Shown one piece after another: positions 1 through 64,000 of a stretch of 64,000 bases of DNA. The notes below the pieces were generated by a model. That model had not been told where the DNA came from and made no database searches. It saw only the letters and a program-made list of their open reading frames with translations. The stretch comes from an uncultured Flavobacteriales bacterium. GTDB taxonomy: Bacteria; Bacteroidota; Bacteroidia; Flavobacteriales; Schleiferiaceae. The position numbers were made by a program, and so were the translations under genes. The DNA is taken from NCBI GenBank assembly GCA_913055685.1, contig CAJXKC010000001.1:1178001-1242000 (forward strand). Reading direction: 5' to 3'. Each line of letters starts with the position of its first letter. Position 1 is the stretch's first letter.

Positions 1-680
1 GCGCCTTTGTTCCAGCGGAAGCGGCCGAATTAGGCTTGATTGATAAGATTTTTGTGCGGGTAGGGGCATCCGATAATATTTCGCAGGGCGAATCCACTTT
101 TATGGTGGAAATGAATGAAACGGCTAGTATCCTAAATAACCTCTCGGAGCGGAGTCTAATTCTTTTAGATGAAATTGGTAGGGGTACCAGTACTTATGAT
201 GGAATAAGTATCGCTTGGAGTATTGCGGAGTTTATTCACGAACACCCGACTAAGGCCAAGACTTTATTTGCCACGCATTACCATGAGCTGAATGAAATGG
301 CCAATATCTTTCCGCGCATCAATAACTTTAATGTGAGCGTTAAGGAAGTGGGCGATCGCATTATTTTCATGCGCAAGCTTAAAGAGGGTGGAAGTGCGCA
401 TAGTTTCGGTATTCACGTGGCAAAAATGGCCGGTATGCCAGCCTTAGTTTTAAATCGTGCCGAGAAAATTTTAGGTGAGTTAGAAGCCTCTAGAGCGAAA
501 GGAAATACGGAGGAAACTTTGGCTAAGAATGAGAGGGAAATGCAGCTAAGTTTCTTTAAACTAGACGATCCCATTTTAGAGGATATACGCAAGGATATCC
601 AACTCTTGGATATAAATACCTTGACGCCAGTAGAGGCTTTGATGAAATTGAATGAAATCAAGAAAAAAATTGGCGCCTAG
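1..680 (+). CDS. mutS: DNA mismatch repair ATPase MutS, C-terminal part
   Basis: This is the 3' end of mutS; the gene begins before the window and codons are read from base 3. MutS recognises mismatches and uses ATP to signal MutL. The visible part is most of the ABC-type ATPase domain: the [11 protein letters not shown] segment, the Walker B/D-loop region [12 protein letters not shown] with the catalytic Asp-Glu pair, and the switch histidine in FATHYHEL. It ends with a helical tail of roughly 90 residues that normally mediates dimerisation. The stop is at 678-680. The next feature on this strand is a tRNA with its own promoter, so mutS probably ends its transcript here. Family assignment is certain; only completeness is limited by the window edge. 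Confidence 0.97.
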
Positions 681-682
681 TA

Positions 683-714
683 TTGTTTCAATTTCAGAAA
701 TGATATTATATTTG
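683..714 (+). promoter_or_regulatory. Promoter for tRNA-Gly
   Basis: An exact Bacteroidota -7 element TATATTTG lies at 707-714. A TTG at 683-685, followed by TTTC, sits about 19-21 bases upstream and can serve as the -33 element. The tRNA starts 41 bases after the -7 box. Assigned by match to the known TTTG/TAnnTTTG consensus only. Confidence 0.5.
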
Positions 715-754
715 CCGTCCCAAAGCACAAGCAGTGGGGAGTTCTTAAAAAATT

Positions 755-827
755 GCGAGAGTAGCTCAGCTGGTAGAGCACAACCTTGCCAAGGTTGGGG
801 TCGCGGGTTCGAATCCCGTCTCCCGCT
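755..827 (+). tRNA. tRNA-Gly (anticodon GCC)
   Basis: A full cloverleaf of 73 bases can be folded: acceptor 755-761/820-826, D-stem GCTC/GAGC (764-767/776-779), anticodon stem CAACC/GGTTG with loop TTGCCAA (anticodon GCC at 788-790), and T-stem 803-807/815-819 with loop TTCGAAT. The discriminator is T827 and CCA is not encoded. The fourth acceptor pair is an A-C mismatch (A758 against C823). A rho-independent terminator follows at once. Confidence 0.95.
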
Positions 828-832
828 CAAAG

Positions 833-856
833 GCCCTCAGAAGAGGGCTTTTTTTT
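833..856 (+). terminator. Rho-independent terminator after tRNA-Gly
   Basis: Perfect 6-bp stem GCCCTC/GAGGGC (833-838/843-848) with a 4-base loop, followed by eight T residues. It separates tRNA-Gly from tRNA-Leu. Confidence 0.85.
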
Positions 857-919
857 GCACCTTAAATGGTACGCATGGTTCTAGACTTTAGATTCCAATT
901 TCTAGAGTTTAAAATAACC

Positions 920-1008
920 GCCCTGGTGGTGGAATTGGTAGACACGCGGGACTTAAAATCCCGTGGCCAGCAACGGCCGTGCGGGTTCAAGTCCCGCCTG
1001 GGGCACCA
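920..1008 (+). tRNA. tRNA-Leu (anticodon TAA)
   Basis: A class II tRNA with a long variable arm. Acceptor 920-926 pairs with 998-1004 using two G-T wobbles. The anticodon stem CGGGA/TCCCG (947-951/959-963) encloses anticodon TAA at 954-956. The T-stem GCGGG/CCCGC (981-985/993-997) encloses TTCAAGT. Discriminator A1005 is followed by an encoded CCA (1006-1008), unlike the Gly and Ser tRNAs in this window. No clear -7 box lies in the 63 bases after the preceding terminator. Confidence 0.95.
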
Positions 1009-1039
1009 AAAAAAAGCGACTTATAAAGTCGCTTTTTTT
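1009..1039. terminator. Bidirectional terminator between tRNA-Leu and the minus-strand group
   Basis: Perfectly symmetric hairpin: seven A, stem GCGACTT (1016-1022), loop ATA, stem AAGTCGC (1026-1032), seven T. It can end tRNA-Leu transcription on the plus strand and the 5-formyl-THF cyclo-ligase transcript on the minus strand. Confidence 0.85.
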
Positions 1040-1043
1040 GTTT

Positions 1044-1583
1044 CTATTCTTCAGCAATAAGGAGCAAATCCATGCTCTGATCTAAGTCGGAGCTTTCAAT
1101 TTCCGCCACAAGCTGAAATGGATAGCAAGCGCCAATTCGCAAGGCTTCAGTTTTTTCGGCTAGAAATCGATCGTAATAACCACCGCCATAGCCCAAGCGA
1201 TTTCCGTTTTCGGTGAAGGCTAAACCGGGGCAGATGATTATTTCGGCTTCTTGTTCTGCTGGTATTTCCTCTGCGGGGAGCCAGGTGCCGAATGGAGCAG
1301 CCTTTAGATTATCAAGGCTTAACAAAAGAAGGCTCTCCAAATGACCACCTTCTAAGATTTTAGGTACTTGTACTTCTAGCCCCTTGGCTAAGCAATCTTC
1401 TAAAAAAGGTCCAAGCTGGATTTCCTCTTTCATAGGAAGGTAGCAGTGAATCACTTTGGCTTCCTGATTAGCAACTAAGGCAATTAGCTGCTCTATAATG
1501 CTAGTGTCCCATTTTGCTTTTTGCTGGGCGTCCAATTGTTTCCTTTGAAGGCGTAGTGCTTTGCGGAGTTCTTCTTTAAGCAT
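1044..1583 (-). CDS. ygfA: 5-formyltetrahydrofolate cyclo-ligase
   Basis: The 179-residue protein has the length and hallmark motif of the 5-FTHF cyclo-ligase family (MTHFS), which converts 5-formyl-THF to 5,10-methenyl-THF with ATP in the cytoplasm, returning this storage or inhibitory folate to one-carbon metabolism. The phosphate-binding/catalytic signature spans residues 119-140, including PGLAFTENGNRLGYGGGYYD. The gene overlaps the end of waaA by 8 bases, so the two are translationally coupled. A symmetric terminator follows its stop. Start is ATG at 1583. No anomalies seen. Confidence 0.95.
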   Translation of the reverse strand: MLKEELRKALRLQRKQLDAQQKAKWDTSIIEQLIALVANQEAKVIHCYLPMKEEIQLGPFLEDCLAKGLEVQVPKILEGGHLESLLLLSLDNLKAAPFGTWLPAEEIPAEQEAEIIICPGLAFTENGNRLGYGGGYYDRFLAEKTEALRIGACYPFQLVAEIESSDLDQSMDLLLIAEE

Positions 1584-2808
1584 GGGCTAAGTGCTTGAGG
1601 GCTGCTTCAGAAATTTTCTTAGCGGCACCGACTTTAGTGTCGAGGTATTGCTGCATTTTGGGTTTAAAGGCTTCGCGTTCGCCCTTATTTTCAAAACCTT
1701 CCACAAAGGAGCTTAGCTCTGCACTATTATTAATTTCAAAGGCCAAGCCTTTAGCAATCATCTCTTTGGTTTCCACAAATTTCTTGTGATTAGGTCCAAA
1801 GGCTATAGGGACCTGGTATACCGAAGGTTCAACCGTACTGTGCACACTCACCCCAAAACCACCACCTACTAACACTAGATCGCCATAGCGGTATAGTTTT
1901 TTAAGCTGACCAATATTATCAATGATAAGCACTTGGTTTTGATCCTTCCATGTGCTTTCGCTGAAGCGATTTACCCCAAAATCATGGAATAAGTCATGGA
2001 CGCGCTGGATATTGTCGCTCTCCACTTCGTGGGGCGCGATAATTAATTTTAAATGCGGTTTTTGCTTTAGAAGCTCTACCAATAGGGCTTCTTCTTTCGG
2101 CCATGAGCTGCCGGTAATTAAGCATAATTGGTTAGAAATCCACTCGTTTAGGCCTGCGACTTGGTAGTCACTGTTTTTTATTTCGAGAGCTTGATCAAAA
2201 CGGCTATCACCACAAATATCGGCCCGGAGTCCAATCTTATTTATCAGCTTTAAGCTATCTAGGTCTTGTACTAAAATAGAGTCGAAGGCCTTAAGTGCCG
2301 ATCTAAAGAATCCGCCGTAAGGCTTAAAATATATTTGATTTGCCCGAAAAACCGCTGGCGCCAAAAGAGTTTTTACCTTTTGCTTTTTTAAGGCTTTCAA
2401 GAAGTTGGGCCAAATTTCATATTTGATAAAAATAGCCAAATCGGGCTTAAGGATTTTTACGAAGTCGCGGGCATTCTTGGGAAGGTCTAAGGGTAAATAG
2501 ACAATGGCATCAGCAAGCTCTCGATCCTTAAAGTTGTTGTAGCCGCTTGGGGAAAAAAAGCTAATCACAAATTGATGATCGCTTAGCTTTTCTCGCAAGG
2601 CCTTAAGAACGGGAACCCCTTGTTCCATTTCCCCTAGGGAGGCAGCGTGGAGCCACACTATTGGCTGCTTGTTTAAAGGGAGCGCTTTAAGGTCTTCTCG
2701 CCAATTTTGGCGACCTTTTACCCAATCTTTGGCCTTAGGTTTAAAAGGCGCGCTTAATCGGATTAATAAACCGTATAAGCGGATGGCTATGTTGTATAAG
2801 GCTCTCAA
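1576..2808 (-). CDS. waaA: 3-deoxy-D-manno-octulosonic acid (Kdo) transferase
   Basis: GT30-family enzyme of 410 residues that transfers Kdo from CMP-Kdo to lipid IV-A at the inner face of the cytoplasmic membrane, the first step of LPS core assembly. An N-terminal hydrophobic/amphipathic membrane anchor is followed by HAASLGEMEQG, whose Glu60 matches the catalytic Glu of WaaA. The C-terminal Rossmann-like half carries LVGGGFG. There is no ATG near the conserved N-terminus; the only sensible start is TTG at 2808, directly abutting the stop (2809-2811) of the upstream outer-membrane protein gene. It is followed by ygfA with an 8-base overlap. Confidence 0.93.
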   Translation of the reverse strand: MRALYNIAIRLYGLLIRLSAPFKPKAKDWVKGRQNWREDLKALPLNKQPIVWLHAASLGEMEQGVPVLKALREKLSDHQFVISFFSPSGYNNFKDRELADAIVYLPLDLPKNARDFVKILKPDLAIFIKYEIWPNFLKALKKQKVKTLLAPAVFRANQIYFKPYGGFFRSALKAFDSILVQDLDSLKLINKIGLRADICGDSRFDQALEIKNSDYQVAGLNEWISNQLCLITGSSWPKEEALLVELLKQKPHLKLIIAPHEVESDNIQRVHDLFHDFGVNRFSESTWKDQNQVLIIDNIGQLKKLYRYGDLVLVGGGFGVSVHSTVEPSVYQVPIAFGPNHKKFVETKEMIAKGLAFEINNSAELSSFVEGFENKGEREAFKPKMQQYLDTKVGAAKKISEAALKHLAHA

Positions 2809-3564
2809 TTAGTTGTAATAATACTCCTCGGTTTTACCGCCTAAATAAATGGGGATATACCAGTTTAGTTTCAATCCATAAAGAAGGTTAAGTTGTGGCT
2901 CACCACTTAACTCTCCAACCGGATAATAGTACTTACGCAGGTCTTGTGACCAAATCTGACTAATCTCAAAGGATAACTTAAAATTCACCAAACGGCTCGG
3001 CGAGAGATAGATGAACCCCAAACTTTCCCGCAATAAAAATCCACTACCTAGCCGGTCGTAACCCTTAGCGTAGTCGTCGATAATTTGGGGCGAATCATTG
3101 CCAACATTATCAACATTAAGCCAGTGCCACATATAACCGCCCGTTAGACCAATATTTAGCCCGCTGTTCTTATTAAGGCGGCCTAGGGGAATGGTTTTTT
3201 CAATACCTAAGTTGAAGTAGGTGCCTCGCTGGTTAATGTTTACCTGGCCATAGCTTCCGCTGATATTGATTAATTGACCATCGGGAGTAAAAACGTTTTT
3301 AAGCGCTCCTTGCCGGTCGCTTACTTCGCCACCAAAAAGGTAGGACCACTCCGCTGTAAGGGTGTAATTCGATTTAAACTTTCGGCCCACAAAAGCACTT
3401 ACACTGTAATTCTCGCGATAGCGGTCGACCCAATCACCACTAACCGTGTTTGCACTGAGTCCGGCTCCAATGAGCCAAGCTCGGTCGCTTTCTTTTCCCT
3501 GTTGGGCCGACAAGGAAAAAGTCAGGCTAAAAAGGGCGAGTATATAGTAAATGCGATTCTTCAT
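2809..3564 (-). CDS. Putative outer-membrane beta-barrel protein, unknown function
   Basis: A 251-residue protein that I do not recognise as a named family. Residues 1-21 form a Sec signal peptide ending in LSAQQ. The mature part is rich in alternating aromatic/polar strands and Gly-Tyr-Asn turns and ends in a Tyr-rich C-terminus, the look of a small outer-membrane beta-barrel. It is first in a minus-strand group with waaA and ygfA, its stop touching the TTG start of waaA, which suggests an envelope role but does not prove one. A -7 box (3573-3580) lies only 9 bases before the ATG, giving a very short leader. Confidence 0.6.
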   Translation of the reverse strand: MKNRIYYILALFSLTFSLSAQQGKESDRAWLIGAGLSANTVSGDWVDRYRENYSVSAFVGRKFKSNYTLTAEWSYLFGGEVSDRQGALKNVFTPDGQLINISGSYGQVNINQRGTYFNLGIEKTIPLGRLNKNSGLNIGLTGGYMWHWLNVDNVGNDSPQIIDDYAKGYDRLGSGFLLRESLGFIYLSPSRLVNFKLSFEISQIWSQDLRKYYYPVGELSGEPQLNLLYGLKLNWYIPIYLGGKTEEYYYN

Positions 3565-3572
3565 AATTCTTG

Positions 3573-3580
3573 CAAAAGTA
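3573..3580 (-). promoter_or_regulatory. -7 box for the outer-membrane protein/waaA/ygfA group
   Basis: On the minus strand this reads TACTTTTG, an exact TAnnTTTG match 9 bases upstream of the ATG at 3564. It is back-to-back with the plus-strand box at 3604-3611. No good -33 element could be placed. Confidence 0.45.
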
Positions 3581-3603
3581 AGCTCCTTTCGGGCAATGCT
3601 ATT

Positions 3604-3611
3604 TATCTTTG
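3604..3611 (+). promoter_or_regulatory. -7 box for the nucleotide-sugar operon
   Basis: TATCTTTG is an exact TAnnTTTG match, 19 bases before the ATG at 3630. It argues against any start upstream of 3630, because those lie within or before the promoter. No clear -33 element is visible at the usual spacing. Confidence 0.5.
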
Positions 3612-3629
3612 TTGGTAATATATCGATTT

Positions 3630-4772
3630 ATGAAACAGATTCAGATGGTTGACTTGCTCAGCCAATATGAAAAAATTCAAGATCAAGTCGACCAAGCCAT
3701 AACCAATGTCGTTCGATCTTCCGCATACATTAACGGTCCTGAAGTAAAATCATTTCAAGCTGAGCTTGAAGAATATTTAGGGGTAAAGCACGTAATTCCT
3801 TGCGCTAATGGCACCGATGCCTTGCAAATAGCTATGATGGGATTAGGCTTAAGGCCAGGTGATGAGGTTATTACGGCCACTTTTACCTACGTAGCCACCG
3901 CCGAGGTGATTGCCCTTTTAGGCCTTACTCCGGTTTTAGTAGATGTGGATGAAGATACTTTTGGCTTAAACCCCGAACAAGTAAAAGCTGCCATTACCGA
4001 TAAAACTAAGGCCATCGTACCAGTACATTTATTTGGTCAGTGTGCCGATATGGAGGCGGTAATGACTATTGCTAAAGAACATAATCTTTATGTGGTTGAA
4101 GATACGGCTCAGGCTATTGGCGCCGATTACAAATTTACCGATGGATCACAAAAAAAGGCGGGTACCATTGGGGATATTGGTGCTACCTCCTTCTTTCCAT
4201 CCAAAAATTTAGGTTGCTATGGCGATGGGGGAGCAATTTTTACCAATGACGATGATCTGGCGAAAAAGCTTCGCATCATTGCGAATCATGGTCAGACGGT
4301 ACGCTACTACCACGATATGATCGGGGTTAACTCAAGGTTAGATTCTATCCAAGCGGCGGTATTGCGTTGCAAACTACCTCATTTAGATACGTACAATACC
4401 AATCGTCGCAAGGCGGCCGATTTTTACGATGCTGCTTTTGCAGATGTTCCCGAATTGAAAACTCCGGTGCGCGCTGCAAATTCGAGTCATGTATTCCATC
4501 AGTACACTTTGCAGTTGGCCGATGCGGTAGACCGCAATGCTCTGGTTGAATACCTTTCGTCGAAAAACATCCCGGCGATGATCTACTATCCAGTAGCTTT
4601 ACACATGCAAAAAGCATATCAAGACGAGCGTTATCAAGAAGGCAGCTTCCCGGTAACGGAGCGTTTAGTTTCTCGTGTATTCTCTTTGCCAATGCATAGC
4701 GAATTAGAGGAAGAACAATTAACTTACATCACTACAGAAGTGAAAAACTTCTTAAAAAACCAAAAATCATGA
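3630..4772 (+). CDS. DegT/DnrJ/EryC1-family sugar aminotransferase
   Basis: A PLP-dependent nucleotide-sugar aminotransferase of 380 residues from ATG 3630. It would transfer an amino group, usually from glutamate, to a keto sugar nucleotide in the cytoplasm. Seen: the substrate/PLP loop [11 protein letters not shown], the PLP-binding Asp in [11 protein letters not shown] (about residue 158) and the Schiff-base Lys in FFPSKNLG (about residue 192). It resembles WlbE/WbpE enzymes acting on UDP-3-keto-GlcNAcA, but the WlbA dehydrogenase and WlbD acetyltransferase partners are absent here, so the substrate is unproven. An upstream TTG (3609) lies inside the -7 box and was rejected as start. It overlaps ugd by 4 bases (ATGA). 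Confidence 0.88.
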
Positions 4773-6088
4773 AAATCGTAATCGTTGGAACCGGCTATGT
4801 AGGCTTGGTTACAGGAACCTGCCTCGCTGAAGTTGGTATAGATGTGGTCTGTGTCGACGTCGACAAGAAGAAAATTGACAATCTTAAGAATGGCATTCTG
4901 CCGATTTACGAACCTGGCCTTGATAAGCTAGTACATCGTAATTACGATAAAGGTAGACTTCAGTTCTCGACCAATTTAGGCGAAGCTATTAAAGATGCCG
5001 AAGCGGCCTTTATAGCGGTGGGAACTCCTCCTGGAGAAGATGGTAGTGCCGATTTACAATACGTTTTAGCGGTAGCCCGTGAGATTGGTGAGAATATGAA
5101 CTCTTATGGGGTGATAATTACCAAGTCTACCGTACCCGTTGGTACTGCGGCCAAGGTTAAGAAAGAAATTCAGGACGCATTAGACCGACGCGGATTAAGC
5201 TTGGATTATGATGTAGCCTCTAATCCAGAGTTCTTGAAAGAAGGTGCTGCAGTAAACGATTTCATGAAGCCCGATCGTATTGTGGTGGGAGTGGAGTCAG
5301 ATCGCGCGAAAAAGGTTATGGAGAAATTATACCACCCCTTTACCTTGAATGGACACCCGGTAATTTTCATGGATGTGCCCTCAGCGGAGATGACCAAATA
5401 TGCGGCTAACTCCATGTTGGCTACAAAAATCTCCTTTATGAATGACATCGCTAACCTTTGTGAAATCATGGGAGCCGATGTAAACATGGTACGTAAGGGA
5501 ATTGGTTCGGACCCTCGAATCGGTAATAAATTTATTTATCCAGGTATTGGTTATGGAGGTTCTTGTTTCCCTAAGGACGTTAAGGCCTTGGCAAAAACCG
5601 CCCGCGAAAACGGACACGTGATGCGTATCCTAGAAGCGGTAGAAGCGGTGAACGATGACCAGAAATCAGTACTTTTCAATAAAGTGATGAAGCGCTTTAA
5701 AGGAGATCTTAAAGGCAAGCATTTTGCCGTTTGGGGTCTGTCTTTCAAACCCAATACCGACGATATGCGTGAGGCACCTTCGGTAGTAATTATTGACAAG
5801 CTTCTCGAACAAGGTGCTACCGTATCGGCCTACGATCCAGTAGCTATGGAAGAGGCACACCGCGATTTAGGTGATCGTATTACCTATGCTAAGGACGAAT
5901 ATGAAGCGGTGAAAGGAGCGGATGCTTTATTAGTGGTTACCGAGTGGAGTGAATTCCGCGTTCCTGATTTTGAAGAAATTAAAGCCGACCTTAAGGCACC
6001 GATTGTATTCGATGGTAGGAATATCTTTGAGATTCAGCGCATGGCCGAATTAGGCTTTGAATATTATTGTATCGGTGTAAAATCGTAA
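4769..6088 (+). CDS. ugd: UDP-glucose 6-dehydrogenase
   Basis: A 439-residue enzyme that oxidises UDP-glucose to UDP-glucuronate with two NAD+. The N-terminal Rossmann signature [10 protein letters not shown] (residues 7-16), the STVPVGTA segment, and the catalytic cysteine Cys266 in [10 protein letters not shown] are all present, as is the C-terminal UDP-binding domain ([14 protein letters not shown]). Full length for the family. It is translationally coupled to the aminotransferase before it and is followed 4 bases later by a UDP-glucuronate decarboxylase-like gene, so its product is very likely the substrate of that next enzyme. Confidence 0.96.
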
Positions 6089-6092
6089 GGCT

Positions 6093-7079
6093 ATGAAAAG
6101 GGTATTAATAACTGGTGCAGCGGGCTTCTTGGGTTCGCATTTATGCGACCGTTTTATAAAAGAAGGCTTTCAAGTGGTGGGGATGGACAACCTCATTACG
6201 GGTGACCTCCGCAATATCGAGCACCTTTTCCAATTAAAGGAGTTCGAATTTTACCATCACGATGTGTCCAAGTTTATCCATGTACCGGGTGAATTGGATT
6301 ATATCTTACACTTTGCTTCACCAGCTAGCCCGATCGATTACCTTAAGATTCCAATCCAAACCTTAAAAGTTGGTTCCCTGGGTATTCACAATTGTTTGGG
6401 CTTAGCCCGAGCCAAAAATGCCCGTTTAATGATTGCCTCTACTTCTGAAGTATATGGCGATCCCCAAGTTCATCCTCAAGTAGAGGAGTACTGGGGTCAT
6501 GTAAATCCCGTTGGCCCTAGAGGAGTATACGATGAAGCCAAGCGCTTTCAGGAAGCGATGACCATGGCTTACCACACCTATCACGGTTTGGAAACACGTA
6601 TCGTTCGTATTTTTAATACCTATGGTCCGCGGATGCGACTAAATGATGGTCGTGTTTTACCCGCCTTTATTGGTCAGGCGCTAAGAGGGCAAGACTTAAC
6701 CGTTTTCGGTGATGGGTCTCAGACTCGATCTTTCTGTTATGTAGATGACTTAATTGAAGGTATTTACCGCTTATTAATGAGCGACTATGCTCAGCCGGTG
6801 AACATTGGTAACCCCGATGAAATAACCATCGGCGAGTTTGCGGAGGAAATTATCAAACTAACGGGTACTGATCAGAAGGTGGTTTACAAAGACCTGCCTA
6901 AGGATGACCCTACGCAGCGTAGACCGGATATTAGCAAAGCCAAGGAGATTTTAGGCTGGGAGCCCAAGGTTTCAAGAGCGGAAGGCTTAAAAATCACCTA
7001 CGATTATTTTAAATCATTGTCGGAAGAGGATCTTTACAAGACCGAGCACAAGGACTTTAAAGATTATATCCGCAAATAA
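6093..7079 (+). CDS. uxs: UDP-glucuronate decarboxylase (UDP-xylose synthase-like) SDR
   Basis: Extended short-chain dehydrogenase of 328 residues. It has the NAD-binding GAAGFLGSH (residues 8-16), the ASTSEVYGD substrate loop, and the catalytic pair Tyr146/Lys150 in YDEAK. The [15 protein letters not shown] segment and the [13 protein letters not shown] region are typical of UDP-xylose synthases, which convert UDP-glucuronate to UDP-xylose. Its place directly after ugd supports that activity. UDP-glucuronate/UDP-apiose-type relatives cannot be excluded by sequence alone. Confidence 0.88.
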
Positions 7080-7085
7080 GAGATA

Positions 7086-8108
7086 ATGGCGCGTATTTTA
7101 GTAACAGGCGGACTCGGATTTATTGGTTCCCATACCGTAGTGGAATTGATAAATGCTGGGCATGAGCCTATTATTGTCGATAACCTTAGTAATGCCAATG
7201 TGGATGTCCTAAACGGAATTGAAGCGATTACTGGCAAGAGGCCGCTTTTTGAAAAAGTGGACTTGAAAATTAAGGAGGAGGTCGAGCAATTATTTAATCG
7301 ACATACAGATTTAGATGGTATCATCCACTTTGCTGCCTACAAGGCGGTAGGGGAATCGGTGGCCAAGCCATTAGAGTATTATGAAAATAACCTTGGCTCT
7401 TTGGTTTACCTCTTACAGAACCTCAGGGATCATGGCTTAGACAATTTCATCTTCAGCTCCAGCTGCACAGTTTATGGTGAAGCGGAGGAATTACCCATTA
7501 CCGAGAATAGTCCGGTGCAACCCGCAATGTCTCCTTATGGTAATACCAAACAAATCGGTGAAGAGGTAATTAAAGACGCTATAGCGGCCCATCAGTTTAA
7601 TGCCATTAGCTTACGTTACTTTAATCCGATTGGGGCCCATCCTAGTGCCGAAATTGGGGAATCACCCCTAGGAGTGCCTTTAAATTTGGTACCCTATGTT
7701 ACGCAGACTGCAGCTGGTGTGCGCGAGCAACTGTCGGTTTTTGGCAATGATTACGACACCCGGGATGGCACCAATGAGCGTGACTACATTCACGTGGTGG
7801 ATATTGCGAAGGCACACGTAATTGCGGTTGAGCGTCTGGTGAATAGAAAGAATCTGGACAAATACGAATACTTCAATTTGGGTACCGGAACCGGTAGTAC
7901 GGTTTTAGAAGTGATCCAATCGTTTGAACGGGTCTCAAACTCTAAGTTAAATTATAAAATTGTGGCGCGGAGAAGCGGGGATGTTACTGCCGCATATGCT
8001 GATACCACTAAGGCAAACCAGATTTTAGGCTGGAAGGCCGAGAAAAACCTAGACGATGCTATGGCGGATGCCTGGCGTTGGGAAAAGAAAATTCGAAACC
8101 TAGACTAA
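7086..8108 (+). CDS. galE: UDP-glucose 4-epimerase
   Basis: A 340-residue extended SDR interconverting UDP-glucose and UDP-galactose. GGLGFIGSH (residues 8-16) binds NAD, SSSCTVYG holds the catalytic Ser, and Tyr151/Lys155 lie in YGNTK. The segments HFAAYKAVGESV and LRYFNPIGAHPS are diagnostic for GalE. Start is ATG at 7086, 6 bases after the previous stop. It is the fourth gene of the nucleotide-sugar operon. Confidence 0.95.
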   Translation: MARILVTGGLGFIGSHTVVELINAGHEPIIVDNLSNANVDVLNGIEAITGKRPLFEKVDLKIKEEVEQLFNRHTDLDGIIHFAAYKAVGESVAKPLEYYENNLGSLVYLLQNLRDHGLDNFIFSSSCTVYGEAEELPITENSPVQPAMSPYGNTKQIGEEVIKDAIAAHQFNAISLRYFNPIGAHPSAEIGESPLGVPLNLVPYVTQTAAGVREQLSVFGNDYDTRDGTNERDYIHVVDIAKAHVIAVERLVNRKNLDKYEYFNLGTGTGSTVLEVIQSFERVSNSKLNYKIVARRSGDVTAAYADTTKANQILGWKAEKNLDDAMADAWRWEKKIRNLD

Positions 8109-8110
8109 TA

Positions 8111-9169
8111 ATGAGCGGTAAGAAAATATTAATTACGGGCGGGGCGGGCTTTATCGGCTCCCACGTAGTCAGACTATTTGTAAATAAGTATCCAGATTAT
8201 GAAATCTATAATCTAGACTTGCTCACCTATGCGGGTAATCTGGAAAACTTGAAGGACATTGAGAACAAGCCTAATTACCACTTTGTAAAGGCGGATATTG
8301 TTGATGCCGAGGCGATGAACGCCCTATTTGCAGAGCATAAGTTTGAAGGGGTCTTACATTTGGCTGCGGAGAGTCATGTCGACCGAAGCATTACCGATCC
8401 TTTATCCTTCGTTCGCACCAATGTAATTGGCACGGTAAACTTAATCAATGCTTTTCGTGATACCTGGAAAGGAAACTTTGAAGGGAAGCGCTTCTACCAT
8501 ATTTCTACCGATGAGGTATATGGCACCTTAGGCGCAGAAGGTCTTTTTGAAGAAACCACCGCCTATGATCCGAATTCACCTTATTCGGCATCCAAGGCCA
8601 GTTCCGACCACTTTGTAAGAGCTTATGGCGAAACTTATGGAATGCCTTATGTGATTACCAATTGTTCCAATAATTACGGGCCCAATCAGTTCCCTGAAAA
8701 GTTAATTCCGCTTTTTATCCATAATGTGCGTAATGGCAAGCCTTTACCTGTCTATGGTGACGGAAAATACACGCGCGATTGGCTATATGTTATCGATCAT
8801 GCCCGGGCTATTGACCTGGTATACCACGAGGGTAAGAACAAGGAGACTTACAACATCGGCGGCTTCAACGAATGGCAGAACATCGACTTAATTAAAGTCT
8901 TAATTAAGCAGATGGATGAGAAGTTAGGAAATGCTCCCGGTACCTCCGAGAAACTGATCACCTATGTGACCGATCGCCCTGGTCACGATCGCCGCTATGC
9001 AATTGATGCTACCAAGATTAATAAAGAATTAGGATGGTCTCCGAGTGTGACCTTTGAACAGGGATTATCCGAAACTATCGATTGGTATTTAGAAAACGAG
9101 GAATGGTTAAACAGTGTTACCTCGGGCGATTATCAAAAATATTACTCAGAGATGTATAGCGACCGCTAA
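8111..9169 (+). CDS. rfbB: dTDP-glucose 4,6-dehydratase
   Basis: RfbB/RmlB converts dTDP-glucose to dTDP-4-keto-6-deoxyglucose, the branch point to rhamnose and other deoxy sugars. The 352-residue protein shows GGAGFIGSH, the dehydratase triad residues Thr-Asp-Glu in HISTDEVYG (133-135), and Tyr158/Lys162 in YSASK. Start ATG 8111 follows the galE stop by 2 bases; an in-frame TTG at 8078 inside galE was rejected. RmlA, RmlC and RmlD are not in this window. It ends 3 bases from the convergent transporter gene with no visible terminator. Confidence 0.95.
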   Translation: MSGKKILITGGAGFIGSHVVRLFVNKYPDYEIYNLDLLTYAGNLENLKDIENKPNYHFVKADIVDAEAMNALFAEHKFEGVLHLAAESHVDRSITDPLSFVRTNVIGTVNLINAFRDTWKGNFEGKRFYHISTDEVYGTLGAEGLFEETTAYDPNSPYSASKASSDHFVRAYGETYGMPYVITNCSNNYGPNQFPEKLIPLFIHNVRNGKPLPVYGDGKYTRDWLYVIDHARAIDLVYHEGKNKETYNIGGFNEWQNIDLIKVLIKQMDEKLGNAPGTSEKLITYVTDRPGHDRRYAIDATKINKELGWSPSVTFEQGLSETIDWYLENEEWLNSVTSGDYQKYYSEMYSDR

Positions 9170-9172
9170 AGA

Positions 9173-11380
9173 CTAGCTAAGTACCTCTTTAAAAGCAAGC
9201 TCCTGAGACGCCAATACAAATAGGGTGGACGGGAGCTTTTTCGTTTTCAGACTTAGCCCTTCATAGTAGGTGCGGTAATCCAGGCTTTCGTTAGGAATAG
9301 CCATGCCCAACATTACCAAATCAGCACCCTTTGAATCTTCTTCCAAGACCTCGTAGAAATTACGTTCCGGGTCACAGATAACCTTTTCATTGTGGTCGAC
9401 CCGCATCTCCTTTAACAAGGTAGATAGGTTTAAACTTGCACCTTGGGCAGCCTGCTCATTTCGACTCAGCATTTTTACGTTTACCTCGGTGTTTTTCCAG
9501 TTTACACTGCGCTGCAGCATATGGGCAAGCACAATCATAAGCCCTCCGTTTGCTTTGAGTCCGCCCCACCATATATCAATACGCTTGTATGGGTGCTCAC
9601 TAATCGCTTCCGCTTGACGCGCGATAACTACATTTCTCCTCGAGGAATAACAATGTTCGATTAGTTCACAATAGGCCTCCATATTGGCGGGATTCTCTGA
9701 AGCGCCCATCAAAATTGTATTAGGACTAATCGGCCCTAAGCCATAGGTGCTAATCATATTCTTGGTGTCCTGCAATACATTTTGGGCATAGAAAATCCGG
9801 ACTAGGCTGCTTATTCCTCTTTGGTTTAAGTATTCGCGAATATTGGACTCCATTTTATTCTGTCGCTCAACCGCTAATCCGGGTTTGGTAAGGGCCGTGC
9901 AGACGGTCATTAGGGAGCGATTCTGACTAATATCGTGACCCAATTTGATGAGATGCCAGCGCTTGGTGGGAGCCCCAGATAATACCAGCAAATGGGGACG
10001 CCAGTTTTTCGGATCTACATTGCGTTTTATTCTCAAAATAGCGCTGCGCCCCAAAGCCATCCACAAACCTTGCCTTACATCACCAAAAGTGGTTTCCAAT
10101 TCACGCCTTTGCAGCCAGAAATAGAGGATAAGCATAAAGAGAATTGCCATGGCGGTAGCAAAGGCATTAATGAGTAGCATCACCCAAATACAAGCTAAGG
10201 TTCCGAGGAAGGAAAAGAGCCAGTGTACCTTGAAAGTGGGCCTAAAAGAAGGGCTACCTAAGGCCTTTTCTAAAAATGCAGAAACATTGAGTACTCCATA
10301 GGTGGTAAGAAAGAACATAGTGAGGATTGGGGCAACGAGGTTGAGGTTTCCAAAGTAGACGGCTACCAAAGCTAGAGCCAAGGTAAACAGCGTCCCATTC
10401 TGCGGATTATCGTCTTCCCCTTTTCCCTTGCCAAGCCAACGCAGTGATTGCGGTAAAACATTATCTCTAGCTAAGGCTTGCAATACCCGGGGTGCCCCTA
10501 AAATACTGCCAATAGCCGAGCTAAGGGTAGCTCCCCATACTCCCAATAGGATAGCATCGCCCCAAAAGGCAATTTTGCGCATGATTAAGGGGTCGGATAT
10601 TAGGGCTTCGTTTCCAGCTCTAAAGGACAAAACCACCGGTAATAGCATGTATATAAGGTAGCCAGTACCGATAGCCAGAAAAGTACCTCGCGGTATAGAG
10701 CGCTTAGCGTCTTTGAGGTCACCTGACATATTAACTCCGGCCATAATACCAGTAACTGCAGGGAAGAAAACTGCGAATACACGCCAGAAGCCTACTTCAG
10801 CGGCAGCTGGTGTGCCATAAGTAATGCCGGTTTCTTCGATGGGCTGACCAAAGATTAATGACACAATAGAAATGGCGATGGCCGCCATAATAAAGAACTG
10901 GCTGCGGATGGCGATTTTAGCGGAATAGAGTGCTAGGCCTCCAACGCCGACAGTAGTAATTAAGCCCACTAACTTTTGATCGAATTGAGGGAATACCTGT
11001 ACCAAACTTTCGGCAAAGCCAATGGTATATAAAGCAATGGATAAAGCCTGAGCGAGGTATAAGGGGATGCCAATGGCGCCGCCGGTTTCTATACCCAGGG
11101 AACGACTTATCATATAATAGGCGCCACCGGTTTTTACATTCTGATCGGTAGCAATGCTGGCAATGGAAAGTGCGGTTAAGAAGGTAATCGAGGTGGCAAT
11201 CGTTACAATTAGTAGGGTGCCAATCAGGCCAACATTGCCCAGTACCCAGCCAAAACGCAGGTACATAATTACCCCTAAAATGGTAAGGATAGACGGAGTG
11301 TAAACACCCGCAAAAGTGTTAAAGCCTGCCCCTTTTGAGAGGTTTTCGCGTGCTTTTGTAGAGAGGGAGCTCTGGGCCAT
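9173..11380 (-). CDS. SLC12-like cation-chloride cotransporter/APC-family permease
   Basis: A 735-residue membrane transporter. The N-terminal two-thirds carries about 12 hydrophobic segments opening with FAGVYTPSILTILGVIMYLR and TGGAYYMISRSLG, which closely resemble eukaryotic Na-K-Cl/K-Cl cotransporters (SLC12). The last 300 or so residues are soluble and contain SGAPTKRWHLIKLGHDISQ and LVMLGMAIPNE, matching the cytoplasmic C-terminal domain of SLC12 proteins. Known bacterial members are poorly characterised; transport of K+ or amino acids with Cl- is inference. ATG 11380 was chosen over a TTG six bases upstream. It is convergent with rfbB and lies downstream of an M16 peptidase gene (28-base gap). 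Confidence 0.82.
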   Translation of the reverse strand: MAQSSLSTKARENLSKGAGFNTFAGVYTPSILTILGVIMYLRFGWVLGNVGLIGTLLIVTIATSITFLTALSIASIATDQNVKTGGAYYMISRSLGIETGGAIGIPLYLAQALSIALYTIGFAESLVQVFPQFDQKLVGLITTVGVGGLALYSAKIAIRSQFFIMAAIAISIVSLIFGQPIEETGITYGTPAAAEVGFWRVFAVFFPAVTGIMAGVNMSGDLKDAKRSIPRGTFLAIGTGYLIYMLLPVVLSFRAGNEALISDPLIMRKIAFWGDAILLGVWGATLSSAIGSILGAPRVLQALARDNVLPQSLRWLGKGKGEDDNPQNGTLFTLALALVAVYFGNLNLVAPILTMFFLTTYGVLNVSAFLEKALGSPSFRPTFKVHWLFSFLGTLACIWVMLLINAFATAMAILFMLILYFWLQRRELETTFGDVRQGLWMALGRSAILRIKRNVDPKNWRPHLLVLSGAPTKRWHLIKLGHDISQNRSLMTVCTALTKPGLAVERQNKMESNIREYLNQRGISSLVRIFYAQNVLQDTKNMISTYGLGPISPNTILMGASENPANMEAYCELIEHCYSSRRNVVIARQAEAISEHPYKRIDIWWGGLKANGGLMIVLAHMLQRSVNWKNTEVNVKMLSRNEQAAQGASLNLSTLLKEMRVDHNEKVICDPERNFYEVLEEDSKGADLVMLGMAIPNESLDYRTYYEGLSLKTKKLPSTLFVLASQELAFKEVLS

Positions 11381-11408
11381 GCCCAAAGAAACTAAAATTC
11401 ACCGACAA

Positions 11409-12647
11409 TTAGTCTTGAACTTGGTTTCGGAATATCAGCTGACTAAAAGAATCTTCCACAAAAATTTCATTGGCCACCTCGCGCAAGGTTTCTGCCGAAA
11501 TCTGCTCCACGTCCTTTACAATTTCGTCGAAGCTCTCGATGTAATTGTGTTGCAATAAGGATTTCCCGAAGGACATCATAAGAGCGCCATTGTTTTCCTG
11601 AGCCATGGCAAACTGCCCTAATATTTGTTTCTTGGCTTTCGATAATTGCAGGATTCCCAACTTTTGCTCTCGCAGTTTACGCAATTCTTTATGTACCAAA
11701 CTAATGGCTTTATCGGCGGTTCCAGGGTCGGTTCCTAAATAAATTCCGAACAAGCCGGTGTCTAAATAGGGGTGGTAGAATGACTCAAGGTGATAGGTGA
11801 AGCCATAACGCTCGCGAATATTCAGGTTTAAACGCGAGTTCATTCCCGGTCCGCCTAATAGGTTGTTAAGCAAAGCTAAAGGTCGCATCTTATCATCGCG
11901 AGAAGGATAAGCGTGGGTGCCTAATACTACGTGGGTTTGGTAACCAGGTCGACTCTGTTCTAGCCTTTGCGGCTGATGGGATTCAGGTCTAATTAAGAGC
12001 CTTTCGTCGCCAGCACTAAGATCCAAACCCTTGATTTGTGCCTCTAAAAGTTTCTCAAGTCGCTTGCGCGAAATATTGCCAACTGAGCTAAAGACCATCC
12101 GCTCGGCTTGATAATTTCGAGCCAGAAAATCTTTTATATGCTTGCTGCTAAAAGACTTTACACTGTCGATAGTGCCGAGGATGTTTTTTCCTAAACTGTG
12201 ATTGGGAAAAATGATTTCTTCAAAATCATCGAAAATGGCATCAGAAGGATTGTCTTTATAGGAGTGAATCTCATCGATGATTACCTCTTTTTCTTTTTCA
12301 CATTCCTTAGCGGGGAAGGTGCTGCGGAAGGCGATATCACAGATCAAGTCCACTGCGCGCGCATAATCTGGCGAAAGGAAGGTGCTATGGATAACAGTTT
12401 CCTCTTTAGAGGTAAAGGCATTAAGTTCACCGCCCACATCTTCCATGCGGGATAGGATGTGATAGGCCTTGCGCTTTTGAGTTCCTTTGAAAAGACAATG
12501 TTCGATAAAGTGGGCTAAACCCTGCTCATGTTCGAGTTCATCTCGTGAGCCCGCGGAAACCATAAAAGCAAAATGCGCCACCGGCCGATCTATTTGTCGG
12601 TGTACGACCCGAATGCCATTACTTAATCGAAAGATTTCCAGCTCCAT
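11409..12647 (-). CDS. M16-family zinc peptidase
   Basis: A 412-residue pitrilysin/processing-peptidase relative (M16B). The inverted zinc motif HFIEH is at residues 46-50, with the third ligand expected in EKEKEVIIDEI about 75 residues later. The substrate-binding half, including GGPGMNSRLNLNIRERYGFTY, is intact. No signal peptide is seen, so it is probably cytoplasmic, like the YmxG/PepR group, rather than the secreted pair at 32-35 kb. An exact -7 box lies 20 bases upstream. Confidence 0.9.
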   Translation of the reverse strand: MELEIFRLSNGIRVVHRQIDRPVAHFAFMVSAGSRDELEHEQGLAHFIEHCLFKGTQKRKAYHILSRMEDVGGELNAFTSKEETVIHSTFLSPDYARAVDLICDIAFRSTFPAKECEKEKEVIIDEIHSYKDNPSDAIFDDFEEIIFPNHSLGKNILGTIDSVKSFSSKHIKDFLARNYQAERMVFSSVGNISRKRLEKLLEAQIKGLDLSAGDERLLIRPESHQPQRLEQSRPGYQTHVVLGTHAYPSRDDKMRPLALLNNLLGGPGMNSRLNLNIRERYGFTYHLESFYHPYLDTGLFGIYLGTDPGTADKAISLVHKELRKLREQKLGILQLSKAKKQILGQFAMAQENNGALMMSFGKSLLQHNYIESFDEIVKDVEQISAETLREVANEIFVEDSFSQLIFRNQVQD

Positions 12648-12666
12648 ATATTCTGTAAAAGGGCTG

Positions 12667-12674
12667 CAAAGCTA
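12667..12674 (-). promoter_or_regulatory. -7 box for the M16 peptidase gene
   Basis: Minus strand TAGCTTTG is an exact TAnnTTTG match, 20 bases before the ATG at 12647 and just downstream of the terminator that closes the S9 peptidase gene. Confidence 0.45.
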
Positions 12675-12706
12675 CCGAAAGGGCTTTAATAATAAAGCGG
12701 TTGGAA

Positions 12707-12738
12707 AGAAAAAACCCCGCAATAAAAGTGCGGGGTTT
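12707..12738 (-). terminator. Terminator of the S9 peptidase gene
   Basis: A 10-bp stem AAACCCCGCA/TGCGGGGTTT (12712-12721/12729-12738). Read on the minus strand it is followed by a T-rich tract, 20 bases after the stop of the S9 peptidase gene. Confidence 0.85.
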
Positions 12739-12757
12739 ATAGGAGATTTAATAAATC

Positions 12758-14782
12758 TTACTTCAAATAAGTATCCAGCCATTTGAAGAACTGATCGTGC
12801 CAAACTAGTCCGTTCTGTGGGCTTAGAATCCAGTGCCCTTCATTGGGGAAGTATAGGAAACGAGCGGGGACACCACGCAGCTTCGCGGCTTGGAAGGCTT
12901 CCATACCTTGGTTTTCCGGTACACGGAAATCTTTACCACCGTGAATTACGAGCATGGGGGTATCCCAATTCTGCACGTAATCTTTGGGGTCGAATTTGGT
13001 GTAGGTTTCGGCATTGGCTTTGTCCCAGAAAGGACCTCCTAAGTCGTAATTGGCAAAGAACATTTCCTCGGTGCTGAGGTACCAGCTTTCCAAATCGAAT
13101 AATCCACAATGTGAAATGAAGCTCTTAAAGCGTCCTTCATGAATACCGGCTAACATGTAAACCGAATAACCGCCATAGCTGGCGCCAATACAGCCTAAAT
13201 TGTTTTCGTCGGCAAAAGGCTCTTTAGATACATCATCAATAGCGGCTAGGTAATCACGCATCGATTGGCCGCCCCAATCTTTGGAAATTTTTTCATTCCA
13301 CTCACGACCGAATCCTGGTAAACCACGTCGGTTAGGCGCCACTACAATATAACCTTGGGCCGCCATCAACTGAAAGTTCCAGCGGAAGCTGTAGAATTGA
13401 GAAACCTGAGATTGTGGTCCGCCTTGGCAATATAATAGGGTAGGGTACTTTTTATTGGGATCAAAATCTGGGGGGTAAATTACCCAAGTTAGCATCTCCT
13501 TGCCATCACTAGTTTTAACCATGCGCTTTTCAATCTTGCTCATGCCCAAGTTGTCGTATATGGCATCATTCACACTAGTCAGCTTCTGAGCCTCTTTCCC
13601 TTCTTTCACGAAGTAGATTTCGGTAGCATGGTTCATGTCTTGGCGCTCTACCACATAGCCACCTTTTGCGATTTCAAAGTGATTGTAATTGTGGTCACCA
13701 CTACTAATTTTCTCTAATTCATAACCCTTGCGCTCGATTTCTAATTCAAAGATTTGATTGCTCCCCATAGTAGGAATGCCCACCACAAATTCATCGTCTT
13801 CTTCCCAAGCAAAAGAGTTGAAAGTATATTGATCGTAAGCGCCCATTTCCTTCAGCACATGACTTTTCTTGCCTGATTTTAGGTCCATGATGATCAAATC
13901 ATTCACATCGCTCTCATAGCCATTGGTAGCCATACTCAGCCAGGCGATCTTTTTACCATTGGGTGAGAACTGTGGATTCTTATCATAACCCATCATTCCT
14001 TCGGAAAGATTGGTTTCTTGGCCGCTTTCCAAATCAATCATGTAGATATCCGAATTGGTTTGCTCGGCAAATTCTTTACCGCTCAAGCGTTTCGATTCGA
14101 ATACTACTTTCTTTCCATCTGGGCTAAGGGTATAGCTCTCCGAGCCACCGAAAGGAGGAACTGGACAGTCGAAGCTGGTTCCTTCCATTAAGTTTTTATA
14201 ACCACTCGCGGGCTCACCTTTGTAGTCGGTAAAACATAGTTGCATCGACTCATAATCATCCCAAGAGTCCCAATGGCGGTACATTAAGTCATCCATTACT
14301 CGGAATTCTGCCTTGGGTAGATCGGGATACATTTCGGCTGGAGTAGTAGCGGTTTTAAAGGATTTGGAGAAAAGGATACGCAAGGAACCATCTTTCATGG
14401 TGTATGCCTTGCCTCCAGCAATACCGCCTTCCACTGCAGTTAAAGGGCGTAAATCGCTACCGTCCATTTTAACACTATGCAATTGTCCGCCGTGGTTAAA
14501 GGCAATGCGATCATTAATGAAGTGGGCGCCGTACTCGCTACCTTCTAAACTGGTAAGTTGGGTAGTTTTCCCGCTCTTAATATCCATTAAATACAAATTG
14601 CGATTGCCTTTGTTGGCGGCCACATCATAGCGGCTTACACCATAGACATAAGATTTACCGTCGGGTGAAACGGCATCTAGGCTTACGCGTCCTAGTTCCC
14701 ATAATTTTTCTGGGCTCATTACTTGGTCCTGAGCAAAGAGGCTGCCCGAGGCCAAAAGGAATAATCCAATAATCTTTTTCAT
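12758..14782 (-). CDS. S9-family prolyl oligopeptidase/aminopeptidase
   Basis: A secreted serine peptidase of 674 residues. A signal peptide (residues 1-18, ending LFAQ) is followed by a WD40-like beta-propeller (about 25-410) and an alpha/beta-hydrolase domain. The catalytic triad is visible as Ser535 in GASYGG, Asp618 in HGGKDFRVP and His650 in NEGHW. It resembles dipeptidyl/acylaminoacyl peptidases that act on peptides in the periplasm; the exact substrate cannot be read from sequence. Monocistronic: it has its own terminator downstream and the next gene upstream on this strand ends in another terminator. Confidence 0.92.
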   Translation of the reverse strand: MKKIIGLFLLASGSLFAQDQVMSPEKLWELGRVSLDAVSPDGKSYVYGVSRYDVAANKGNRNLYLMDIKSGKTTQLTSLEGSEYGAHFINDRIAFNHGGQLHSVKMDGSDLRPLTAVEGGIAGGKAYTMKDGSLRILFSKSFKTATTPAEMYPDLPKAEFRVMDDLMYRHWDSWDDYESMQLCFTDYKGEPASGYKNLMEGTSFDCPVPPFGGSESYTLSPDGKKVVFESKRLSGKEFAEQTNSDIYMIDLESGQETNLSEGMMGYDKNPQFSPNGKKIAWLSMATNGYESDVNDLIIMDLKSGKKSHVLKEMGAYDQYTFNSFAWEEDDEFVVGIPTMGSNQIFELEIERKGYELEKISSGDHNYNHFEIAKGGYVVERQDMNHATEIYFVKEGKEAQKLTSVNDAIYDNLGMSKIEKRMVKTSDGKEMLTWVIYPPDFDPNKKYPTLLYCQGGPQSQVSQFYSFRWNFQLMAAQGYIVVAPNRRGLPGFGREWNEKISKDWGGQSMRDYLAAIDDVSKEPFADENNLGCIGASYGGYSVYMLAGIHEGRFKSFISHCGLFDLESWYLSTEEMFFANYDLGGPFWDKANAETYTKFDPKDYVQNWDTPMLVIHGGKDFRVPENQGMEAFQAAKLRGVPARFLYFPNEGHWILSPQNGLVWHDQFFKWLDTYLK

Positions 14783-14844
14783 GCTTTTTTAATTGGTGCC
14801 TCGAATTTACAATTTATTAGAGCAGTCATTTCCAGATGCAGCAT

Positions 14845-14881
14845 AAAAAAACCCTGACGCTTGCTGGGCAAGGTCAGGGTT
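14845..14881 (-). terminator. Terminator of the OmpA-family lipoprotein gene
   Basis: A 9-bp stem AACCCTGAC/GTCAGGGTT (14850-14858/14873-14881). On the minus strand a run of seven T follows. This stem sequence recurs in other terminators of the window. Confidence 0.85.
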
Positions 14882-14916
14882 CAAATGATTAGAAGAGCTT
14901 ATAAAGCTGCCTCGAA

Positions 14917-15753
14917 TTATTTTTTAGCTTCTTCCATTCCTTCTTCGATAAGCTCGTAGAACTCATCTAGTTTTGGAAGAATTACAATGCGTGTACGACG
15001 GTTTTGCGCGCGTCCTTCAGCATTATCATTGCTAGCTATAGGCATGTGCTCACCTTTACCGGCAACAGTCATGCGCTTAGGATTAATGCTAAAGTCTTTC
15101 TCAAGAATGCGAACAACAGAAGCCGCTCTTAAGGTACTTAGCTCCCAGTTGTCGGCAAATGGTGCACCATTGCGAACTGATTTATTGTCGGTGTGACCTT
15201 CAACCATGAATTCCAAATCGGGCTGTGACTTCAATACTTTAGCTACTTTACCCAATACTTCTTTGGCTTTACCATTTACAGTAGAGCTGCCACTCGCAAA
15301 TAGTAGTTTATCGGAAATAGAAACATAAACTACTCCTTTTTCTACGTTGATATTAATGTCTTCGTCATCGATACCAACGGTAGCACCTTTAAGGCTAGTA
15401 ACCAAGGCGAAGGTTACAGAGTCACGCTTATTGATGGCGTCCTGTAAACTACGGATGGTCATGTCTTTTTCGCGAATTTGCTCTAATGACTTCTCAAGGT
15501 TTTGAGCTTCTTTCTTAGAAAGAGTTGACAAATTACCAACGTTTTTAAGTAGTTGATAATTAGTTTGCTTCAAATACTCGATTTCCTTGTTTGCATTTTT
15601 ACGATTGTCTAAACAAGCGGCAAGCTCCATGCGAGTTTTGCTAAGTTCATCGTCTTTTGCTTGATACTGATCTTGCAATTCGGTGTACTTCTTCTTGCTT
15701 ACGCAAGCACTAAGTGAAAAGATTGCTGCTAGTACTAAAACTACCTTTTTCAT
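14917..15753 (-). CDS. OmpA-family peptidoglycan-binding lipoprotein
   Basis: A 278-residue lipoprotein. The signal peptide ends in the lipobox LSAC (lipidated Cys17). A long coiled coil covers about residues 22-105, and an OmpA C-terminal domain (about 135-265) follows, with FASGS, the peptidoglycan-binding segment MVEGHTDN, NWELSTLRAASVV and NRRTRIVI. It should tether the outer membrane to peptidoglycan, like Pal or the C-terminal half of OmpA. A -7 box lies 23 bases before the ATG, and a strong terminator follows the gene, so it is transcribed alone. Confidence 0.9.
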   Translation of the reverse strand: MKKVVLVLAAIFSLSACVSKKKYTELQDQYQAKDDELSKTRMELAACLDNRKNANKEIEYLKQTNYQLLKNVGNLSTLSKKEAQNLEKSLEQIREKDMTIRSLQDAINKRDSVTFALVTSLKGATVGIDDEDININVEKGVVYVSISDKLLFASGSSTVNGKAKEVLGKVAKVLKSQPDLEFMVEGHTDNKSVRNGAPFADNWELSTLRAASVVRILEKDFSINPKRMTVAGKGEHMPIASNDNAEGRAQNRRTRIVILPKLDEFYELIEEGMEEAKK

Positions 15754-15775
15754 CTGTGATTTTTGGTTAGAGGCT

Positions 15776-15783
15776 CAAAAGTA
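15776..15783 (-). promoter_or_regulatory. -7 box for the OmpA-family lipoprotein gene
   Basis: Minus strand TACTTTTG, an exact TAnnTTTG match, ends 23 bases before the ATG at 15753. The -33 element is not obvious. Confidence 0.45.
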
Positions 15784-15818
15784 CCAAAAAATATTTGCAC
15801 TCCTAAGCCCTTTGTTTT

Positions 15819-17366
15819 CTAGTTAAACTCAAATTTTTCGTCTTTGTCATTGAAAAAGTGATACTCAAGAAACTTAAAGGAGTCTCGGGGGATTACCTTT
15901 AGATTTCGTTTGTACTTTTTCGACCATTTGCGACGCGTAGAATTAAACAGGCCTTTGGTTAAATAAGCAGCGATAAAGGGATGTAAATGCAGGTAAATGT
16001 TTTTGTCTTTTTCCTGTTTGCTGATGAGTTCAAGTTTATTCTCAATTTCTTCAACAATAAGGATGGGAGCTTCTACCTGGCCATTGCCATCGGGATTATC
16101 TTCTCGGGTTTGAATAGCCATTTCGGGACGAACTCTCTGACGGGTGATTTCCACTAAGCCAAATCGCGAAGGGGGTAAGATTTTGTGCTTAGCTCGATCG
16201 GTTGCCATTTCTGACTTGAGCTTCTCGAACAGCTTTTTACGGTTTTCATTGCGGTGCATATCAATAAAGTCTACGACCACAATGCCACCCATATCCCGCA
16301 ATCGCAATTGACGTGCAATTTCTTCTGCGGCCGACATGTTAACGGCCAGGGCGTTCGCTTCTTGATCTTCTTCCGAATTAGACCGATTGCCGCTATTCAC
16401 GTCAATTACGTGCATAGCCTCGGTGTGTTCGATAATAAGATAGGCCCCTTTGCCCATGCTTACGGAGCGACCGAAGCTGGATTTAATTTGACGTTCGATA
16501 CCGAAATGTTCGAAGATTGGCAGTCTACCTTCGTAGTACTTAACAATCTTCTCCTTTTCGGGCTCAATATTGCGCATATAGTCTTTAACCTCATTGAACA
16601 AGTCGAGATCATCAACTGCAATTGAGTTAAAAGAGTCATTTAAAACATCGCGCAGAAGGGCTGATACGCGGTTTAGTTCGCGTAAAACTCGTTTAGGGGG
16701 CTTTGCTCTTTTGGTATTACGGTGAAGTATTTTCCACTTTTCTACCAATTCTTGAATGTCACTGTCGAGGTCTGCAACCTGACAATCTTGTGCCGCGGTG
16801 CGAACAATTACGCCAAAACCTTTTGGCTTAATGCTCTTCACGAGGCGGCGTAGTCGGTCCTTTTCATCCTTGTCCCGCAATTTGCTGCTAACGCTTACGC
16901 GGTTGGAAAAGGGAACCAATACTACATATCTGCCAGCCAAAGAAATTTCCGAAGTAATACGGGGTCCTTTGGTGGAGATGGGTTCTTTTGCGATTTGCAC
17001 CAACAAGCTGTGGCCTTCGCGCAGAACCTTATCAATACTGCCGTTTTTATCGATGTCTGCCTCCTGCTCAAAGTCGGTCAATGACCAACGTTGTTTACCG
17101 GTGGCAGTGCGTCGGGTAAATTTATTTAAAGAGTTTATCTGCGGACCTAGGTCATGGTAATGCAAAAAGGCATCTTTTTCATAACCCACGTCAACGAAGG
17201 CGGCGTTTAATCCAGGAACGATTTTTTTAATTCTTCCTAAATAAACATCACCAACAGCAAACTCATCTGAATTGTCGTAGTGCAATTCAGATAGTTTACC
17301 CTCTTTAAGTAGCGCAACCGCTACAGAATCGGCAGTACGCGAATTAATTACTAATTCTGTACTCAC
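15819..17366 (-). CDS. rng: Ribonuclease G/E family endoribonuclease
   Basis: A 515-residue Rne/Rng enzyme for rRNA processing and mRNA turnover in the cytoplasm. The N-terminal S1 RNA-binding domain begins at VGDVYLGRIKKIVPGL with FVDVGYEKDAFLH. The nuclease core has IDVNSG and the metal-binding Asp region GGIVVVDFIDMHR. It lacks the long C-terminal scaffold of RNase E, and no CxxC zinc-link motif is visible, as in other Bacteroidota homologues. Start is ATG at 17366. It follows the HU-TPR-COX24-like genes on the same strand, separated by a 113-base gap with a weak hairpin, so it may be read through from them. Confidence 0.93.
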   Translation of the reverse strand: MSTELVINSRTADSVAVALLKEGKLSELHYDNSDEFAVGDVYLGRIKKIVPGLNAAFVDVGYEKDAFLHYHDLGPQINSLNKFTRRTATGKQRWSLTDFEQEADIDKNGSIDKVLREGHSLLVQIAKEPISTKGPRITSEISLAGRYVVLVPFSNRVSVSSKLRDKDEKDRLRRLVKSIKPKGFGVIVRTAAQDCQVADLDSDIQELVEKWKILHRNTKRAKPPKRVLRELNRVSALLRDVLNDSFNSIAVDDLDLFNEVKDYMRNIEPEKEKIVKYYEGRLPIFEHFGIERQIKSSFGRSVSMGKGAYLIIEHTEAMHVIDVNSGNRSNSEEDQEANALAVNMSAAEEIARQLRLRDMGGIVVVDFIDMHRNENRKKLFEKLKSEMATDRAKHKILPPSRFGLVEITRQRVRPEMAIQTREDNPDGNGQVEAPILIVEEIENKLELISKQEKDKNIYLHLHPFIAAYLTKGLFNSTRRKWSKKYKRNLKVIPRDSFKFLEYHFFNDKDEKFEFN

Positions 17367-17422
17367 CTGAAATATTTTAAGCTCGCCTTAGGCGAACATT
17401 AGTACTATAACCGAAACACGAA

Positions 17423-17447
17423 AAGCACCGCAATTAAATGGGTGCTT
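17423..17447 (-). terminator. Weak hairpin between the COX24-like gene and rng
   Basis: A 7-bp stem AAGCACC/GGTGCTT with an 11-base loop. On the minus strand it is followed by very few T residues, so termination would be partial. It could let part of the HU-region transcripts continue into rng. Confidence 0.3.
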
Positions 17448-17479
17448 CAGAAAGTGGTAAATCCTTAAGGATTCACGAA

Positions 17480-17569
17480 TTATTTCTTTTTGTGACGGTT
17501 TTTACGTAAGCGCTTTTTACGCTTGTGAGTAGCCATCTTATGACGTTTTCTCTTTTTACCGCTAGGCAT
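17480..17569 (-). CDS. Small basic COX24/AURKAIP1 (mS38)-like protein, 29 aa
   Basis: A 29-residue, extremely basic protein starting MPSGKKRKRHKMATHKRKKR and ending RHKKK; 20 of the 29 residues are Lys, Arg or His. It matches the short AURKAIP1/COX24-domain proteins annotated in Bacteroidota, whose relatives (mitochondrial mS38, mycobacterial bS22) are small-subunit ribosomal proteins. Start ATG 17569, stop 17480-17482. It lies 11 bases after the TPR gene and before rng. Placement on the ribosome is inference from the family. It is easily missed by gene callers because of its size. Confidence 0.8.
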   Translation of the reverse strand: MPSGKKRKRHKMATHKRKKRLRKNRHKKK

Positions 17570-17580
17570 AACAATAATTT

Positions 17581-18099
17581 TTAATTGGGGTTAATACTTG
17601 CCAATTCTTCACGAATGGCATTTTTAATTTCTTCGTCGCTAAGTACTTCTAGGGCTTCATTCAAACCGTTGATCGCCGCAGCAGTATCACCAATAAATAC
17701 TCTTGAACGCGCTACTAAGAGGTGAGCATCTGGATTTTGTGAATCCACTGCTAGAACTTTGTTAAATCGCTCAATCGCTTTGCTGTACTGACCCGTTTGC
17801 ATACTCATTACGCCCAAGGTGAAATTAGCTTTCACGTTTTCTGGGAATTTTTCGGATACATCCCGGATACTAAGAACCGCTTGCATCGGGGGCAACTCAC
17901 CCGATTCAAGTTGTCGTAATGCTTCATCAACTAAAGAATCGGCAAGGGACTGGCCACTTGCTGAGACCTCACTAGTTTCATGATTATGGTCCTCTGCCAT
18001 GCTAAGCGCATTTTCCGCCTGGGGACTACGCGGCATCAGCATGATTGCAGTTATAAGTAAAACGCCAGCGGCGCCTAATATGATCGGACCACGATTCAT
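17581..18099 (-). CDS. TPR-repeat protein with N-terminal membrane anchor
   Basis: A 172-residue protein. Residues 5-23 form a single hydrophobic segment (LGAAGVLLITAIMLM), then a linker and tetratricopeptide-like helices (about 60-165, with FTLGVMSMQTGQYSKAIERF). No lipobox is seen, so it is probably inner-membrane anchored with the TPR part in the periplasm, or uncleaved. It sits 6 bases after the HU gene and 11 before the COX24-like gene. TPRs mediate protein contacts; no specific partner can be named. Confidence 0.75.
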   Translation of the reverse strand: MNRGPIILGAAGVLLITAIMLMPRSPQAENALSMAEDHNHETSEVSASGQSLADSLVDEALRQLESGELPPMQAVLSIRDVSEKFPENVKANFTLGVMSMQTGQYSKAIERFNKVLAVDSQNPDAHLLVARSRVFIGDTAAAINGLNEALEVLSDEEIKNAIREELASINPN

Positions 18100-18105
18100 G
18101 ATTTC

Positions 18106-18396
18106 TTAGCCAACCTTAACTTTTTTCTTTACAGAGTCAACGAAAGTCTTCGCAGGCTTGAAAGAAGGAATGTTGTGTGCTGGGATAATAATGGTAGTGT
18201 TCTTAGAAATGTTACGACCGGTCTTTTCGGCACGTTTCTTAATAATGAAGCTTCCAAATCCTCTTAAGTACACATTTTCACCAGACTCAAGACTGTTGCG
18301 AACTTCCTTCATGAAAGACTCAACAACGGCTTGAACATCAGACTTTTCCATGCCGGTCTTATCGGTAATTCTGGTAACAATGTCAGCTTTAGTCAT
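18106..18396 (-). CDS. hup: HU/IHF-family nucleoid DNA-binding protein
   Basis: A 96-residue HU-type protein. The N-terminal helices MTKADIVTRI..., the dimer core with RGFGSFIIKKR, and the DNA-binding arm with IIPAHNIPSFKPAKTF are all present. It bends and compacts DNA as a dimer. An exact -7 promoter box (18439-18446) lies 42 bases upstream of the ATG. First gene of HU-TPR-COX24-like(-rng). Confidence 0.95.
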   Translation of the reverse strand: MTKADIVTRITDKTGMEKSDVQAVVESFMKEVRNSLESGENVYLRGFGSFIIKKRAEKTGRNISKNTTIIIPAHNIPSFKPAKTFVDSVKKKVKVG

Positions 18397-18438
18397 TTGA
18401 ATATCAATTATGTGTTAAAACTCTAATTTTGAGGGCTG

Positions 18439-18446
18439 CAAATATA
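18439..18446 (-). promoter_or_regulatory. -7 box for the HU gene
   Basis: Minus strand TATATTTG, an exact TAnnTTTG match, lies 42 bases before the HU ATG. It is one of the best-formed -7 boxes in the window, but the -33 element is weak. Confidence 0.55.
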
Positions 18447-18519
18447 AAGTGATTTTTCTGAACCCCGAAGGGGTCAATGGGATTTATTTTATAAGCTAAA
18501 TTGCTCAAAAACAAATATT

Positions 18520-19593
18520 TTGGAATTCGAGGCCTTACGCTCTACTCTTCATCGATGGTATCAACAGCACAAACGCTCTTTGCCATGGCGGGAAAATGTT
18601 GAGCCCTATGCAATCTGGTTAAGTGAAATTATCCTGCAGCAAACTCGAGTAGCCCAAGGATTGCCTTACTATGAGCGCTTTTTAGATCGTTTTCCAAAAA
18701 TCGAACAACTAGCAGATGCTCCCCAAGAAGAGGTTTTGAAACTTTGGGAGGGACTGGGTTACTACAGCAGAGCTCGTAATATGCAAGCGGCGGCACAAAT
18801 GGTACGTGATGAATTTCAGGGAGAGTTCCCTTCCAATTATGAAGACATAAAATCTTTAAAAGGGGTGGGCGATTACACCGCGGCGGCCATTGCCTCTTTT
18901 GCATTTGACTTGCCTCACGCAGTGCTTGATGGAAATGTTTTTAGGGTTTTAAGTCGCCTTACGGCGGATGAGACGCCTATTAATACTGGTCAGGGTAAAA
19001 AGCGCTTCCAAAGGTATGCAGATCAATTTTTGGATCCAGAGAAACCTGCTTTGCACAATCAGGCCTTAATGGAGTTTGGAGCTTTGCAATGTGTGCCCCG
19101 TAATCCTAATTGTCTGGACTGTCCATTAAAATCGGCTTGCTTGGCTTATAAATTAGATAAAGTAGAAGATTTACCGCAAAAGAAGCGCAAGGTATACGAT
19201 AAGCAGCGCTACCTAAATTACTTTCACCTTTTGCAGGAGGATAAGGTTTTAGTTGAGAAAAGGGAGGCGGGCATTTGGCATGGACTTTATCAGTTTCCGC
19301 TTATCGAAACCGAAGGACCGGTTTCCTGGCCTGAATTGCTCGAACATTTAGATGAGGTCCATCAGCAGGAGCTTATTAATTTAAAGGCTCGAAAAATCTC
19401 CTTGGCGAGGCATAAACTAAGTCATCAAAGCCTGCATATAAACGTTTGGTATCTCAACTTATCAGAGCCATTTACTAATGCAATATTTCCCGAGTCCGAG
19501 CGCCGTCTGGAAAAGGAATTAGCTAATCTTGCATTTCCTCGACCGCTACGAAAATACTTGGATGAAAATCAGCTAACTTTGCCGCTTGATTAG
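18520..19593 (+). CDS. mutY: A/G-specific adenine glycosylase
   Basis: A 357-residue base-excision enzyme that removes adenine opposite 8-oxoguanine. Glu36 in WLSEIILQQTRV is the catalytic Glu. The helix-hairpin-helix LKGVGDYTAAAI is at 113-124, with Asp137 in LDGNVFRV. The [4Fe-4S] ligands are Cys191, Cys198, Cys201 and Cys207. A C-terminal NUDIX-like domain (about 230-345) recognises 8-oxoG. There is no ATG near the conserved N-terminus; TTG at 18520 is the likely start. It heads the conserved mutY-ssb-gldE-gldD order, but ssb has its own promoter overlapping the mutY stop. Confidence 0.94.
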   Translation: MEFEALRSTLHRWYQQHKRSLPWRENVEPYAIWLSEIILQQTRVAQGLPYYERFLDRFPKIEQLADAPQEEVLKLWEGLGYYSRARNMQAAAQMVRDEFQGEFPSNYEDIKSLKGVGDYTAAAIASFAFDLPHAVLDGNVFRVLSRLTADETPINTGQGKKRFQRYADQFLDPEKPALHNQALMEFGALQCVPRNPNCLDCPLKSACLAYKLDKVEDLPQKKRKVYDKQRYLNYFHLLQEDKVLVEKREAGIWHGLYQFPLIETEGPVSWPELLEHLDEVHQQELINLKARKISLARHKLSHQSLHINVWYLNLSEPFTNAIFPESERRLEKELANLAFPRPLRKYLDENQLTLPLD

Positions 19594-19615
19594 GTCTTCC
19601 TAATCCTTATATTTG
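19586..19615 (+). promoter_or_regulatory. Promoter for ssb-gldE-gldD
   Basis: TTG (19586-19588), 19-base spacer, then TATATTTG (19608-19615), an excellent match to the Bacteroidota consensus. A perfect 7-bp inverted repeat GATTAGG/CCTAATC (19588-19594/19599-19605) fills most of the spacer and includes the mutY stop codon; it may be an operator or a weak mutY terminator. Confidence 0.6.
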
Positions 19616-19637
19616 TGAAAGAGGCGAATTAGAAATT

Positions 19638-20111
19638 ATGGCAAACGGAAGTTTAAACAAGGCAATTTTAATTGGAAACTTAGGTACTGAACCGGAAATC
19701 AAGCATTTCGAAAATGGAGGTTCACTGGCTCGTTTTCCCATTGCTACTTCCGAATCCTATACCAACCGCAATGGTGAGCAGGTTACGCAAACCGAATGGC
19801 ATAACATTGTAGTGCGCGGCGGCTTGGTAGAGGTAGTTTCTAAATACCTCCACAAAGGCGATAAGGTGTATATAGAAGGTCGGATTCGCACCCGTAGCTG
19901 GCAGGACCAAAAGACCAATGAAACCCGCTATACCACTGAAATCATGTGTGATAACTTTATGATGTTAGGTGGTCGCCCGGCTGCTAATGAAGGCATGGGG
20001 CAAAACAATGGCGGGAATTACAATGCTCCAGCTGCTAGTCAGCCGAAAGCAAGTCCCAGCACCGATTTTGGCACCGATAATGGAGGCGACGATGATGATC
20101 TTCCCTTCTAA
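19638..20111 (+). CDS. ssb: Single-stranded DNA-binding protein
   Basis: A 157-residue SSB. The OB-fold runs from about residue 5 to 112 (NKAILIGNLGTEPEI... TEIMCDNFMML), followed by a Gly/Asn/Pro-rich disordered linker and the acidic tip DDDDLPF, which recruits replication and repair partners. Start ATG 19638, 23 bases after the -7 box. It precedes gldE by 22 bases. Confidence 0.97.
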   Translation: MANGSLNKAILIGNLGTEPEIKHFENGGSLARFPIATSESYTNRNGEQVTQTEWHNIVVRGGLVEVVSKYLHKGDKVYIEGRIRTRSWQDQKTNETRYTTEIMCDNFMMLGGRPAANEGMGQNNGGNYNAPAASQPKASPSTDFGTDNGGDDDDLPF

Positions 20112-20133
20112 GTATTAACCAAGACCCAAGAAT

Positions 20134-21471
20134 TTGGACCCTGAACCGTCGAGTTTACTTTTTATTCTAGATATCCTAAGACCTTTTGAAATAGGTCAGA
20201 TTTTCCCCCTAGTCTTATTGGTATTGCTTTTATTGGCCTCTGCTCTGGTGAGCGGCTCTGAGGTGGCCTTTTTTTCCATTAGTTCACGCGATTTGGATGA
20301 GCTGAAGGAAAATGATAAGAAAAAGCATGAATCTATTAGCGAGTTATTGGATCACCCCAAGACTTTATTGGCGACCATTCTAATCGCCAATAATTTCATT
20401 AATGTGGCGGTGGTTATTCTCTCCTCCTTCATTACCGCCGCTCTCTTCGATTTCTCGGATAATGAAACCCTAGGCTTTATTGTACAGGTTGTGGCTATTA
20501 CCTTTTTAATCTTGCTGTTTGGTGAGGTTTTACCGAAGGTTTATGCCAATAAGAATCCGATTGGTTTTGGCAGTATGATGAGCGGACCCATGTTCGTTCT
20601 GCGGCGTTTGTTTAGGCCGGTGGCCTTATTGCTGGTGCGTTCTACCAATTTCATCGAAAAGAGGTTGGAAAGGAAAACAGAGGGCTTATCGGTCGATGAT
20701 TTGAGTCAGGCTTTAGAAATAACCTCCAATGAAGAAAGCTCTCAGGAGGAACAGAAAATATTAGAAGGGATTGTGAAGTTTGGTTCCACTAATGTGCGTC
20801 AAATTATGAAGCCTCGTATGGATGTGGTTTGTGTTGACCAAGAAGCTAATTACGGGGACATCCTAAAAATTATCCTCGAATCGGGTTTTTCACGAATTCC
20901 AGTGTTTGAAGAAAATTTTGATAATGTGAAAGGGGTACTTTACATCAAGGACCTCTTGCCCCATGTAGATAAACCAGCTGATTTCGAATGGCAGACGCTC
21001 ATGCGCGAAGCTTTCTTTGTGCCCGAAAACAAGAAAATCGATGATTTACTGCGGGAGTTTCAAGATAAAAAGATTCACCTGGCTATTGTGGTAGATGAGT
21101 ACGGCGGTACTTCGGGCATAGTTAGTCTGGAAGATATTATCGAAGAAATTGTTGGTGAAATTAGCGATGAGTTCGACGCCGAAGAATTGTATTATTCGAA
21201 ATTGGACGATCAAAACTTTGTCTTCGAAGCCAAGATTCACCTCAATGATTTCTTTAGGGTGGTGGATGCCGATGAAAATGATTTTTCGGAACATACCGAT
21301 GAAGCCGAAACCTTAGCGGGCTTCGTCTTAGAATTAGCAGGGAAGTTTCCGGAAAAGGGCGAGGAGCTCGAGTTTAAGCATTACCTTTTTAAGGTAGAAA
21401 GCTTGGAAGGTCGACGCATGAAACGGATCAAAGTAACTATTCTCCAAAAAGAACAAGATGAAGAGGATTAG
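20134..21471 (+). CDS. gldE: Gliding motility protein GldE (CNNM/CorC-type CBS membrane protein)
   Basis: A 445-residue hemolysin-C/CNNM-type protein. A DUF21 transmembrane domain (about residues 20-195) is followed by two CBS domains (about 215-340, VRQIMKPRMDVV and FVPENKKIDDLLREF) and a C-terminal CorC_HlyC domain (about 355-440). Its genetic context upstream of gldD identifies it as GldE, a partner needed for GldD-dependent gliding and probably T9SS assembly or stability; divalent ion transport is possible from the family. The start is TTG 20134, supported by the MDPEPSS N-terminus typical of GldE. The last 14 bases overlap gldD. Confidence 0.92.
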   Translation: MDPEPSSLLFILDILRPFEIGQIFPLVLLVLLLLASALVSGSEVAFFSISSRDLDELKENDKKKHESISELLDHPKTLLATILIANNFINVAVVILSSFITAALFDFSDNETLGFIVQVVAITFLILLFGEVLPKVYANKNPIGFGSMMSGPMFVLRRLFRPVALLLVRSTNFIEKRLERKTEGLSVDDLSQALEITSNEESSQEEQKILEGIVKFGSTNVRQIMKPRMDVVCVDQEANYGDILKIILESGFSRIPVFEENFDNVKGVLYIKDLLPHVDKPADFEWQTLMREAFFVPENKKIDDLLREFQDKKIHLAIVVDEYGGTSGIVSLEDIIEEIVGEISDEFDAEELYYSKLDDQNFVFEAKIHLNDFFRVVDADENDFSEHTDEAETLAGFVLELAGKFPEKGEELEFKHYLFKVESLEGRRMKRIKVTILQKEQDEED

Positions 21472-22018
21472 TTTAGTACTGATGGCCATATTCACCATGC
21501 TGGCCTGCGACCCAGAATACAATCCCAAACCTAAAGGCTATTTCCGTATAAGTACGCCCGCGGCCGATTATCAGGCCTTTGAGGAAGATTGTCCCTATTC
21601 ATTCGACTTTAATAAAAGCGCCAATTTGGAACTGAAGGGTCCTTGTTGGTACGATATTAAATATCCCAACTTAAAGGCCACCTTGCAGCTCACCTATAAA
21701 GCGGTTAAGGATGATAACCTCGATACGCTTTTAGCGGATGGGCATCGACTGGCCTACAAACACACGGTAAAGGCGGATGGCATTGATGAAAAGCTTTACC
21801 TCAATGAAGACAAGCAGGTTTACGGTTTACTCTATCAATTAAAGGGTGATGCCGCGACCAATTTACAGTTCTTTATGACCGATAGTACTAATCACTTTCT
21901 GCGGGGAGTATTGTATTACTATGCTAGTCCGAATGCTGATTCCTTAAAACCGGTGAACGATTTCATGCGCGGGGAAATGATCCACCTAATTGAAACCCTA
22001 AAATGGGAGAACTCGTAA
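21458..22018 (+). CDS. gldD: Gliding motility lipoprotein GldD
   Basis: A 186-residue lipoprotein with lipobox MLAC (Cys17), followed by the GldD hallmark DPEYNPKPKGYFRI. Required for gliding and T9SS function in Flavobacterium; it probably acts in the periplasm or at the outer membrane. It overlaps gldE by 14 bases and the next gene by 16 bases, so the three are translationally coupled. No anomalies. Confidence 0.95.
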   Translation: MKRISLVLMAIFTMLACDPEYNPKPKGYFRISTPAADYQAFEEDCPYSFDFNKSANLELKGPCWYDIKYPNLKATLQLTYKAVKDDNLDTLLADGHRLAYKHTVKADGIDEKLYLNEDKQVYGLLYQLKGDAATNLQFFMTDSTNHFLRGVLYYYASPNADSLKPVNDFMRGEMIHLIETLKWENS

Positions 22019-22218
22019 AAATTGCGGAGTTCGACTCCATCAATGAGGCCTACATCATCAAATCGCGATTAGAGTCGGAGGGAATTCGTGTTTACCTATT
22101 AAACGAAACCTTAAATAGCCTTTTACCCACCGGCGGATTCAACAATGTAATCATCCAAGTGCCCCTGGAAGAAAGTATGCGGGCGATGGATATTCTCTAC
22201 GAGGAGCCGCCAGAATAA
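22003..22218 (+). CDS. DUF2007-type small protein
   Basis: A 71-residue protein fitting the DUF2007 (putative signal-transducing) family: an alpha/beta fold with FDSINEAYIIKSRLESEGI followed by the short strand-turn VYLLNETLNSLLP and a final helix. In other proteins this domain is compared to PII-like regulators, but its function is not established. It overlaps the 3' end of gldD and ends the plus-strand group, convergent with ctaA (1 base between genes). Confidence 0.8.
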   Translation: MGELVKIAEFDSINEAYIIKSRLESEGIRVYLLNETLNSLLPTGGFNNVIIQVPLEESMRAMDILYEEPPE

Positions 22219-22219
22219 T

Positions 22220-23257
22220 CTATTGAATAGGAATTACCTTTCGCTCGCCATGCAGAAAAAGCTTTATTAAAGCGTGACTCTGCAATGCAAAGAGAATAGC
22301 CCCTAATAATAGGTGGAATGGCTGCGCAAAATGGGGTAAATTAAAATAGGCCAGAATAATGCCAATAAGCAGTTCTAAGCCCAGTGCCACCGCGATATAC
22401 CTCCATTGCCAATAGCCCAATTTAAGTTTACGATTCATTTGCCATAGGTAGAAGTAAAGGGCTAGAATGAGGAGGGAGAAACTACGGTGCACGTAAAAGA
22501 TGGGGTCTATATTAGTCATCCAGTCAGTCCGGGCTAGTCCGGCTTGCTGCAAGCCATCAATACTTTCGCGAACCTGGGTTCCTAATCCAATTTGTACGAG
22601 CATTAAGGCAAGAGCCACAAGGCTAAGGTTTTGGAATTTCTTAGTATGGCCAAGCGTAGGTGTCGAGTCTCTTTCGAGCAAGGCATTAAAAACCAAAAGA
22701 ATGGCCACGATTGCTAAAGCACCAATCATGTGAATGGTGATGCTTCCGGGAATGAGGTTGCCATCTACCACTAGTTTGCCCAACCATGCTTCAAAACCTA
22801 GCATAAAGAGTCCGGCGGCAGATAAAGCTAGATAGCGCCAATTTTCTTTAAATAGAAATAGGCTTAATACTAGCATTATGAGCATGGGAATGCCAGACAA
22901 GGCGCCGATAAGACGATTTATGTATTCGATCCAAGTATGGGTAGCATTAAAAATGGCATAATCGTGCTTGGTGTATTTTTCCCAGTTTTCCGGATTGTAA
23001 TTGCTACCGGTTATAAAGTCTTCTTTAGCAAAGAATAGCGCTTCATCTACAATGATGATTTGCTTTTTATTGAACTCGGTATTGGGTTTCCAATCCAATT
23101 GAGCCCTTTCGGTAGGCGGAATTAAATGCCCAAAGCACATAGGCCAATCAGGGCAACCCATTCCAGAGCCAGTCATGCGTACCACCGATCCGGCGATAAT
23201 TACCAGAAAGATTAAAACTATTTCCAGACGCGATAATCGAGCTAACCACTTTTTCAT
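22220..23257 (-). CDS. ctaA: Heme A synthase (COX15/CtaA family)
   Basis: A 345-residue integral membrane enzyme that oxidises heme O to heme A for cytochrome c oxidase. About eight transmembrane segments are visible. The extracytoplasmic Cys pair lies in MGCPDWPMCFG (Cys35, Cys41), and heme-ligand histidines occur in THTWIEYINRLIGAL, HMIGAL, HRSFSLL and QPFHLLLGA. ATG 23257 was chosen; a TTG 18 bases upstream would start inside the neighbouring terminator. Its 5' end abuts the kelch-gene terminator, implying its own promoter in that T-rich stretch. Confidence 0.93.
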   Translation of the reverse strand: MKKWLARLSRLEIVLIFLVIIAGSVVRMTGSGMGCPDWPMCFGHLIPPTERAQLDWKPNTEFNKKQIIIVDEALFFAKEDFITGSNYNPENWEKYTKHDYAIFNATHTWIEYINRLIGALSGIPMLIMLVLSLFLFKENWRYLALSAAGLFMLGFEAWLGKLVVDGNLIPGSITIHMIGALAIVAILLVFNALLERDSTPTLGHTKKFQNLSLVALALMLVQIGLGTQVRESIDGLQQAGLARTDWMTNIDPIFYVHRSFSLLILALYFYLWQMNRKLKLGYWQWRYIAVALGLELLIGIILAYFNLPHFAQPFHLLLGAILFALQSHALIKLFLHGERKVIPIQ

Positions 23258-23261
23258 AGTA

Positions 23262-23300
23262 CAAAAATAGCGCAAAGACTAATCGCTAGCCTTTGCGCTA
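23262..23300 (-). terminator. Terminator of the kelch/T9SS gene
   Basis: A 10-bp perfect stem TAGCGCAAAG/CTTTGCGCTA (23268-23277/23291-23300) with a 13-base loop. On the minus strand ATTTTTGT follows. The tail of the hairpin is only 5 bases from the ctaA start codon. Confidence 0.75.
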
Positions 23301-23319
23301 CAATGGATTAATTCTAAAA

Positions 23320-24516
23320 TTATTCTAGAATGATTCGGTCAAATTGGCTTTCGCCAGAGTGGAGGAGGCTTTGGATAAGGAAGACTCCTTTGTACTGGTC
23401 ATTAATTTGCACTGACTCAGATTCTACTTCAATTTCTTGCATTAATTTTCCCTGTAAATCCATCAGGCGTAAAGCCTTAACTTCATTGGTATTAACATAA
23501 ATAGTTCCCTTGGAAGGATTGGGATACCAGTTTAGACTAGGCATTTTTCTTTCTGATATAGATATCGCATCACTGTTAAACCAATATTTAAACATATCGG
23601 TAGGGAAGCTCTGCGACTGACGGTTAACCCCGCCAAAGAAATAAAGCGTATCGCCAATCACGAAAGATCCGGGGGCCCAACGACTTACTCCGGGGTGCGG
23701 CGCTAATTGACTCCAAGTATCATTCGCATCGTTGTACTTCCAGAACTCACCAGTGTTCATCCAACTGTGATTGTCGCCATCGCCACTAAGAACATAGCCT
23801 ACGCCACGGTGACTAAACTGTGTACCGGCTACGCGAGCTTCACCGGGGAAATTGCTCATGGTTTGCCAGGTATTGCTTACCGTATCTAGTTTATACCAAT
23901 CTTTAAAGATTATCTGACCACCATGACCCATACCAGCATAAACTTCGCCATTGGCGCTAAACATAAAAGGGTGGTGTCGTGGTAATCCAGGGATGTCGGG
24001 GAGAGCCGACCAGCTATCTGTAGCAATATCGTAGACATAGAAATCCTTTAAATCGCCAGTGTTATCATTACCCAGACCTACGTAGATTTTCCCGTTGGCG
24101 GCCATGAATGCCGGGTGGCGTCTGGCCTTACAAGGACAATTTGCTAATTGGGTCCATTGATTATTGGCGGTATCGAAACGCCATAGGTCGCGAAAGTAAT
24201 TGCTACCATTTACCCCAAAACCAATGTAACCGGAACCATTATAGGCGAGGCCAATGGAAAAACCTCTCGCTCCGCCCGGGAAATCGGAAAGATTCGACCA
24301 GGAGTCAGTTACCGGATTATAGCGTTTAACTGCCGCGGTATTGGCATTGAAATTATTGGTGCCGGTGAGTGAGTATCCATAATCTCCAATGGCAAAGGTA
24401 ACCGGGTGGTGGATTGGACCATGGCTACCATTGGTGCTCTGCCAGGCTTCGGCCACTTGCCCCCACAAGTTACCGCAAAGGCTAAGACTAAGGAATAATA
24501 GAGTAGTTTTCTTCAT
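23320..24516 (-). CDS. Secreted kelch-repeat protein with T9SS sorting domain
   Basis: A 398-residue secreted protein from ATG 24516: signal peptide MKKTTLLFLSLSLCGNLWGQ, then a kelch-like beta-propeller (about 25-310) with repeated units of the form W..L..FPG.AR and IYVGLGND. The C-terminal 75 residues (LNWYPNPSKGTIYV... GVFLIQ) are a type A T9SS sorting domain, so it should be exported across the outer membrane and anchored or released. A longer frame upstream lacks signal-peptide logic and was rejected. Function of the propeller is unknown; such domains often bind glycans or proteins. Confidence 0.9.
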   Translation of the reverse strand: MKKTTLLFLSLSLCGNLWGQVAEAWQSTNGSHGPIHHPVTFAIGDYGYSLTGTNNFNANTAAVKRYNPVTDSWSNLSDFPGGARGFSIGLAYNGSGYIGFGVNGSNYFRDLWRFDTANNQWTQLANCPCKARRHPAFMAANGKIYVGLGNDNTGDLKDFYVYDIATDSWSALPDIPGLPRHHPFMFSANGEVYAGMGHGGQIIFKDWYKLDTVSNTWQTMSNFPGEARVAGTQFSHRGVGYVLSGDGDNHSWMNTGEFWKYNDANDTWSQLAPHPGVSRWAPGSFVIGDTLYFFGGVNRQSQSFPTDMFKYWFNSDAISISERKMPSLNWYPNPSKGTIYVNTNEVKALRLMDLQGKLMQEIEVESESVQINDQYKGVFLIQSLLHSGESQFDRIILE

Positions 24517-24611
24517 AATGCTTTTTTGGTGTGTAGAAATTAACGGGACATAAGGGTAGAAGGTTTGCTTTTTGGCCTTTAGAATTTGCTTTTCAATTAA
24601 CTTGCGCAGCC

Positions 24612-26027
24612 ATGAAAGCTTTAAACAGAATAGCAATTGGTTTTGCTACCCTTTTAGTTCTTCCTTTTCTATTTATGAAGGGTATGTTTATGGATGGTGC
24701 TATGTATGCAGCAGTATCCTTGAACATGGCGGAAGGTATTGGAAGTTTTTGGCAGCCTTATTATGGACAGGATTTTTTTGGTTTGGATGGGTTTTATGAA
24801 AACCCTCCACTAGGCTTATTTAATTTATCTGTCTTTTTTCGAATTTTTGGCGATGGGTTTTGGGTTGAACGATTGTTTATTGCGCTGCTTTTTTTTCTTT
24901 CCATTTGGGGCCTTCGTCTAAATTTAGAAGTATTAAAACCAGGAGCAGAAAAGGGGTTCTGGTTTAGTCTTATTATATGGGTCTTAATGCCCACCATGTT
25001 TTGGACTTTCCGTTATAATATGATGGAGGTTCAACTAATACCGGTCCTTTTATTTTCACATTGGTGGTTCTTATGGTCAAAAGATAAAAATACCTTCTGG
25101 GTATTTGGACCATTTATTTTTGCTGTTTTTAACCTTATTGCCTTTTTAATTAAAGGTCCGGTTGGAGTCTTTCTTTTAGCAGCTCCATTTATTTATACAA
25201 TATTTATTGATCGAAAAAAAACACATTTAATATATGGTCTGATTACCGTAGTTTTTAGCCTTTGCTTAGGCTTCGGTTTGCTTCTTTTTGATGGTGCCGA
25301 GCACTTTTTCGATCAATACTTATTTGTGCGAACCGCAGAGCGCTTAGCGAATAATCCAACTGTAAGTTCGCACTTTTGGATTTTAGGCGAATTGTTTCAG
25401 CAATTGGTTCTACCTATTCTTATTTCTGCATTGCTGGTTATTGGTGTTAAAAAGAAGTTTAGCCCAAAAGTTTCGATTTTGGATTTAAGGTACTTTTGGT
25501 ACCTAATAGGGATAGCCTTCTCTGGATCATTACCACTCATGGTTAGTTTGGTACAGCGACCGTTTTATTTAAGTACGAGTTTTCCCTTTTATGCCATGGC
25601 AATAGCTGTTTTACTTTTACCAGCTTTAAATATATTACACGCTGCACTTAAGACTCGAGGTACAAGGTATTTAAACCTATTTTCTTATGTCTTACTTTCA
25701 ATTGCAATTGGACTATTCCTTTTGAACTGGGGGAAATTTAAACGAGATGAGGTACTCATAACTGACATGCATTCTTGTGTCGAAGAATTACCCAAAGATC
25801 TTAACCGAATATATGTAACTGATCAGGTTATTTTTAATTGGTCACTTAAGGCTTATATGATGCGCTACGAAAGGATAGATTTACTTTCATTTCATGGCTT
25901 TGACCCAGATAAATCTATTTATTTGCTTTCTCAGGAATACATCCCACACACAGAACATGGAAAATTTAAAGAGGTCTCATCTTTCCAGTATTTTAAACTG
26001 TACAAGCTAGAAGAAACCAAGCTTTAA
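24612..26027 (+). CDS. GT39/ArnT-like polyprenyl-phosphate sugar glycosyltransferase
   Basis: A 471-residue polytopic membrane protein with about ten to eleven hydrophobic segments. The first periplasmic loop begins with an acidic residue in FMDGAMYAA (Asp28) and contains FYENPPLGLF, the arrangement seen in GT-C enzymes of the PMT/ArnT/Dpm type, which move a sugar from undecaprenyl phosphate onto lipid or protein. The substrate cannot be inferred. The gene is visibly more AT-rich than its neighbours (16 G+C of 60 at 25201-25260). It is convergent with, and overlaps by 21 bases, the GH16 gene. Confidence 0.75.
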   Translation: MKALNRIAIGFATLLVLPFLFMKGMFMDGAMYAAVSLNMAEGIGSFWQPYYGQDFFGLDGFYENPPLGLFNLSVFFRIFGDGFWVERLFIALLFFLSIWGLRLNLEVLKPGAEKGFWFSLIIWVLMPTMFWTFRYNMMEVQLIPVLLFSHWWFLWSKDKNTFWVFGPFIFAVFNLIAFLIKGPVGVFLLAAPFIYTIFIDRKKTHLIYGLITVVFSLCLGFGLLLFDGAEHFFDQYLFVRTAERLANNPTVSSHFWILGELFQQLVLPILISALLVIGVKKKFSPKVSILDLRYFWYLIGIAFSGSLPLMVSLVQRPFYLSTSFPFYAMAIAVLLLPALNILHAALKTRGTRYLNLFSYVLLSIAIGLFLLNWGKFKRDEVLITDMHSCVEELPKDLNRIYVTDQVIFNWSLKAYMMRYERIDLLSFHGFDPDKSIYLLSQEYIPHTEHGKFKEVSSFQYFKLYKLEETKL

Positions 26028-27386
26028 AATGGTTTGAGTGCCATCTGAAAATTTTATTTTGACAATAAATATCCCTTCCAGTTTTTGGGAAGTTCGTTCC
26101 TTTTGAATCAAATTATCCCTTTCGTGAATAGGTTCAAATAAGCCATTAACTTCATGAATTAGGAATCCTTGAAGGTTGAAGAACTGCAGCCCAGTTATAT
26201 TTTGGGGCGTGAGTGTAAACTTAGAGTTACCAACATTATATCTAGTTTCTGAATTTGTAGTTGCTTTTAGGTCTAGGAAGTTGGTTTGCGAATCGAAGCC
26301 TGAGTGGATTTCTACACTTTCCAGAGCTCGCACAATTAGATATTCCTTGTGGTCAAAAGGACTGCGGTCTATAAGCTCTACTTTTTGCGCACATATTATT
26401 CCGTCATACTCATTATTGTAATCAAAATTAAGGTCAAGTTTGTATTTGCCATTCGGAATTGCTTTTTGCCAAACTCGGATGTGATCAATTTTAAAGAAAC
26501 GAGCCCCTTCTTTAATTTTCTTGTCAATATTTTCATGCACCCCTTGGCCGATGAGAATTCGCATTGGTCGGTCAAAAGGAAAATACCTCGATTGGTAAAG
26601 AATATCTCCTTTTTTTGGATAAGCAATTGGCCGGTATGAAAAATCGCGCCAACGGTAATGGATCCAGTCAGCGTCTTCAGGTTTACTGTAAAATCTCAGT
26701 TGATGAAAATCCCAATCTAAGGCGCTATACAGGGGCTTTTCGTAGAATTTATCTTCTAAAGAAATTGCCTTAGTTAATCTGCATTTATCAGGAGTGACAC
26801 AGTTATAATCTTGATGTAAACTATAGCTAATTTCCTTGGTCCAATTGTCGTGAAAGATGCTATTTCCATAGAAATATTCAAAAATGTCAAGTTCCTGTTG
26901 GCAGTCACCTAAAAGCCAGAATGCAGGCCACTGTGCACTTATAGCATCTATTTCATAATCAAGTTCAAAACTTCCACGGGTGAATTCAATCTTGGAATAA
27001 AAGCCGGCACTGCTGTAGTCTTTTGGCACGGGTTCGGTACCAATTAATTGTCCATTTTCAAAAATAAAGCGGTCAAAATCACGGGGTCGATATTCAGTTT
27101 TGATAATCGCCTTCCCATCTCTAAAAGAAAGGTTTTCCTCCGCCATCCCTTCAAGGGCATCATCAACTAAAATTCGTCCCCAAGGGAAGCCAAAACCCCA
27201 AATATTTTGATCGAGTTGAGGGCCACTAAAACTATCTTCTAGGACTAATACCTCGGGGTATTGCCAATTAATAGGTTTGTCTTCAGAAATTATTACCGTT
27301 GCGTTACCACAACCTTCGTCTTGGGCGTTGAGACTAAGAAAGCTAATGAAAAGCGCGCTAAAGAGACTAAGTTTATTTCTTCTCAA
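26007..27386 (-). CDS. Secreted GH16-family glycoside hydrolase with T9SS-like tail
   Basis: A 459-residue protein with signal peptide (ends SLNAQ). The GH16 catalytic motif ExDxxE is present as ELDIFE at residues 165-170 (nucleophile Glu165, acid/base Glu170). The jelly-roll domain covers about 45-310, including GFYSKIEFTRGSFELDYEID and PAFWLLGD. Family members cleave beta-1,3- or beta-1,4-glucans, agar, carrageenan or porphyran; the target is not readable here. The last 70 residues (LQFFNLQGFLIHEV... LEGIFIVKIKFSDG) look like a T9SS type A sorting domain. Codons are AT-rich. Its start overlaps the upstream gene by 14 bases. Confidence 0.85.
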   Translation of the reverse strand: MRRNKLSLFSALFISFLSLNAQDEGCGNATVIISEDKPINWQYPEVLVLEDSFSGPQLDQNIWGFGFPWGRILVDDALEGMAEENLSFRDGKAIIKTEYRPRDFDRFIFENGQLIGTEPVPKDYSSAGFYSKIEFTRGSFELDYEIDAISAQWPAFWLLGDCQQELDIFEYFYGNSIFHDNWTKEISYSLHQDYNCVTPDKCRLTKAISLEDKFYEKPLYSALDWDFHQLRFYSKPEDADWIHYRWRDFSYRPIAYPKKGDILYQSRYFPFDRPMRILIGQGVHENIDKKIKEGARFFKIDHIRVWQKAIPNGKYKLDLNFDYNNEYDGIICAQKVELIDRSPFDHKEYLIVRALESVEIHSGFDSQTNFLDLKATTNSETRYNVGNSKFTLTPQNITGLQFFNLQGFLIHEVNGLFEPIHERDNLIQKERTSQKLEGIFIVKIKFSDGTQTILKLGFF

Positions 27387-27903
27387 GCTCTTCGATTCTT
27401 TTGTTTAAGGCAATAATATGCAGACTTAGCTCTTCTATTTTCTCAAGCAGAATACGGTCATTTTTTGCCAGGTCCATGCCTTCTTTTAATACCACGTCTG
27501 TACTAGGTACTCCGGGTAAATGGTTTTCTTTTTCAATGAATGCTTCGAGATCTTCGAGGCTCATGAGTGGGTAGTCTTCATCAAAAACATAATCAGCCCA
27601 GCCGGCTTTTCCAGCCACATCAACCTTAACTCTTTCAGTTCTTATACCTTTCTCTACATAAAGTAAGTAGCCATTAGAAGCAGATTGATTTCGATTAAGT
27701 GAGGTTCCAAGATGCAGAACACCTTCTGAATTTACACTCATGGCGAGGTTTTCACCATCCTGGCTGATCACTTCCAATGGGAAATTCACACTGGAATTTA
27801 AGCCGATTTGTACATGATTTTGAATACCTCCTTGCTTGTCTGCGGAGCTTAAGGTGAGAATCAAGCTTAATCCTATTAAAAGTGAAGTGGCTCTTTTTAG
27901 CAT
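27373..27903 (-). CDS. Secreted tail-fibre-like protein with C-terminal coiled coil
   Basis: A 176-residue protein: a signal peptide (about residues 1-21), a beta-rich region of short repeats (SSVNFPLEVISQDG, NSEGVLHLGTSL), then the motif GWADYVFDEDYPLMSLEDLE and HLPGVPS, ending in a heptad-like coiled coil (KIEELSLHIIALNKRIEELEKK). This C-terminal module is common in Bacteroidota adhesins and phage-tail-like trimeric fibres. No self-cleaving S74 catalytic residues are visible. It is translationally coupled to the GH16 gene, so the two may act together on a surface polysaccharide (inference). Confidence 0.7.
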   Translation of the reverse strand: MLKRATSLLIGLSLILTLSSADKQGGIQNHVQIGLNSSVNFPLEVISQDGENLAMSVNSEGVLHLGTSLNRNQSASNGYLLYVEKGIRTERVKVDVAGKAGWADYVFDEDYPLMSLEDLEAFIEKENHLPGVPSTDVVLKEGMDLAKNDRILLEKIEELSLHIIALNKRIEELEKK

Positions 27904-27931
27904 TCTAAAATTTATTTGGCATTGAAATTAA

Positions 27932-27959
27932 AAAAGCCCCGTCAATCGACGAGGCTTTT
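27932..27959 (-). terminator. Terminator of the TonB-dependent receptor gene
   Basis: Hairpin AAAAGCC..CGTC-AATC-GACG..GGCTTTT; on the minus strand the internal mismatch becomes a U-G wobble and a run of six T follows. It lies 3 bases after the receptor stop and upstream of the tail-fibre-like gene. Confidence 0.8.
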
Positions 27960-27961
27960 AA

Positions 27962-30367
27962 TTAGAAATTCGCTCTGATCCCCAGAATGAAGTTTCTTCC
28001 GGGGGCGACCAAGCCACTGCTATAAGGACGGTAGCGTTGGTCGGTGATGTTTTCTACTCCAGCGCTTAGTGACCAATATTCACTGAGTTGATACATTGCT
28101 CTTAAGTTTAGGGTATACCAACCGGGCGAATAGGCTTCACCATTTTCATTAATAATGTAGATATAGTCTTTGCCCCTTTCCTCAAAATTGAGTGCATCGG
28201 GAGCCACTTCACCACTGTATTGCACATTGGCTTCTACTTGCAGCTTATCAACTTTATACTGCAAGCGGCTGATGCCGAACCAAGGCGCCGCATGACGGGA
28301 AGGTCCGATGTTTCCAGCATCATCTTCTTCTTCGCCTCTTTGCCAGTTAAACTGATTACGCCAGGTCCATTGTCCATTTATCTGCCAATCTAAGCCAATT
28401 TGAAATCCATAAACATTAGCGCGCGCGGCATTCTGTACCGCCTGCACCTGACTCAATTCGCCATCGTAAACTAGGCTGTCTTGTCCGCTAAGCACATAAG
28501 GTCGGCGCACCAAGGCATTGTCTAGAAGGGTGTAATAAGCGCTCAAATCGAATTTTACTTGTGCCCCCAGCAAGGCAGCCACGCCCAATTCCGCATTGTA
28601 GGCGTATTCGGCTTCCAAGTTTGGATTAGGCACCACCACAATTTGATCGCCTGAGTCGAAAACTTTGCCGATGTCATCCACATTTGGCGCGCGGAAGGCG
28701 GTTCCTAAATTAAGGCGCCATTTCCATGATTCGGAGGGGCGGTATACAAAGCCCAAACTACCCGTGGTATTCCCCGTGTTTAATTCGCTTTCGCGGAAGG
28801 GTAGGGGGTAAAAATCTTGGTTTCCGCTGAAATCGGTATTAATAGTAAATTGATTGTAGCGCAGACCGAATTGAGAGGTGAATTTTTCACTCCATTCCCA
28901 TTCATGGTTGATATAAACGGCGTAGGATTGCCAAGTGGCCTGTGGATAGCGATCGGCAATGTCATTGCGCTCCTCGGTGAGGATATTGGTCGAATAACCA
29001 TTAGAAGCAACATCATTATAGACTCCTTCCAGTCCGTAAAAGATTTTATGGTCTTTCGACAGGCGTTTGAGTAAGTCGAGGTTAAGTGAATAGGCACTTA
29101 CCGATTCTTCTCTCTGTTGTAGGACTATGGAGTTCCAATCGCGGTCGTTTCGACATTCCTCAAATTGCTGTTGGGCTAAGCGGAGGGTAATGCGATCGGA
29201 GAAAGGAGTGCTTTGGCGATTATTAATCTCCAATTTATTCATCATCCAAATTTGCGGACCGTAATACCATTCGGTCGAGCGTGGATTGCCATTACGAGTG
29301 CGAATAAGGCGGTCATAGCGATCGTAATTACTGGTTTCAGAATAGTGCAGGGCATATTCAAAATCCCATTTAGAATTGGGCTTATACAGCAATTTGTGCA
29401 TGGTGGTGAATTGGTCGAAACCAGTGTTTTTTTGCACCTCTGGATCGGGATTGCGCACTGCGGCAAAACCATCCGAAACATACCACCTACGTAATAACTG
29501 ATCGGAGCCTTTGGAGCCCATGCGCAGATCGCCGTAATTGAAATAGGAAGCGCTTCCGCGATAAGCCCATTTTTGTCCTCCGATATTAATATCGAAGTGA
29601 TGACTGTTCTCATTATTGGCACTCGAAACTCGGCTGTAGGTACTGCCTTTCACCAGTAAATCAGAGTTGCTGCTTAAGTCAGGGCTTAAAGTACTAAAGC
29701 TCATTACGCCCCCAATAGCATCAGAGCCGTAAATAACTGAGCCTGGCCCAAAGTAAACTTCGGTCCGTTCTACCGCGAAGGGGTCTAAGGAAATTACCTG
29801 TTGCAAATTCCCAGAGCGGAAAATGGCATTATTCATGCGAATTCCGTCTACCGCAATTAAGAGGCGATTGGTAGCAAAACCACGTATCATTGGGCTTCCT
29901 CCACCTTGCTGACTTTTCTGAATAAATACCTCACCGCTCGAGCCGAGCAGGTCGGCAGTAGTTTGAGGATTATTGAAAATGACGTCCTTGGTTTTTAAGG
30001 TGCTGATATTATAAGGCAGCTCGCGCGAAGATTGATTCCAGCGGGTGGCAGAAATCACCACCTGATCGAGGGCTAAGGGCTGTGAGTTAAGTCCGATCTT
30101 AAACTTAAGTTGCTTAAGATCACTATAGCTTACGATAAGAGTTTGATAACCTAAAGAGCTAATTTCTATTTCACGGGCGCCTTTAAAAGCAGTAATGTCT
30201 ACGATACCTCTGTCATTGGTATAGAGTGCCCCAAGGTTATCGGTAAAAACGCGCACGACTACCCTTTCCAAAGCTTGTTTTTCTTCGGCATCGTACACAT
30301 AAAGTTGCTGGGCTTGCAAGCTAAAGGTGCAGGCAAGCAGCAAAAGCAGTTTATATATTTTTTGCAT
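27962..30367 (-). CDS. TonB-dependent outer-membrane receptor (heme/hemoglobin-type)
   Basis: An 801-residue outer-membrane transporter. Signal peptide 1-20, a carboxypeptidase-like N-terminal extension (about 21-95), a plug domain with SPMIRGFATNRLLIAVDGIR and FGPGSVIYGSDAIGGVMSF, and a 22-strand-type barrel ending with FILGIRANF. The plug sequence resembles hemoglobin/transferrin/lactoferrin-type receptors, suggesting heme or another iron compound, but substrate prediction from the plug is weak. The upstream gene (30403-30936) is 35 bases away and probably shares its promoter. Confidence 0.88.
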   Translation of the reverse strand: MQKIYKLLLLLACTFSLQAQQLYVYDAEEKQALERVVVRVFTDNLGALYTNDRGIVDITAFKGAREIEISSLGYQTLIVSYSDLKQLKFKIGLNSQPLALDQVVISATRWNQSSRELPYNISTLKTKDVIFNNPQTTADLLGSSGEVFIQKSQQGGGSPMIRGFATNRLLIAVDGIRMNNAIFRSGNLQQVISLDPFAVERTEVYFGPGSVIYGSDAIGGVMSFSTLSPDLSSNSDLLVKGSTYSRVSSANNENSHHFDINIGGQKWAYRGSASYFNYGDLRMGSKGSDQLLRRWYVSDGFAAVRNPDPEVQKNTGFDQFTTMHKLLYKPNSKWDFEYALHYSETSNYDRYDRLIRTRNGNPRSTEWYYGPQIWMMNKLEINNRQSTPFSDRITLRLAQQQFEECRNDRDWNSIVLQQREESVSAYSLNLDLLKRLSKDHKIFYGLEGVYNDVASNGYSTNILTEERNDIADRYPQATWQSYAVYINHEWEWSEKFTSQFGLRYNQFTINTDFSGNQDFYPLPFRESELNTGNTTGSLGFVYRPSESWKWRLNLGTAFRAPNVDDIGKVFDSGDQIVVVPNPNLEAEYAYNAELGVAALLGAQVKFDLSAYYTLLDNALVRRPYVLSGQDSLVYDGELSQVQAVQNAARANVYGFQIGLDWQINGQWTWRNQFNWQRGEEEDDAGNIGPSRHAAPWFGISRLQYKVDKLQVEANVQYSGEVAPDALNFEERGKDYIYIINENGEAYSPGWYTLNLRAMYQLSEYWSLSAGVENITDQRYRPYSSGLVAPGRNFILGIRANF

Positions 30368-30402
30368 GTCTTTTTAAATTAAGTTCTGAATTATTGATGG
30401 TT

Positions 30403-30936
30403 TCAGAACTTAAATCGGGGTGGAGGGTCGTCTAAGCTTAAGCTAGTGCTTAAACCAAGATCGTTCATCAAGCGAAAGCTTTTTTCTTGGTAATTGAAAG
30501 GATTAAATAGGAAGGTCTTGGCCAGGAATTGATTTTTTAGAACCTTAAAAAAGTGCAGTTCTTTGTCGCTGGGTTTGGGATGATGTTTTTCTAAAAGCTT
30601 AGTAAAGCGTTTTTTTAAGCTGCTTTCCTGGTGGTCGAGCCAGGCCGAAACTTTTACCGTGTTTCCTTCCTTTTGGATGCGATAGACATCGTATTTATAG
30701 CCATGGTATAAAAATTCCTTGCCTTCTTCTTCCCATTCCAGCGCTTCATAGTCTGCCAAATTCCATTCGAAATGCTCAAGTTCATGGTCTGCGATGCCCG
30801 ATTCGAACAGCACTTTAACTTCCTTTCTGATCTGATTTACCTTTTGCTGATACAATCCGAGGTGCAGCAAAAAGGGCACTGCTACCGCTAAGGATAGGCT
30901 AAATGCAAGGCCATATGAGAGGATTGATCGAAACAT
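30403..30936 (-). CDS. Small single-pass membrane protein upstream of the TonB receptor, unknown function
   Basis: A 177-residue protein from ATG 30936, not recognised. One hydrophobic segment (about residues 5-25) is followed by a soluble charged part with many Glu/Lys/His and Trp residues (LEHFEWNLADYEALEWEEEGKEFLYHG) and ends DDPPPRFKF. A longer frame upstream would run through the promoter and into the divergent EamA gene and was rejected. It has the best -33/-7 promoter in the window and is followed by the receptor gene, so the pair is likely co-transcribed. A role as receptor accessory is only inference. Confidence 0.65.
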   Translation of the reverse strand: MFRSILSYGLAFSLSLAVAVPFLLHLGLYQQKVNQIRKEVKVLFESGIADHELEHFEWNLADYEALEWEEEGKEFLYHGYKYDVYRIQKEGNTVKVSAWLDHQESSLKKRFTKLLEKHHPKPSDKELHFFKVLKNQFLAKTFLFNPFNYQEKSFRLMNDLGLSTSLSLDDPPPRFKF

Positions 30937-30947
30937 TCTATCTGTCG

Positions 30948-30978
30948 CAAAGATAGTTGGATGTAGGCTTGCGACAAA
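30948..30978 (-). promoter_or_regulatory. Promoter for the small membrane protein-TonB receptor operon
   Basis: On the minus strand TTTG (30978-30975), a 19-base spacer, then TATCTTTG (30955-30948): a textbook Bacteroidota promoter, 12 bases before the ATG at 30936. Confidence 0.7.
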
Positions 30979-30981
30979 GAC

Positions 30982-30989
30982 TAACTTTG
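30982..30989 (+). promoter_or_regulatory. -7 box for the EamA transporter gene
   Basis: TAACTTTG is an exact TAnnTTTG match ending 6 bases before the ATG at 30995, so the transcript would be nearly leaderless. It lies back-to-back with the divergent promoter of the TonB receptor operon, 4 bases from that -33 element. Confidence 0.5.
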
Positions 30990-30994
30990 CCGCC

Positions 30995-31930
30995 ATGAGC
31001 GAAAAAGGAATGAAGCCGGCTTTGGCTTGGTTTTTATTTATCAGTTTAGCCCTTATCTGGGGTAGTTCCTTCATATTGATGAAGCGCGGTTTGCAGAGTT
31101 TCGATTATGTGCAAATTGCTTTCATACGAATCAGTACCGCCTGGCTTTTTTCGGTCTTAATTGCCTTTCGTCGCTTTAAGCGTTTCCAACGAAAGGACCT
31201 CATTGCCCTATTAGCGGTGGGCTATTTCGGTAATGGAATTCCCTATGTACTTTTTCCCTTGGCGGTGACTAAATTGGATTCGTCATTAGTGGGTATTTTG
31301 AATTCTTTAGTACCCTTGTTTACGCTTGTTTTGGGGCTAATTTGGTTTGGGGTTAAGGTGCGATGGATTGGTGCAATGGGTATAGTTCTGGGCTTTGCCG
31401 GTGCTCTTTGGTTGCTCTTACCCGGTTTAGATGTGAATCCTGCGAAACTTTCCTATGGTATATATCCAATTCTGGCCACCATTTGTTACGCGATAAGCAT
31501 CAATTTTATAAACCTTAAGCTTAGAGACCTCGACTCCTTATCCATAACATTGCTAAGCACTTCAACTATTGGTCCTCCGGCCCTTATGTATTTAATGGGA
31601 ACCGATTTTATTGAAGTGATGCAGACCGATCCAGAGGCTTGGAAAAACTTAGGCTATATCAGCCTCTTGGGCATTGTGGGTAGCAGCTTGGCAGTAATTA
31701 TTTTCAATTACCTGATCAAGGGAACATCCTCTTTATTTGCCGCCAGTGTTACCTATGCTATACCCATGGTTGCTTTGCTGTGGGGTGTTTGGGACGGAGA
31801 AGCGGTTGGACCGGAACACTTTGTAGGGATGACCCTAATTCTAGTAGGAGTTTATTTAGTAAACCTTAAAGGCTCTCCTGCCGATCGTATACGCAAGCGA
31901 TTGCAAGGCAAAGAAAAAGCCGCTCCCTAG
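30995..31930 (+). CDS. EamA/DMT-family transporter
   Basis: A 311-residue drug/metabolite transporter with about ten transmembrane helices in two EamA repeats (about residues 10-145 and 160-300). The opening LIWGSSFILMKRGL is typical. Such proteins usually export amino acids or other small metabolites; the substrate is unknown. Its stop codon lies inside a terminator shared with the convergent M16 gene. Confidence 0.88.
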   Translation: MSEKGMKPALAWFLFISLALIWGSSFILMKRGLQSFDYVQIAFIRISTAWLFSVLIAFRRFKRFQRKDLIALLAVGYFGNGIPYVLFPLAVTKLDSSLVGILNSLVPLFTLVLGLIWFGVKVRWIGAMGIVLGFAGALWLLLPGLDVNPAKLSYGIYPILATICYAISINFINLKLRDLDSLSITLLSTSTIGPPALMYLMGTDFIEVMQTDPEAWKNLGYISLLGIVGSSLAVIIFNYLIKGTSSLFAASVTYAIPMVALLWGVWDGEAVGPEHFVGMTLILVGVYLVNLKGSPADRIRKRLQGKEKAAP

Positions 31931-31942
31931 GGAAGCGGCTTT
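31916..31942. terminator. Bidirectional terminator between EamA and M16 genes
   Basis: Stem AAAGCCGCT/AGCGGCTTT (31916-31924/31934-31942). The minus-strand copy is followed by TTC after a T tract and is stronger; the plus-strand T tract is short. The EamA stop codon (31928-31930) is in the loop. Confidence 0.7.
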
Positions 31943-31964
31943 AGAAATTTAATAGAAGCTTAGC

Positions 31965-34037
31965 TTATTCGTAGCTAAAAGCACTTTTCTTAATCTTGGT
32001 ATTTACCAAAACCTCCTGCACATCGATGCTTACCGATTGCGGACCAGAAATTTTAATGCTATAAGGGAACATAACGCCGTTTACTTCGCGGTAGTCGCTA
32101 GTGCTTTGGGCCATGGTCATAGTTCCTTGCGGTCCTTCCATGCTGGTTTCTTCCTTGATTTTTAAACCAGTTTCAACTGAGTAATACTCGGAAATGATGT
32201 TGCCATCGCCCTTGTCTACTTCAATTAGGTAGGCTTTTTCACCGTCTACTAAGTTGATAGAAGCAAGGTTTAATTTATATCCTAAAGCTTCGTATTGCGT
32301 TTCGGCAAAGAAGGTAATACGGTCTTTTAAGGCCTCAATCTGCTCGCCTTCCAACTCTTGCTTTCCTTGCATTCCACCGGTGATGGCTTTTTTACCATCG
32401 TATACGGTTTTTTGCACAACACCCATTCCGCCAACACTCATTTCGTTGAAGTATAAATCGGGGCGCTTGCGCATTTCTACGCTAGTGGCTTGCATAGGCA
32501 TTCCTGCAATACTCACGTTGCTGGTAATCTTAAGGTCTTTTACGGCTTCCAATGCTTCTTTACCGCCTAAGGCCTCAACGTACTTATTGATTACATCGCT
32601 AGCGGTCATTCCGTCGGGAACGGGTAAGCTAGGCGGACCAGTTTCTTCACCATTAAAGTCGTAGAAGCTAACCGGACCAAATTTCTCGAGGTCAGAAATA
32701 ATTTCGGAACCTTTACCTACCGCGGTAATTACCAAATTATCCGCTTTGATGTATTTCTTGGCTGTGGCCATTACATCTTCTGCGGTAAGCGCGTCTAATT
32801 TCTTAAGGTAGGTTTCGTAGTAATCTTTAGGTAAGCCGTAACGCTCGATGTTTAAAGCAAAACGCGCAATGGTTTGAGGGCTCTCCAAAGAGCTGCCAAA
32901 AGTACCAATGATATAGTTTTTCGCCGCTTGTAAATCCTCGGCAGCCACCGGTTCATTCTGAAGGCGCTTAAACTCCTTGATGAATTCCATTACCGCGCTA
33001 TCGGTAACCTCAGTACGCACACTGGCGCTTGCGCTGAAAGAGCCTACCAAACGATCGGTGTCGTAGCTAGAGTAAGCGCCATAGGTGTAACCTTTGTCCT
33101 CACGGATGTTTTTAAATAAACGCCCGATACTGCCACCACCTAAGATTTGGTTTACTAGACGCATTTTCACCGCGTCTTCGTGACCAGGCTTTAAATCAAT
33201 CGTGTTTCCTAACTCCAATACAGTTTGTACCGAAGCATTACGGTTAATGATTTTTACTTCGGTCTTGTCGTAAGAAGGAACCGCAGCATACTCTGTGCTT
33301 GGAACCTCTTTACGCTGCCAGTCACCGAAGTGCTTTTTAATTAGTCTTTTTGCTTTACGCGGACTAATATCACCCACTACGGTAATGTATGTGTTATTAG
33401 GTGCCCAATAGGTATCGTAATAGTTTTTACAATCCTCGAGGGTGATATTGTTTAAGCTTGCTTCGGTTTCTAATTCACCGTAAGGATGATCGGCACCGTA
33501 AAGGCTGCGATTAACCAAACGAGAACTTAAAGTGTTAGGATCTTCTTTACCGCTTTCTATGCCAGAAAGTGACTGCTTCTTAAGCTTTTCAAACTCCTCA
33601 ATTGGGAAGGATGGGTTAAGGGCAACGTCCGCTAAAAGCTCAACGATTTCATCCTCGTATTTGCTTAGGCCTGAGGCAAAAACATTGGCCGATCCGGTGA
33701 ATAGGCGTGCGCCAATGAAGTCCACTTCCTCGTCCAATTGGTCTTTGCTACGGTTGGTAGTTCCCTGACGTAATAAGGAGCCAGCGATAGATACATAACC
33801 GGCTTTATCTCCTTCAACAATTGGGTTACGGTCAACCACCAAGCTAAAGGAAACACGTGGTAGTTTATCGTTTTCTACAACAATGATTTTCAAGCCATTG
33901 TCGAGTTCATACATTTTATACTCGCCAAACTTAATTTCCTTTGCGGGAGCGGGCTCAGGGCGAACTGAGCGATCGAGCTGAGCAAAGGCAGCGGTGCTGA
34001 TAAGCAAGGTGAAAAGACTGCTGATAATTCGTTTCAT
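31965..34037 (-). CDS. M16-family protein without zinc motif, with LolA-like C-terminal domain
   Basis: A 690-residue secreted protein (signal peptide ends AAFAQ). Residues about 45-460 form a two-domain M16 fold, but the HxxEH zinc motif is missing: the equivalent segment reads SIAGSLLRQGT. A C-terminal part of about 215 residues (SDVINKYVEALGG... YREVNGVMFPYSIKI) resembles outer-membrane-lipoprotein-sorting/LolA-like domains. It is 8 bases downstream of an active M16 gene, matching known heterodimers of catalytic and non-catalytic M16 subunits. The LolA-like fold could bind a lipid or lipoprotein (inference). Confidence 0.83.
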   Translation of the reverse strand: MKRIISSLFTLLISTAAFAQLDRSVRPEPAPAKEIKFGEYKMYELDNGLKIIVVENDKLPRVSFSLVVDRNPIVEGDKAGYVSIAGSLLRQGTTNRSKDQLDEEVDFIGARLFTGSANVFASGLSKYEDEIVELLADVALNPSFPIEEFEKLKKQSLSGIESGKEDPNTLSSRLVNRSLYGADHPYGELETEASLNNITLEDCKNYYDTYWAPNNTYITVVGDISPRKAKRLIKKHFGDWQRKEVPSTEYAAVPSYDKTEVKIINRNASVQTVLELGNTIDLKPGHEDAVKMRLVNQILGGGSIGRLFKNIREDKGYTYGAYSSYDTDRLVGSFSASASVRTEVTDSAVMEFIKEFKRLQNEPVAAEDLQAAKNYIIGTFGSSLESPQTIARFALNIERYGLPKDYYETYLKKLDALTAEDVMATAKKYIKADNLVITAVGKGSEIISDLEKFGPVSFYDFNGEETGPPSLPVPDGMTASDVINKYVEALGGKEALEAVKDLKITSNVSIAGMPMQATSVEMRKRPDLYFNEMSVGGMGVVQKTVYDGKKAITGGMQGKQELEGEQIEALKDRITFFAETQYEALGYKLNLASINLVDGEKAYLIEVDKGDGNIISEYYSVETGLKIKEETSMEGPQGTMTMAQSTSDYREVNGVMFPYSIKISGPQSVSIDVQEVLVNTKIKKSAFSYE

Positions 34038-34045
34038 GGTAAATC

Positions 34046-35368
34046 TTATTGCTGTTCAGATTTAGGTAAATAGTAAAGTACCACGCGGTTTTCGGGGCGT
34101 AGGTATTTCTTCGCTACCTCTAAAAGGTATTCGCGGTCAATTTTACGGTATTCCTTAATCTCGGTATTAATGAGATTGGCATCGCCATAGTATACGTGAT
34201 AATTGGCCAAACTTTCGGCAATACCAGCCATACTACCATTGGTAGACACAAACTGGTTCTCGAGTTTGTTTTGAATCTTCTGGTAATCGCGTTCGGAAAT
34301 CATTTCCTGGGTCATGGTATTAATTTCATCGTCAATTGCTTTGATGAAATCTCCAAGATCCACCCCTTGGTTAGCCAATCCGAAGGTGATAAACAAACCG
34401 GCGTTTTCTAAGGTGAAGGGGAAAGATTGAACCACTAGACCTAATTGATTGTCGTCTACAATGCTCTTGTATAAACGTGAGCTTTGTCCGTCCGATAGAA
34501 TGGTAGAAATCATGTCCATGGCATAGGCCTCTTTGGTGCCTTGCTTGGGACTACGATAACCGATAAATACTCCTGGTAATTGGATATTATCGTAAACCGT
34601 ATCAATTACTTGGCTAGCTAAGGGCGCTGGCGCTTCAGTCGGACGAGGAATTTCATTGGTTCCAGTAGGGATACCACTAAAATATTTCGCAATCCATTCT
34701 TTAGCCTGGTCGATGTCGATATCACCAGCAATAGAAAGGGTAGCATTATTAGGAGCGTAAAAAGTCTTGTAGAAATCTTCGAAATCTGCTATTTCCGCTG
34801 CATTTAAATCTTCCATGGTGCCAATAGGAGGAATGCCATAATAGCTGTCTTTAAAAGCAGCTCCAAACATCTTTTCTTGGAAAGAACCATAAGGTTGGTT
34901 GTCGATACGCAAACGTTTTTCTTCTTTCACTACTTCGCGCTGGGTTTCTACCCCTTGCATATCTACGGTAGCGTGGAACATACGCTCACTTTCTAACCAC
35001 AATCCTAATTCCAATTGATTGGAAGGTAGGATTTCATAATAAAAGGTGCGGTCAAAACTAGTATTGGCATTTAATTGGCCGCCATTGGATTGTACCAATT
35101 CCATGTATTCACCCCTTTCAATATTGGGTGATCCTTCGAACATGAGGTGTTCAAAAAAGTGGGCAAAGCCAGAACGACCTTCTTTTTCGTTTTTACTGCC
35201 CACGTGATAAAGTACGGATACCGCCACAATAGGCGTACTGTGGTCTTCATGTAAGATTACATGTAAGCCATTGTCGAGGTCGTATTCTTCAAATTTAATC
35301 TTAGTCTGAGCATTTAAGCTGCCCATGCCAAGCAGAAGAACTAAACCAAGAAGATTTTTCTTCATCAT
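34046..35368 (-). CDS. Secreted M16-family zinc peptidase (active subunit)
   Basis: A 440-residue periplasmic peptidase (signal peptide ends SLNAQ). The zinc motif HFFEH is at residues 70-74; the third ligand Glu is expected in QREVVKEEKRLR. The later substrate-binding half with LSDGQSSRLYKSIV is intact. It precedes the inactive M16 partner gene by 8 bases and probably forms a heterodimer with it. The first two codons are both ATG; either could serve. Confidence 0.9.
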   Translation of the reverse strand: MMKKNLLGLVLLLGMGSLNAQTKIKFEEYDLDNGLHVILHEDHSTPIVAVSVLYHVGSKNEKEGRSGFAHFFEHLMFEGSPNIERGEYMELVQSNGGQLNANTSFDRTFYYEILPSNQLELGLWLESERMFHATVDMQGVETQREVVKEEKRLRIDNQPYGSFQEKMFGAAFKDSYYGIPPIGTMEDLNAAEIADFEDFYKTFYAPNNATLSIAGDIDIDQAKEWIAKYFSGIPTGTNEIPRPTEAPAPLASQVIDTVYDNIQLPGVFIGYRSPKQGTKEAYAMDMISTILSDGQSSRLYKSIVDDNQLGLVVQSFPFTLENAGLFITFGLANQGVDLGDFIKAIDDEINTMTQEMISERDYQKIQNKLENQFVSTNGSMAGIAESLANYHVYYGDANLINTEIKEYRKIDREYLLEVAKKYLRPENRVVLYYLPKSEQQ

Positions 35369-35579
35369 GAAATAGATTTTGTGTTCATTTTAACGCCTGT
35401 AGCGCTGCCGCAATGTTAAGGCTTTTTGCGCAAAATTTAAGGGGCAAGCAGGCTCTAAAAGCCGAGAATAGCCACTAAATTTGTTAAGAATTTGTGAAAT
35501 TTAAGCAAGCCGACTTTAGGCTCTTAGCTCAAAAAATCAAAAAAGATTCGAGGGCTATGTTATTGTAGGATAATTGTTT

Positions 35580-35587
35580 TACATTTG
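35580..35587 (+). promoter_or_regulatory. -7 box for rplU-rpmA
   Basis: TACATTTG, an exact TAnnTTTG match, 21 bases before the rplU ATG at 35609. The same eight bases occur before tRNA-Ser at 60796. The 240-base gap upstream of it (35369-35608) holds no gene that I can see. Confidence 0.55.
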
Positions 35588-35608
35588 CAGCCCAAAATTT
35601 TTAAGAAT

Positions 35609-35917
35609 ATGTACGCCATCGTAGAGATAGCAGGGCACCAGTACAAAGTACAAAAAGATCAGCGCATCTTTGTTAATCGTCTTGATGCTAAGGAAGGAGC
35701 GAAAGTTTCTTTCGACCGAGTATTATTAACAGACGACAAAGGCAAAGTTGAAGTTGGCGCCCCGGTTATAGAAGGCATCAAAGTTGATGCAAAGGTTATT
35801 CAGCACACCAAAGCTGATAAGGTATTAGTGTTTAAAAAGAAACGTCGTAAAGGTTACCAGAAGATGAACGGTCACCGGCAGTACATCTCTCAAATTGAGA
35901 TTACTAAGATCGGTTAA
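35609..35917 (+). CDS. rplU: 50S ribosomal protein L21
   Basis: A 102-residue L21 starting MYAIVEIAGHQYKVQK; the C-terminal basic segment KKKRRKGYQKMNGHRQ is typical and binds 23S rRNA. ATG 35609 is chosen; a TTG at 35585 lies within the -7 promoter box. It is followed by rpmA after 30 bases, the universal rplU-rpmA order. Confidence 0.97.
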   Translation: MYAIVEIAGHQYKVQKDQRIFVNRLDAKEGAKVSFDRVLLTDDKGKVEVGAPVIEGIKVDAKVIQHTKADKVLVFKKKRRKGYQKMNGHRQYISQIEITKIG

Positions 35918-35947
35918 TCGGTAACTATAACTCAAAATTTTTAAGAC

Positions 35948-36205
35948 ATGGCTCACAAAAAAGGAGTAGGTAGTTCGAAGAACGGACGCGAATCAGAAAG
36001 TAAACGTCTTGGTGTAAAGATCTTCGGTGGTCAGCAGGCTATCGCGGGTAACATCATTGTACGTCAACGTGGAACTCGTCACAATGCAGGAGCTAATGTA
36101 GGTATGGGTAAAGATCACACCTTATTTGCTCTAGTAGACGGTACGGTAACATTCCGTAAGAAAGCTAATAATAAGTCTTACGTATCGGTAGAGCCAAACG
36201 CTTAA
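35948..36205 (+). CDS. rpmA: 50S ribosomal protein L27
   Basis: An 85-residue L27 starting [20 protein letters not shown], with [10 protein letters not shown]-like and [11 protein letters not shown] segments. The N-terminus lies near the peptidyl-transferase centre. It has no cleavable N-terminal extension of the Firmicutes type. A terminator follows 27 bases after the stop. Confidence 0.97.
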
Positions 36206-36231
36206 TCCCGAAAGACTTGTTCTAATATTTG

Positions 36232-36267
36232 ACCCTGACCGAGCTTTTGTTCGTTCAGGGTTTTTTT
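36232..36267 (+). terminator. Terminator of rplU-rpmA
   Basis: Stem ACCCTGA/TCAGGGT with a 16-base loop, followed by seven T. It belongs to the recurring CCCTGA-stem terminators. Confidence 0.85.
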
Positions 36268-36336
36268 ATGTTTAAAAGGGCCCTAATCCGCTTTCTTTGA
36301 AGGCCCTCGATGCTTAACTTCGCGAAAAATTTTATC

Positions 36337-37605
36337 ATGCTCGAAATTTCCTATCTCCGTACGAATGCTGCCGAAGCAGTAACGGGATTGCGCAAACGCG
36401 GTATTGAGGCCGAACAGGCTATTGCCGATATCCTTCGTTTGGATGAATTGCGTCGTCAGAACCAAAATGAATTGGATCAAACGCTTGCGGAGAGCAATAA
36501 GCTTTCGAAAGAAATAGGAATGCTCTTTAAGCAGGGGAAAGGAGAAGAAGCTAATGCCCTTAAGAACCGCACCGCCGAACTTAAGGAAAAGGTAAAAGAG
36601 CTTCAGCAGGAGCAGGAGCAGCTTAAATCTAGCTTAGAGCAGGATTTAGTAGCGCTGCCAAATGTGCCGATTGATTTGGTTCCTGATGGTAAAACTCCCG
36701 AAGACAATCTAGAAGTAGCGCGCCATGGCGATTTACCCAATTTAGGGAATACTGCCAAGCCGCACTGGGAACTCGCGGAGGAGCTTAAATTGATTCGCTT
36801 CGATTTAGGGGTTAAAATTACCGGAGCCGGTTTTCCAGTTTATCAAGGCAAAGGCGCTCGTTTGCAAAGAGCGCTTATTAACTTCTTCCTAGAAGAGAAT
36901 ATAAAGGCAGGATTCGAAGAGTATCAGCCGCCTTTAATGGTAAATGAAGATTCGGGATTCGGCACCGGGCAATTACCGGATAAAGAGGGTCAGATGTACC
37001 ACATTACCGAGGATAAACTCTATGCTATTCCCACCGCAGAGGTGCCGGTAACTAATATCTTTCGTAATGAGATATTGGAAGAAAGTGAACTTCCCATTAA
37101 AGCAACCGCTTACAGTGCTTGTTTCCGTCGGGAAGCCGGTTCTTATGGAAAGGATGTTCGTGGCTTAAATCGCTTGCATCAATTCGATAAGGTGGAAGTG
37201 GTTAGCCTTACCAAACCTGAAGACTCAATGGCCATGCTCGATTCTATGGTAGATCACGTGGCCTCTCTACTCAATAAACTCGAATTACCATACCGCATTC
37301 TTCGCCTTTGCGGCGGAGATATGGGTTTTACTTCGGCCATTACTTATGATTTCGAAGTGTGGAGTGCCGCCCAAGAAAGGTGGTTAGAGGTGAGCTCGGT
37401 TTCAAACTTCAAAACCTTCCAGACCAATCGCATGAAGATCCGCTACCGTGGGGAAGACAAGAAAACGCACTTGTTACATAGCCTTAATGGTAGTGCCTTA
37501 GCCTTGCCTAGGATTTTAGCTGCTTTGCTGGAAAACAATCAAGGTCCAGAGGGAATTCGTATTCCTGAAGTCTTGCATTCATACACCGGTTTTGAAATAA
37601 TATAA
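36337..37605 (+). CDS. serS: Seryl-tRNA synthetase
   Basis: A 422-residue class II synthetase. The N-terminal antiparallel coiled coil (about 30-100, rich in Glu/Lys/Gln) contacts the tRNA-Ser variable arm. The catalytic core shows motif 2 (ACFRREAGSYG) and motif 3 (LNGSALALPRILAALLENNQ). ATG 36337 (MLEISYLR) matches the usual SerRS N-terminus; a codon 27 bases earlier overlaps a TAACTTCG sequence at 36315-36322 that may be its -7 box. It is followed 3 bases later by a lipoprotein gene. Confidence 0.96.
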   Translation: MLEISYLRTNAAEAVTGLRKRGIEAEQAIADILRLDELRRQNQNELDQTLAESNKLSKEIGMLFKQGKGEEANALKNRTAELKEKVKELQQEQEQLKSSLEQDLVALPNVPIDLVPDGKTPEDNLEVARHGDLPNLGNTAKPHWELAEELKLIRFDLGVKITGAGFPVYQGKGARLQRALINFFLEENIKAGFEEYQPPLMVNEDSGFGTGQLPDKEGQMYHITEDKLYAIPTAEVPVTNIFRNEILEESELPIKATAYSACFRREAGSYGKDVRGLNRLHQFDKVEVVSLTKPEDSMAMLDSMVDHVASLLNKLELPYRILRLCGGDMGFTSAITYDFEVWSAAQERWLEVSSVSNFKTFQTNRMKIRYRGEDKKTHLLHSLNGSALALPRILAALLENNQGPEGIRIPEVLHSYTGFEII

Positions 37606-37608
37606 GTC

Positions 37609-38166
37609 ATGAAAAAACTCACACTTTTCCTAGTTATTGCCAGTTTAGGGGCTTGCAATTGGAATGGAAATGGAACCTACTCTCAAGAAATTAGTGAAAT
37701 CGATAAGATGCTGGTGCAATTAGACTCAATGCGCAGCCTTTATCAATCGGTGGATCAAGTAAAAGTTAGTCGCGAATTGCGGCAAATTGACTCTCTGCAT
37801 GAAATTCTAACCGGCCCGGGTGCCGACTTAGAGGATCGCAACTATGTTTTTGGTGTGGTAGAAGGAATCGAATACGTGAAGGAGCCTTATGAAAAGTTTT
37901 ACCGCGATGGGAGTCAAATTGAAGAAGATCTTGAGTACTGCGAATCGCAGTTAAAGGCTTTGCGACTCGATTTAGAGAATGAGCAGCTCGACAGCCTAAA
38001 GGCTCGGGAGTACTTTTTCGCTGAATCAAAGGCTTTTAACGATGTTGTTTTGCTTCATTACAAGCGAGTGCGTCCTATGGATAAGGCCATGGCAATTTGG
38101 GATACGGCCGCAGCGCGTTACTTGCAAATCGCCTCAAAAATCGATAGCTTGGCTCAAGAACAATAA
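37609..38166 (+). CDS. Helical lipoprotein, unknown function
   Basis: A 185-residue protein with a lipobox LGAC (Cys16), not recognised as a named family. The mature part is almost wholly charged amphipathic helix (for example SRELRQIDSLHEIL, EEDLEYCESQLKALRLDLENEQ), so a coiled-coil or helical bundle is likely. It sits between serS (3-base gap) and a secreted TPR protein (5-base gap), which suggests one transcript and perhaps a shared envelope role. Confidence 0.65.
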   Translation: MKKLTLFLVIASLGACNWNGNGTYSQEISEIDKMLVQLDSMRSLYQSVDQVKVSRELRQIDSLHEILTGPGADLEDRNYVFGVVEGIEYVKEPYEKFYRDGSQIEEDLEYCESQLKALRLDLENEQLDSLKAREYFFAESKAFNDVVLLHYKRVRPMDKAMAIWDTAAARYLQIASKIDSLAQEQ

Positions 38167-38171
38167 GCCTC

Positions 38172-40010
38172 TTGAAGCTGCGAATTTCCATCTTCCTATT
38201 CTTTATTTCCCTCTCCTTCATTAGCATTGCACAAGGGGAGAAGGAGGACGTGCTTAAGGAGTACACCAATCTTCAATTAGCGAAATCCTATTTCGAAAAG
38301 CAGGAATATGAGAAGGCCCTCGATTATCTCGACGACTTACTCGATGAAAGTCGCGACCAGCAAGTTTATGCATTAGCTTTTGATTGCTATCTCGAGCTCG
38401 ATGAACTGCGCAAAGCAGAACGATTATGTAAGAGCTGGTTAAGACGGATCCCTGGCCAGCAGGCCAAGTTTAACTCCGATCTTTATTATGTCTATCTAGA
38501 GCAAGATGAGTCCGAGGATGCCGCCGAATTATTGGAACAATTGGAGGAAGAGATTAGTCGCAATCCCGGTTTAGCCTATGCTTATGGAAAGGCTTTTAGT
38601 GATCGTGGTTATCCTGAGGTAGCTCTGCGGGTGTATCAATCCGCTTTAAAGCGCAATCCCAATATGAATTTTGCTTATCAAATGGCCTTGCTCTATGGCG
38701 AGATGGGGGATATTCAAAGCATGTATGGGATGTATATTAAGATGGTGGAAAAGAGTCCGGGTTACCTCTCCACCGTAAAAATGCTCCTGGCCCGCTCTAT
38801 CGATAGTGAAAGGCCCGATGATCCTAATTTACAGTTTCTTAAAAAGGAGCTTATTCAAAAAATTCAGGCGGGTGCTCCCAAGCATTTCAACGATTTACTT
38901 ATTCATATATATAGTCAGGAGAAAAACTTTGCTGCCGCCTTTAATCAGTTGAAGGCCTTAGACCGTCGAGGAAATTTGGAGGGCAAGGAGTTTTCGAATT
39001 TGGCAAGATTGGCTTTTAATAGCGGCGACTTCGCTTTAGCCCGAAGAATCAACTCTTACCAAATCGATAAGGGTTCGACCAATCCCTATTATCAAGGAGC
39101 GGTAATTGCCTATTTGCAGGCCAGTAAAAGTTTGCTTGATGAAAAATCGGCCACTGCTGAAGAATGGCAAGCCTTAGTGGAGGAGTACCACAGCTACCTC
39201 GATGTATTTCATGGCGACCCATATCAAGGTGAACTTATCCGGCCCTTAGCCGAGATTAAGGCCTATCGCCTAGGGAATTATGAAGCAGCGGAAAGCTTAT
39301 TAAAGTCGGTTTTCACCAAGGCCTATCTAGGTCCGGAGGACCAAGCCCTTACGCAAATCGCCTATGCCGACCTACTGCTCTTTACGGGAAGACGTTGGGA
39401 TGCAATTATCTATTACCGCAAGGCAGAGAAGGCCTTAGAGCGTTCTCCAATTGGTCAAGAGGCGAAGTTTAAACGCGCCAAGGCGGCTTATTATGTAGGT
39501 GACTTCGAATGGTCGCAGGGAATATTTTCGGTCCTAAAGGAATCGACCTCTAAGCTTATCGCCAATGATGCGATGCAGTATTCGCTTTTGATTACCGATA
39601 ATATGGCCCTTGACTCCACTACCGAGGCTTTAGAGGCCTATGCTAAGGCTGATTTGTATTATTATCGAGAAAAGTATGATTCGGCTTTGGCCATCCTGGA
39701 GATATTGGATATTGCTTACAGCGATCATCCCATTGGCGATGAAAGCTTATTGATGCGCGGTAATATCTTGGCGCGACAAAAGCGTAATGAAGAGGCCCTT
39801 GAATGTTGGCAAAGAGTGGTGGATGAGCATGCCGATGATATACTGGCCGACGATGCCTTATACGCCATTGCCAAGATGCACGAGGCAAATTACCAGGATG
39901 AAAAGGCCATGGAGGTCTACGAGCAATTATTTACCCGCTATGTCGATAGCTTTTATGCTGCCGAAGCGCGCAAGGCTTATCGAAGATTAAGAGGCGATCA
40001 AATCAATTAA
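38172..40010 (+). CDS. Secreted TPR-repeat protein
   Basis: A 612-residue protein with signal peptide (SFISIAQGE) and many tetratricopeptide repeats across the whole length (e.g. AKSYFEKQEYEKALDYLDDLL; ADLLLFTGRRWDAIIYYRKA; ALECWQRVVDEHADDILADDALYAIAKMHE). TPR arrays like this act as periplasmic scaffolds; no catalytic domain is seen. The start is TTG 38172, with no ATG between it and the previous stop. It is followed by DUF4286 after 1 base. Confidence 0.8.
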   Translation: MKLRISIFLFFISLSFISIAQGEKEDVLKEYTNLQLAKSYFEKQEYEKALDYLDDLLDESRDQQVYALAFDCYLELDELRKAERLCKSWLRRIPGQQAKFNSDLYYVYLEQDESEDAAELLEQLEEEISRNPGLAYAYGKAFSDRGYPEVALRVYQSALKRNPNMNFAYQMALLYGEMGDIQSMYGMYIKMVEKSPGYLSTVKMLLARSIDSERPDDPNLQFLKKELIQKIQAGAPKHFNDLLIHIYSQEKNFAAAFNQLKALDRRGNLEGKEFSNLARLAFNSGDFALARRINSYQIDKGSTNPYYQGAVIAYLQASKSLLDEKSATAEEWQALVEEYHSYLDVFHGDPYQGELIRPLAEIKAYRLGNYEAAESLLKSVFTKAYLGPEDQALTQIAYADLLLFTGRRWDAIIYYRKAEKALERSPIGQEAKFKRAKAAYYVGDFEWSQGIFSVLKESTSKLIANDAMQYSLLITDNMALDSTTEALEAYAKADLYYYREKYDSALAILEILDIAYSDHPIGDESLLMRGNILARQKRNEEALECWQRVVDEHADDILADDALYAIAKMHEANYQDEKAMEVYEQLFTRYVDSFYAAEARKAYRRLRGDQIN

Positions 40011-40011
40011 G

Positions 40012-40329
40012 ATGTACATCTACAACGTAACGGTTAATATCGAAAAGCAGGTCCACCAAGATTGGTTAAAGTGGATGAAGGAAGTACATATTCCCGATGT
40101 ATTGGCTACCGGCATGTTTATCGATAACCGACTCTGCCAGGTGATGGTCGACGAAGAGCAAGGAATAACCTATTCTATCCAGTATCGGGTAAAGGATTTA
40201 GATACCCTTAAACTCTATCAGCAGATGTATGCTCCAAAATTGCAGGCGGAACATATGAACCGTTACCGGGATAAGTTCGTGGCTTTCCGCACTATTTTAC
40301 GCATCGATCACGAAGATTCGGCCGAATGA
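40012..40329 (+). CDS. DUF4286 family protein
   Basis: A 105-residue cytoplasmic protein with the DUF4286 pattern MYIYNVTVNI...DWLKWMKEVHIPDVLATGMF and QYRVKDLDTLKLYQQMYAPKL, a ferredoxin-like/dimeric alpha-beta-barrel fold by comparison. Function is unknown. It overlaps recX by 4 bases (ATGA). Confidence 0.85.
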   Translation: MYIYNVTVNIEKQVHQDWLKWMKEVHIPDVLATGMFIDNRLCQVMVDEEQGITYSIQYRVKDLDTLKLYQQMYAPKLQAEHMNRYRDKFVAFRTILRIDHEDSAE

Positions 40330-40808
40330 GTGATGCGCAGGGCAAGATTTACGACTTAAATGAAGCCCGCGAGAAAATCCGCGCTTTTTGCCTCTACCGG
40401 GAGCGTAGTCAGCAGGAGGTTGCCACAAAGCTCCAGCAATACGGACTAATACCTGAGGTGAGAGATTCATTAATCAGCGAATTGATACAAGAGCGCTACC
40501 TAGACGAAGAGCGATTTGCGCGGGCCTTTGTGCGAGGTAAGTATAAAATTAAAAAATGGGGTCGCTATAAGATTAAGCAGGCCTTGTATCCGCACCATTT
40601 AAGTGACTATATTCTCAAGAAAGCCTTTTCGGAAATAGAACCCGATCTATATTATCGAAATCTCTGTGAGCTTGCCGCGAAGCGCTGGCCTTTAACTAAG
40701 GGGGCCAACGAATATCAGCGCAAGCTAAAATTGCGCAGCTATTTAGGAAGCAGAGGCTATGAATCGGATCTAGTGCAAGAGGCGATTAAAGAAACGCTTG
40801 GCGATTAG
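40326..40808 (+). CDS. recX: RecX-family regulator of RecA
   Basis: A 160-residue helical protein with RecX repeats: AREKIRAFCLYRERSQQEVATKL, SELIQERYLDEERFARAFVRGKYKIKKWG and IKQALYPHHL. RecX binds RecA filaments and limits recombinase activity. Here it is not next to recA but at the end of the TPR-DUF4286 group. It is convergent with the ChaN-like gene, overlapping its 3' end by 4 bases. Confidence 0.9.
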   Translation: MSDAQGKIYDLNEAREKIRAFCLYRERSQQEVATKLQQYGLIPEVRDSLISELIQERYLDEERFARAFVRGKYKIKKWGRYKIKQALYPHHLSDYILKKAFSEIEPDLYYRNLCELAAKRWPLTKGANEYQRKLKLRSYLGSRGYESDLVQEAIKETLGD

Positions 40809-41659
40809 TAACTGGTGGTTACCTGCTCGTCTACCACAATGGTAAAGTCGGCGTGACCAAGACTGGCGGAGTCAGCCGGACTCACCCTTTCCTGAGTCTG
40901 CGTGCTGATGGTCTTGATGTTTAAACCCTCACGATATTGGTTTAGGTACCAATTAATACCCTCAAAATCTTTCGAATGGTAGTCGCCATTGTAATGGATA
41001 AAGAGGCCGTCCTCGGGCAGATTTAAAACAATAAAATGCGCCATGGTCGCATCTTTGATAGCCTGTGCCTTGGGTAAGTTTTCACCGCCGTGGCCGCCCA
41101 TCATTTCTAACATCGCTTGGTAGCCTGGTAAATTAGCATCGTAAGGAATTGGTAAGGGTGCTATCCAGGCCTTGAGGCTATCGCTTAAGCTGTCTAGACT
41201 TTCCAAACCTTGTTTAAATACTTGTCGGGCGAGGAAGCGAGGGATATTGGTGGCGATAAAATCTAGTTGATTGCTCTTTGCGAAATCTACCAACATGGCA
41301 TAGTCGGTTTTATAATTAGGCCATAGCCTCGCCAGCGTGTCGAGCCCTTTAGCATCAATACTGTCCTTTAAGTATAAGTTTAAAGCCGCTTGATTATCGG
41401 CCTCAAACATTTCGGCGCCCAGGACCATAGTTCGATTGGAATCGTAAAGGGCCATGCTAAGCTCGTGCTGAAGCCAATGGCAGATCGGATTATTGTGAAG
41501 CTCTCCGAATAAAACGACATCGGCATCTTTTAATTCATTAGCCATGCTAGCAAAGCTGATTGCCTCACCATCGGTATTATAAATTTGATAAGCTTTTAAA
41601 TCTTGTGCCTGATTACTGAAGCCAATTAATAATCCTAGTAAGATGAAGATATTTCGCAT
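40805..41659 (-). CDS. ChaN/Tiki-type haem-uptake-like protein
   Basis: A 284-residue secreted protein (signal peptide MRNIFILLGLLIGFSNQAQ). The ChaN signature FGELHNNPICHWLQHEL is followed by EMFEADNQ, DFIATNIPR and FIHYNGDYHS, all typical of the ChaN/Tiki/TraB superfamily; Campylobacter ChaN binds haem, while Tiki relatives are metallopeptidases. Which applies here is unproven. ATG 41659 was chosen; a longer upstream frame would run through the terminator at 41696-41744. Confidence 0.85.
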   Translation of the reverse strand: MRNIFILLGLLIGFSNQAQDLKAYQIYNTDGEAISFASMANELKDADVVLFGELHNNPICHWLQHELSMALYDSNRTMVLGAEMFEADNQAALNLYLKDSIDAKGLDTLARLWPNYKTDYAMLVDFAKSNQLDFIATNIPRFLARQVFKQGLESLDSLSDSLKAWIAPLPIPYDANLPGYQAMLEMMGGHGGENLPKAQAIKDATMAHFIVLNLPEDGLFIHYNGDYHSKDFEGINWYLNQYREGLNIKTISTQTQERVSPADSASLGHADFTIVVDEQVTTSY

Positions 41660-41695
41660 GCGGTCGATTTTCAACAAAGGTAAGCTAAGGCTAGT

Positions 41696-41744
41696 TAAAA
41701 AAAAGACCCCGGAGGCCAACGAAATTGTTAGTCCCCGGGGTCTT
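41696..41744 (-). terminator. Terminator of the sulfur-handling cluster
   Basis: A perfect 10-bp stem AAGACCCCGG/CCGGGGTCTT (41703-41712/41735-41744) with a 22-base loop. On the minus strand it is followed by a run of eight T (two of them in the stem), 17 bases after the DsrE-like gene. Confidence 0.85.
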
Positions 41745-41761
41745 CTGAAACCCACAATTTG

Positions 41762-42274
41762 CTAGATGAACAGCAAGTGTGTGTTTTCGCCTTCCGCGCG
41801 AGTGTAGAAGTCGCCAACGGTAATTACGTCAGAAATTTCATCTACAAGGTCTTCGCGTTTTAGGTGGAACATGTCTACGGCTAGTTTACAGGCCCATAGC
41901 TTACATCCACTGGCTTCAAGGATTTCAATAAACTCACCCACAGGAGGGATATCGAGTTTTTCCATTTCCTTTTTCATCATATTGGTCGCAAAGGCTTCCA
42001 TTCCTGGGAGTCCGCCCAATAAAGTAGGGATGTGCATCGCTGGGTTTCCTACAGTAGCTACGTGCAAGTGTTCCAGTTTCTTTTTCTGCACCGCTTCTAA
42101 TCCGAAGAAAGTGAAAAAGATTTCGGCTTCAATTCCTTCCATTCGAGCGCCGTTGGCAAGAATGAATGCGGCGTATACATTATCGATGGTGGCCTTAGAA
42201 AGGATCAACATCATTTTTTTAACCTTGGCATCCTTTTTAGGAGTTTCGGTCATTGTTTTGGCTTCTGCTTCCAT
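41762..42274 (-). CDS. DsrE2/DrsH-like sulfur-relay protein
   Basis: A 170-residue protein of the DsrE/DsrF/DrsH-like family. Seen: KMMLILSKATIDNVYAAFILANGA (strand-helix nucleotide-like fold), EIFFTFFGLE, GLPGMEAFATNMMKKEMEK, and a cysteine pair Cys124 and Cys129 in ASGCKLWACKLAVDM. In DsrE2 proteins the Cys in this position carries persulfide. Unlike many DsrE2 proteins it shows no strong transmembrane helix. It is the third gene of an SQR-like/TusE-like/DsrE-like operon (12-base gap), so it should pass or accept sulfane sulfur. Direction of flow is inference. Confidence 0.85.
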   Translation of the reverse strand: MEAEAKTMTETPKKDAKVKKMMLILSKATIDNVYAAFILANGARMEGIEAEIFFTFFGLEAVQKKKLEHLHVATVGNPAMHIPTLLGGLPGMEAFATNMMKKEMEKLDIPPVGEFIEILEASGCKLWACKLAVDMFHLKREDLVDEISDVITVGDFYTRAEGENTHLLFI

Positions 42275-42286
42275 GATTAAGTAGGA

Positions 42287-42595
42287 TTAAATACAACTTG
42301 CAGGCTTGGGGATACCAGCAATTCGACTGGCTTTTTTCAAAGGTCCGCCTGGGAATAATGCATAAAAACCTTTGATATCTACTACACCACTCTTTCCTAC
42401 TTTACGAATAGAAAGAGGTACTTCATTCTTATACTGTTCTTGAAGGTATTCAATCACAGGCATGTGGTCATCAGTTAGCTGAATGCCTTCCTCTTGAGCG
42501 ATAGCTTCAGCAACTTCGCGGCTCCACTGATTAAGATCAGTAAGATAGCCTTCATCGTTTACGGCAATGTTTTTGCCGGCAATTGTGGTTTCCAT
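42287..42595 (-). CDS. TusE/DsrC/DsvC-family sulfur-relay protein
   Basis: A 102-residue protein. The N-terminal segment IAVNDEGYLTDLNQWSREVA and the C-terminal flexible arm AGIPKPASCI are diagnostic. The penultimate Cys101 (CysA) is present, but the second cysteine 11 residues before it is Ser90, so it belongs to the TusE-like type with one active Cys, not the dissimilatory DsrC type with two. It lies between the SQR-like gene (10-base gap) and the DsrE-like gene. Confidence 0.9.
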   Translation of the reverse strand: METTIAGKNIAVNDEGYLTDLNQWSREVAEAIAQEEGIQLTDDHMPVIEYLQEQYKNEVPLSIRKVGKSGVVDIKGFYALFPGGPLKKASRIAGIPKPASCI

Positions 42596-42605
42596 GGTTT
42601 CTGTA

Positions 42606-43853
42606 TTAAGCGTTTATTTCTTCTTCTAAATTCTTACCGGCCTCAGACATTGTAGGGCTTACAAAGGGAATATGGCGACCGGTGATAAGCATATTCCAAT
42701 AGATCCATTTAAAAGCCATCTTACCCATGTGGTTCATCCGGCTTTCTTTAAGGAGATTTAGAGGACCAACACCTGGGAAGGGGAAGGTTCCGGTTACAGG
42801 TTGATGATTGTAGTTGAAATCGATTAAAAGGGCTTTACCGTGACCAGTTTCAATGAAACAGTTGGCGTGGCCGTCGAATTCATCCTTTAATTTTTTACCA
42901 TCAATAAAACGGAGGACGTTTTCAAGTAAGATCTCGCCTTCGAAGTGGGCCACACTTCCCGCTTTAGAAGCTGGGATATTGGTAGCATCTCCGATTACGA
43001 AAATGTTCTCTTTTACTTTAGACTGCAGCGTAGCCTTATCGGTAGGGATAAAGTTTAAGTCGTCGCCAAAACCGCTGCGTTCTACATAATCGGCGCCTTT
43101 ATTGGTGGGGATGGCTACCAATAGGTCGTAGTCTACCTCTTGACCTTCGTAGTCGGTAATTTTCTTGGCTTCGCCATCAACACTCATAATATTGAAGTTA
43201 GGTACTACATTAATACCCTTATCTTCCAATAGGTGTCCGAGGTGCGCAGAGGCAATCGGTTTGGTAAAGGCTCCGTCCATCGGGGTTACAAAAGAGATCT
43301 TAACCTTATCGCGGATGCCTCTTTGCTCGAAGTAAGCATCGGCAAGGAAGGTGAACTCTAAGGGAGCAACCGGACATTTAATAGGCATCTCCGCGATGTT
43401 AACCACCAGGTGACCACCATCGAAATTTTCGAGGGCACGGTGTAATTTAACGGCACCATCTAAGGTGTAGAAATCGAATACAGATTGATGCCAATGAGGT
43501 CCTTGCATACCGTCGATTTCCTCGGGTGCAATATCGGTTCCAGTGGCAATAACTAGTACATCGTAGTTTAATACTTCACCGTCTTCCAGGTAAACCCGAT
43601 CATTGTCTTTATCGACTTTTAAAATGGGTTTCTGAATGAAATTGGCGCGTTCCGGAATAAATTTCTCGATTGGCTTTACAATATCCTCTTCGGTATAGGT
43701 ACCAAATGGAATGAAAAGATATCCGGGTTGATAGTGGTGAATTCTTCTTTGATCAACGATGGTGATATTCCATTCGTCGTTCAGTCTTTTAGCGAGATGA
43801 TTGCTCATCATGGTGCCGGCGGTTCCAGCACCTAAAATCACTACATTTTTCAT
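42606..43853 (-). CDS. Sulfide:quinone oxidoreductase-like flavoprotein
   Basis: A 415-residue FAD/NAD-type disulfide oxidoreductase. The FAD site VVILGAGTAGTMMSNHLAKR is at 4-23, the second FAD motif NIFVIGDATNIPASKAGS at 283-300. Only two cysteines lie in SQR-like positions: Cys160 in PIKCPVAPLEF and Cys332 in HANCFIETGHG; these match the two redox Cys shared by all SQR types. The C-terminal 60 residues contain amphipathic/aromatic stretches (FKWIYWNMLI) suited to membrane attachment. Predicted role: oxidise sulfide to persulfide/polysulfide and reduce quinone. A flavocytochrome-like or unrelated NADH dehydrogenase role is less likely. Confidence 0.83.
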   Translation of the reverse strand: MKNVVILGAGTAGTMMSNHLAKRLNDEWNITIVDQRRIHHYQPGYLFIPFGTYTEEDIVKPIEKFIPERANFIQKPILKVDKDNDRVYLEDGEVLNYDVLVIATGTDIAPEEIDGMQGPHWHQSVFDFYTLDGAVKLHRALENFDGGHLVVNIAEMPIKCPVAPLEFTFLADAYFEQRGIRDKVKISFVTPMDGAFTKPIASAHLGHLLEDKGINVVPNFNIMSVDGEAKKITDYEGQEVDYDLLVAIPTNKGADYVERSGFGDDLNFIPTDKATLQSKVKENIFVIGDATNIPASKAGSVAHFEGEILLENVLRFIDGKKLKDEFDGHANCFIETGHGKALLIDFNYNHQPVTGTFPFPGVGPLNLLKESRMNHMGKMAFKWIYWNMLITGRHIPFVSPTMSEAGKNLEEEINA

Positions 43854-43986
43854 GATTTTGTGGGTTTCAATTAACTAGAGTAAAGGTCCCTAGTATCGAG
43901 TGCCTAAAACATGATTAATGTTAGCTTTTTCCCTTGTGTGACTTAGGTTGCAGAAGAGGGCTTAGGTGATTCTAAGCTTTTTGGTT

Positions 43987-45210
43987 TTAATAGATATCGT
44001 AGGCTAGGATTAAACCCAGAGTAGATTGATCAATGGTCCATTCCACGTATTTTGCAGCCAAGTCTCTAAAATGGTTGAAACGGAATTCGGCCGACCAGTT
44101 CTGGTATTGATAACCGAGGCCAATTATCGGACTAAAGTTCCATCCCAAGTCGAGCGGTTGCCAGAAATCATCGCGTTGGAATTCGGTTTTAATGGGGAAG
44201 TCCATCAATAAGCCTCCATTGATAAATAAGCTATGCCTTTGGTTTAGGTAGAAGGACCGACGTATAAGTAGGGGGCAATTTATAGACTCATAGCGAAGCT
44301 CGTGGCGGTAAAGTACCGAACCATTAAAGCCAAAGGCTTGGTTTTCTTCCACAATCTGATTGTATTTCAAATAGCTAGGTTCTATAAATAGGAGCCAGCG
44401 ATTATTGTCGAAGGGCAATTGCCAACCCAAACTGAGTCCGAAGGCAAAAGAGCTTTTAAAGTTATCGGGCTCATCCAAACTAAGGGCATTGTTATCGTTG
44501 GCCACGCTGGTATTATGACCATTAGCCGTAAATTTTAATTGGATATCGAACTGCGGTTTACTGCGGATAGCCTGAAAATGCAAGGCTTCTATTTGCCGGG
44601 CATTTTGGTAATCGAGCAAGAATCTACTAAGGTCCTTTTCGCTGTAAGCGAGGTTTTCATAGTCCCTATCCTCCAAGCCAGGAAAAAGGGTCTTTAGTTG
44701 GTTTTTATACTCTTCATTGGTACCGATTTGACGACTAAACGGAGAGTAACGCTTAAAAATAAGCGGGTGGAACTCGCCCGATTTATCTAGAATATAAAAG
44801 CGTTTGTATTTGGGGCTATTGTAGCTAAGCAGGGACATACCCGAAGCTACAATCACCTTTAAGAAAACTTCCTTGCTTACAAAGTCAGGCGCCCTAAAAG
44901 TGCTTAAGCTACCGGTTTGATCCGGAGACTGATCAATGTCGACTACCGCTTTAAGGTATTTAACTTCAGCTCCTATTTGAAAGCTGGAAATAGATTTTAA
45001 GTCGCCCCTTTGGCTGGACTCCTCTTTAGCACTGCGGTATAAAAAGTGCTCTGGGTTATAGCGCCAGTCTTCATCGAGAATTTGAACATCCTCCTTCCTG
45101 TTGTCATCAAACCAAATCGTGCCTTCCTTGAAATTATCTTGGGCATAGGATTTTGAGAAGCAGGAAACAATAAGTACTAAAGAACAAAGAGCGCGAAGCT
45201 TTACGATCAC
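43987..45210 (-). CDS. Outer-membrane beta-barrel protein with N-terminal W..NP domain
   Basis: A 407-residue protein (signal peptide ends KSYAQ). The N-terminal segment GTIWFDDNRKEDVQILDEDWRYNPEHFLYR is a pattern I recognise from many uncharacterised Bacteroidota proteins (short beta-domain, then a barrel). From about residue 205 on, alternating strands with RWLLFIEPSYLKYNQ and GLGYQYQNWSAEFRFNHF suggest a barrel of roughly ten strands. Function unknown. Its start overlaps the end of ltaE by one base. Confidence 0.65.
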   Translation of the reverse strand: MIVKLRALCSLVLIVSCFSKSYAQDNFKEGTIWFDDNRKEDVQILDEDWRYNPEHFLYRSAKEESSQRGDLKSISSFQIGAEVKYLKAVVDIDQSPDQTGSLSTFRAPDFVSKEVFLKVIVASGMSLLSYNSPKYKRFYILDKSGEFHPLIFKRYSPFSRQIGTNEEYKNQLKTLFPGLEDRDYENLAYSEKDLSRFLLDYQNARQIEALHFQAIRSKPQFDIQLKFTANGHNTSVANDNNALSLDEPDNFKSSFAFGLSLGWQLPFDNNRWLLFIEPSYLKYNQIVEENQAFGFNGSVLYRHELRYESINCPLLIRRSFYLNQRHSLFINGGLLMDFPIKTEFQRDDFWQPLDLGWNFSPIIGLGYQYQNWSAEFRFNHFRDLAAKYVEWTIDQSTLGLILAYDIY

Positions 45211-46235
45211 TAGGCTAAGTTTTTCAGGGTTTCCACCACCGTTTGAATCTGCTCAAAGCTAACGTCGTGGTGGCTAACGAAACGTTGTTTACCCTGACCC
45301 ATATCGATATGCAGCACCCCTTTGGATCGGAGAGCATTATTGAACTCCTCAATGGAACGATCTTCTTTTACATTAAAGATGATGATATTGGTTTCTACCG
45401 GCTCCACTTTAGCAATCCAGGGGGATTCTTCCAGGGCTTTGGCAAGCATTTGGGCCTTTTCGTGGTCTTCAGCTAGTCGCTCAATATGATGGTCTAAAGC
45501 AAAAATTCCCGCGGCAGCTAGATAGCCCGCTTGGCGCATCGCTCCCCCTAATTTTTTGCGAATGAAGCGCGCCTGATGGATGAAGTCTTTGGATCCTAAA
45601 AGTAGAGAGCCAACCGGGCAACCTAGGCCTTTACTTAAACATACCGAGATAGAGTCGAAGCGTTGGCCGTAATCTTCGGGGGTCTGGCCAGTAGCAATGA
45701 GCGCGTTCCAAAGGCGGGCGCCATCTAAATGAAGACCCAAGCCTTTTTCTTGGGTGATGGCGCGAATACCATCAATCGCTTCCAAATCATAACAAGCTCC
45801 ACCTCCCTTATTGGTGGTATTCTCCAATACTACTAAGCGCGAGGTGGCCGCGTGATGATCGAGGGGATTTTGCAAAGCGGCGGCAACGGTATCGGGTTCT
45901 AATTTCCCACGTGGACCAGCTAAGGGGCGCACCTGGCAAGAGCTGTTAAAGGCAATGCCACCCCCTTCATAATTGTAAACATGGGAATATTCGTGGCAAA
46001 TTACTTCTTGCCCAGGGACGGTATGAGTCTTAATGGCAATCTGGTTGGTCATGGTGCCGGATGGACAAAAGACTGCTGCCTCCATACCAAACATTTCGGC
46101 CGCCTTGGCTTCTAGTTTATTGATGGTGGGATCTTCGCCAAAAACATCATCGCCTACTTCGGCTGCCCACATGGCCTTTTGCATATTGGGAAGAGGCTTG
46201 GTAAAGGTGTCGCTACGTAAATCGATCATCTGCAT
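45210..46235 (-). CDS. ltaE: Low-specificity L-threonine aldolase
   Basis: A PLP-dependent fold-type I enzyme of 341 residues, cleaving L-threonine/L-allo-threonine to glycine and acetaldehyde. Seen: MIDLRSDTFTKP at the start, GDDVFGEDPTINKLE, FCPSGTMTNQIA, HLDGARLWNA and the Schiff-base Lys in VCLSKGLGCPVGS. ATG 46235 (MQMIDLRSD) was chosen; ATG 46229 is equally possible. Both overlap the 3' end of the upstream membrane-protein gene. Members of the family can also act as phenylserine aldolases. Confidence 0.92.
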   Translation of the reverse strand: MQMIDLRSDTFTKPLPNMQKAMWAAEVGDDVFGEDPTINKLEAKAAEMFGMEAAVFCPSGTMTNQIAIKTHTVPGQEVICHEYSHVYNYEGGGIAFNSSCQVRPLAGPRGKLEPDTVAAALQNPLDHHAATSRLVVLENTTNKGGGACYDLEAIDGIRAITQEKGLGLHLDGARLWNALIATGQTPEDYGQRFDSISVCLSKGLGCPVGSLLLGSKDFIHQARFIRKKLGGAMRQAGYLAAAGIFALDHHIERLAEDHEKAQMLAKALEESPWIAKVEPVETNIIIFNVKEDRSIEEFNNALRSKGVLHIDMGQGKQRFVSHHDVSFEQIQTVVETLKNLA

Positions 46236-46968
46236 TTTTTTCGGGTAATAGTTTACGGACCAAAGCAAAAAGTAAGAGGAAGAAGGCTATGAAAAAGCTC
46301 ATTCGTGCCAAAAAGGTGTCAACGCCATTTAAGCCGCTAGCTAAGGAATTTTGCGCCAATTCTTCCAAACTGCTTTTATCGCTATTAAGGGAAAAAACTA
46401 AGGGGAGTAGTAGACTTATTAAGGCCGTAAAAATCCAGAGTTTAGAAACTTTTCCTTGCTGCTGATAGGAAATAATAAGCTGCGCTACACCATAATTGAA
46501 TAGGAGAATAAGGAGGCTTAAGCCATTGTAGCCTAAAGTGTTTAAGCCGCTTTTCAGGAACTTTAATCGGCTGATGGAGCTGCTAATCTGGAAGCTGTAA
46601 TAGTCTGGGAGCCCTAAATAATAAGGGAGGGATTCGGCACTAATAAATAGAAAGAGGAAAGCTAAAAAGGCCCTTTGCTTCCCCCAGAGTGGTCTACCCA
46701 AACAGTAAAGGAACCAGGCCAAAGCTCCAAACAAGGCTAGTCCGCCATCCGCCTTAAGGCTGTTTACCAATAGGAATGGAATAATTACTAGACTTTGTAA
46801 GGCGGTAGATTTTACGCTTGCTTGAAAAAGGAGTAAAGGGCTAAAAGCGATAAGGATAAAGGGACTACTGAGCTCACTTAACTGGGCCAAATAGAGTAAT
46901 CCAGCCGCGCTTAAGCTGTAGCTGATAAAGAGTAGGCTGTTTTTAGGACTTGCTGTTTCGGCCGGCAT
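46213..46968 (-). CDS. Polytopic membrane protein, unknown function
   Basis: A 251-residue protein with about seven hydrophobic segments and no signal peptide. I do not recognise it with confidence. The part AFLFLFISAESLPYYLGLPDYY has a faint similarity in layout to the membrane part of apolipoprotein N-acyltransferase, but the nitrilase domain is absent. It lies between the PorV-like barrel gene (its ATG overlaps that stop by one base) and ltaE. The C-terminus is short and charged (KLLPEKNADDRFT). Confidence 0.6.
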   Translation of the reverse strand: MPAETASPKNSLLFISYSLSAAGLLYLAQLSELSSPFILIAFSPLLLFQASVKSTALQSLVIIPFLLVNSLKADGGLALFGALAWFLYCLGRPLWGKQRAFLAFLFLFISAESLPYYLGLPDYYSFQISSSISRLKFLKSGLNTLGYNGLSLLILLFNYGVAQLIISYQQQGKVSKLWIFTALISLLLPLVFSLNSDKSSLEELAQNSLASGLNGVDTFLARMSFFIAFFLLLFALVRKLLPEKNADDRFT

Positions 46969-48035
46969 TAAGATTTCCTTAATTCACCAAAGTTAAAGTT
47001 TAAAGAGAAGATATTAGAATAAAGGGTGCCCGAAGCGCTGCCGATGTCCGTGAGGGCGTAGTTAAGGGAAATACCGCGGTATTTAAAGCCAATCCCCAAA
47101 TTGGGTTGCAAGCTGATATAGCGATCGCCATTAAATTCTTCCAGTCGTTTAAAATTACCAATTCCAGTGCGTAGGAAAATGAAATTGCGGTAGCCTAATT
47201 CCAAGCCGAGATTAGGGTTGAGGTTTAGAACTGAACTGGAGACTAAAACATTTTGCTGTCCGCCGAAGGTGATATCAGCACTCACTTCCGAATGCAAACT
47301 GTATTTATCATTGAGTTTAAAACTGCGTCCGATTCCCAATAATAATCGGGGGATGGTAAGCTCTAGATTTTCGGTGGGTAATTCGTTGGGGGTTAAATTG
47401 AAGATATCTCCAAAGCTGTCTTCATTGATGGTCCAAGCATTAAAGGTTGTGGTGGCATCGCGCAGTACCGCACCCATTTGCCAGCCATTCAAGCGGTATT
47501 GCAGTCCGAGGTCGAAACCAAAGCCAATGGAATTGGCGAATTCCCCAATTTGGCGATAAACTATTTTAAAGCTACCTCCGTAGTTTAAACCCTCGATCGA
47601 CTTTGACTTTCGGGCATATGATCCAATTAAGGCATAATCGGCCGCCGAGAAGCGCGTGATGCGGTCGTAATCTACATTCCCGTCTTGGTCGATAAGGTCG
47701 GTGGTGTTTAAGATGTCGTCTACTCCAAAGCGAATAAAAGAGATGCCCATGCTGCTATTGGCATCGATGGCTTGGGCATAGGCGGCATAATCGTACTGAG
47801 CTATGCTGGCAAAATATTCGGCGTGCATGGCGCTGGCCTGCCAAGAAGAGCGGATTTCTGCCAATCCTGCTGGGTTCCAGTAAGTAGAGTTTACGTCGTT
47901 GGAGGAGCCAATCACCGCATTGGATAAGGCCATTGCGCGTGCGTCTACCCCAATGTCGAGAAAGGCATTGGAATATTTCCGCGCTTGCGAAAAACCAAAA
48001 ATGGGGAGCAGGACTAAAAAGAAAATCTTCTTCAA
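46968..48035 (-). CDS. PorV/PorQ-family outer-membrane barrel protein
   Basis: A 355-residue protein. Signal peptide KKIFFLVLLPIFGFSQ is followed by FLDIGVDARAMALSNAVIGSS and STYWNPAGLAEI, the family hallmark (G..ARA.A...A......D......NPA.L), then a FadL-like 14-strand barrel ending FSLNFNFGELRKS. PorV is the T9SS shuttle that escorts cargo to the attachment complex; whether this paralogue has that job is unknown. There is no ATG; TTG 48035 directly before KKIFF is preferred over TTG 48071, because a TTTATTTG box (minus strand 48058-48051) lies between them. Confidence 0.83.
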   Translation of the reverse strand: MKKIFFLVLLPIFGFSQARKYSNAFLDIGVDARAMALSNAVIGSSNDVNSTYWNPAGLAEIRSSWQASAMHAEYFASIAQYDYAAYAQAIDANSSMGISFIRFGVDDILNTTDLIDQDGNVDYDRITRFSAADYALIGSYARKSKSIEGLNYGGSFKIVYRQIGEFANSIGFGFDLGLQYRLNGWQMGAVLRDATTTFNAWTINEDSFGDIFNLTPNELPTENLELTIPRLLLGIGRSFKLNDKYSLHSEVSADITFGGQQNVLVSSSVLNLNPNLGLELGYRNFIFLRTGIGNFKRLEEFNGDRYISLQPNLGIGFKYRGISLNYALTDIGSASGTLYSNIFSLNFNFGELRKS

Positions 48036-48107
48036 GGGAATACTTTGTGGCAAATAAAATAATTTCCTCAATCTTAACTTTACAAATGTGCTAATATTGC
48101 CTTAGAT

Positions 48108-48818
48108 ATGTTGAAAGCGAATTTACCCAATATCCTAACCCTGGCTAATTTGGCTTCGGGTGCCTTGGCCATAATTGCCACCTTTGAGCAACGCTACGAC
48201 CTATTGCTTTGGCTCTTAGCGGCTTCCTTAATTTTCGATTTTTTAGATGGCCTAGTAGCCCGCGCCCTAAAAGTGCATTCCGAATTGGGCTTGCAACTGG
48301 ATAGTTTGGCCGATATGGTTAGCTTCGGTTTAGCGCCTGGTCTACTATGGTTTAAGGTCTTCAGCCTTGCGGCGGATGGGGGAGAGCCTCTTCCCGCTTT
48401 TTTACCTTATCTGGCCTTGTTAATTCCGCTCTTTAGCGCCTTGCGCTTGGCGAAATTTAATATTGATACGCGCCAGTCCGAAAATTTCATTGGCTTTCCC
48501 ACTCCCGCTAATGCTGTTCTGATCTATTCTTTAGCACTTTGGGCCCTGAATACCGATAATGCGACCACCGAGGCGATATTACTGCATCCCTTCTTCTTAA
48601 CGGCTATTGCTATCGCGAGTTCTTTACTGCTGGTGGCCGAAATCCCTATGCTTTCGCTGAAAGTAAAAGACTTTAGTTGGAAGAATAATAAAGCGCGAAT
48701 TTTATTGGTAGTGGCAATTGTGCTTCTTTTTACACTACTTCGTTTCAGAGCTCTTGCCTTTGTTATACCTTTGTACCTTCTAATATCACTCTTATTCAAG
48801 CCCGGAAAAAAGGCCTAA
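48108..48818 (+). CDS. pssA: CDP-diacylglycerol-serine O-phosphatidyltransferase
   Basis: A 236-residue membrane enzyme forming phosphatidylserine from CDP-diacylglycerol and serine. The CDP-alcohol phosphotransferase motif DG-x2-AR-x8-G-x3-D-x3-D is complete at residues 47-69 (Asp47, Gly48, Arg52, Gly61, Asp65, Asp69). About six to eight transmembrane segments. A near-consensus TAATATTG (48092-48099) is a possible -7 box. It is followed by purS after 10 bases. Confidence 0.94.
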   Translation: MLKANLPNILTLANLASGALAIIATFEQRYDLLLWLLAASLIFDFLDGLVARALKVHSELGLQLDSLADMVSFGLAPGLLWFKVFSLAADGGEPLPAFLPYLALLIPLFSALRLAKFNIDTRQSENFIGFPTPANAVLIYSLALWALNTDNATTEAILLHPFFLTAIAIASSLLLVAEIPMLSLKVKDFSWKNNKARILLVVAIVLLFTLLRFRALAFVIPLYLLISLLFKPGKKA

Positions 48819-48828
48819 AGTATTTAGT

Positions 48829-49080
48829 ATGAAGTTCAGAGCCGAAATCAATGTAATGCCTCACAAGGCGCTTTTGGATCCACAAGGTAAAGCTGTAAGC
48901 AGCAGCATGAAGAACATCGGTTTAGCCGAGATTACTGGCGTGCGCATTGGTAAGCATATTCACCTTGAAGTGGAAGCCGACGACGAGGCTTCAGCAAAGG
49001 CAAAGGTAGACGAGGCTTGTAAGAAACTTCTCATCAATCCAATTACCGAGAACTACGAGTTTGAGGTGATGGCTTTGTAA
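48829..49080 (+). CDS. purS: Phosphoribosylformylglycinamidine synthase subunit PurS
   Basis: An 83-residue small subunit of the FGAM synthase complex (PurL-PurQ-PurS) in purine synthesis. Seen: MKFRAEINVMPHKALLDPQG, IGLAEITGVRIGKHIHLEVE and ACKKLLINPITENYEFE. PurL and PurQ are not in this window. The structured inverted-repeat element begins 2 bases after its stop. Confidence 0.93.
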   Translation: MKFRAEINVMPHKALLDPQGKAVSSSMKNIGLAEITGVRIGKHIHLEVEADDEASAKAKVDEACKKLLINPITENYEFEVMAL

Positions 49081-49082
49081 GG

Positions 49083-49231
49083 GACCTGAGACTTGAGATG
49101 TGAGATGTGAGACTTTGCTTGGTCTCCAGGTCTTTATTTTTTCCATCAGATATTTAATTGACGCATTTTCGCAATTCTCATACCTTGCGAGAAATCTCCC
49201 ATGTCTAATATCTCACATCTCACATCTAAGT
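49083..49231. repeat. Structured inverted-repeat intergenic element
   Basis: The whole intergenic space between purS and the next gene is built of inverted repeats. Long arms: 49091-49112 and 49211-49231, complementary over 21 bases apart from one extra G; each contains tandem GAGATGT/ACATCTC. Nested inside: GACCTGAGAC (49083-49092) with GTCTCCAGGTC (49122-49132), and TCGCAA/TTGCGA (49169-49174/49185-49190). No protein of 30 residues or more fits. It may be a REP/MITE-like element or a structured RNA. It stops 10 bases before the ATG at 49242. Confidence 0.7.
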
Positions 49232-49241
49232 TCTTTCTAAA

Positions 49242-49829
49242 ATGAACTTCCTCGCCCACCTTTCCCTCAGCGACGACCAAGAAGGCTTGATGATTGGCAA
49301 CGCTATCGCGGATTTCACCCGGCGGAAGTATTATGAGAATTTCCCACCAGAGGTTCGTGAAGGTATTTTATTGCATCATTTTATTGATGACTACACCGAT
49401 AATCACCCGATAGTCGCGGAGATGTTGGAACGCTGGCGTCCCATTCAAGGAAAATACGCCGGGGTGGTGAATGATATTATCATGGACCATTTTCTGGCTC
49501 GAGATTATCGGAACATTGCCGGTAAAGAACTGCAAGAATTTAGTCAGGGGGTCTACCAAAGCATTAGAGCCAATTGGGAAATCCTCCCCGGTCGGGCCCA
49601 ACATACCTTCACTTACATGGAAAAGGGAGACTGGCTTTACCATTATCAATTTATGAGTGGAATTGAGCGCAGCTTAGGCGGGATGTCTAGGCGGGCCCAT
49701 TACAGCAATCGTATGGCTGAAGCGGTTATTCAATTGAAAAGGGAGGAAGCCTTTTTCGCCGAATGCTTCGAACGCTTTTATCCCGAGCTTGAAAATGCAG
49801 TTCAAGGATACCTGCAAAAAAAATCCTGA
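49242..49829 (+). CDS. Acyl carrier protein phosphodiesterase-like (DUF479/AcpH)
   Basis: A 195-residue HD-like helical protein. It has MNFLAHLSLS, GNAIADFTRR, LLHHFIDDYTDNHP and MDHFLARDY, the His/Asp pattern of E. coli AcpH, which removes 4'-phosphopantetheine from acyl carrier protein. Start ATG 49242. Whether Bacteroidota members act on ACP is not established. Its stop codon lies within a hairpin shared with fumC. Confidence 0.85.
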   Translation: MNFLAHLSLSDDQEGLMIGNAIADFTRRKYYENFPPEVREGILLHHFIDDYTDNHPIVAEMLERWRPIQGKYAGVVNDIIMDHFLARDYRNIAGKELQEFSQGVYQSIRANWEILPGRAQHTFTYMEKGDWLYHYQFMSGIERSLGGMSRRAHYSNRMAEAVIQLKREEAFFAECFERFYPELENAVQGYLQKKS

Positions 49830-49865
49830 CCACAATTCCGCTTTCGCTTCTTTGGGTCAGGATTT
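49813..49865 (-). terminator. Terminator of fumC
   Basis: Stem AAATCCTGACC/GGTCAGGATTT (49821-49831/49855-49865) with a 23-base loop. On the minus strand eight T follow. The plus-strand side has a poor T tract. The stop codon of the plus-strand gene is in the left arm. Confidence 0.8.
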
Positions 49866-49883
49866 AAAATTGTGGGGAGGAGC

Positions 49884-51284
49884 TTATTTCTTCAAGCTAC
49901 CCACCATATCTTCTGGACGCACCCAAGCGTCAAATTCTTCGGCGGTCACATAGCCTAAGTTAATTGCCTCCTCTTTTAAGGTCGTACCATTTTCATAGGC
50001 AGTCTTGGCAATTTTGGCCGCTTTTTCATAACCGATTTTGGTGTTCAAAGCGGTAACCAACATCAAGCTATTGTTGAGGTGACGCTTAATTATATCGTGA
50101 TTGGGCTCGATACCTACGGCGCAATGCTCATCGAAGCTTACGCAAGCATCACCAATTAGGCGGGCTGACTCCAATACGGCGTGAGCCATTACCGGCTTGA
50201 ATACGTTTAATTCGTAGTGACCATTGGATCCACCTACACTTACGGTGGTGTCATTACCCATTACGCGGGCTGCTACCATGGTCATAGCTTCCGCCTGAGT
50301 AGGGTTCACCTTACCCGGCATAATTGAAGAACCAGGCTCATTCGCGGGAATAATAATCTCGCCAATACCCGCACGAGGACCGGAGGCCAAAAGACGAATA
50401 TCATTCGCGATTTTCATCAGGGAAACAGCCAATTGCTTTAAGGCACCGTGAGTTTCTACAAGAGCGTCATGCGCGGCCAAAGCCTCAAATTTATTCTCCG
50501 CCGAACGGAAGGGTAAACCGGTGAACTCAGCGATTTTTTGAGCTACTAATTCAGAATAACCTTCAGGGGTATTAATACCGGTTCCCACCGCGGTTCCACC
50601 TAAAGCGATTTCCGAAAGGTGATCTAAGGTGTTGTTTAGGGCTTTTAAACCGTGATCCAATTGCGAAACATAGCCGCTGAACTCCTGACCCAAAGTAAGC
50701 GGGGTCGCATCCATTAAGTGGGTACGCCCAATCTTTACCACGTCTTTAAAAGCCTCCGACTTGGCGGCTAAGGTGTCGCGTAATTGCTTTACCCCTGGAA
50801 TGGTAGTTTCTACAATCATTTTGTAGGCGGCGATGTGCATGCCGGTAGGGAAGGTGTCGTTCGAAGACTGACTCTTGTTTACATCATCATTTGGATGGAT
50901 GAAACGTTCGCCTTCGCCCAATTTGTTTCCAGCAATAACGTGGGCGCGGTTAGCTACCACCTCATTCACGTTCATATTGCTTTGGGTTCCGGAACCAGTT
51001 TGCCATACTACCAATGGGAATTGATCGTCCAGCTTACCCGCTAAAATTTCATCACAAACCTGAGAAATTAAGTCGCGCTTTTCGGCGGCCATTGCTCCTA
51101 GCTCAGTGTTAGCGTGAGCGGCGGCTTTCTTCAAGTAGGCAAAGCCTCGTACAATTTCGATGGGCATACTCGCGGGAGCGCCAATCTTAAAGTTGTTGCG
51201 GCTGCGCTCGGTTTGCGCACCCCAGTATTTGTCGGCCGGTACTTGTACCTCGCCCATCGTATCTTTTTCGATGCGATAATCCAT
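49884..51284 (-). CDS. fumC: Class II fumarate hydratase
   Basis: A 466-residue TCA-cycle enzyme converting fumarate to malate; iron-independent homotetramer. The signature [10 protein letters not shown] with the catalytic loop Ser is intact, and [17 protein letters not shown] and [18 protein letters not shown] mark FumC rather than aspartase. ATG 51284 was chosen; a longer frame upstream runs through the neighbouring small membrane-protein gene. It is 5 bases from that gene's stop. Confidence 0.95.
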
Positions 51285-51289
51285 AGTCT

Positions 51290-51610
51290 TTAATTTATGC
51301 TTTGACTTAATAGCCAAGAGGTGATCAATAAGATTAAAATTAAATAGAGTGCAAAAATACCGAGGTATCGGCCCTTGCCCCAATTTTTAGCTAAAAAATA
51401 TAAAGCCATACTTCCTAAGGCCAAGGCAATGCCTAAACTAAGCAGGCCATTGGTCCAAGACAATTCCATTTCGGGATCAATGCCTAAACTAACTTGCAGG
51501 GCGACGAATAGTTTTTGCCAAAAAGCCTTTTGCAGGCCCCAAAGGGCAAAGTAGATAAAAGCCAATCCGGCCAGTAGCCCACTAAAACTTACAACTTTTT
51601 TTAGATCCAT
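51290..51610 (-). CDS. Small membrane protein, unknown function
   Basis: A 106-residue protein with three hydrophobic segments (about 6-26, 53-73, 83-103). Not recognised. It precedes fumC by 5 bases and may share its transcript. No signal peptide cleavage site or conserved motif is visible. Confidence 0.55.
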
Positions 51611-51682
51611 TCCAGAAATTGATTTAGGCCTTGTGGCATAAAGAGATTTTCATGTATTTTAGCAGCCACAAATTTAAAGGCA

Positions 51683-51856
51683 ATGTTTACCAAAGTATTA
51701 GGCTTTTTCATCTTTTTATTCATCTTCTTGATGGGCTTCAGCATGTTATTGTTCTTAGGTCTATTCGTAGGCTACTGGTTAACTTTAATCGGTATTGAGC
51801 AATTATCACCCAAATTGGCTTACAAAATGATTGGCCATAAAGAAGAAGAGAAATAG
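51683..51856 (+). CDS. Small membrane protein, 57 aa
   Basis: A 57-residue ORF (ATG 51683, stop 51854-51856): a long hydrophobic segment rich in Phe/Leu, including LGFFIFLFIFLMGF and LLFLGLFVGYWLTLIG, then a short polar tail IEQLSPKLAYKMIGHKEEEK. It has ATG, stop and a strong terminator 26 bases later, so a real transcript is likely. No family recognised. A TATTTTAG sequence 25-30 bases upstream resembles a -7 box. Confidence 0.6.
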   Translation: MFTKVLGFFIFLFIFLMGFSMLLFLGLFVGYWLTLIGIEQLSPKLAYKMIGHKEEEK

Positions 51857-51881
51857 TCCTACTATTTTAATTACCATATTG

Positions 51882-51918
51882 AAACCCTGAGATCAATTGC
51901 GATCGTCAGGGTTTTTTT
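51882..51918 (+). terminator. Terminator after the 57-aa gene
   Basis: Stem AAACCCTGA/TCAGGGTTT (51882-51890/51906-51914) with a 15-base loop and a continuing T tract to 51918. It shares its stem sequence with terminators at 14.85 kb and 36.2 kb. Confidence 0.85.
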
Positions 51919-51949
51919 GTGCCTTATCTTAGCCCTAAATCCGATTCAA

Positions 51950-53560
51950 ATGAAACGCATTATTCTATTGCCCTTATTGGTCTTATTTGCTTGCAATCCC
52001 AGCAAGGAGCAAGTCGATTTAATTGTGGAAGCGCAAGCGATTTACACTGGCGATACTATCTCCGGCAATGCCATGGCTATTAAGGATGGTAAAATTGTGG
52101 CGGTAGCAAAGGTGGAAAGTATTAGGCAAGATTACGAGGCTTCCGAATATCAGGCTTATAAAGGAATTGTTTATCCAGGCTTTAATGATGCTCATGCTCA
52201 TTTCCTTGGTTATGCGCGAGGCTTAGGTCGAGTTAATTTAATCGGTACCAAGTCTTGGCAAGAATGCTTGGAGCGAGTACAAGCTTTCGCTGATGCGAAT
52301 GAATTGGAATTTATTCAAGGTAGAGGCTGGGATCAGAACGATTGGGAGCTAAAGCAGTTTCCTACTAAAGTCGAACTCGACTCCATGTTTCCACAAACGC
52401 CCGTTTTATTGATGCGCATCGATGGCCATGCTGCTATTGCCAATCAGGCGGCCTTGGATTATGCCGGGGTAGATTTGGACACCGAGGTAGAAGGGGGCCT
52501 AATCTATGCTCCCCAAGATAAGATTACTGGGATATTGATCGACAATGCGGTGGACTTAGTAGAATTCCCCGCCGAAGATGAAGCCCGATTAAAAGAATTG
52601 GTTCTGCAAGCCCAGGCAAATTGCCTCGCGGCAGGGATTAGCTCCATTACCGATGCCGGTTTAAAACGGAAGGACCTCGAATTTTTACAAGCTATGTCGG
52701 AAGCGGGTGAATTAAAACTGCGCATGAATATGATGGTCTCCGACGATAGCGCCTCCTTAGCCTATTATTTGAAGCAGGCTCCTATTGAGACGCCTCGTTT
52801 TCGGGTGCATTCGGTGAAATTTTACTTAGACGGGGCCTTGGGTTCGCGAGGAGCCTTAATGATGGAGCCCTACAGCGATGACCCGGCTAATTATGGTTTA
52901 CAATTAAAGCCCACTGCTTATTTTAGAATGATGGCCGACTCACTGGCGAAATTAGGTTGGCAAATGTGTGTACATGCCATTGGTGATTCGGCCAACCGCT
53001 TAGCGGTGGATGTTTTTGCGAAGGCCAATCAGGCTAATGCCGATCATCGCTGGCGGATAGAACACGCACAGATCGTACATCCCGAGGATCAAAAGAAAAT
53101 GGCTGCGGCAAATATTATTCCCTCCATTCAGCCAAGCCACGCCACTTCCGATATGTACTGGGCTCAAGACCGGGTGGGGGAGCGAATTAATTATGCCTAT
53201 GTAGCGAAGAGTTTTTTAGATCTTGGTATGACCCTGCCGCTGGGTACCGATTTCCCGGTAGAAGAAATTTACCCTCTAAATACTTTGCGCTCGGCCATGT
53301 TACGTATGGATGTAGATGGATTTCCCCCGGGAGGCTTTCGCCCGATGGAAGCCCTTAGTTTTGAGGAGGCCCTCCATGGCATGACTGCAGCCGGTGCTTA
53401 CGCCAGCTTCGAGGAAGAAGTAAAAGGGAAGTTAATTCCGGGTCATTATGCCGATTTTGTAGTTTTCGAAAAGGATTTATCGCAATTACAAGCAGGCGAA
53501 TTCCGCAGCACGCAGCCGCTTGCTTTAGCCATAAACGGAGAAATTTTGCATCAGCTTTAA
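51950..53560 (+). CDS. Amidohydrolase-family lipoprotein (YtcJ-like)
   Basis: A 536-residue metal-dependent hydrolase of the YtcJ/amidohydrolase-3 type. From ATG 51950 the lipobox LFAC (Cys14) predicts a lipoprotein. Metal ligands: His-x-His in DAHAHFLGYARG, later His in VHAIGDSANR and HAQIVHPED, and Asp in LGTDFPVEE. Deacetylation or amide hydrolysis in the periplasm is likely; the substrate is not readable. An upstream in-frame codon at 51917 lies within the preceding terminator and was rejected. TATCTTAG at 51925-51932 is a possible -7 box. Confidence 0.88.
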   Translation: MKRIILLPLLVLFACNPSKEQVDLIVEAQAIYTGDTISGNAMAIKDGKIVAVAKVESIRQDYEASEYQAYKGIVYPGFNDAHAHFLGYARGLGRVNLIGTKSWQECLERVQAFADANELEFIQGRGWDQNDWELKQFPTKVELDSMFPQTPVLLMRIDGHAAIANQAALDYAGVDLDTEVEGGLIYAPQDKITGILIDNAVDLVEFPAEDEARLKELVLQAQANCLAAGISSITDAGLKRKDLEFLQAMSEAGELKLRMNMMVSDDSASLAYYLKQAPIETPRFRVHSVKFYLDGALGSRGALMMEPYSDDPANYGLQLKPTAYFRMMADSLAKLGWQMCVHAIGDSANRLAVDVFAKANQANADHRWRIEHAQIVHPEDQKKMAAANIIPSIQPSHATSDMYWAQDRVGERINYAYVAKSFLDLGMTLPLGTDFPVEEIYPLNTLRSAMLRMDVDGFPPGGFRPMEALSFEEALHGMTAAGAYASFEEEVKGKLIPGHYADFVVFEKDLSQLQAGEFRSTQPLALAINGEILHQL

Positions 53561-53625
53561 ACGTGGATTGGTCCTACCAAATACGCAATATCAGCTTTAA
53601 GCTTAGGGCTAGCCTAAATTATCTA

Positions 53626-54456
53626 ATGGCTAAGCCTAAGACCAATGGCAAATTGGCTTTGCATGCCATGTTTAAAGATGAAGCGCCTTGGTTAGCAGAG
53701 TGGCTAGATTGGCATTTTTCCCAGGGCGTAGACCATGTGTTTCTTACCAATGACCAAAGTAGTGATCATTTCCGCGAAGTATTGGATCCCTATATCAAAA
53801 AGGGATTGGTGAGTTTAGAAGACAGTATCGATGATCCCGATTTTTACCATCGTGAACAGGAGTCTAAGAATAGACTTTTAAGGCGAGCTAAGGACTATCA
53901 ATGGATTGCCTTCCTCGACAGCGATGAGTTTTTGTTTTCGGAGATCCCCTTAAAAGAGCTACTGGCTTCCTTGCCGAGTAATGCCTCGGGGATGGTTTTA
54001 AACTGGTTAATCTATGGCACCGCCCATGTGGCCGAATTGGCATCAGGCGAAAGCCTATTGGAAAAAATGAAACGTCGTTTCCCCGATAATCATGAAGAGC
54101 ATTATCAAGTAAAGACCATTGTTGCGACTCAAAAGGGGGCCGGCTTTTTTCATCACAATCCGCATTATCCAAATTATAGTCCGCTTGCTCCCCTGTTCTG
54201 GGTCGATGGCAGGCGATTTCGGCCCAATGAAAAGCGCTTGCTTCATAAGCCCGCTCATATAAAGCATTATTGGTACCGCAGTGAGAATTATTTTAAGCAG
54301 CAGAAGCGCGCGCGTCGAATTTTCTTTGAAGGCGAGGCACGTCGCTCAGAATTGGAGGACTGGCATTATCAACGCAGTAATGCCGTTCTTGATCCATTTC
54401 CGGAATCGCGGCTAAATGAACTTTTAGCTTGGCAAAAGGCTTTTAGAGAAGACTAG
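53626..54456 (+). CDS. GT92/GT2-like glycosyltransferase
   Basis: A 276-residue enzyme from ATG 53626. The family pattern is clear: LALHAMFKDEAPWLAEWLDWHFSQG at the N-terminus, the DxD-type metal/nucleotide site WIAFLDSDEFLF, and HKPAHIKHYWYRSENYF near the end, as in glycosyltransferase family 92-like (DUF23) proteins. The alternative start GTG 53563 would add 21 residues without family similarity. Soluble, cytoplasmic. It follows the amidohydrolase gene and precedes fadD; no pathway can be assigned. Confidence 0.8.
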   Translation: MAKPKTNGKLALHAMFKDEAPWLAEWLDWHFSQGVDHVFLTNDQSSDHFREVLDPYIKKGLVSLEDSIDDPDFYHREQESKNRLLRRAKDYQWIAFLDSDEFLFSEIPLKELLASLPSNASGMVLNWLIYGTAHVAELASGESLLEKMKRRFPDNHEEHYQVKTIVATQKGAGFFHHNPHYPNYSPLAPLFWVDGRRFRPNEKRLLHKPAHIKHYWYRSENYFKQQKRARRIFFEGEARRSELEDWHYQRSNAVLDPFPESRLNELLAWQKAFRED

Positions 54457-54525
54457 AGGAATAATGTCATTCCTACAATTTATGCTCATTTTGCCCTATA
54501 TTTAGGCTCTAAACATTGATCACGT

Positions 54526-56319
54526 ATGCAAGCAGGAACTACCCCCACGCGCTTATTTGACTTCCCCCGATATCAGCTCGCTAATAATCCCTTGAAAGAC
54601 AGTTTGTCGAGTAAGGTAGATGGAAAATGGAAGCTGATTTCTACGCAAGAATATATTAACCTGAGTGAGCAGTTTAGCCGCGCCTTAATTGAAAACGGTA
54701 TTCAAGCGGGCGATAAGGTGGCGATTGCGAGTACTACCAACCGCTATGAGTGGAATATTGCCGATATAGGTACTCTGCAGGCTGGAGCGGTGGATGTTCC
54801 GGTTTATCCTACCATTTCGGAAGATGATTACGAGTACATTTTTAACGATGCGGGTGTAAAGCTGGTCTTTGTATCCGACAAGGAACTGTACGAGAAAATA
54901 GTCCACATTAAGGAGAAGGTAGAAGGCTTGCAAGAAATCTACACCTTCGATAAAGTAGAAGGCGCTCCGCATTGGATGGACTTTATGGCTGCGGGTAATG
55001 ACTCCAGTCATCAAGAGGAATTGGAAAACCGCATGAAGGCCGTACAGCCTTCCGATTTGGCTACTCTTATTTATACTTCAGGAACTACCGGTAGACCCAA
55101 GGGGGTGATGTTATCGCATAACAATATTGCCAGTAATAGTCTCGATTCGGTAGACCGTATTCCGGTACACGGACCGGCGGAACGTGCCTTAAGTTTCTTG
55201 CCGCTCTGCCACGTTTATGAGCGCATGTTGGTATACCTCTATTGCTATCAAGGTATTCCTATCTACTATGCCGAGAGCATGGAAATGATTGGCGATAATA
55301 TTCGCGAATTACACCCGTCGGTGTTTACGGCGGTTCCACGTTTATTGGAAAAAATCTACGATAAAATTGTGGCCAAGGGCTCGGAATTAAGCGGCATAAA
55401 GAAGAAGCTTTTCTTCTGGGCGCTGGAATTAGGTGAGGAGTACGAGCTAAGTGGTAAAAGCGGCTGGTATCATTTCCAACTTAAGATTGCCCGTAAATTG
55501 ATTTTTAGCAAATGGCTGGAAGCCCTAGGTGGAAATGTGAAAGTTATTGCCTCTGGTTCGGCGGCCTTAAACCCCCGTCTCATTCGGATTTTCTCGGCCG
55601 CAGGGGTTAATATCCAGGAGGGTTATGGCCTAACGGAAACCTCACCGGTAATTTCGGTAAATGGACCCACGATCGAAGGTAAGCGCATTGGCACCGTGGG
55701 TAAGTTGATTCCTAATGTAGAAGTGAAAATTGCCGAAGACGGCGAAATTCTATGTAAAGGTCCCAATGTAATGATGGGCTATTACAATAAGCCCGAGGCT
55801 ACGGCCGAAGTGTTGAGCGAAGACGGCTGGTTCCACACTGGCGATATCGGAGAATTTGTTGAAGGCGATTTCTTGAAAATTACCGATCGTAAGAAGGAGA
55901 TCTTTAAGACCAGCGGGGGTAAATACATTGCTCCCCAATTGATGGAAACCCGATTTAAAGAATCGCATTTCATTGAGCAAATTATGGTGATTGGCGAAGG
56001 GGAGAAACACCCGGCGGCGATTGTGCAGCCCGACTTCGAATTCTTGAAGTCCTATTGTGAGCGCAAGGGTATCAATTATGGCTCACCGGCCGAAATCGTG
56101 CAAAATGAGCGTATCCAAAAGCGGATCATGCAAGATATTAATGCATTAAATGCCAATTTCGGTAAATGGGAGCAGGTAAAGAAAATCGAACTGAGTGACC
56201 ACCAATGGACGGTAGATAGCGGAGAGTTAACGCCTACCATGAAACTCAAGCGCCGGGTAGTATTGTCACTACATCAGGAACATTACGAGCGCATCTACGG
56301 TCACGGTATCAATAAATAG
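54526..56319 (+). CDS. fadD: Long-chain acyl-CoA synthetase
   Basis: A 597-residue AMP-forming ligase that activates fatty acids to acyl-CoA. The P-loop-like motif [11 protein letters not shown], the A5 motif [12 protein letters not shown] and the A8 hinge [28 protein letters not shown] are all intact. It is of the long form (LACS/FadD15-like) common in Bacteroidota. A 15-bp-stem hairpin follows its stop. Confidence 0.94.
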   Translation: [597 protein letters not shown]

Positions 56320-56330
56320 AAAATAAATAT

Positions 56331-56372
56331 CCTGAGCTCTTTTCGGCCGCAAGGGTCGAAAAGAGCATCAGG
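56331..56372. terminator. Long hairpin after fadD, without a U tract
   Basis: CCTGA/TCAGG outer stem plus perfect inner stem GCTCTTTTCG/CGAAAAGAGC (56336-56345/56357-56366), one bulged A, 11-base loop. Neither strand has a good T run after it. It lies between convergent genes, so it may protect 3' ends or act as an atypical terminator. Confidence 0.5.
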
Positions 56373-56389
56373 AAAACCACCTTTCTCAC

Positions 56390-57178
56390 TTATAGGGAAA
56401 TAGTGTCCAGGTTAGTTACTTGACCAACACTTACAGCTATGTTGGTTGTATCCTGGAAGCTGTAGGGGCTCTGGGGAGAAAACTCTACAGTGTAGCTTCC
56501 AGCAGGTAAACCAGCCAGTAAGAAATAACCGGTATTGGTATCGGCTATAGTACTGGCTGAATCGCCATTCAAGTTATGGGCTAAAATGCCCGTTAAAACT
56601 GAGTCAGGGGCAACAAAGCCCGTAATGCTACCCGTGGTATTAGTGGTAAACACACGGATTACCGGTTTTAGAGAATAGTTGCCATTGCCTTTTTTCACGA
56701 TCGAACGATGCGCATCGAAGTCGAGGCTAAACTCATACACTAAACCTGCTTGTAAGTCGTAGTTTACCAACAGCTTTAAACCGCTCTGCTGGCCAGAGGG
56801 AACTTTTAATTCGGTACTGTCGGTATCGGTTACCACCGAATTATTGGGTCCCAAAAGCAAACGAATTTGGTTTAAGCGTCCGGCTGGAACCGAGCCAGTG
56901 CCAATTAGAGTATCCAAGCCATTTTGGAAATCCAATAGGTTGTAGATACCGCTGGGAGTATTCAAACTTAACCAGCCACTGCTAGCGGTGTCGCCGACTT
57001 TTACTTCCACACCCTGGAGGTCGATGTACACTGCATTGTAATTAGCAGGGGCATCGGTTAAGTTGAACCGGAGCTGTGTTTCACCCTCCTGAACTGGCTC
57101 CGTATCATCGTTACAGGCATTAATAGATAAAAGAGTAGCTAGACCAAGGCCTAGTAAAATCGCTTTTTTACGAATCAT
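56390..57178 (-). CDS. DUF4382 lipoprotein
   Basis: A 262-residue lipoprotein with lipobox INAC (Cys22). Residues 35-175 fit DUF4382 (LRFNLTDAPANYNAVYIDLQGVEV; LDFQNGL; AGRLNQIRLLL), and the C-terminal 80 residues form a carboxypeptidase-regulatory-like beta-sandwich (ITGFVAPDSVLTGI; AGLPAGSYTVEFSP). Probably a surface-exposed lipoprotein; function unknown. No terminator other than the shared hairpin at 56331. Confidence 0.85.
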   Translation of the reverse strand: MIRKKAILLGLGLATLLSINACNDDTEPVQEGETQLRFNLTDAPANYNAVYIDLQGVEVKVGDTASSGWLSLNTPSGIYNLLDFQNGLDTLIGTGSVPAGRLNQIRLLLGPNNSVVTDTDSTELKVPSGQQSGLKLLVNYDLQAGLVYEFSLDFDAHRSIVKKGNGNYSLKPVIRVFTTNTTGSITGFVAPDSVLTGILAHNLNGDSASTIADTNTGYFLLAGLPAGSYTVEFSPQSPYSFQDTTNIAVSVGQVTNLDTISL

Positions 57179-57324
57179 AAATGTTTCTTGTTTATAGTGT
57201 AGATGAAAGTAAAAGGCTAGAGGTTGGAATTTATTTTATTTAAACCCTTGATTAGCAATTGCTTAAAAGTAATGCTATTTATCTAGTCCTTTGATTTCGA
57301 GTAAGTAGCTATGGTAGATAATCG

Positions 57325-58341
57325 TCAGAAAAAATTTGAGAATTTTTGCTTTTTCTGAGCAAAATAGCTCCAAAGGAGGCTTTTGGGGTAGCGACCGGTC
57401 ATGGCCGAAAAGGGTTTCTGACTGCGTTTTAATCGTTCCGCATAAAGTTTTTGGAACAAGCCATAAAAGGCAAAGTGAGCTTTAAGGATGGCCCAAATGA
57501 AGGCGATTTTACCCTGAGACAAAAAGCGAAGGCCAGCAATGCCATCTAGAATAAGGCGGCTGAAAATGATGCGCATGGCCTCGAAATGCGGCAGATTAAG
57601 GAAGAGGATAATTAGGTTGTTTCGGAAGTTTAAAAAAGTTTTGCGGGGTGATGCGGCATCCAAGGTAGCGCCACCAAGGTGGTAGACGGTTGAAGCCGGT
57701 TCTACCGCTACTTCCCAACCCTGTATTTGCATTTTCCAGCAGAGGTCGATTTCTTCCATATGGGCGAAGAGCACTTCATACAATCCTTTCACTTCAGCGA
57801 AAGCTGTTTTGCGCACTACCAGGCAAGCGCCGGTGGCCCAAAAGCAGTTTTGAAAATCATCGTACTGACCTTCATCAGTTTCCAAGCTGTCGAAGACCCG
57901 ACCCCGACAGAAGGGATAGCCAAGTTTATCGATATAGCCTCCGCTAGCGCCGGCATATTCGAATTTTGTACGATCCTTAAGGTCAAGTATTTTTGGTTGT
58001 AAGGCTCCTAATCGGGGATGACTTTCAAAGGCCTGAGCAATGGGTTCGAGCCACTGGGCGGTGGTTTCTATATCCGAATTTAATAAGACCACAATTTCTT
58101 CCTCCAATTGCGCTAGGGCACGATTGTAACCGCCGGCATAGCCATAGTTATCGTCTAAGGCAATGATTTTTACCTCTGGGTGCTCGCTTTGGCTATAATT
58201 AATACTGTCATCGCTGCTGGCATTATCGACGAGGTAGACTTGTCCTAGCTCGGCGGAGTCTTTTACTACCTTGCCTAGAAAGCGCTCCAAGAGAGCTTTT
58301 CCATTCCAATTGAGTATGGCAACGGCAATTTTCTTAGGCAT
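57325..58341 (-). CDS. Glycosyltransferase family 2
   Basis: A 338-residue GT-A enzyme, rhamnosyltransferase-like: VAILNWNGKALLERFL at the N-terminus, LVDNASSDDS, VVLLNSDIE (DxD-like) and FAHMEEIDLCWKMQIQGW (acceptor/metal motif). A hydrophobic patch near 240-300 suggests membrane association. It overlaps the acyltransferase gene by 8 bases, so it is translationally coupled and probably decorates an envelope glycolipid or polysaccharide. Confidence 0.88.
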   Translation of the reverse strand: MPKKIAVAILNWNGKALLERFLGKVVKDSAELGQVYLVDNASSDDSINYSQSEHPEVKIIALDDNYGYAGGYNRALAQLEEEIVVLLNSDIETTAQWLEPIAQAFESHPRLGALQPKILDLKDRTKFEYAGASGGYIDKLGYPFCRGRVFDSLETDEGQYDDFQNCFWATGACLVVRKTAFAEVKGLYEVLFAHMEEIDLCWKMQIQGWEVAVEPASTVYHLGGATLDAASPRKTFLNFRNNLIILFLNLPHFEAMRIIFSRLILDGIAGLRFLSQGKIAFIWAILKAHFAFYGLFQKLYAERLKRSQKPFSAMTGRYPKSLLWSYFAQKKQKFSNFF

Positions 58342-59191
58342 ATTTCCAGCGTTTATGCGACCACAGCCAATTGGCGGGGTCTTTTTGTATTAACTTTTCC
58401 AGGGCTTGCACGTGGGTATCGGTTACTTCCTTATCGGCTGTAGCCTGAACATCTTCAAAAAGTAAGTGGGCCTCAATTTCGTAATAGCCCCTTTTTACCC
58501 TAAAAATATCGATGAAGACTACCGCTAAATCACATTTCTTACTGAGGTTTTCCACGCCCAAATGCACAGGGGTATCCTGATTTAAGAATTGTGTGCGGTA
58601 TTTGATTTTACCGCGATGTGGACTCTGGTCGGCCATAAAAACATAGAGAGGCGCGGGGTCTTCATTGCCAAGCATGAAGGGGTAGGTTTCCTCCATCTTA
58701 AATAGCTTGAGGCCAAACTGCTCCCTAATTTTCACAATCAGTTTGTTAAAGCGCTTATTCTTTAAAGGGTGGTATACCGCATAGCAATTTTGCGGTACCA
58801 ATAGCGGAATAGACATGGCGGTCCATTCAAAATTGGTGTGGTGCCCCATCACCATGATTACACCTTTGTTTTGATCTTTAAGCTCTTGAAAGACCTCTGG
58901 ATTGAGAAGCTTAAAGCGTTTGCGAATGGTTTGTTCAGAGATGCTAAGGCTCTTGAAAGACTCCATGATGATATCGCTAAAATTCCGATAGAATTTTTTC
59001 TGAATGGACTTAAGCTCGGTCTCCGACTTTTCGGGAAAAGAGCGAACTAGATTGCCTTTAATGACTTCCTCGCGGTAATGAAGGACATCTCCTAGCAGCC
59101 AAGCAATAAAATTGCTTTTCGCGTAAAGCAAGGGAAAGGGTAATAAAGAAATCAGTCGACCGAAGAAGACTGCCAAATAATAGCCGATCAT
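58334..59191 (-). CDS. LpxL/HtrB-type lysophospholipid (lipid A) acyltransferase
   Basis: A 285-residue inner-membrane acyltransferase. The HxxxxE/D catalytic motif is in GHHTNFEW, and the substrate-binding MADQSPH-R segment is typical of LpxL/LpxM. In Bacteroidota such proteins may acylate lipid A or other glycolipids such as ornithine or flavolipids. It lies 9 bases after the GWxTD gene and overlaps the GT2 gene by 8 bases. Confidence 0.85.
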   Translation of the reverse strand: MIGYYLAVFFGRLISLLPFPLLYAKSNFIAWLLGDVLHYREEVIKGNLVRSFPEKSETELKSIQKKFYRNFSDIIMESFKSLSISEQTIRKRFKLLNPEVFQELKDQNKGVIMVMGHHTNFEWTAMSIPLLVPQNCYAVYHPLKNKRFNKLIVKIREQFGLKLFKMEETYPFMLGNEDPAPLYVFMADQSPHRGKIKYRTQFLNQDTPVHLGVENLSKKCDLAVVFIDIFRVKRGYYEIEAHLLFEDVQATADKEVTDTHVQALEKLIQKDPANWLWSHKRWKYA

Positions 59192-59200
59192 GCCGCAAAT

Positions 59201-60718
59201 TTAGCGGTTTATGCGGTCGGAGCCAGTGGTTCCGAGAATGATATTCTGATTACTGCGATTTCCAAACTCACGTTCCCCCGAATCGCTATCGGGGTCAATG
59301 GAGCCGGCACCACCGTAGGCCCGGTAATAGAGGTCTCTGCGCCAGTCGCGACTTTGAAGCTCACCAATGGCAGTCGAATGAATAAGTTGAAACTCTCGGG
59401 TACTGGGTTCGAATTCGCCAAAGATGAAAATCTTGTTGTTTTGGGGAACCGTGTAAGGGGTAGCAATATTGTTATACTGCCAAATGATATAAGGCGGCAT
59501 ATTGGGTTCCATATCACGTCGGTCGACCTGATCGGGTTTGCCGTACATCAGCCAAATTCGACCACGATCAGACTTATAGCCTTTGCGCAGACCGGAAGTA
59601 AATAGTTGATTGGCAATACGCACCTGCTTGTGGTATTCTTGCCAGGTTTCTTCTGGAGCGAGGGGTTTACGCTCCATCCAGAAAGCGTAGAAGTACTGCT
59701 TAAGACGCATTTCATTTGCTTCTGCCAATAAGTTTTCTTGGATAATGCGTTCCCTTTCGGTAGAGATAGGGTAGAGGTAGTCTACAAATTGGTAAATGGA
59801 ATCGAGGTTGCCCAAGCGGTCTACAAAGGTACCGGTGATTTGCCTTTGTTCGAAGCTTCCGGCCAGCACTTCATTACTGGCATTGCGCCGGTAGAAAAAA
59901 GTTTTGTGTTTAAGCACCGACTCACCCTTCGCGTTAAGCGCCTCAATTACGAGCTGGTAATTGCCCGTGGGTAGATCTTCTATATTCAGTTTTGTAAGAA
60001 TGGGAATCACTGGCGCCGCTTTTTTACGACTAAAGCCCCCGTATTTATTGAGTGCTTTTCCGGTATTATCGTCTTCTAGAAAATAGCGCAGTACAAAGTC
60101 TTTGCTTTCACCTAGGCTTAGATCGAGATTATACAGTTCGTTATAAAAAGATAAATGATTAAGACTTTCGGGTAAAAATGGCGTACCGGTAGAAATTATA
60201 GGGTAAAGGGTAAAGCCCGAACGTGTATAGGCATTATTGGTCTCCAGTCCGGCGGGTTTAAAATCTTCCAAAAAGATCACCTGCGAATGGTCGCTAAAAT
60301 CTTTGGAAACCGTTAATTGCAGCGGTCGTTCTATGCTATAGCTTTCGGCGGTATCGTTAATATCCTGAATGGTGATGCTGAGCCGGTATTTCCCTTTATC
60401 GAGCAAAAAGCGTTGCTGGTGGTAGAGTAATTCGTTGAGATTAGAGGTATCGGCGTAGGCCGGACTCATAATACGAAAGCGATCGGCCGCCACAATGTTA
60501 CTATCCTTGTAAATGGCGATGGTGGTTTCTAGTCCGCCTAGAAATTTCCCTTGCTCATTTTTTAAGTAATCCAAACTATTATTATGGATGCCAAAATAGA
60601 TTTCGATATAGTTTTCCCTTTGGTCGGTCATAAACTCCGAAAGGGAAATATAGAGGTTGGTTCTTTTGGCTTGAACAAGCGCAGGCAGTATAAAAAGGGC
60701 CAATAGAAACTTCTTCAT
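59201..60718 (-). CDS. GWxTD domain-containing secreted protein
   Basis: A 505-residue protein from ATG 60718 (signal peptide FILPALVQA). The N-terminal 300 residues are beta-rich; the C-terminal third is the GWxTD domain (FYAFWMERKPLAPEETWQEY; YKSDRGRIWLMYGKPDQVDRR; IIWQY), restricted mainly to Bacteroidota and relatives and of unknown function. A longer frame upstream would extend through the tRNA-Ser gene and was rejected. First gene of the GWxTD-acyltransferase-GT2 operon. Divergent from tRNA-Ser. Confidence 0.88.
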   Translation of the reverse strand: MKKFLLALFILPALVQAKRTNLYISLSEFMTDQRENYIEIYFGIHNNSLDYLKNEQGKFLGGLETTIAIYKDSNIVAADRFRIMSPAYADTSNLNELLYHQQRFLLDKGKYRLSITIQDINDTAESYSIERPLQLTVSKDFSDHSQVIFLEDFKPAGLETNNAYTRSGFTLYPIISTGTPFLPESLNHLSFYNELYNLDLSLGESKDFVLRYFLEDDNTGKALNKYGGFSRKKAAPVIPILTKLNIEDLPTGNYQLVIEALNAKGESVLKHKTFFYRRNASNEVLAGSFEQRQITGTFVDRLGNLDSIYQFVDYLYPISTERERIIQENLLAEANEMRLKQYFYAFWMERKPLAPEETWQEYHKQVRIANQLFTSGLRKGYKSDRGRIWLMYGKPDQVDRRDMEPNMPPYIIWQYNNIATPYTVPQNNKIFIFGEFEPSTREFQLIHSTAIGELQSRDWRRDLYYRAYGGAGSIDPDSDSGEREFGNRSNQNIILGTTGSDRINR

Positions 60719-60773
60719 GAATCGCACATTAGTAATCTCTACGAATATAGACAGAAAAAGCCGCGAAAGGTTG

Positions 60774-60803
60774 TTTGCAGGATTATAAAATATTTTACAT
60801 TTG
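60774..60803 (+). promoter_or_regulatory. Promoter for tRNA-Ser
   Basis: TTTG (60774-60777), an 18-base spacer and TACATTTG (60796-60803) fit the Bacteroidota consensus well; the tRNA begins 42 bases later. The same -7 octamer precedes rplU. Confidence 0.65.
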
Positions 60804-60844
60804 CAACCCGAAAATAAAGGCAGTGTATACACATTTTGCTTTAT

Positions 60845-60929
60845 GGAGAGATGGCAGAGTGGTCGAATGCGGTGGTCTTGAAAACCATTGAGGGTCACAC
60901 CTCCGGGGGTTCGAATCCCTCTCTCTCCG
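60845..60929 (+). tRNA. tRNA-Ser (anticodon TGA)
   Basis: A class II tRNA of 85 bases with a long variable arm. Acceptor GGAGAGA/TCTCTCC is perfect (60845-60851/60922-60928), anticodon TGA at 60879-60881, T-loop TTCGAAT at 60910-60916, discriminator G60929, no encoded CCA. The integrase gene starts 269 bases downstream in the same orientation, the classic arrangement for integration at a tRNA 3' end. Confidence 0.95.
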
Positions 60930-60933
60930 CATA

Positions 60934-61010
60934 GATACAGTAACAAATTGTATCAAAATGCTCAAAACCAAGGTTTTGGGCATTTTTTTTGCCTTCAACC
61001 TGTATCAAAA
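60934..61010 (+). repeat. Repeats TGTATCAAAA near the tRNA-Ser integration site
   Basis: The decamer TGTATCAAAA is present at 60949-60958 and 61001-61010, and GATACA (inverse of TGTATC) at 60934-60939. More GATAC words occur around 61092-61105. Spaced copies like these near an integrase gene are candidates for arm-type binding sites; this is inference. Confidence 0.4.
60958..60990 (+). terminator. Terminator after tRNA-Ser
   Basis: An 11-bp stem (ATGCTCAAAAC/GTTTTGGGCAT, one T-G pair) with loop CAAG, followed by eight T. It lies between tRNA-Ser and the integrase leader. Confidence 0.85.
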
Positions 61011-61029
61011 AACACCGTTTTGTACCCCC

Positions 61030-61079
61030 TTTGGGTTGCTTAGCGGCTTGCTTTTTTTCAAAACCCAAAAAAGCAAGCC
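61030..61079 (+). promoter_or_regulatory. Mutually exclusive hairpins upstream of the integrase
   Basis: Perfect 13-bp stem at 61045-61057/61067-61079 (GGCTTGC plus six T; six A plus GCAAGCC), loop of 9. An alternative 8-bp pairing TTTGGGTT (61030-61037)/AACCCAAA (61062-61069) uses bases of the first stem and loop. Such overlapping structures are typical of attenuation or of protein-binding sites. Function is not shown. Confidence 0.45.
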
Positions 61080-61197
61080 AGCAGTGTGACAAAACGATAC
61101 ATAATGATACGAAAATCAAATAGTTACGATTGGTTTTTTAGGTCAAAGTTTGGCACTTTTGAAATTGAAATGGAGGGCTTAATGAACATTAAGTCGT

Positions 61198-62445
61198 ATG
61201 TTAAACGAAAGATCAAATTACTCGCTGGTGTTTTACATCAGCCGCACTCGTCCAAAGAAAAATGGTGAGTGCCCAATCTATCTGAAGATCAACATTAATG
61301 GGGGAAAAGCCAGTTTCCCCATCAAGCGCCACGTCCTCCCGGAGCAGTGGTCAGCAGAGAAAAGTTGCATGAAGGGGCGTACCCAGGAGGCCCAAACCTT
61401 CAATAAGTACCTCGACGCTATTAAACTGAGGGCTAACAAGTTATATAATGAATTGCTTGTTAGTTATGCGGAGGTAACTGCACCGATGCTTAAAGATGCC
61501 ATTCTAGGTACCAATTCAGCCCGTCCAAAGACTATTATCACCGTCTGGGATGACCACGTAGAGAAGCTTAAATCGCTGGTTGGGAAGGAATGTACCTACC
61601 CTACCATGCAGAAGTACCGAACCGCTCGAAATCATTTTCAGGAATTCCTCAAGAAGAAATACCGGGTTCATGATGTTAGTGTAAAGCGTGTGAATCACGA
61701 GATGATCGAGGCATTTGAACATTTCCTCAAGACGGAAAAGGGCTGTAACTATAATACCAGCATCAAGTTTTTACAAAACCTCAAGAGGATTACCACTATC
61801 TGTATCAGTAATGGCTGGCTGGTGAAGAATCCCTTCATGAATAAGAGTCTTTCATTAAAAGAGGTAGCGCGTCCATATCTGAATGAAGAAGAGCTCAACC
61901 GACTCATGGGACTCGAAATCAAAATGGATCGCTTAGACCGCGTGAGAGACTTCTTCTTGTTCGCTTGCTTTACTGGCCTCTCTTATGCGGATGTTAAGAA
62001 GCTCACTCGGGAAGAAATCGAATTCACTGAAGACGGCTACTGGATCAAAACCAGAAGACGTAAGACAGGTGGCAAGGCCAATATTCCACTTCTCGAGGTG
62101 CCCTGGAAGATCATCCTGAAGTACAACCCATTCTTTGAGGAACTCTTTCCAACTGACAAGGTGCTTCCAGTAATGAGTAACCAAAAGCTGAACGCGTATT
62201 TAAAGGAGGTAGCCGATTTGGCCGGGATCACGAAGAAGCTGAGTTACCACATCGCTCGTCACACTTTTGCGACCACCGTAACCATGTTAAATGGTGTTCC
62301 CATTGAAAGTGTGAGTAAGATGCTTGGCCACAAGAATATCACCTCTACGCAGCATTACGCACGAATTATTGACCAGAAGGTATCGGAAGACATGAAGATG
62401 CTTTCCAGTCGCTTAGAACGGAAAATAAATATGAATTGGGCATAA
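61198..62445 (+). CDS. int: Tyrosine-type site-specific integrase (Bacteroidota/IntDOT-like)
   Basis: A 415-residue recombinase with an Arm-DNA-binding domain (about 8-100), a SAM-like core-binding domain (about 110-215) and a catalytic domain (about 225-400). Catalytic residues: Lys289 in RRKTGGK, His351 and Arg354 in HIARHTFAT, His378 in LGHKN and the nucleophile Tyr387 in TQHYARI. The first Arg is replaced by Ser262 in FTGLSYADV, as in CTnDOT integrase. It should catalyse integration and excision at the tRNA-Ser. A second ATG-initiated frame across its start is out of register and was rejected. Confidence 0.93.
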   Translation: MLNERSNYSLVFYISRTRPKKNGECPIYLKININGGKASFPIKRHVLPEQWSAEKSCMKGRTQEAQTFNKYLDAIKLRANKLYNELLVSYAEVTAPMLKDAILGTNSARPKTIITVWDDHVEKLKSLVGKECTYPTMQKYRTARNHFQEFLKKKYRVHDVSVKRVNHEMIEAFEHFLKTEKGCNYNTSIKFLQNLKRITTICISNGWLVKNPFMNKSLSLKEVARPYLNEEELNRLMGLEIKMDRLDRVRDFFLFACFTGLSYADVKKLTREEIEFTEDGYWIKTRRRKTGGKANIPLLEVPWKIILKYNPFFEELFPTDKVLPVMSNQKLNAYLKEVADLAGITKKLSYHIARHTFATTVTMLNGVPIESVSKMLGHKNITSTQHYARIIDQKVSEDMKMLSSRLERKINMNWA

Positions 62446-62456
62446 TTAAAAAAGAG

Positions 62457-62484
62457 GCCGGTGAGCATCCAAGTGCTTGCCGGC
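62457..62484 (+). terminator. Hairpin between integrase and DUF4248 genes
   Basis: An 11-bp stem GCCGGTGAGCA/TGCTTGCCGGC (two wobble pairs), loop TCCAAG. Only a weak T tract follows, so it may be an incomplete terminator or an RNA-stability element. It excludes the GTG at 62461 as start of the DUF4248 gene. Confidence 0.4.
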
Positions 62485-62496
62485 TATTATTCAACT

Positions 62497-62718
62497 ATGG
62501 AAGACACATTTAAGATTAGATCCTATGGGTTCCAGGAGTTGGCAACCTTGTATTTGCCGAATATTCAGCCGAAAAGTGCATCTATTCGTTTAAGGGCTTG
62601 GATCGAGCGCAATACTGGGCTTAAAGAAAAATTAAAGACTCTCGGATTCCAGAAGGGTATTAAAATTCTTACACCAGAAATGGTGAGAGAAATTACATTA
62701 ATAATTGGAGAGCCTTAA
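62497..62718 (+). CDS. DUF4248 family protein
   Basis: A 73-residue protein from ATG 62497: FKIRSYGFQELATLYLPNIQPKSA, LRAWIERN, LKTLGFQKGIKILTPEMVREI and a final IGEP, the full DUF4248 pattern. DUF4248 proteins are small and common in Bacteroides, often near mobile-element genes; the layout (helix-turn-helix-like) resembles DNA-binding proteins, but function is unknown. It may be an excision or regulatory factor of the element. It ends 2 bases before a convergent lipoprotein gene. Confidence 0.85.
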   Translation: MEDTFKIRSYGFQELATLYLPNIQPKSASIRLRAWIERNTGLKEKLKTLGFQKGIKILTPEMVREITLIIGEP

Positions 62719-62720
62719 TT

Positions 62721-62999
62721 TCACTTCAGTTGACTGGTGTCCTTTCTTAGGTGAATCGGATTTGAGCAGTTTCCCTTATGAGCCATCAGACCATACATGG
62801 AATTAGCATCTTGAGCACTTTTATAAACGATGTATTCACAGTTCTGATATGAAAAGGTTTCTATGTCGTTGGTGTCAAATCCAGACGCAACAGTCCTATT
62901 TGTAGGTGGTAAAGTCAGCTTATCATTGGCCTTCTCTTTGGGAGAATCACATGAGATCATAAGGCCTAAGCAAGCGAGGTAAACTAAGCTATTTCTCAT
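62721..62999 (-). CDS. Small lipoprotein, unknown function
   Basis: A 92-residue protein with lipobox MISC (Cys17). Mature part is short and polar, with two cysteines (FSYQNCEYIVYKSAQDANSM; HKGNCSNPIHLRKD) that might form a disulfide. Not recognised. Its start overlaps the 3' end of ktrA by 11 bases, so it may be translated with the potassium-uptake genes. Confidence 0.55.
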   Translation of the reverse strand: MRNSLVYLACLGLMISCDSPKEKANDKLTLPPTNRTVASGFDTNDIETFSYQNCEYIVYKSAQDANSMYGLMAHKGNCSNPIHLRKDTSQLK

Positions 63000-63687
63000 T
63001 CTTTCTTTGTTTTAAAAAATCCTGAATATCCTTATTTGCTCCATAAAGGACAAGAATGTCACCTCCTTCAAGGATCTGGTCTGGAGTGGCGATACCTTGA
63101 ATCTTCATTTCCGTTCTGCTTTTTCCAAGGATGCTTTTCACCTCAGACTTCTTAATTATAGTAAGCACCAGTAGGTTAAATCGCCTTCTAAACCCAACTT
63201 CTCTTAAGTTTTGACCTTCATAGTCTTTTGGGACCGTGGCTTCTACTATGCTAAAATCATCACTGAGCTCAAAGGAGTCTACCACATTATTCAAACATAA
63301 TTTTTTGGCCCACCGCTCCGCAGTTTCTTCTTCCGGATGAACAATCTCATCTACACCTATTGCCTCTAAAACTTTTTCATGTAGAGGATTTATAGCCCTA
63401 CTAATTAACCGCTTGACCTGCATGTTTTTGAATAGAGCAGTGGCCATTATGTTGGCCCCTTGATCCTCTCCAATTGCAACAATTACAATATCTGTATCTT
63501 CAAGTGGCAAGCCGGATACGGTGAATTCATCGGTTGCATCCATGCAAATAGTATGTGAAATCTTTTCCTTGTACAGATCCACCTTCTCCATTCGGGTATC
63601 TATACCAATGACCTCATTGCCTTTAGCAGTGAGCTTCTGAGAAAGGGAAGCACCAAAATTTCCTAAGCCAACAATAATGTATTTCAT
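62989..63687 (-). CDS. ktrA: KtrA/TrkA-type potassium uptake regulatory subunit
   Basis: A 232-residue cytoplasmic gating protein: RCK_N domain with YIIVGLGNFGASLSQKL and DATDEFTVSGLPLEDTDIVIVAIG (NAD/ATP/ADP binding), RCK_C domain from about 135 to 225. It forms an octameric ring on the membrane subunit KtrB, which lies 10 bases upstream. Single RCK copy, so KtrA-like rather than TrkA (which has two). Confidence 0.9.
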   Translation of the reverse strand: MKYIIVGLGNFGASLSQKLTAKGNEVIGIDTRMEKVDLYKEKISHTICMDATDEFTVSGLPLEDTDIVIVAIGEDQGANIMATALFKNMQVKRLISRAINPLHEKVLEAIGVDEIVHPEEETAERWAKKLCLNNVVDSFELSDDFSIVEATVPKDYEGQNLREVGFRRRFNLLVLTIIKKSEVKSILGKSRTEMKIQGIATPDQILEGGDILVLYGANKDIQDFLKQRKNEK

Positions 63688-63697
63688 GAGTCTATGT

Positions 63698-64000
63698 CTA
63701 GTTTATTGTAATTTCTTCAGTAGGATAGCGATAATTTTTATGCTTAACTTTTTTGAAAAGGGCAATTACTATCGTCAGCATGCTTACACGACCTACAAAC
63801 ATTACACCTACCAAAACTAACTTACTGGCAGTCGATAGCTCAGCAGTAATACCTAAGCTTAGCCCTACCGTGCTATAGGCCGAAAAACATTCGAAGCCAA
63901 TATCAATTAACTCTTGATGAGGGTCAAAAATGGAGATCAGCATGATTCCTAGACCAATTACAATGAGCGATAATGAAATGATGGCAAATGCTCTTCGAAC
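63698..64000 (-). CDS. ktrB: KtrB/TrkH-type potassium transporter, C-terminal part
   Basis: The last 100 residues of a TrkH/KtrB ion channel-like subunit; the gene continues beyond the window. Visible: the last pore-loop region FECFSAYSTVGLSLGITAELS (selectivity segment TVGLS) and MFVGRVSMLTI, followed by a short basic tail. It is read on the minus strand, so the 5' end is off the right edge. Partner of ktrA. Confidence 0.85.
   Translation of the reverse strand, partial: VRRAFAIISLSLIVIGLGIMLISIFDPHQELIDIGFECFSAYSTVGLSLGITAELSTASKLVLVGVMFVGRVSMLTIVIALFKKVKHKNYRYPTEEITIN

Follow-up and report, generated by a model that had tools for sequence, protein, structure and literature searches.

Introduction

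In the Dsr relay, sulfur passes from DsrEFH to DsrC and on to DsrAB, with DsrE-type and DsrC-family proteins as carriers and a penultimate cysteine as persulfide acceptor, and the Tus relay of Escherichia coli (TusA–TusBCD–TusE–MnmA) includes a TusE with a single such cysteine. The cst operon of Staphylococcus aureus encodes a sulfide:quinone oxidoreductase (SQR) together with CstA/CstB and TauE. Excerpts of one study support a transfer of sulfur by DsrEFH to the next-to-last residue of DsrC, a cysteine, in A. vinosum, and report that neither DsrEFH nor DsrC acquires sulfur from small thiols in vitro (PMC3397948). The DUF1641 protein ForE of Bacillus subtilis is described, in an excerpt of another, as required for menaquinone coupling of formate dehydrogenase (PMC8808070). 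In cells that lack DsrAB, the sulfur acceptor of SQR is often unclear.

Here we analyze a window, meaning the whole stretch of DNA under study (64,000 nucleotides, from an uncultured Flavobacteriales bacterium), in which an SQR gene is followed by genes for a TusE/DsrC-family carrier and a DsrE2-like protein. The flavoprotein resembles known SQRs (NCBIfam family NF049943; human SQR) in its FAD fold, its two catalytic-type cysteines and a score well over cut-off, but differs from them in that TusE and DsrE2-like genes follow in each of the 75 assessable loci, and from the selenoprotein members in having cysteine at the HxxU position in every aligned row. With the Dsr relay the unit shares DsrE-type and DsrC-family carriers and the penultimate acceptor cysteine, but here a dsrA match and the second DsrC cysteine are missing and an SQR is the fixed partner. 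Unlike the Tus relay, with which it has the TusE-type single cysteine in common, it is linked to an SQR, and the window's genome has no TusA match. A TauE gene beside a metallo-beta-lactamase/double-rhodanese gene in the same genome recalls the cst operon, but this pair lies elsewhere and is untied to the SQR. The ForCE formate dehydrogenase offers a further parallel, a DUF1641 protein encoded beside a quinone-reducing oxidoreductase, although its catalytic subunit is different and the window's genome is without a DUF1641 match. We propose that the unit probably oxidizes toxic hydrogen sulfide and hands the sulfur to two small carriers, a genetically fixed and testable acceptor pair shared by many uncultured lineages and by some that have been cultured.

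The SQR–TusE–DsrE2-like unit

Three minus-strand open reading frames, separated by gaps of 10 and 12 bases, form one unit. The first encodes an SQR flavoprotein of 415 amino acids (42606..43853, minus strand) with Cys160 in the motif KCPVAP and Cys332 in HANC; the second a TusE/DsrC-family sulfur carrier of 102 amino acids (42287..42595, minus strand) with the penultimate Cys101 only; and the third a soluble DsrE2-like protein (PF13686) of 170 amino acids (41762..42274, minus strand) with a conserved Cys129. Directly after the third gene lies an intrinsic terminator (41697..41746, minus strand), a GC-rich hairpin running into a U8 tract, with a minimum free energy of -32.3, where shuffled sequences average -18.2 (z -4.4; 0 of 200 shuffles equally stable). 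The arrangement given in a preliminary description of the locus, three minus-strand genes with these gaps and a strong terminator, is thereby confirmed, as are the cysteines it listed (160 and 332; 101 only; 124 and 129). The genes flanking the unit encode a ChaN-like protein and a product with a weak outer-membrane barrel match that stays below its cut-off.

Is the flavoprotein an SQR? It scores 641 bits (cut-off 525) against NF049943, the NCBIfam model for type III SQR of the selenoprotein subtype, and no other model exceeds 64 bits. Among solved structures, the closest in sequence is human SQR, in which Cys160 aligns with the cysteine of a KC pair and Cys332 with that of an SC pair, residues that are catalytic in the human enzyme. 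The NCBIfam name of the family is type III and the nearest solved structure that of human SQR, a type II enzyme. An AlphaFold model built from 31 aligned sequences (pLDDT 90.9) yields TM-scores of 0.87/0.89 to human SQR, compared with 0.76 to flavocytochrome c (FCSD) and 0.72 to NDH-2, which places the predicted fold with SQR rather than with NDH-2. Both cysteines are present in 81 of 81 SQR rows. Cys332 occupies the position of the selenocysteine in the HxxU motif that an excerpt of PMC13188914 gives for selenoprotein members of the type III family; with cysteine there in all 81 rows, no selenocysteine form of the unit's SQR was seen, and the 40 over-cut-off SQR matches of our Bacteroidota genome search are free of in-frame stops. 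By family score, both redox cysteines and modeled fold, gene 1 is an SQR, as the preliminary description had it, and sulfide:quinone activity is predicted. We know of no activity for any member of this SQR unit.

Gene 2 reaches 86 bits against TIGR03342 (cut-off 53.5) and 100 bits against PF04358 and has the penultimate cysteine, which makes it a member of the TusE/DsrC/DsvC family; against the TusE equivalog model of E. coli type, NF008562, it attains 68.3 of the 191 bits required. Cys101 is present in all 78 scored rows (a 79th, from locus L012, is interrupted by an in-frame stop and was not scored), and position 90 is Ala in 42 of these, Ser in 19, Thr in 17 and never Cys. Gene 2 is therefore not a DsrC in the strict sense, for which the second cysteine of the C-terminal arm is missing (Ser90 in the window), and the earlier reading of a DsrC-family protein with the penultimate cysteine only is borne out.

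Gene 3 scores over cut-off with 118 bits against PF13686 (cut-off 25) and also with 26 bits against PF02635, and carries the conserved cysteine of the DsrE/DsrF-like superfamily, to which we assign it: Cys129 aligns with a cysteine of 2qs7 and 3pnx and is invariant across the 75 scored rows, a further row having a gap. It is not a DsrE2 in the strict sense, given 103 bits against the DsrE2 equivalog NF047629 (cut-off 210) and a highest 19-residue hydropathy of 1.44, which indicates no likely membrane helix; two transmembrane helices are named as a DsrE2 feature in an excerpt of PMC12998232. The reading of Cys124 and Cys129 as a functional pair was rejected, because no more than 9 of the 76 rows, counting the window, have cysteine at position 124. 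What had been described as a DsrE2-like protein with a cysteine pair thus stands as a DsrE-type carrier and falls as a pair and as a strict DsrE2. With Cys101 and Cys129 invariant, Cys124 poorly kept and position 90 never cysteine, each carrier has one conserved thiol.

Conservation of the unit

When genome contigs were scanned with the window's SQR, 197 relatives were found, and the best 80 (54–84% identity) were used; these are its closest matches and do not sample SQRs at large. With a phmmer E-value of up to 1e-3 on open frames as the criterion, SQR is followed by TusE and then by the DsrE2-like gene, on the same strand and in the same order, in 75 of the 80 loci. The other five leave their contig soon after the SQR (L033 after 2 bases, L034 after 570, L045 after 987, L067 after 1013 and L076 after 1299), with TusE still visible in three of them. 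The 75 loci fall into 15 named phyla, with 6 loci lacking a phylum name; most are metagenome-assembled genomes (MAGs), single placements of which may be wrong. The unit is hence not peculiar to a flavobacterium, and its gene order is conserved in related genomes, one of the points on which the preliminary description had offered to be refuted. Counted among the 75 are a flavobacterial MAG with one in-frame stop each in SQR and TusE (L012:4980-6600) and a locus with a broken DsrE2-like frame (L082), defects that we attribute to sequencing errors or to decay within individual MAGs.

In a quick SQR tree (LG+G4), phylum labels change 17 times, with a possible minimum of 14 and a shuffled mean of 39. 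Since the phyla mostly cohere in this tree, the unit looks ancient, with some transfers between lineages. Between loci, pairwise distances are correlated across the three proteins (Spearman 0.53–0.59 over 75 rows, window included and L012 omitted, uncorrected for the species tree). A search of plasmids matched 295 records, all below 60% identity, and none of these entered the comparison. The parts of the unit belong to known families; the fixed unit, the tie of Bacteroidota TusE to it and the DUF1641–TusE fusion set out below are apparently undescribed, although a description may exist: among the open papers listed, titles and abstract beginnings contain no SQR–TusE–DsrE2 unit, most subscription papers and all preprints being outside that scope.

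TusE, SQR and MnmA in Bacteroidota

In 148 Bacteroidota genomes (in the GTDB sense), drawn evenly, TusE occurs in 38 and a unit-type SQR over cut-off in 40, every TusE genome being among those with the SQR. The two SQR genomes without TusE belong to family f16 (30 genomes), which we take to be green sulfur bacteria because both members tested have dsrA; the family has its own DsrC, whose gene adjoins dsrA in one f16 stretch examined. Setting f16 aside leaves 118 genomes, 13 with TusE and 13 with an over-cut-off SQR, the two sets being identical (Fisher p 1.4e-17, uncorrected for shared ancestry, the 13 genomes representing nine families). By coordinates, TusE adjoins SQR in all 13, directly or with about 740–840 bases between, and a DsrE2-like gene follows in each. 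A second, orphan TusE is present in one of them (G005, stretch L086). TusE is absent both from 20 further non-f16 genomes with weaker SQR matches (206–365 bits) and from four with another DsrE2 (159–189 bits).

MnmA, by comparison, is found in 148 of 148 genomes (147 over cut-off), and 105 non-f16 genomes have MnmA without TusE. TusE outside f16 thus tracks this SQR and not tRNA thiolation. The unit explains why TusE is present in some Bacteroidota whose MnmA needs none, and a TusE/DsrC match in a genome of this kind should not be taken for a gene of tRNA thiolation or sulfate reduction. Membership in the Dsr sulfur oxidation pathway was likewise rejected: the dsrA search found no match in the window's genome and none over cut-off in the 13 genomes with the unit, two of which have weak matches (19.5–44.5 bits), compared with over-cut-off matches in 2 of 2 f16 genomes.

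DUF1641 and the TusE fusion

In 26 of the 75 loci a distance of more than 300 bases separates SQR from TusE, and many loci carry a DUF1641 gene between the two. When the gene after SQR was scanned in five loci, four passed PF07849 (DUF1641) and that of L041 had no match; two more such genes passed in a further scan. Of 92 loci searched with single DUF1641-type sequences (the 80 and 12 further stretches), 26 contained relatives, and the Pfam model detected DUF1641 in 3 of the 13 Bacteroidota genomes with the unit. In both Myxococcota loci a single open reading frame after SQR comprises DUF1641, an Ala/Pro-rich link and a DsrC domain (L068:6221-7186, 35.9 bits for DUF1641 and 99.4 for DsrC; L077:3985-4968, 25.0 and 71.0 bits). 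The two fusion proteins, each from a Myxococcota MAG, are 41% identical to each other. Taken with the role of ForE, the fusion suggests by analogy that TusE belongs physically to an SQR complex, near its quinone side. Because the Pfam model finds no DUF1641 in the window's genome, the argument extends to that genome by homology only.

Discussion

Our analyses revealed a fixed pairing of a sulfide oxidase with two carrier proteins, which suggests a putative sulfur hand-over step. We consider it likely that the SQR is inherited jointly with its sulfur acceptors, that persulfide passes to TusE and the DsrE2-like protein and that electrons pass to quinone, giving sulfide detoxification with energy gain. 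In the model that we propose, a cytoplasm-facing, membrane-associated SQR would oxidize sulfide at its FAD with Cys160 and Cys332, pass a pair of electrons to quinone (by analogy, menaquinone) and keep the sulfur as a persulfide, which would then move to protein thiols, Cys101 of TusE and Cys129 of the DsrE2-like protein, instead of ending solely on free thiols or as elemental sulfur. In this scheme TusE would serve as a mobile arm, in DUF1641 lineages held at a quinone-side subunit of SQR and sometimes fused to it. Transfer could run from SQR through the DsrE2-like protein to TusE or from SQR to TusE, and the DUF1641–TusE fusion favors TusE meeting SQR first. Since DsrEFH and DsrC refuse sulfur from small thiols, direct contact with SQR may be needed for the hand-over. 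A bolder version, in which an SQR complex across phyla uses a DUF1641-docked or fused DsrC/TusE arm to take sulfane sulfur directly from the active site, without DsrAB and without releasing free polysulfide or small persulfide, we hold tentatively, at a little under an even chance.

On which side of the membrane would the SQR act? Excerpts of the literature differ, the type III SQR of cable bacteria being drawn with a periplasmic active site in one paper (PMC13293266) and predicted as cytoplasmic in another (PMC13047784). A periplasmic active site would bar direct hand-over to cytoplasmic carriers; the fixed linkage to two proteins without membrane segments argues for a cytoplasm-facing orientation here.

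It is conceivable that the carriers serve other ends. The preliminary description named sulfur donation, with tRNA thiolation as an example. In such a route, SQR persulfide would pass through TusE to MnmA for 2-thiouridine and replace cysteine desulfurase, TusA and TusBCD. E. coli TusE contacts MnmA directly, according to an excerpt of PMC3397948, and the window's genome combines MnmA with the lack of a TusA match, but MnmA is independent of TusE in these genomes, where outside f16 every TusE occurs with this SQR, and gene 2 falls far below the TusE equivalog score; we regard such a supply route as very unlikely. The chemistry might also run in reverse or concern a different substrate, with the flavoprotein reducing polysulfide or persulfide, or acting on another compound, and the carriers donating the sulfur. 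The family is defined here from sequence, which leaves room for this, and some loci come from Aminicenantota and Chloroflexota, phyla rich in anaerobes. The invariance of both SQR cysteines, a fold closer to human SQR than to FCSD or NDH-2, and DUF1641, which points to quinone, nevertheless make this reading improbable.

The single conserved cysteine of each carrier would suit a sensor, and TusE and the DsrE2-like protein could report sulfur load or stabilize SQR with no net sulfur flux. Regulators of MerR, ArsR and PocR type do occur near the unit in several lineages: MerR-type genes, whose products have several cysteines in the C-terminal part, lie near or directly upstream in L041, L046, L049, L053, L060 and L064, ArsR-type genes in L054, L059, L073 and L074, and PocR-type genes in L063, L066 and L072. 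These DNA-binding regulators are separate genes, however, none is among the two genes flanking the window's unit, and both carriers come from sulfur-transfer families, so that we think a sensing role unlikely.

Where would the sulfur go in a unit that oxidizes sulfide and loads two carriers? In the window's genome, general cytoplasmic handling of sulfane sulfur, by rhodaneses and by a persulfide-dioxygenase-like fusion protein encoded beside a TauE exporter gene, appears the most plausible end point. The absence of a rhodanese claimed earlier is true of the operon and not of the genome, which has eight rhodanese matches, including two within a single metallo-beta-lactamase fusion protein. This protein of 470 amino acids, a metallo-beta-lactamase with two rhodanese domains, is encoded directly after the TauE gene (G000:C2:118237-119646; stretches L099 and L104) and is related to 3tp9 and 3r2u; it reaches no NCBIfam cut-off for persulfide dioxygenase (Blh model, 63 against 625 bits). 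As a dedicated partner of the unit it was rejected, such fusions occurring in 9 of the 13 genomes with the unit and in 83 of the 105 others (Fisher p 0.48), and it is plausible as a possible end point. In the 13 genomes the unit's SQR is mostly remote from the metallo-beta-lactamase/rhodanese gene, the distance in G134 being about 5 kb; a weaker and probably different SQR lies within about 5 kb of such a gene in G118, G119, G085 and G135.

Neighboring genes in other loci offer further observations. In G005, of the same phylum as the window's genome, genes for SoxY, SoxZ, a cytochrome-like protein (judged by eye) and an FCSD flavoprotein come directly after the unit (L087:2-2306), neighbors that fit a role in sulfur oxidation. 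A FadL/OmpP1 outer-membrane channel gene (PF03349), not found near the window's unit, is a neighbor of the unit in 11 of 92 loci (L017, L035, L039, L050, L055, L057, L058, L064, L090, L091 and L096), on the same strand in 10; the 92 include 3 loci that lack the unit. It is within 3 kb in four of the 13 genomes (G047, G065, G103 and G134, three of which are represented by L090, L091 and L096), where 0.045 would be expected by chance in this post hoc comparison, and such a channel might move hydrophobic sulfur.
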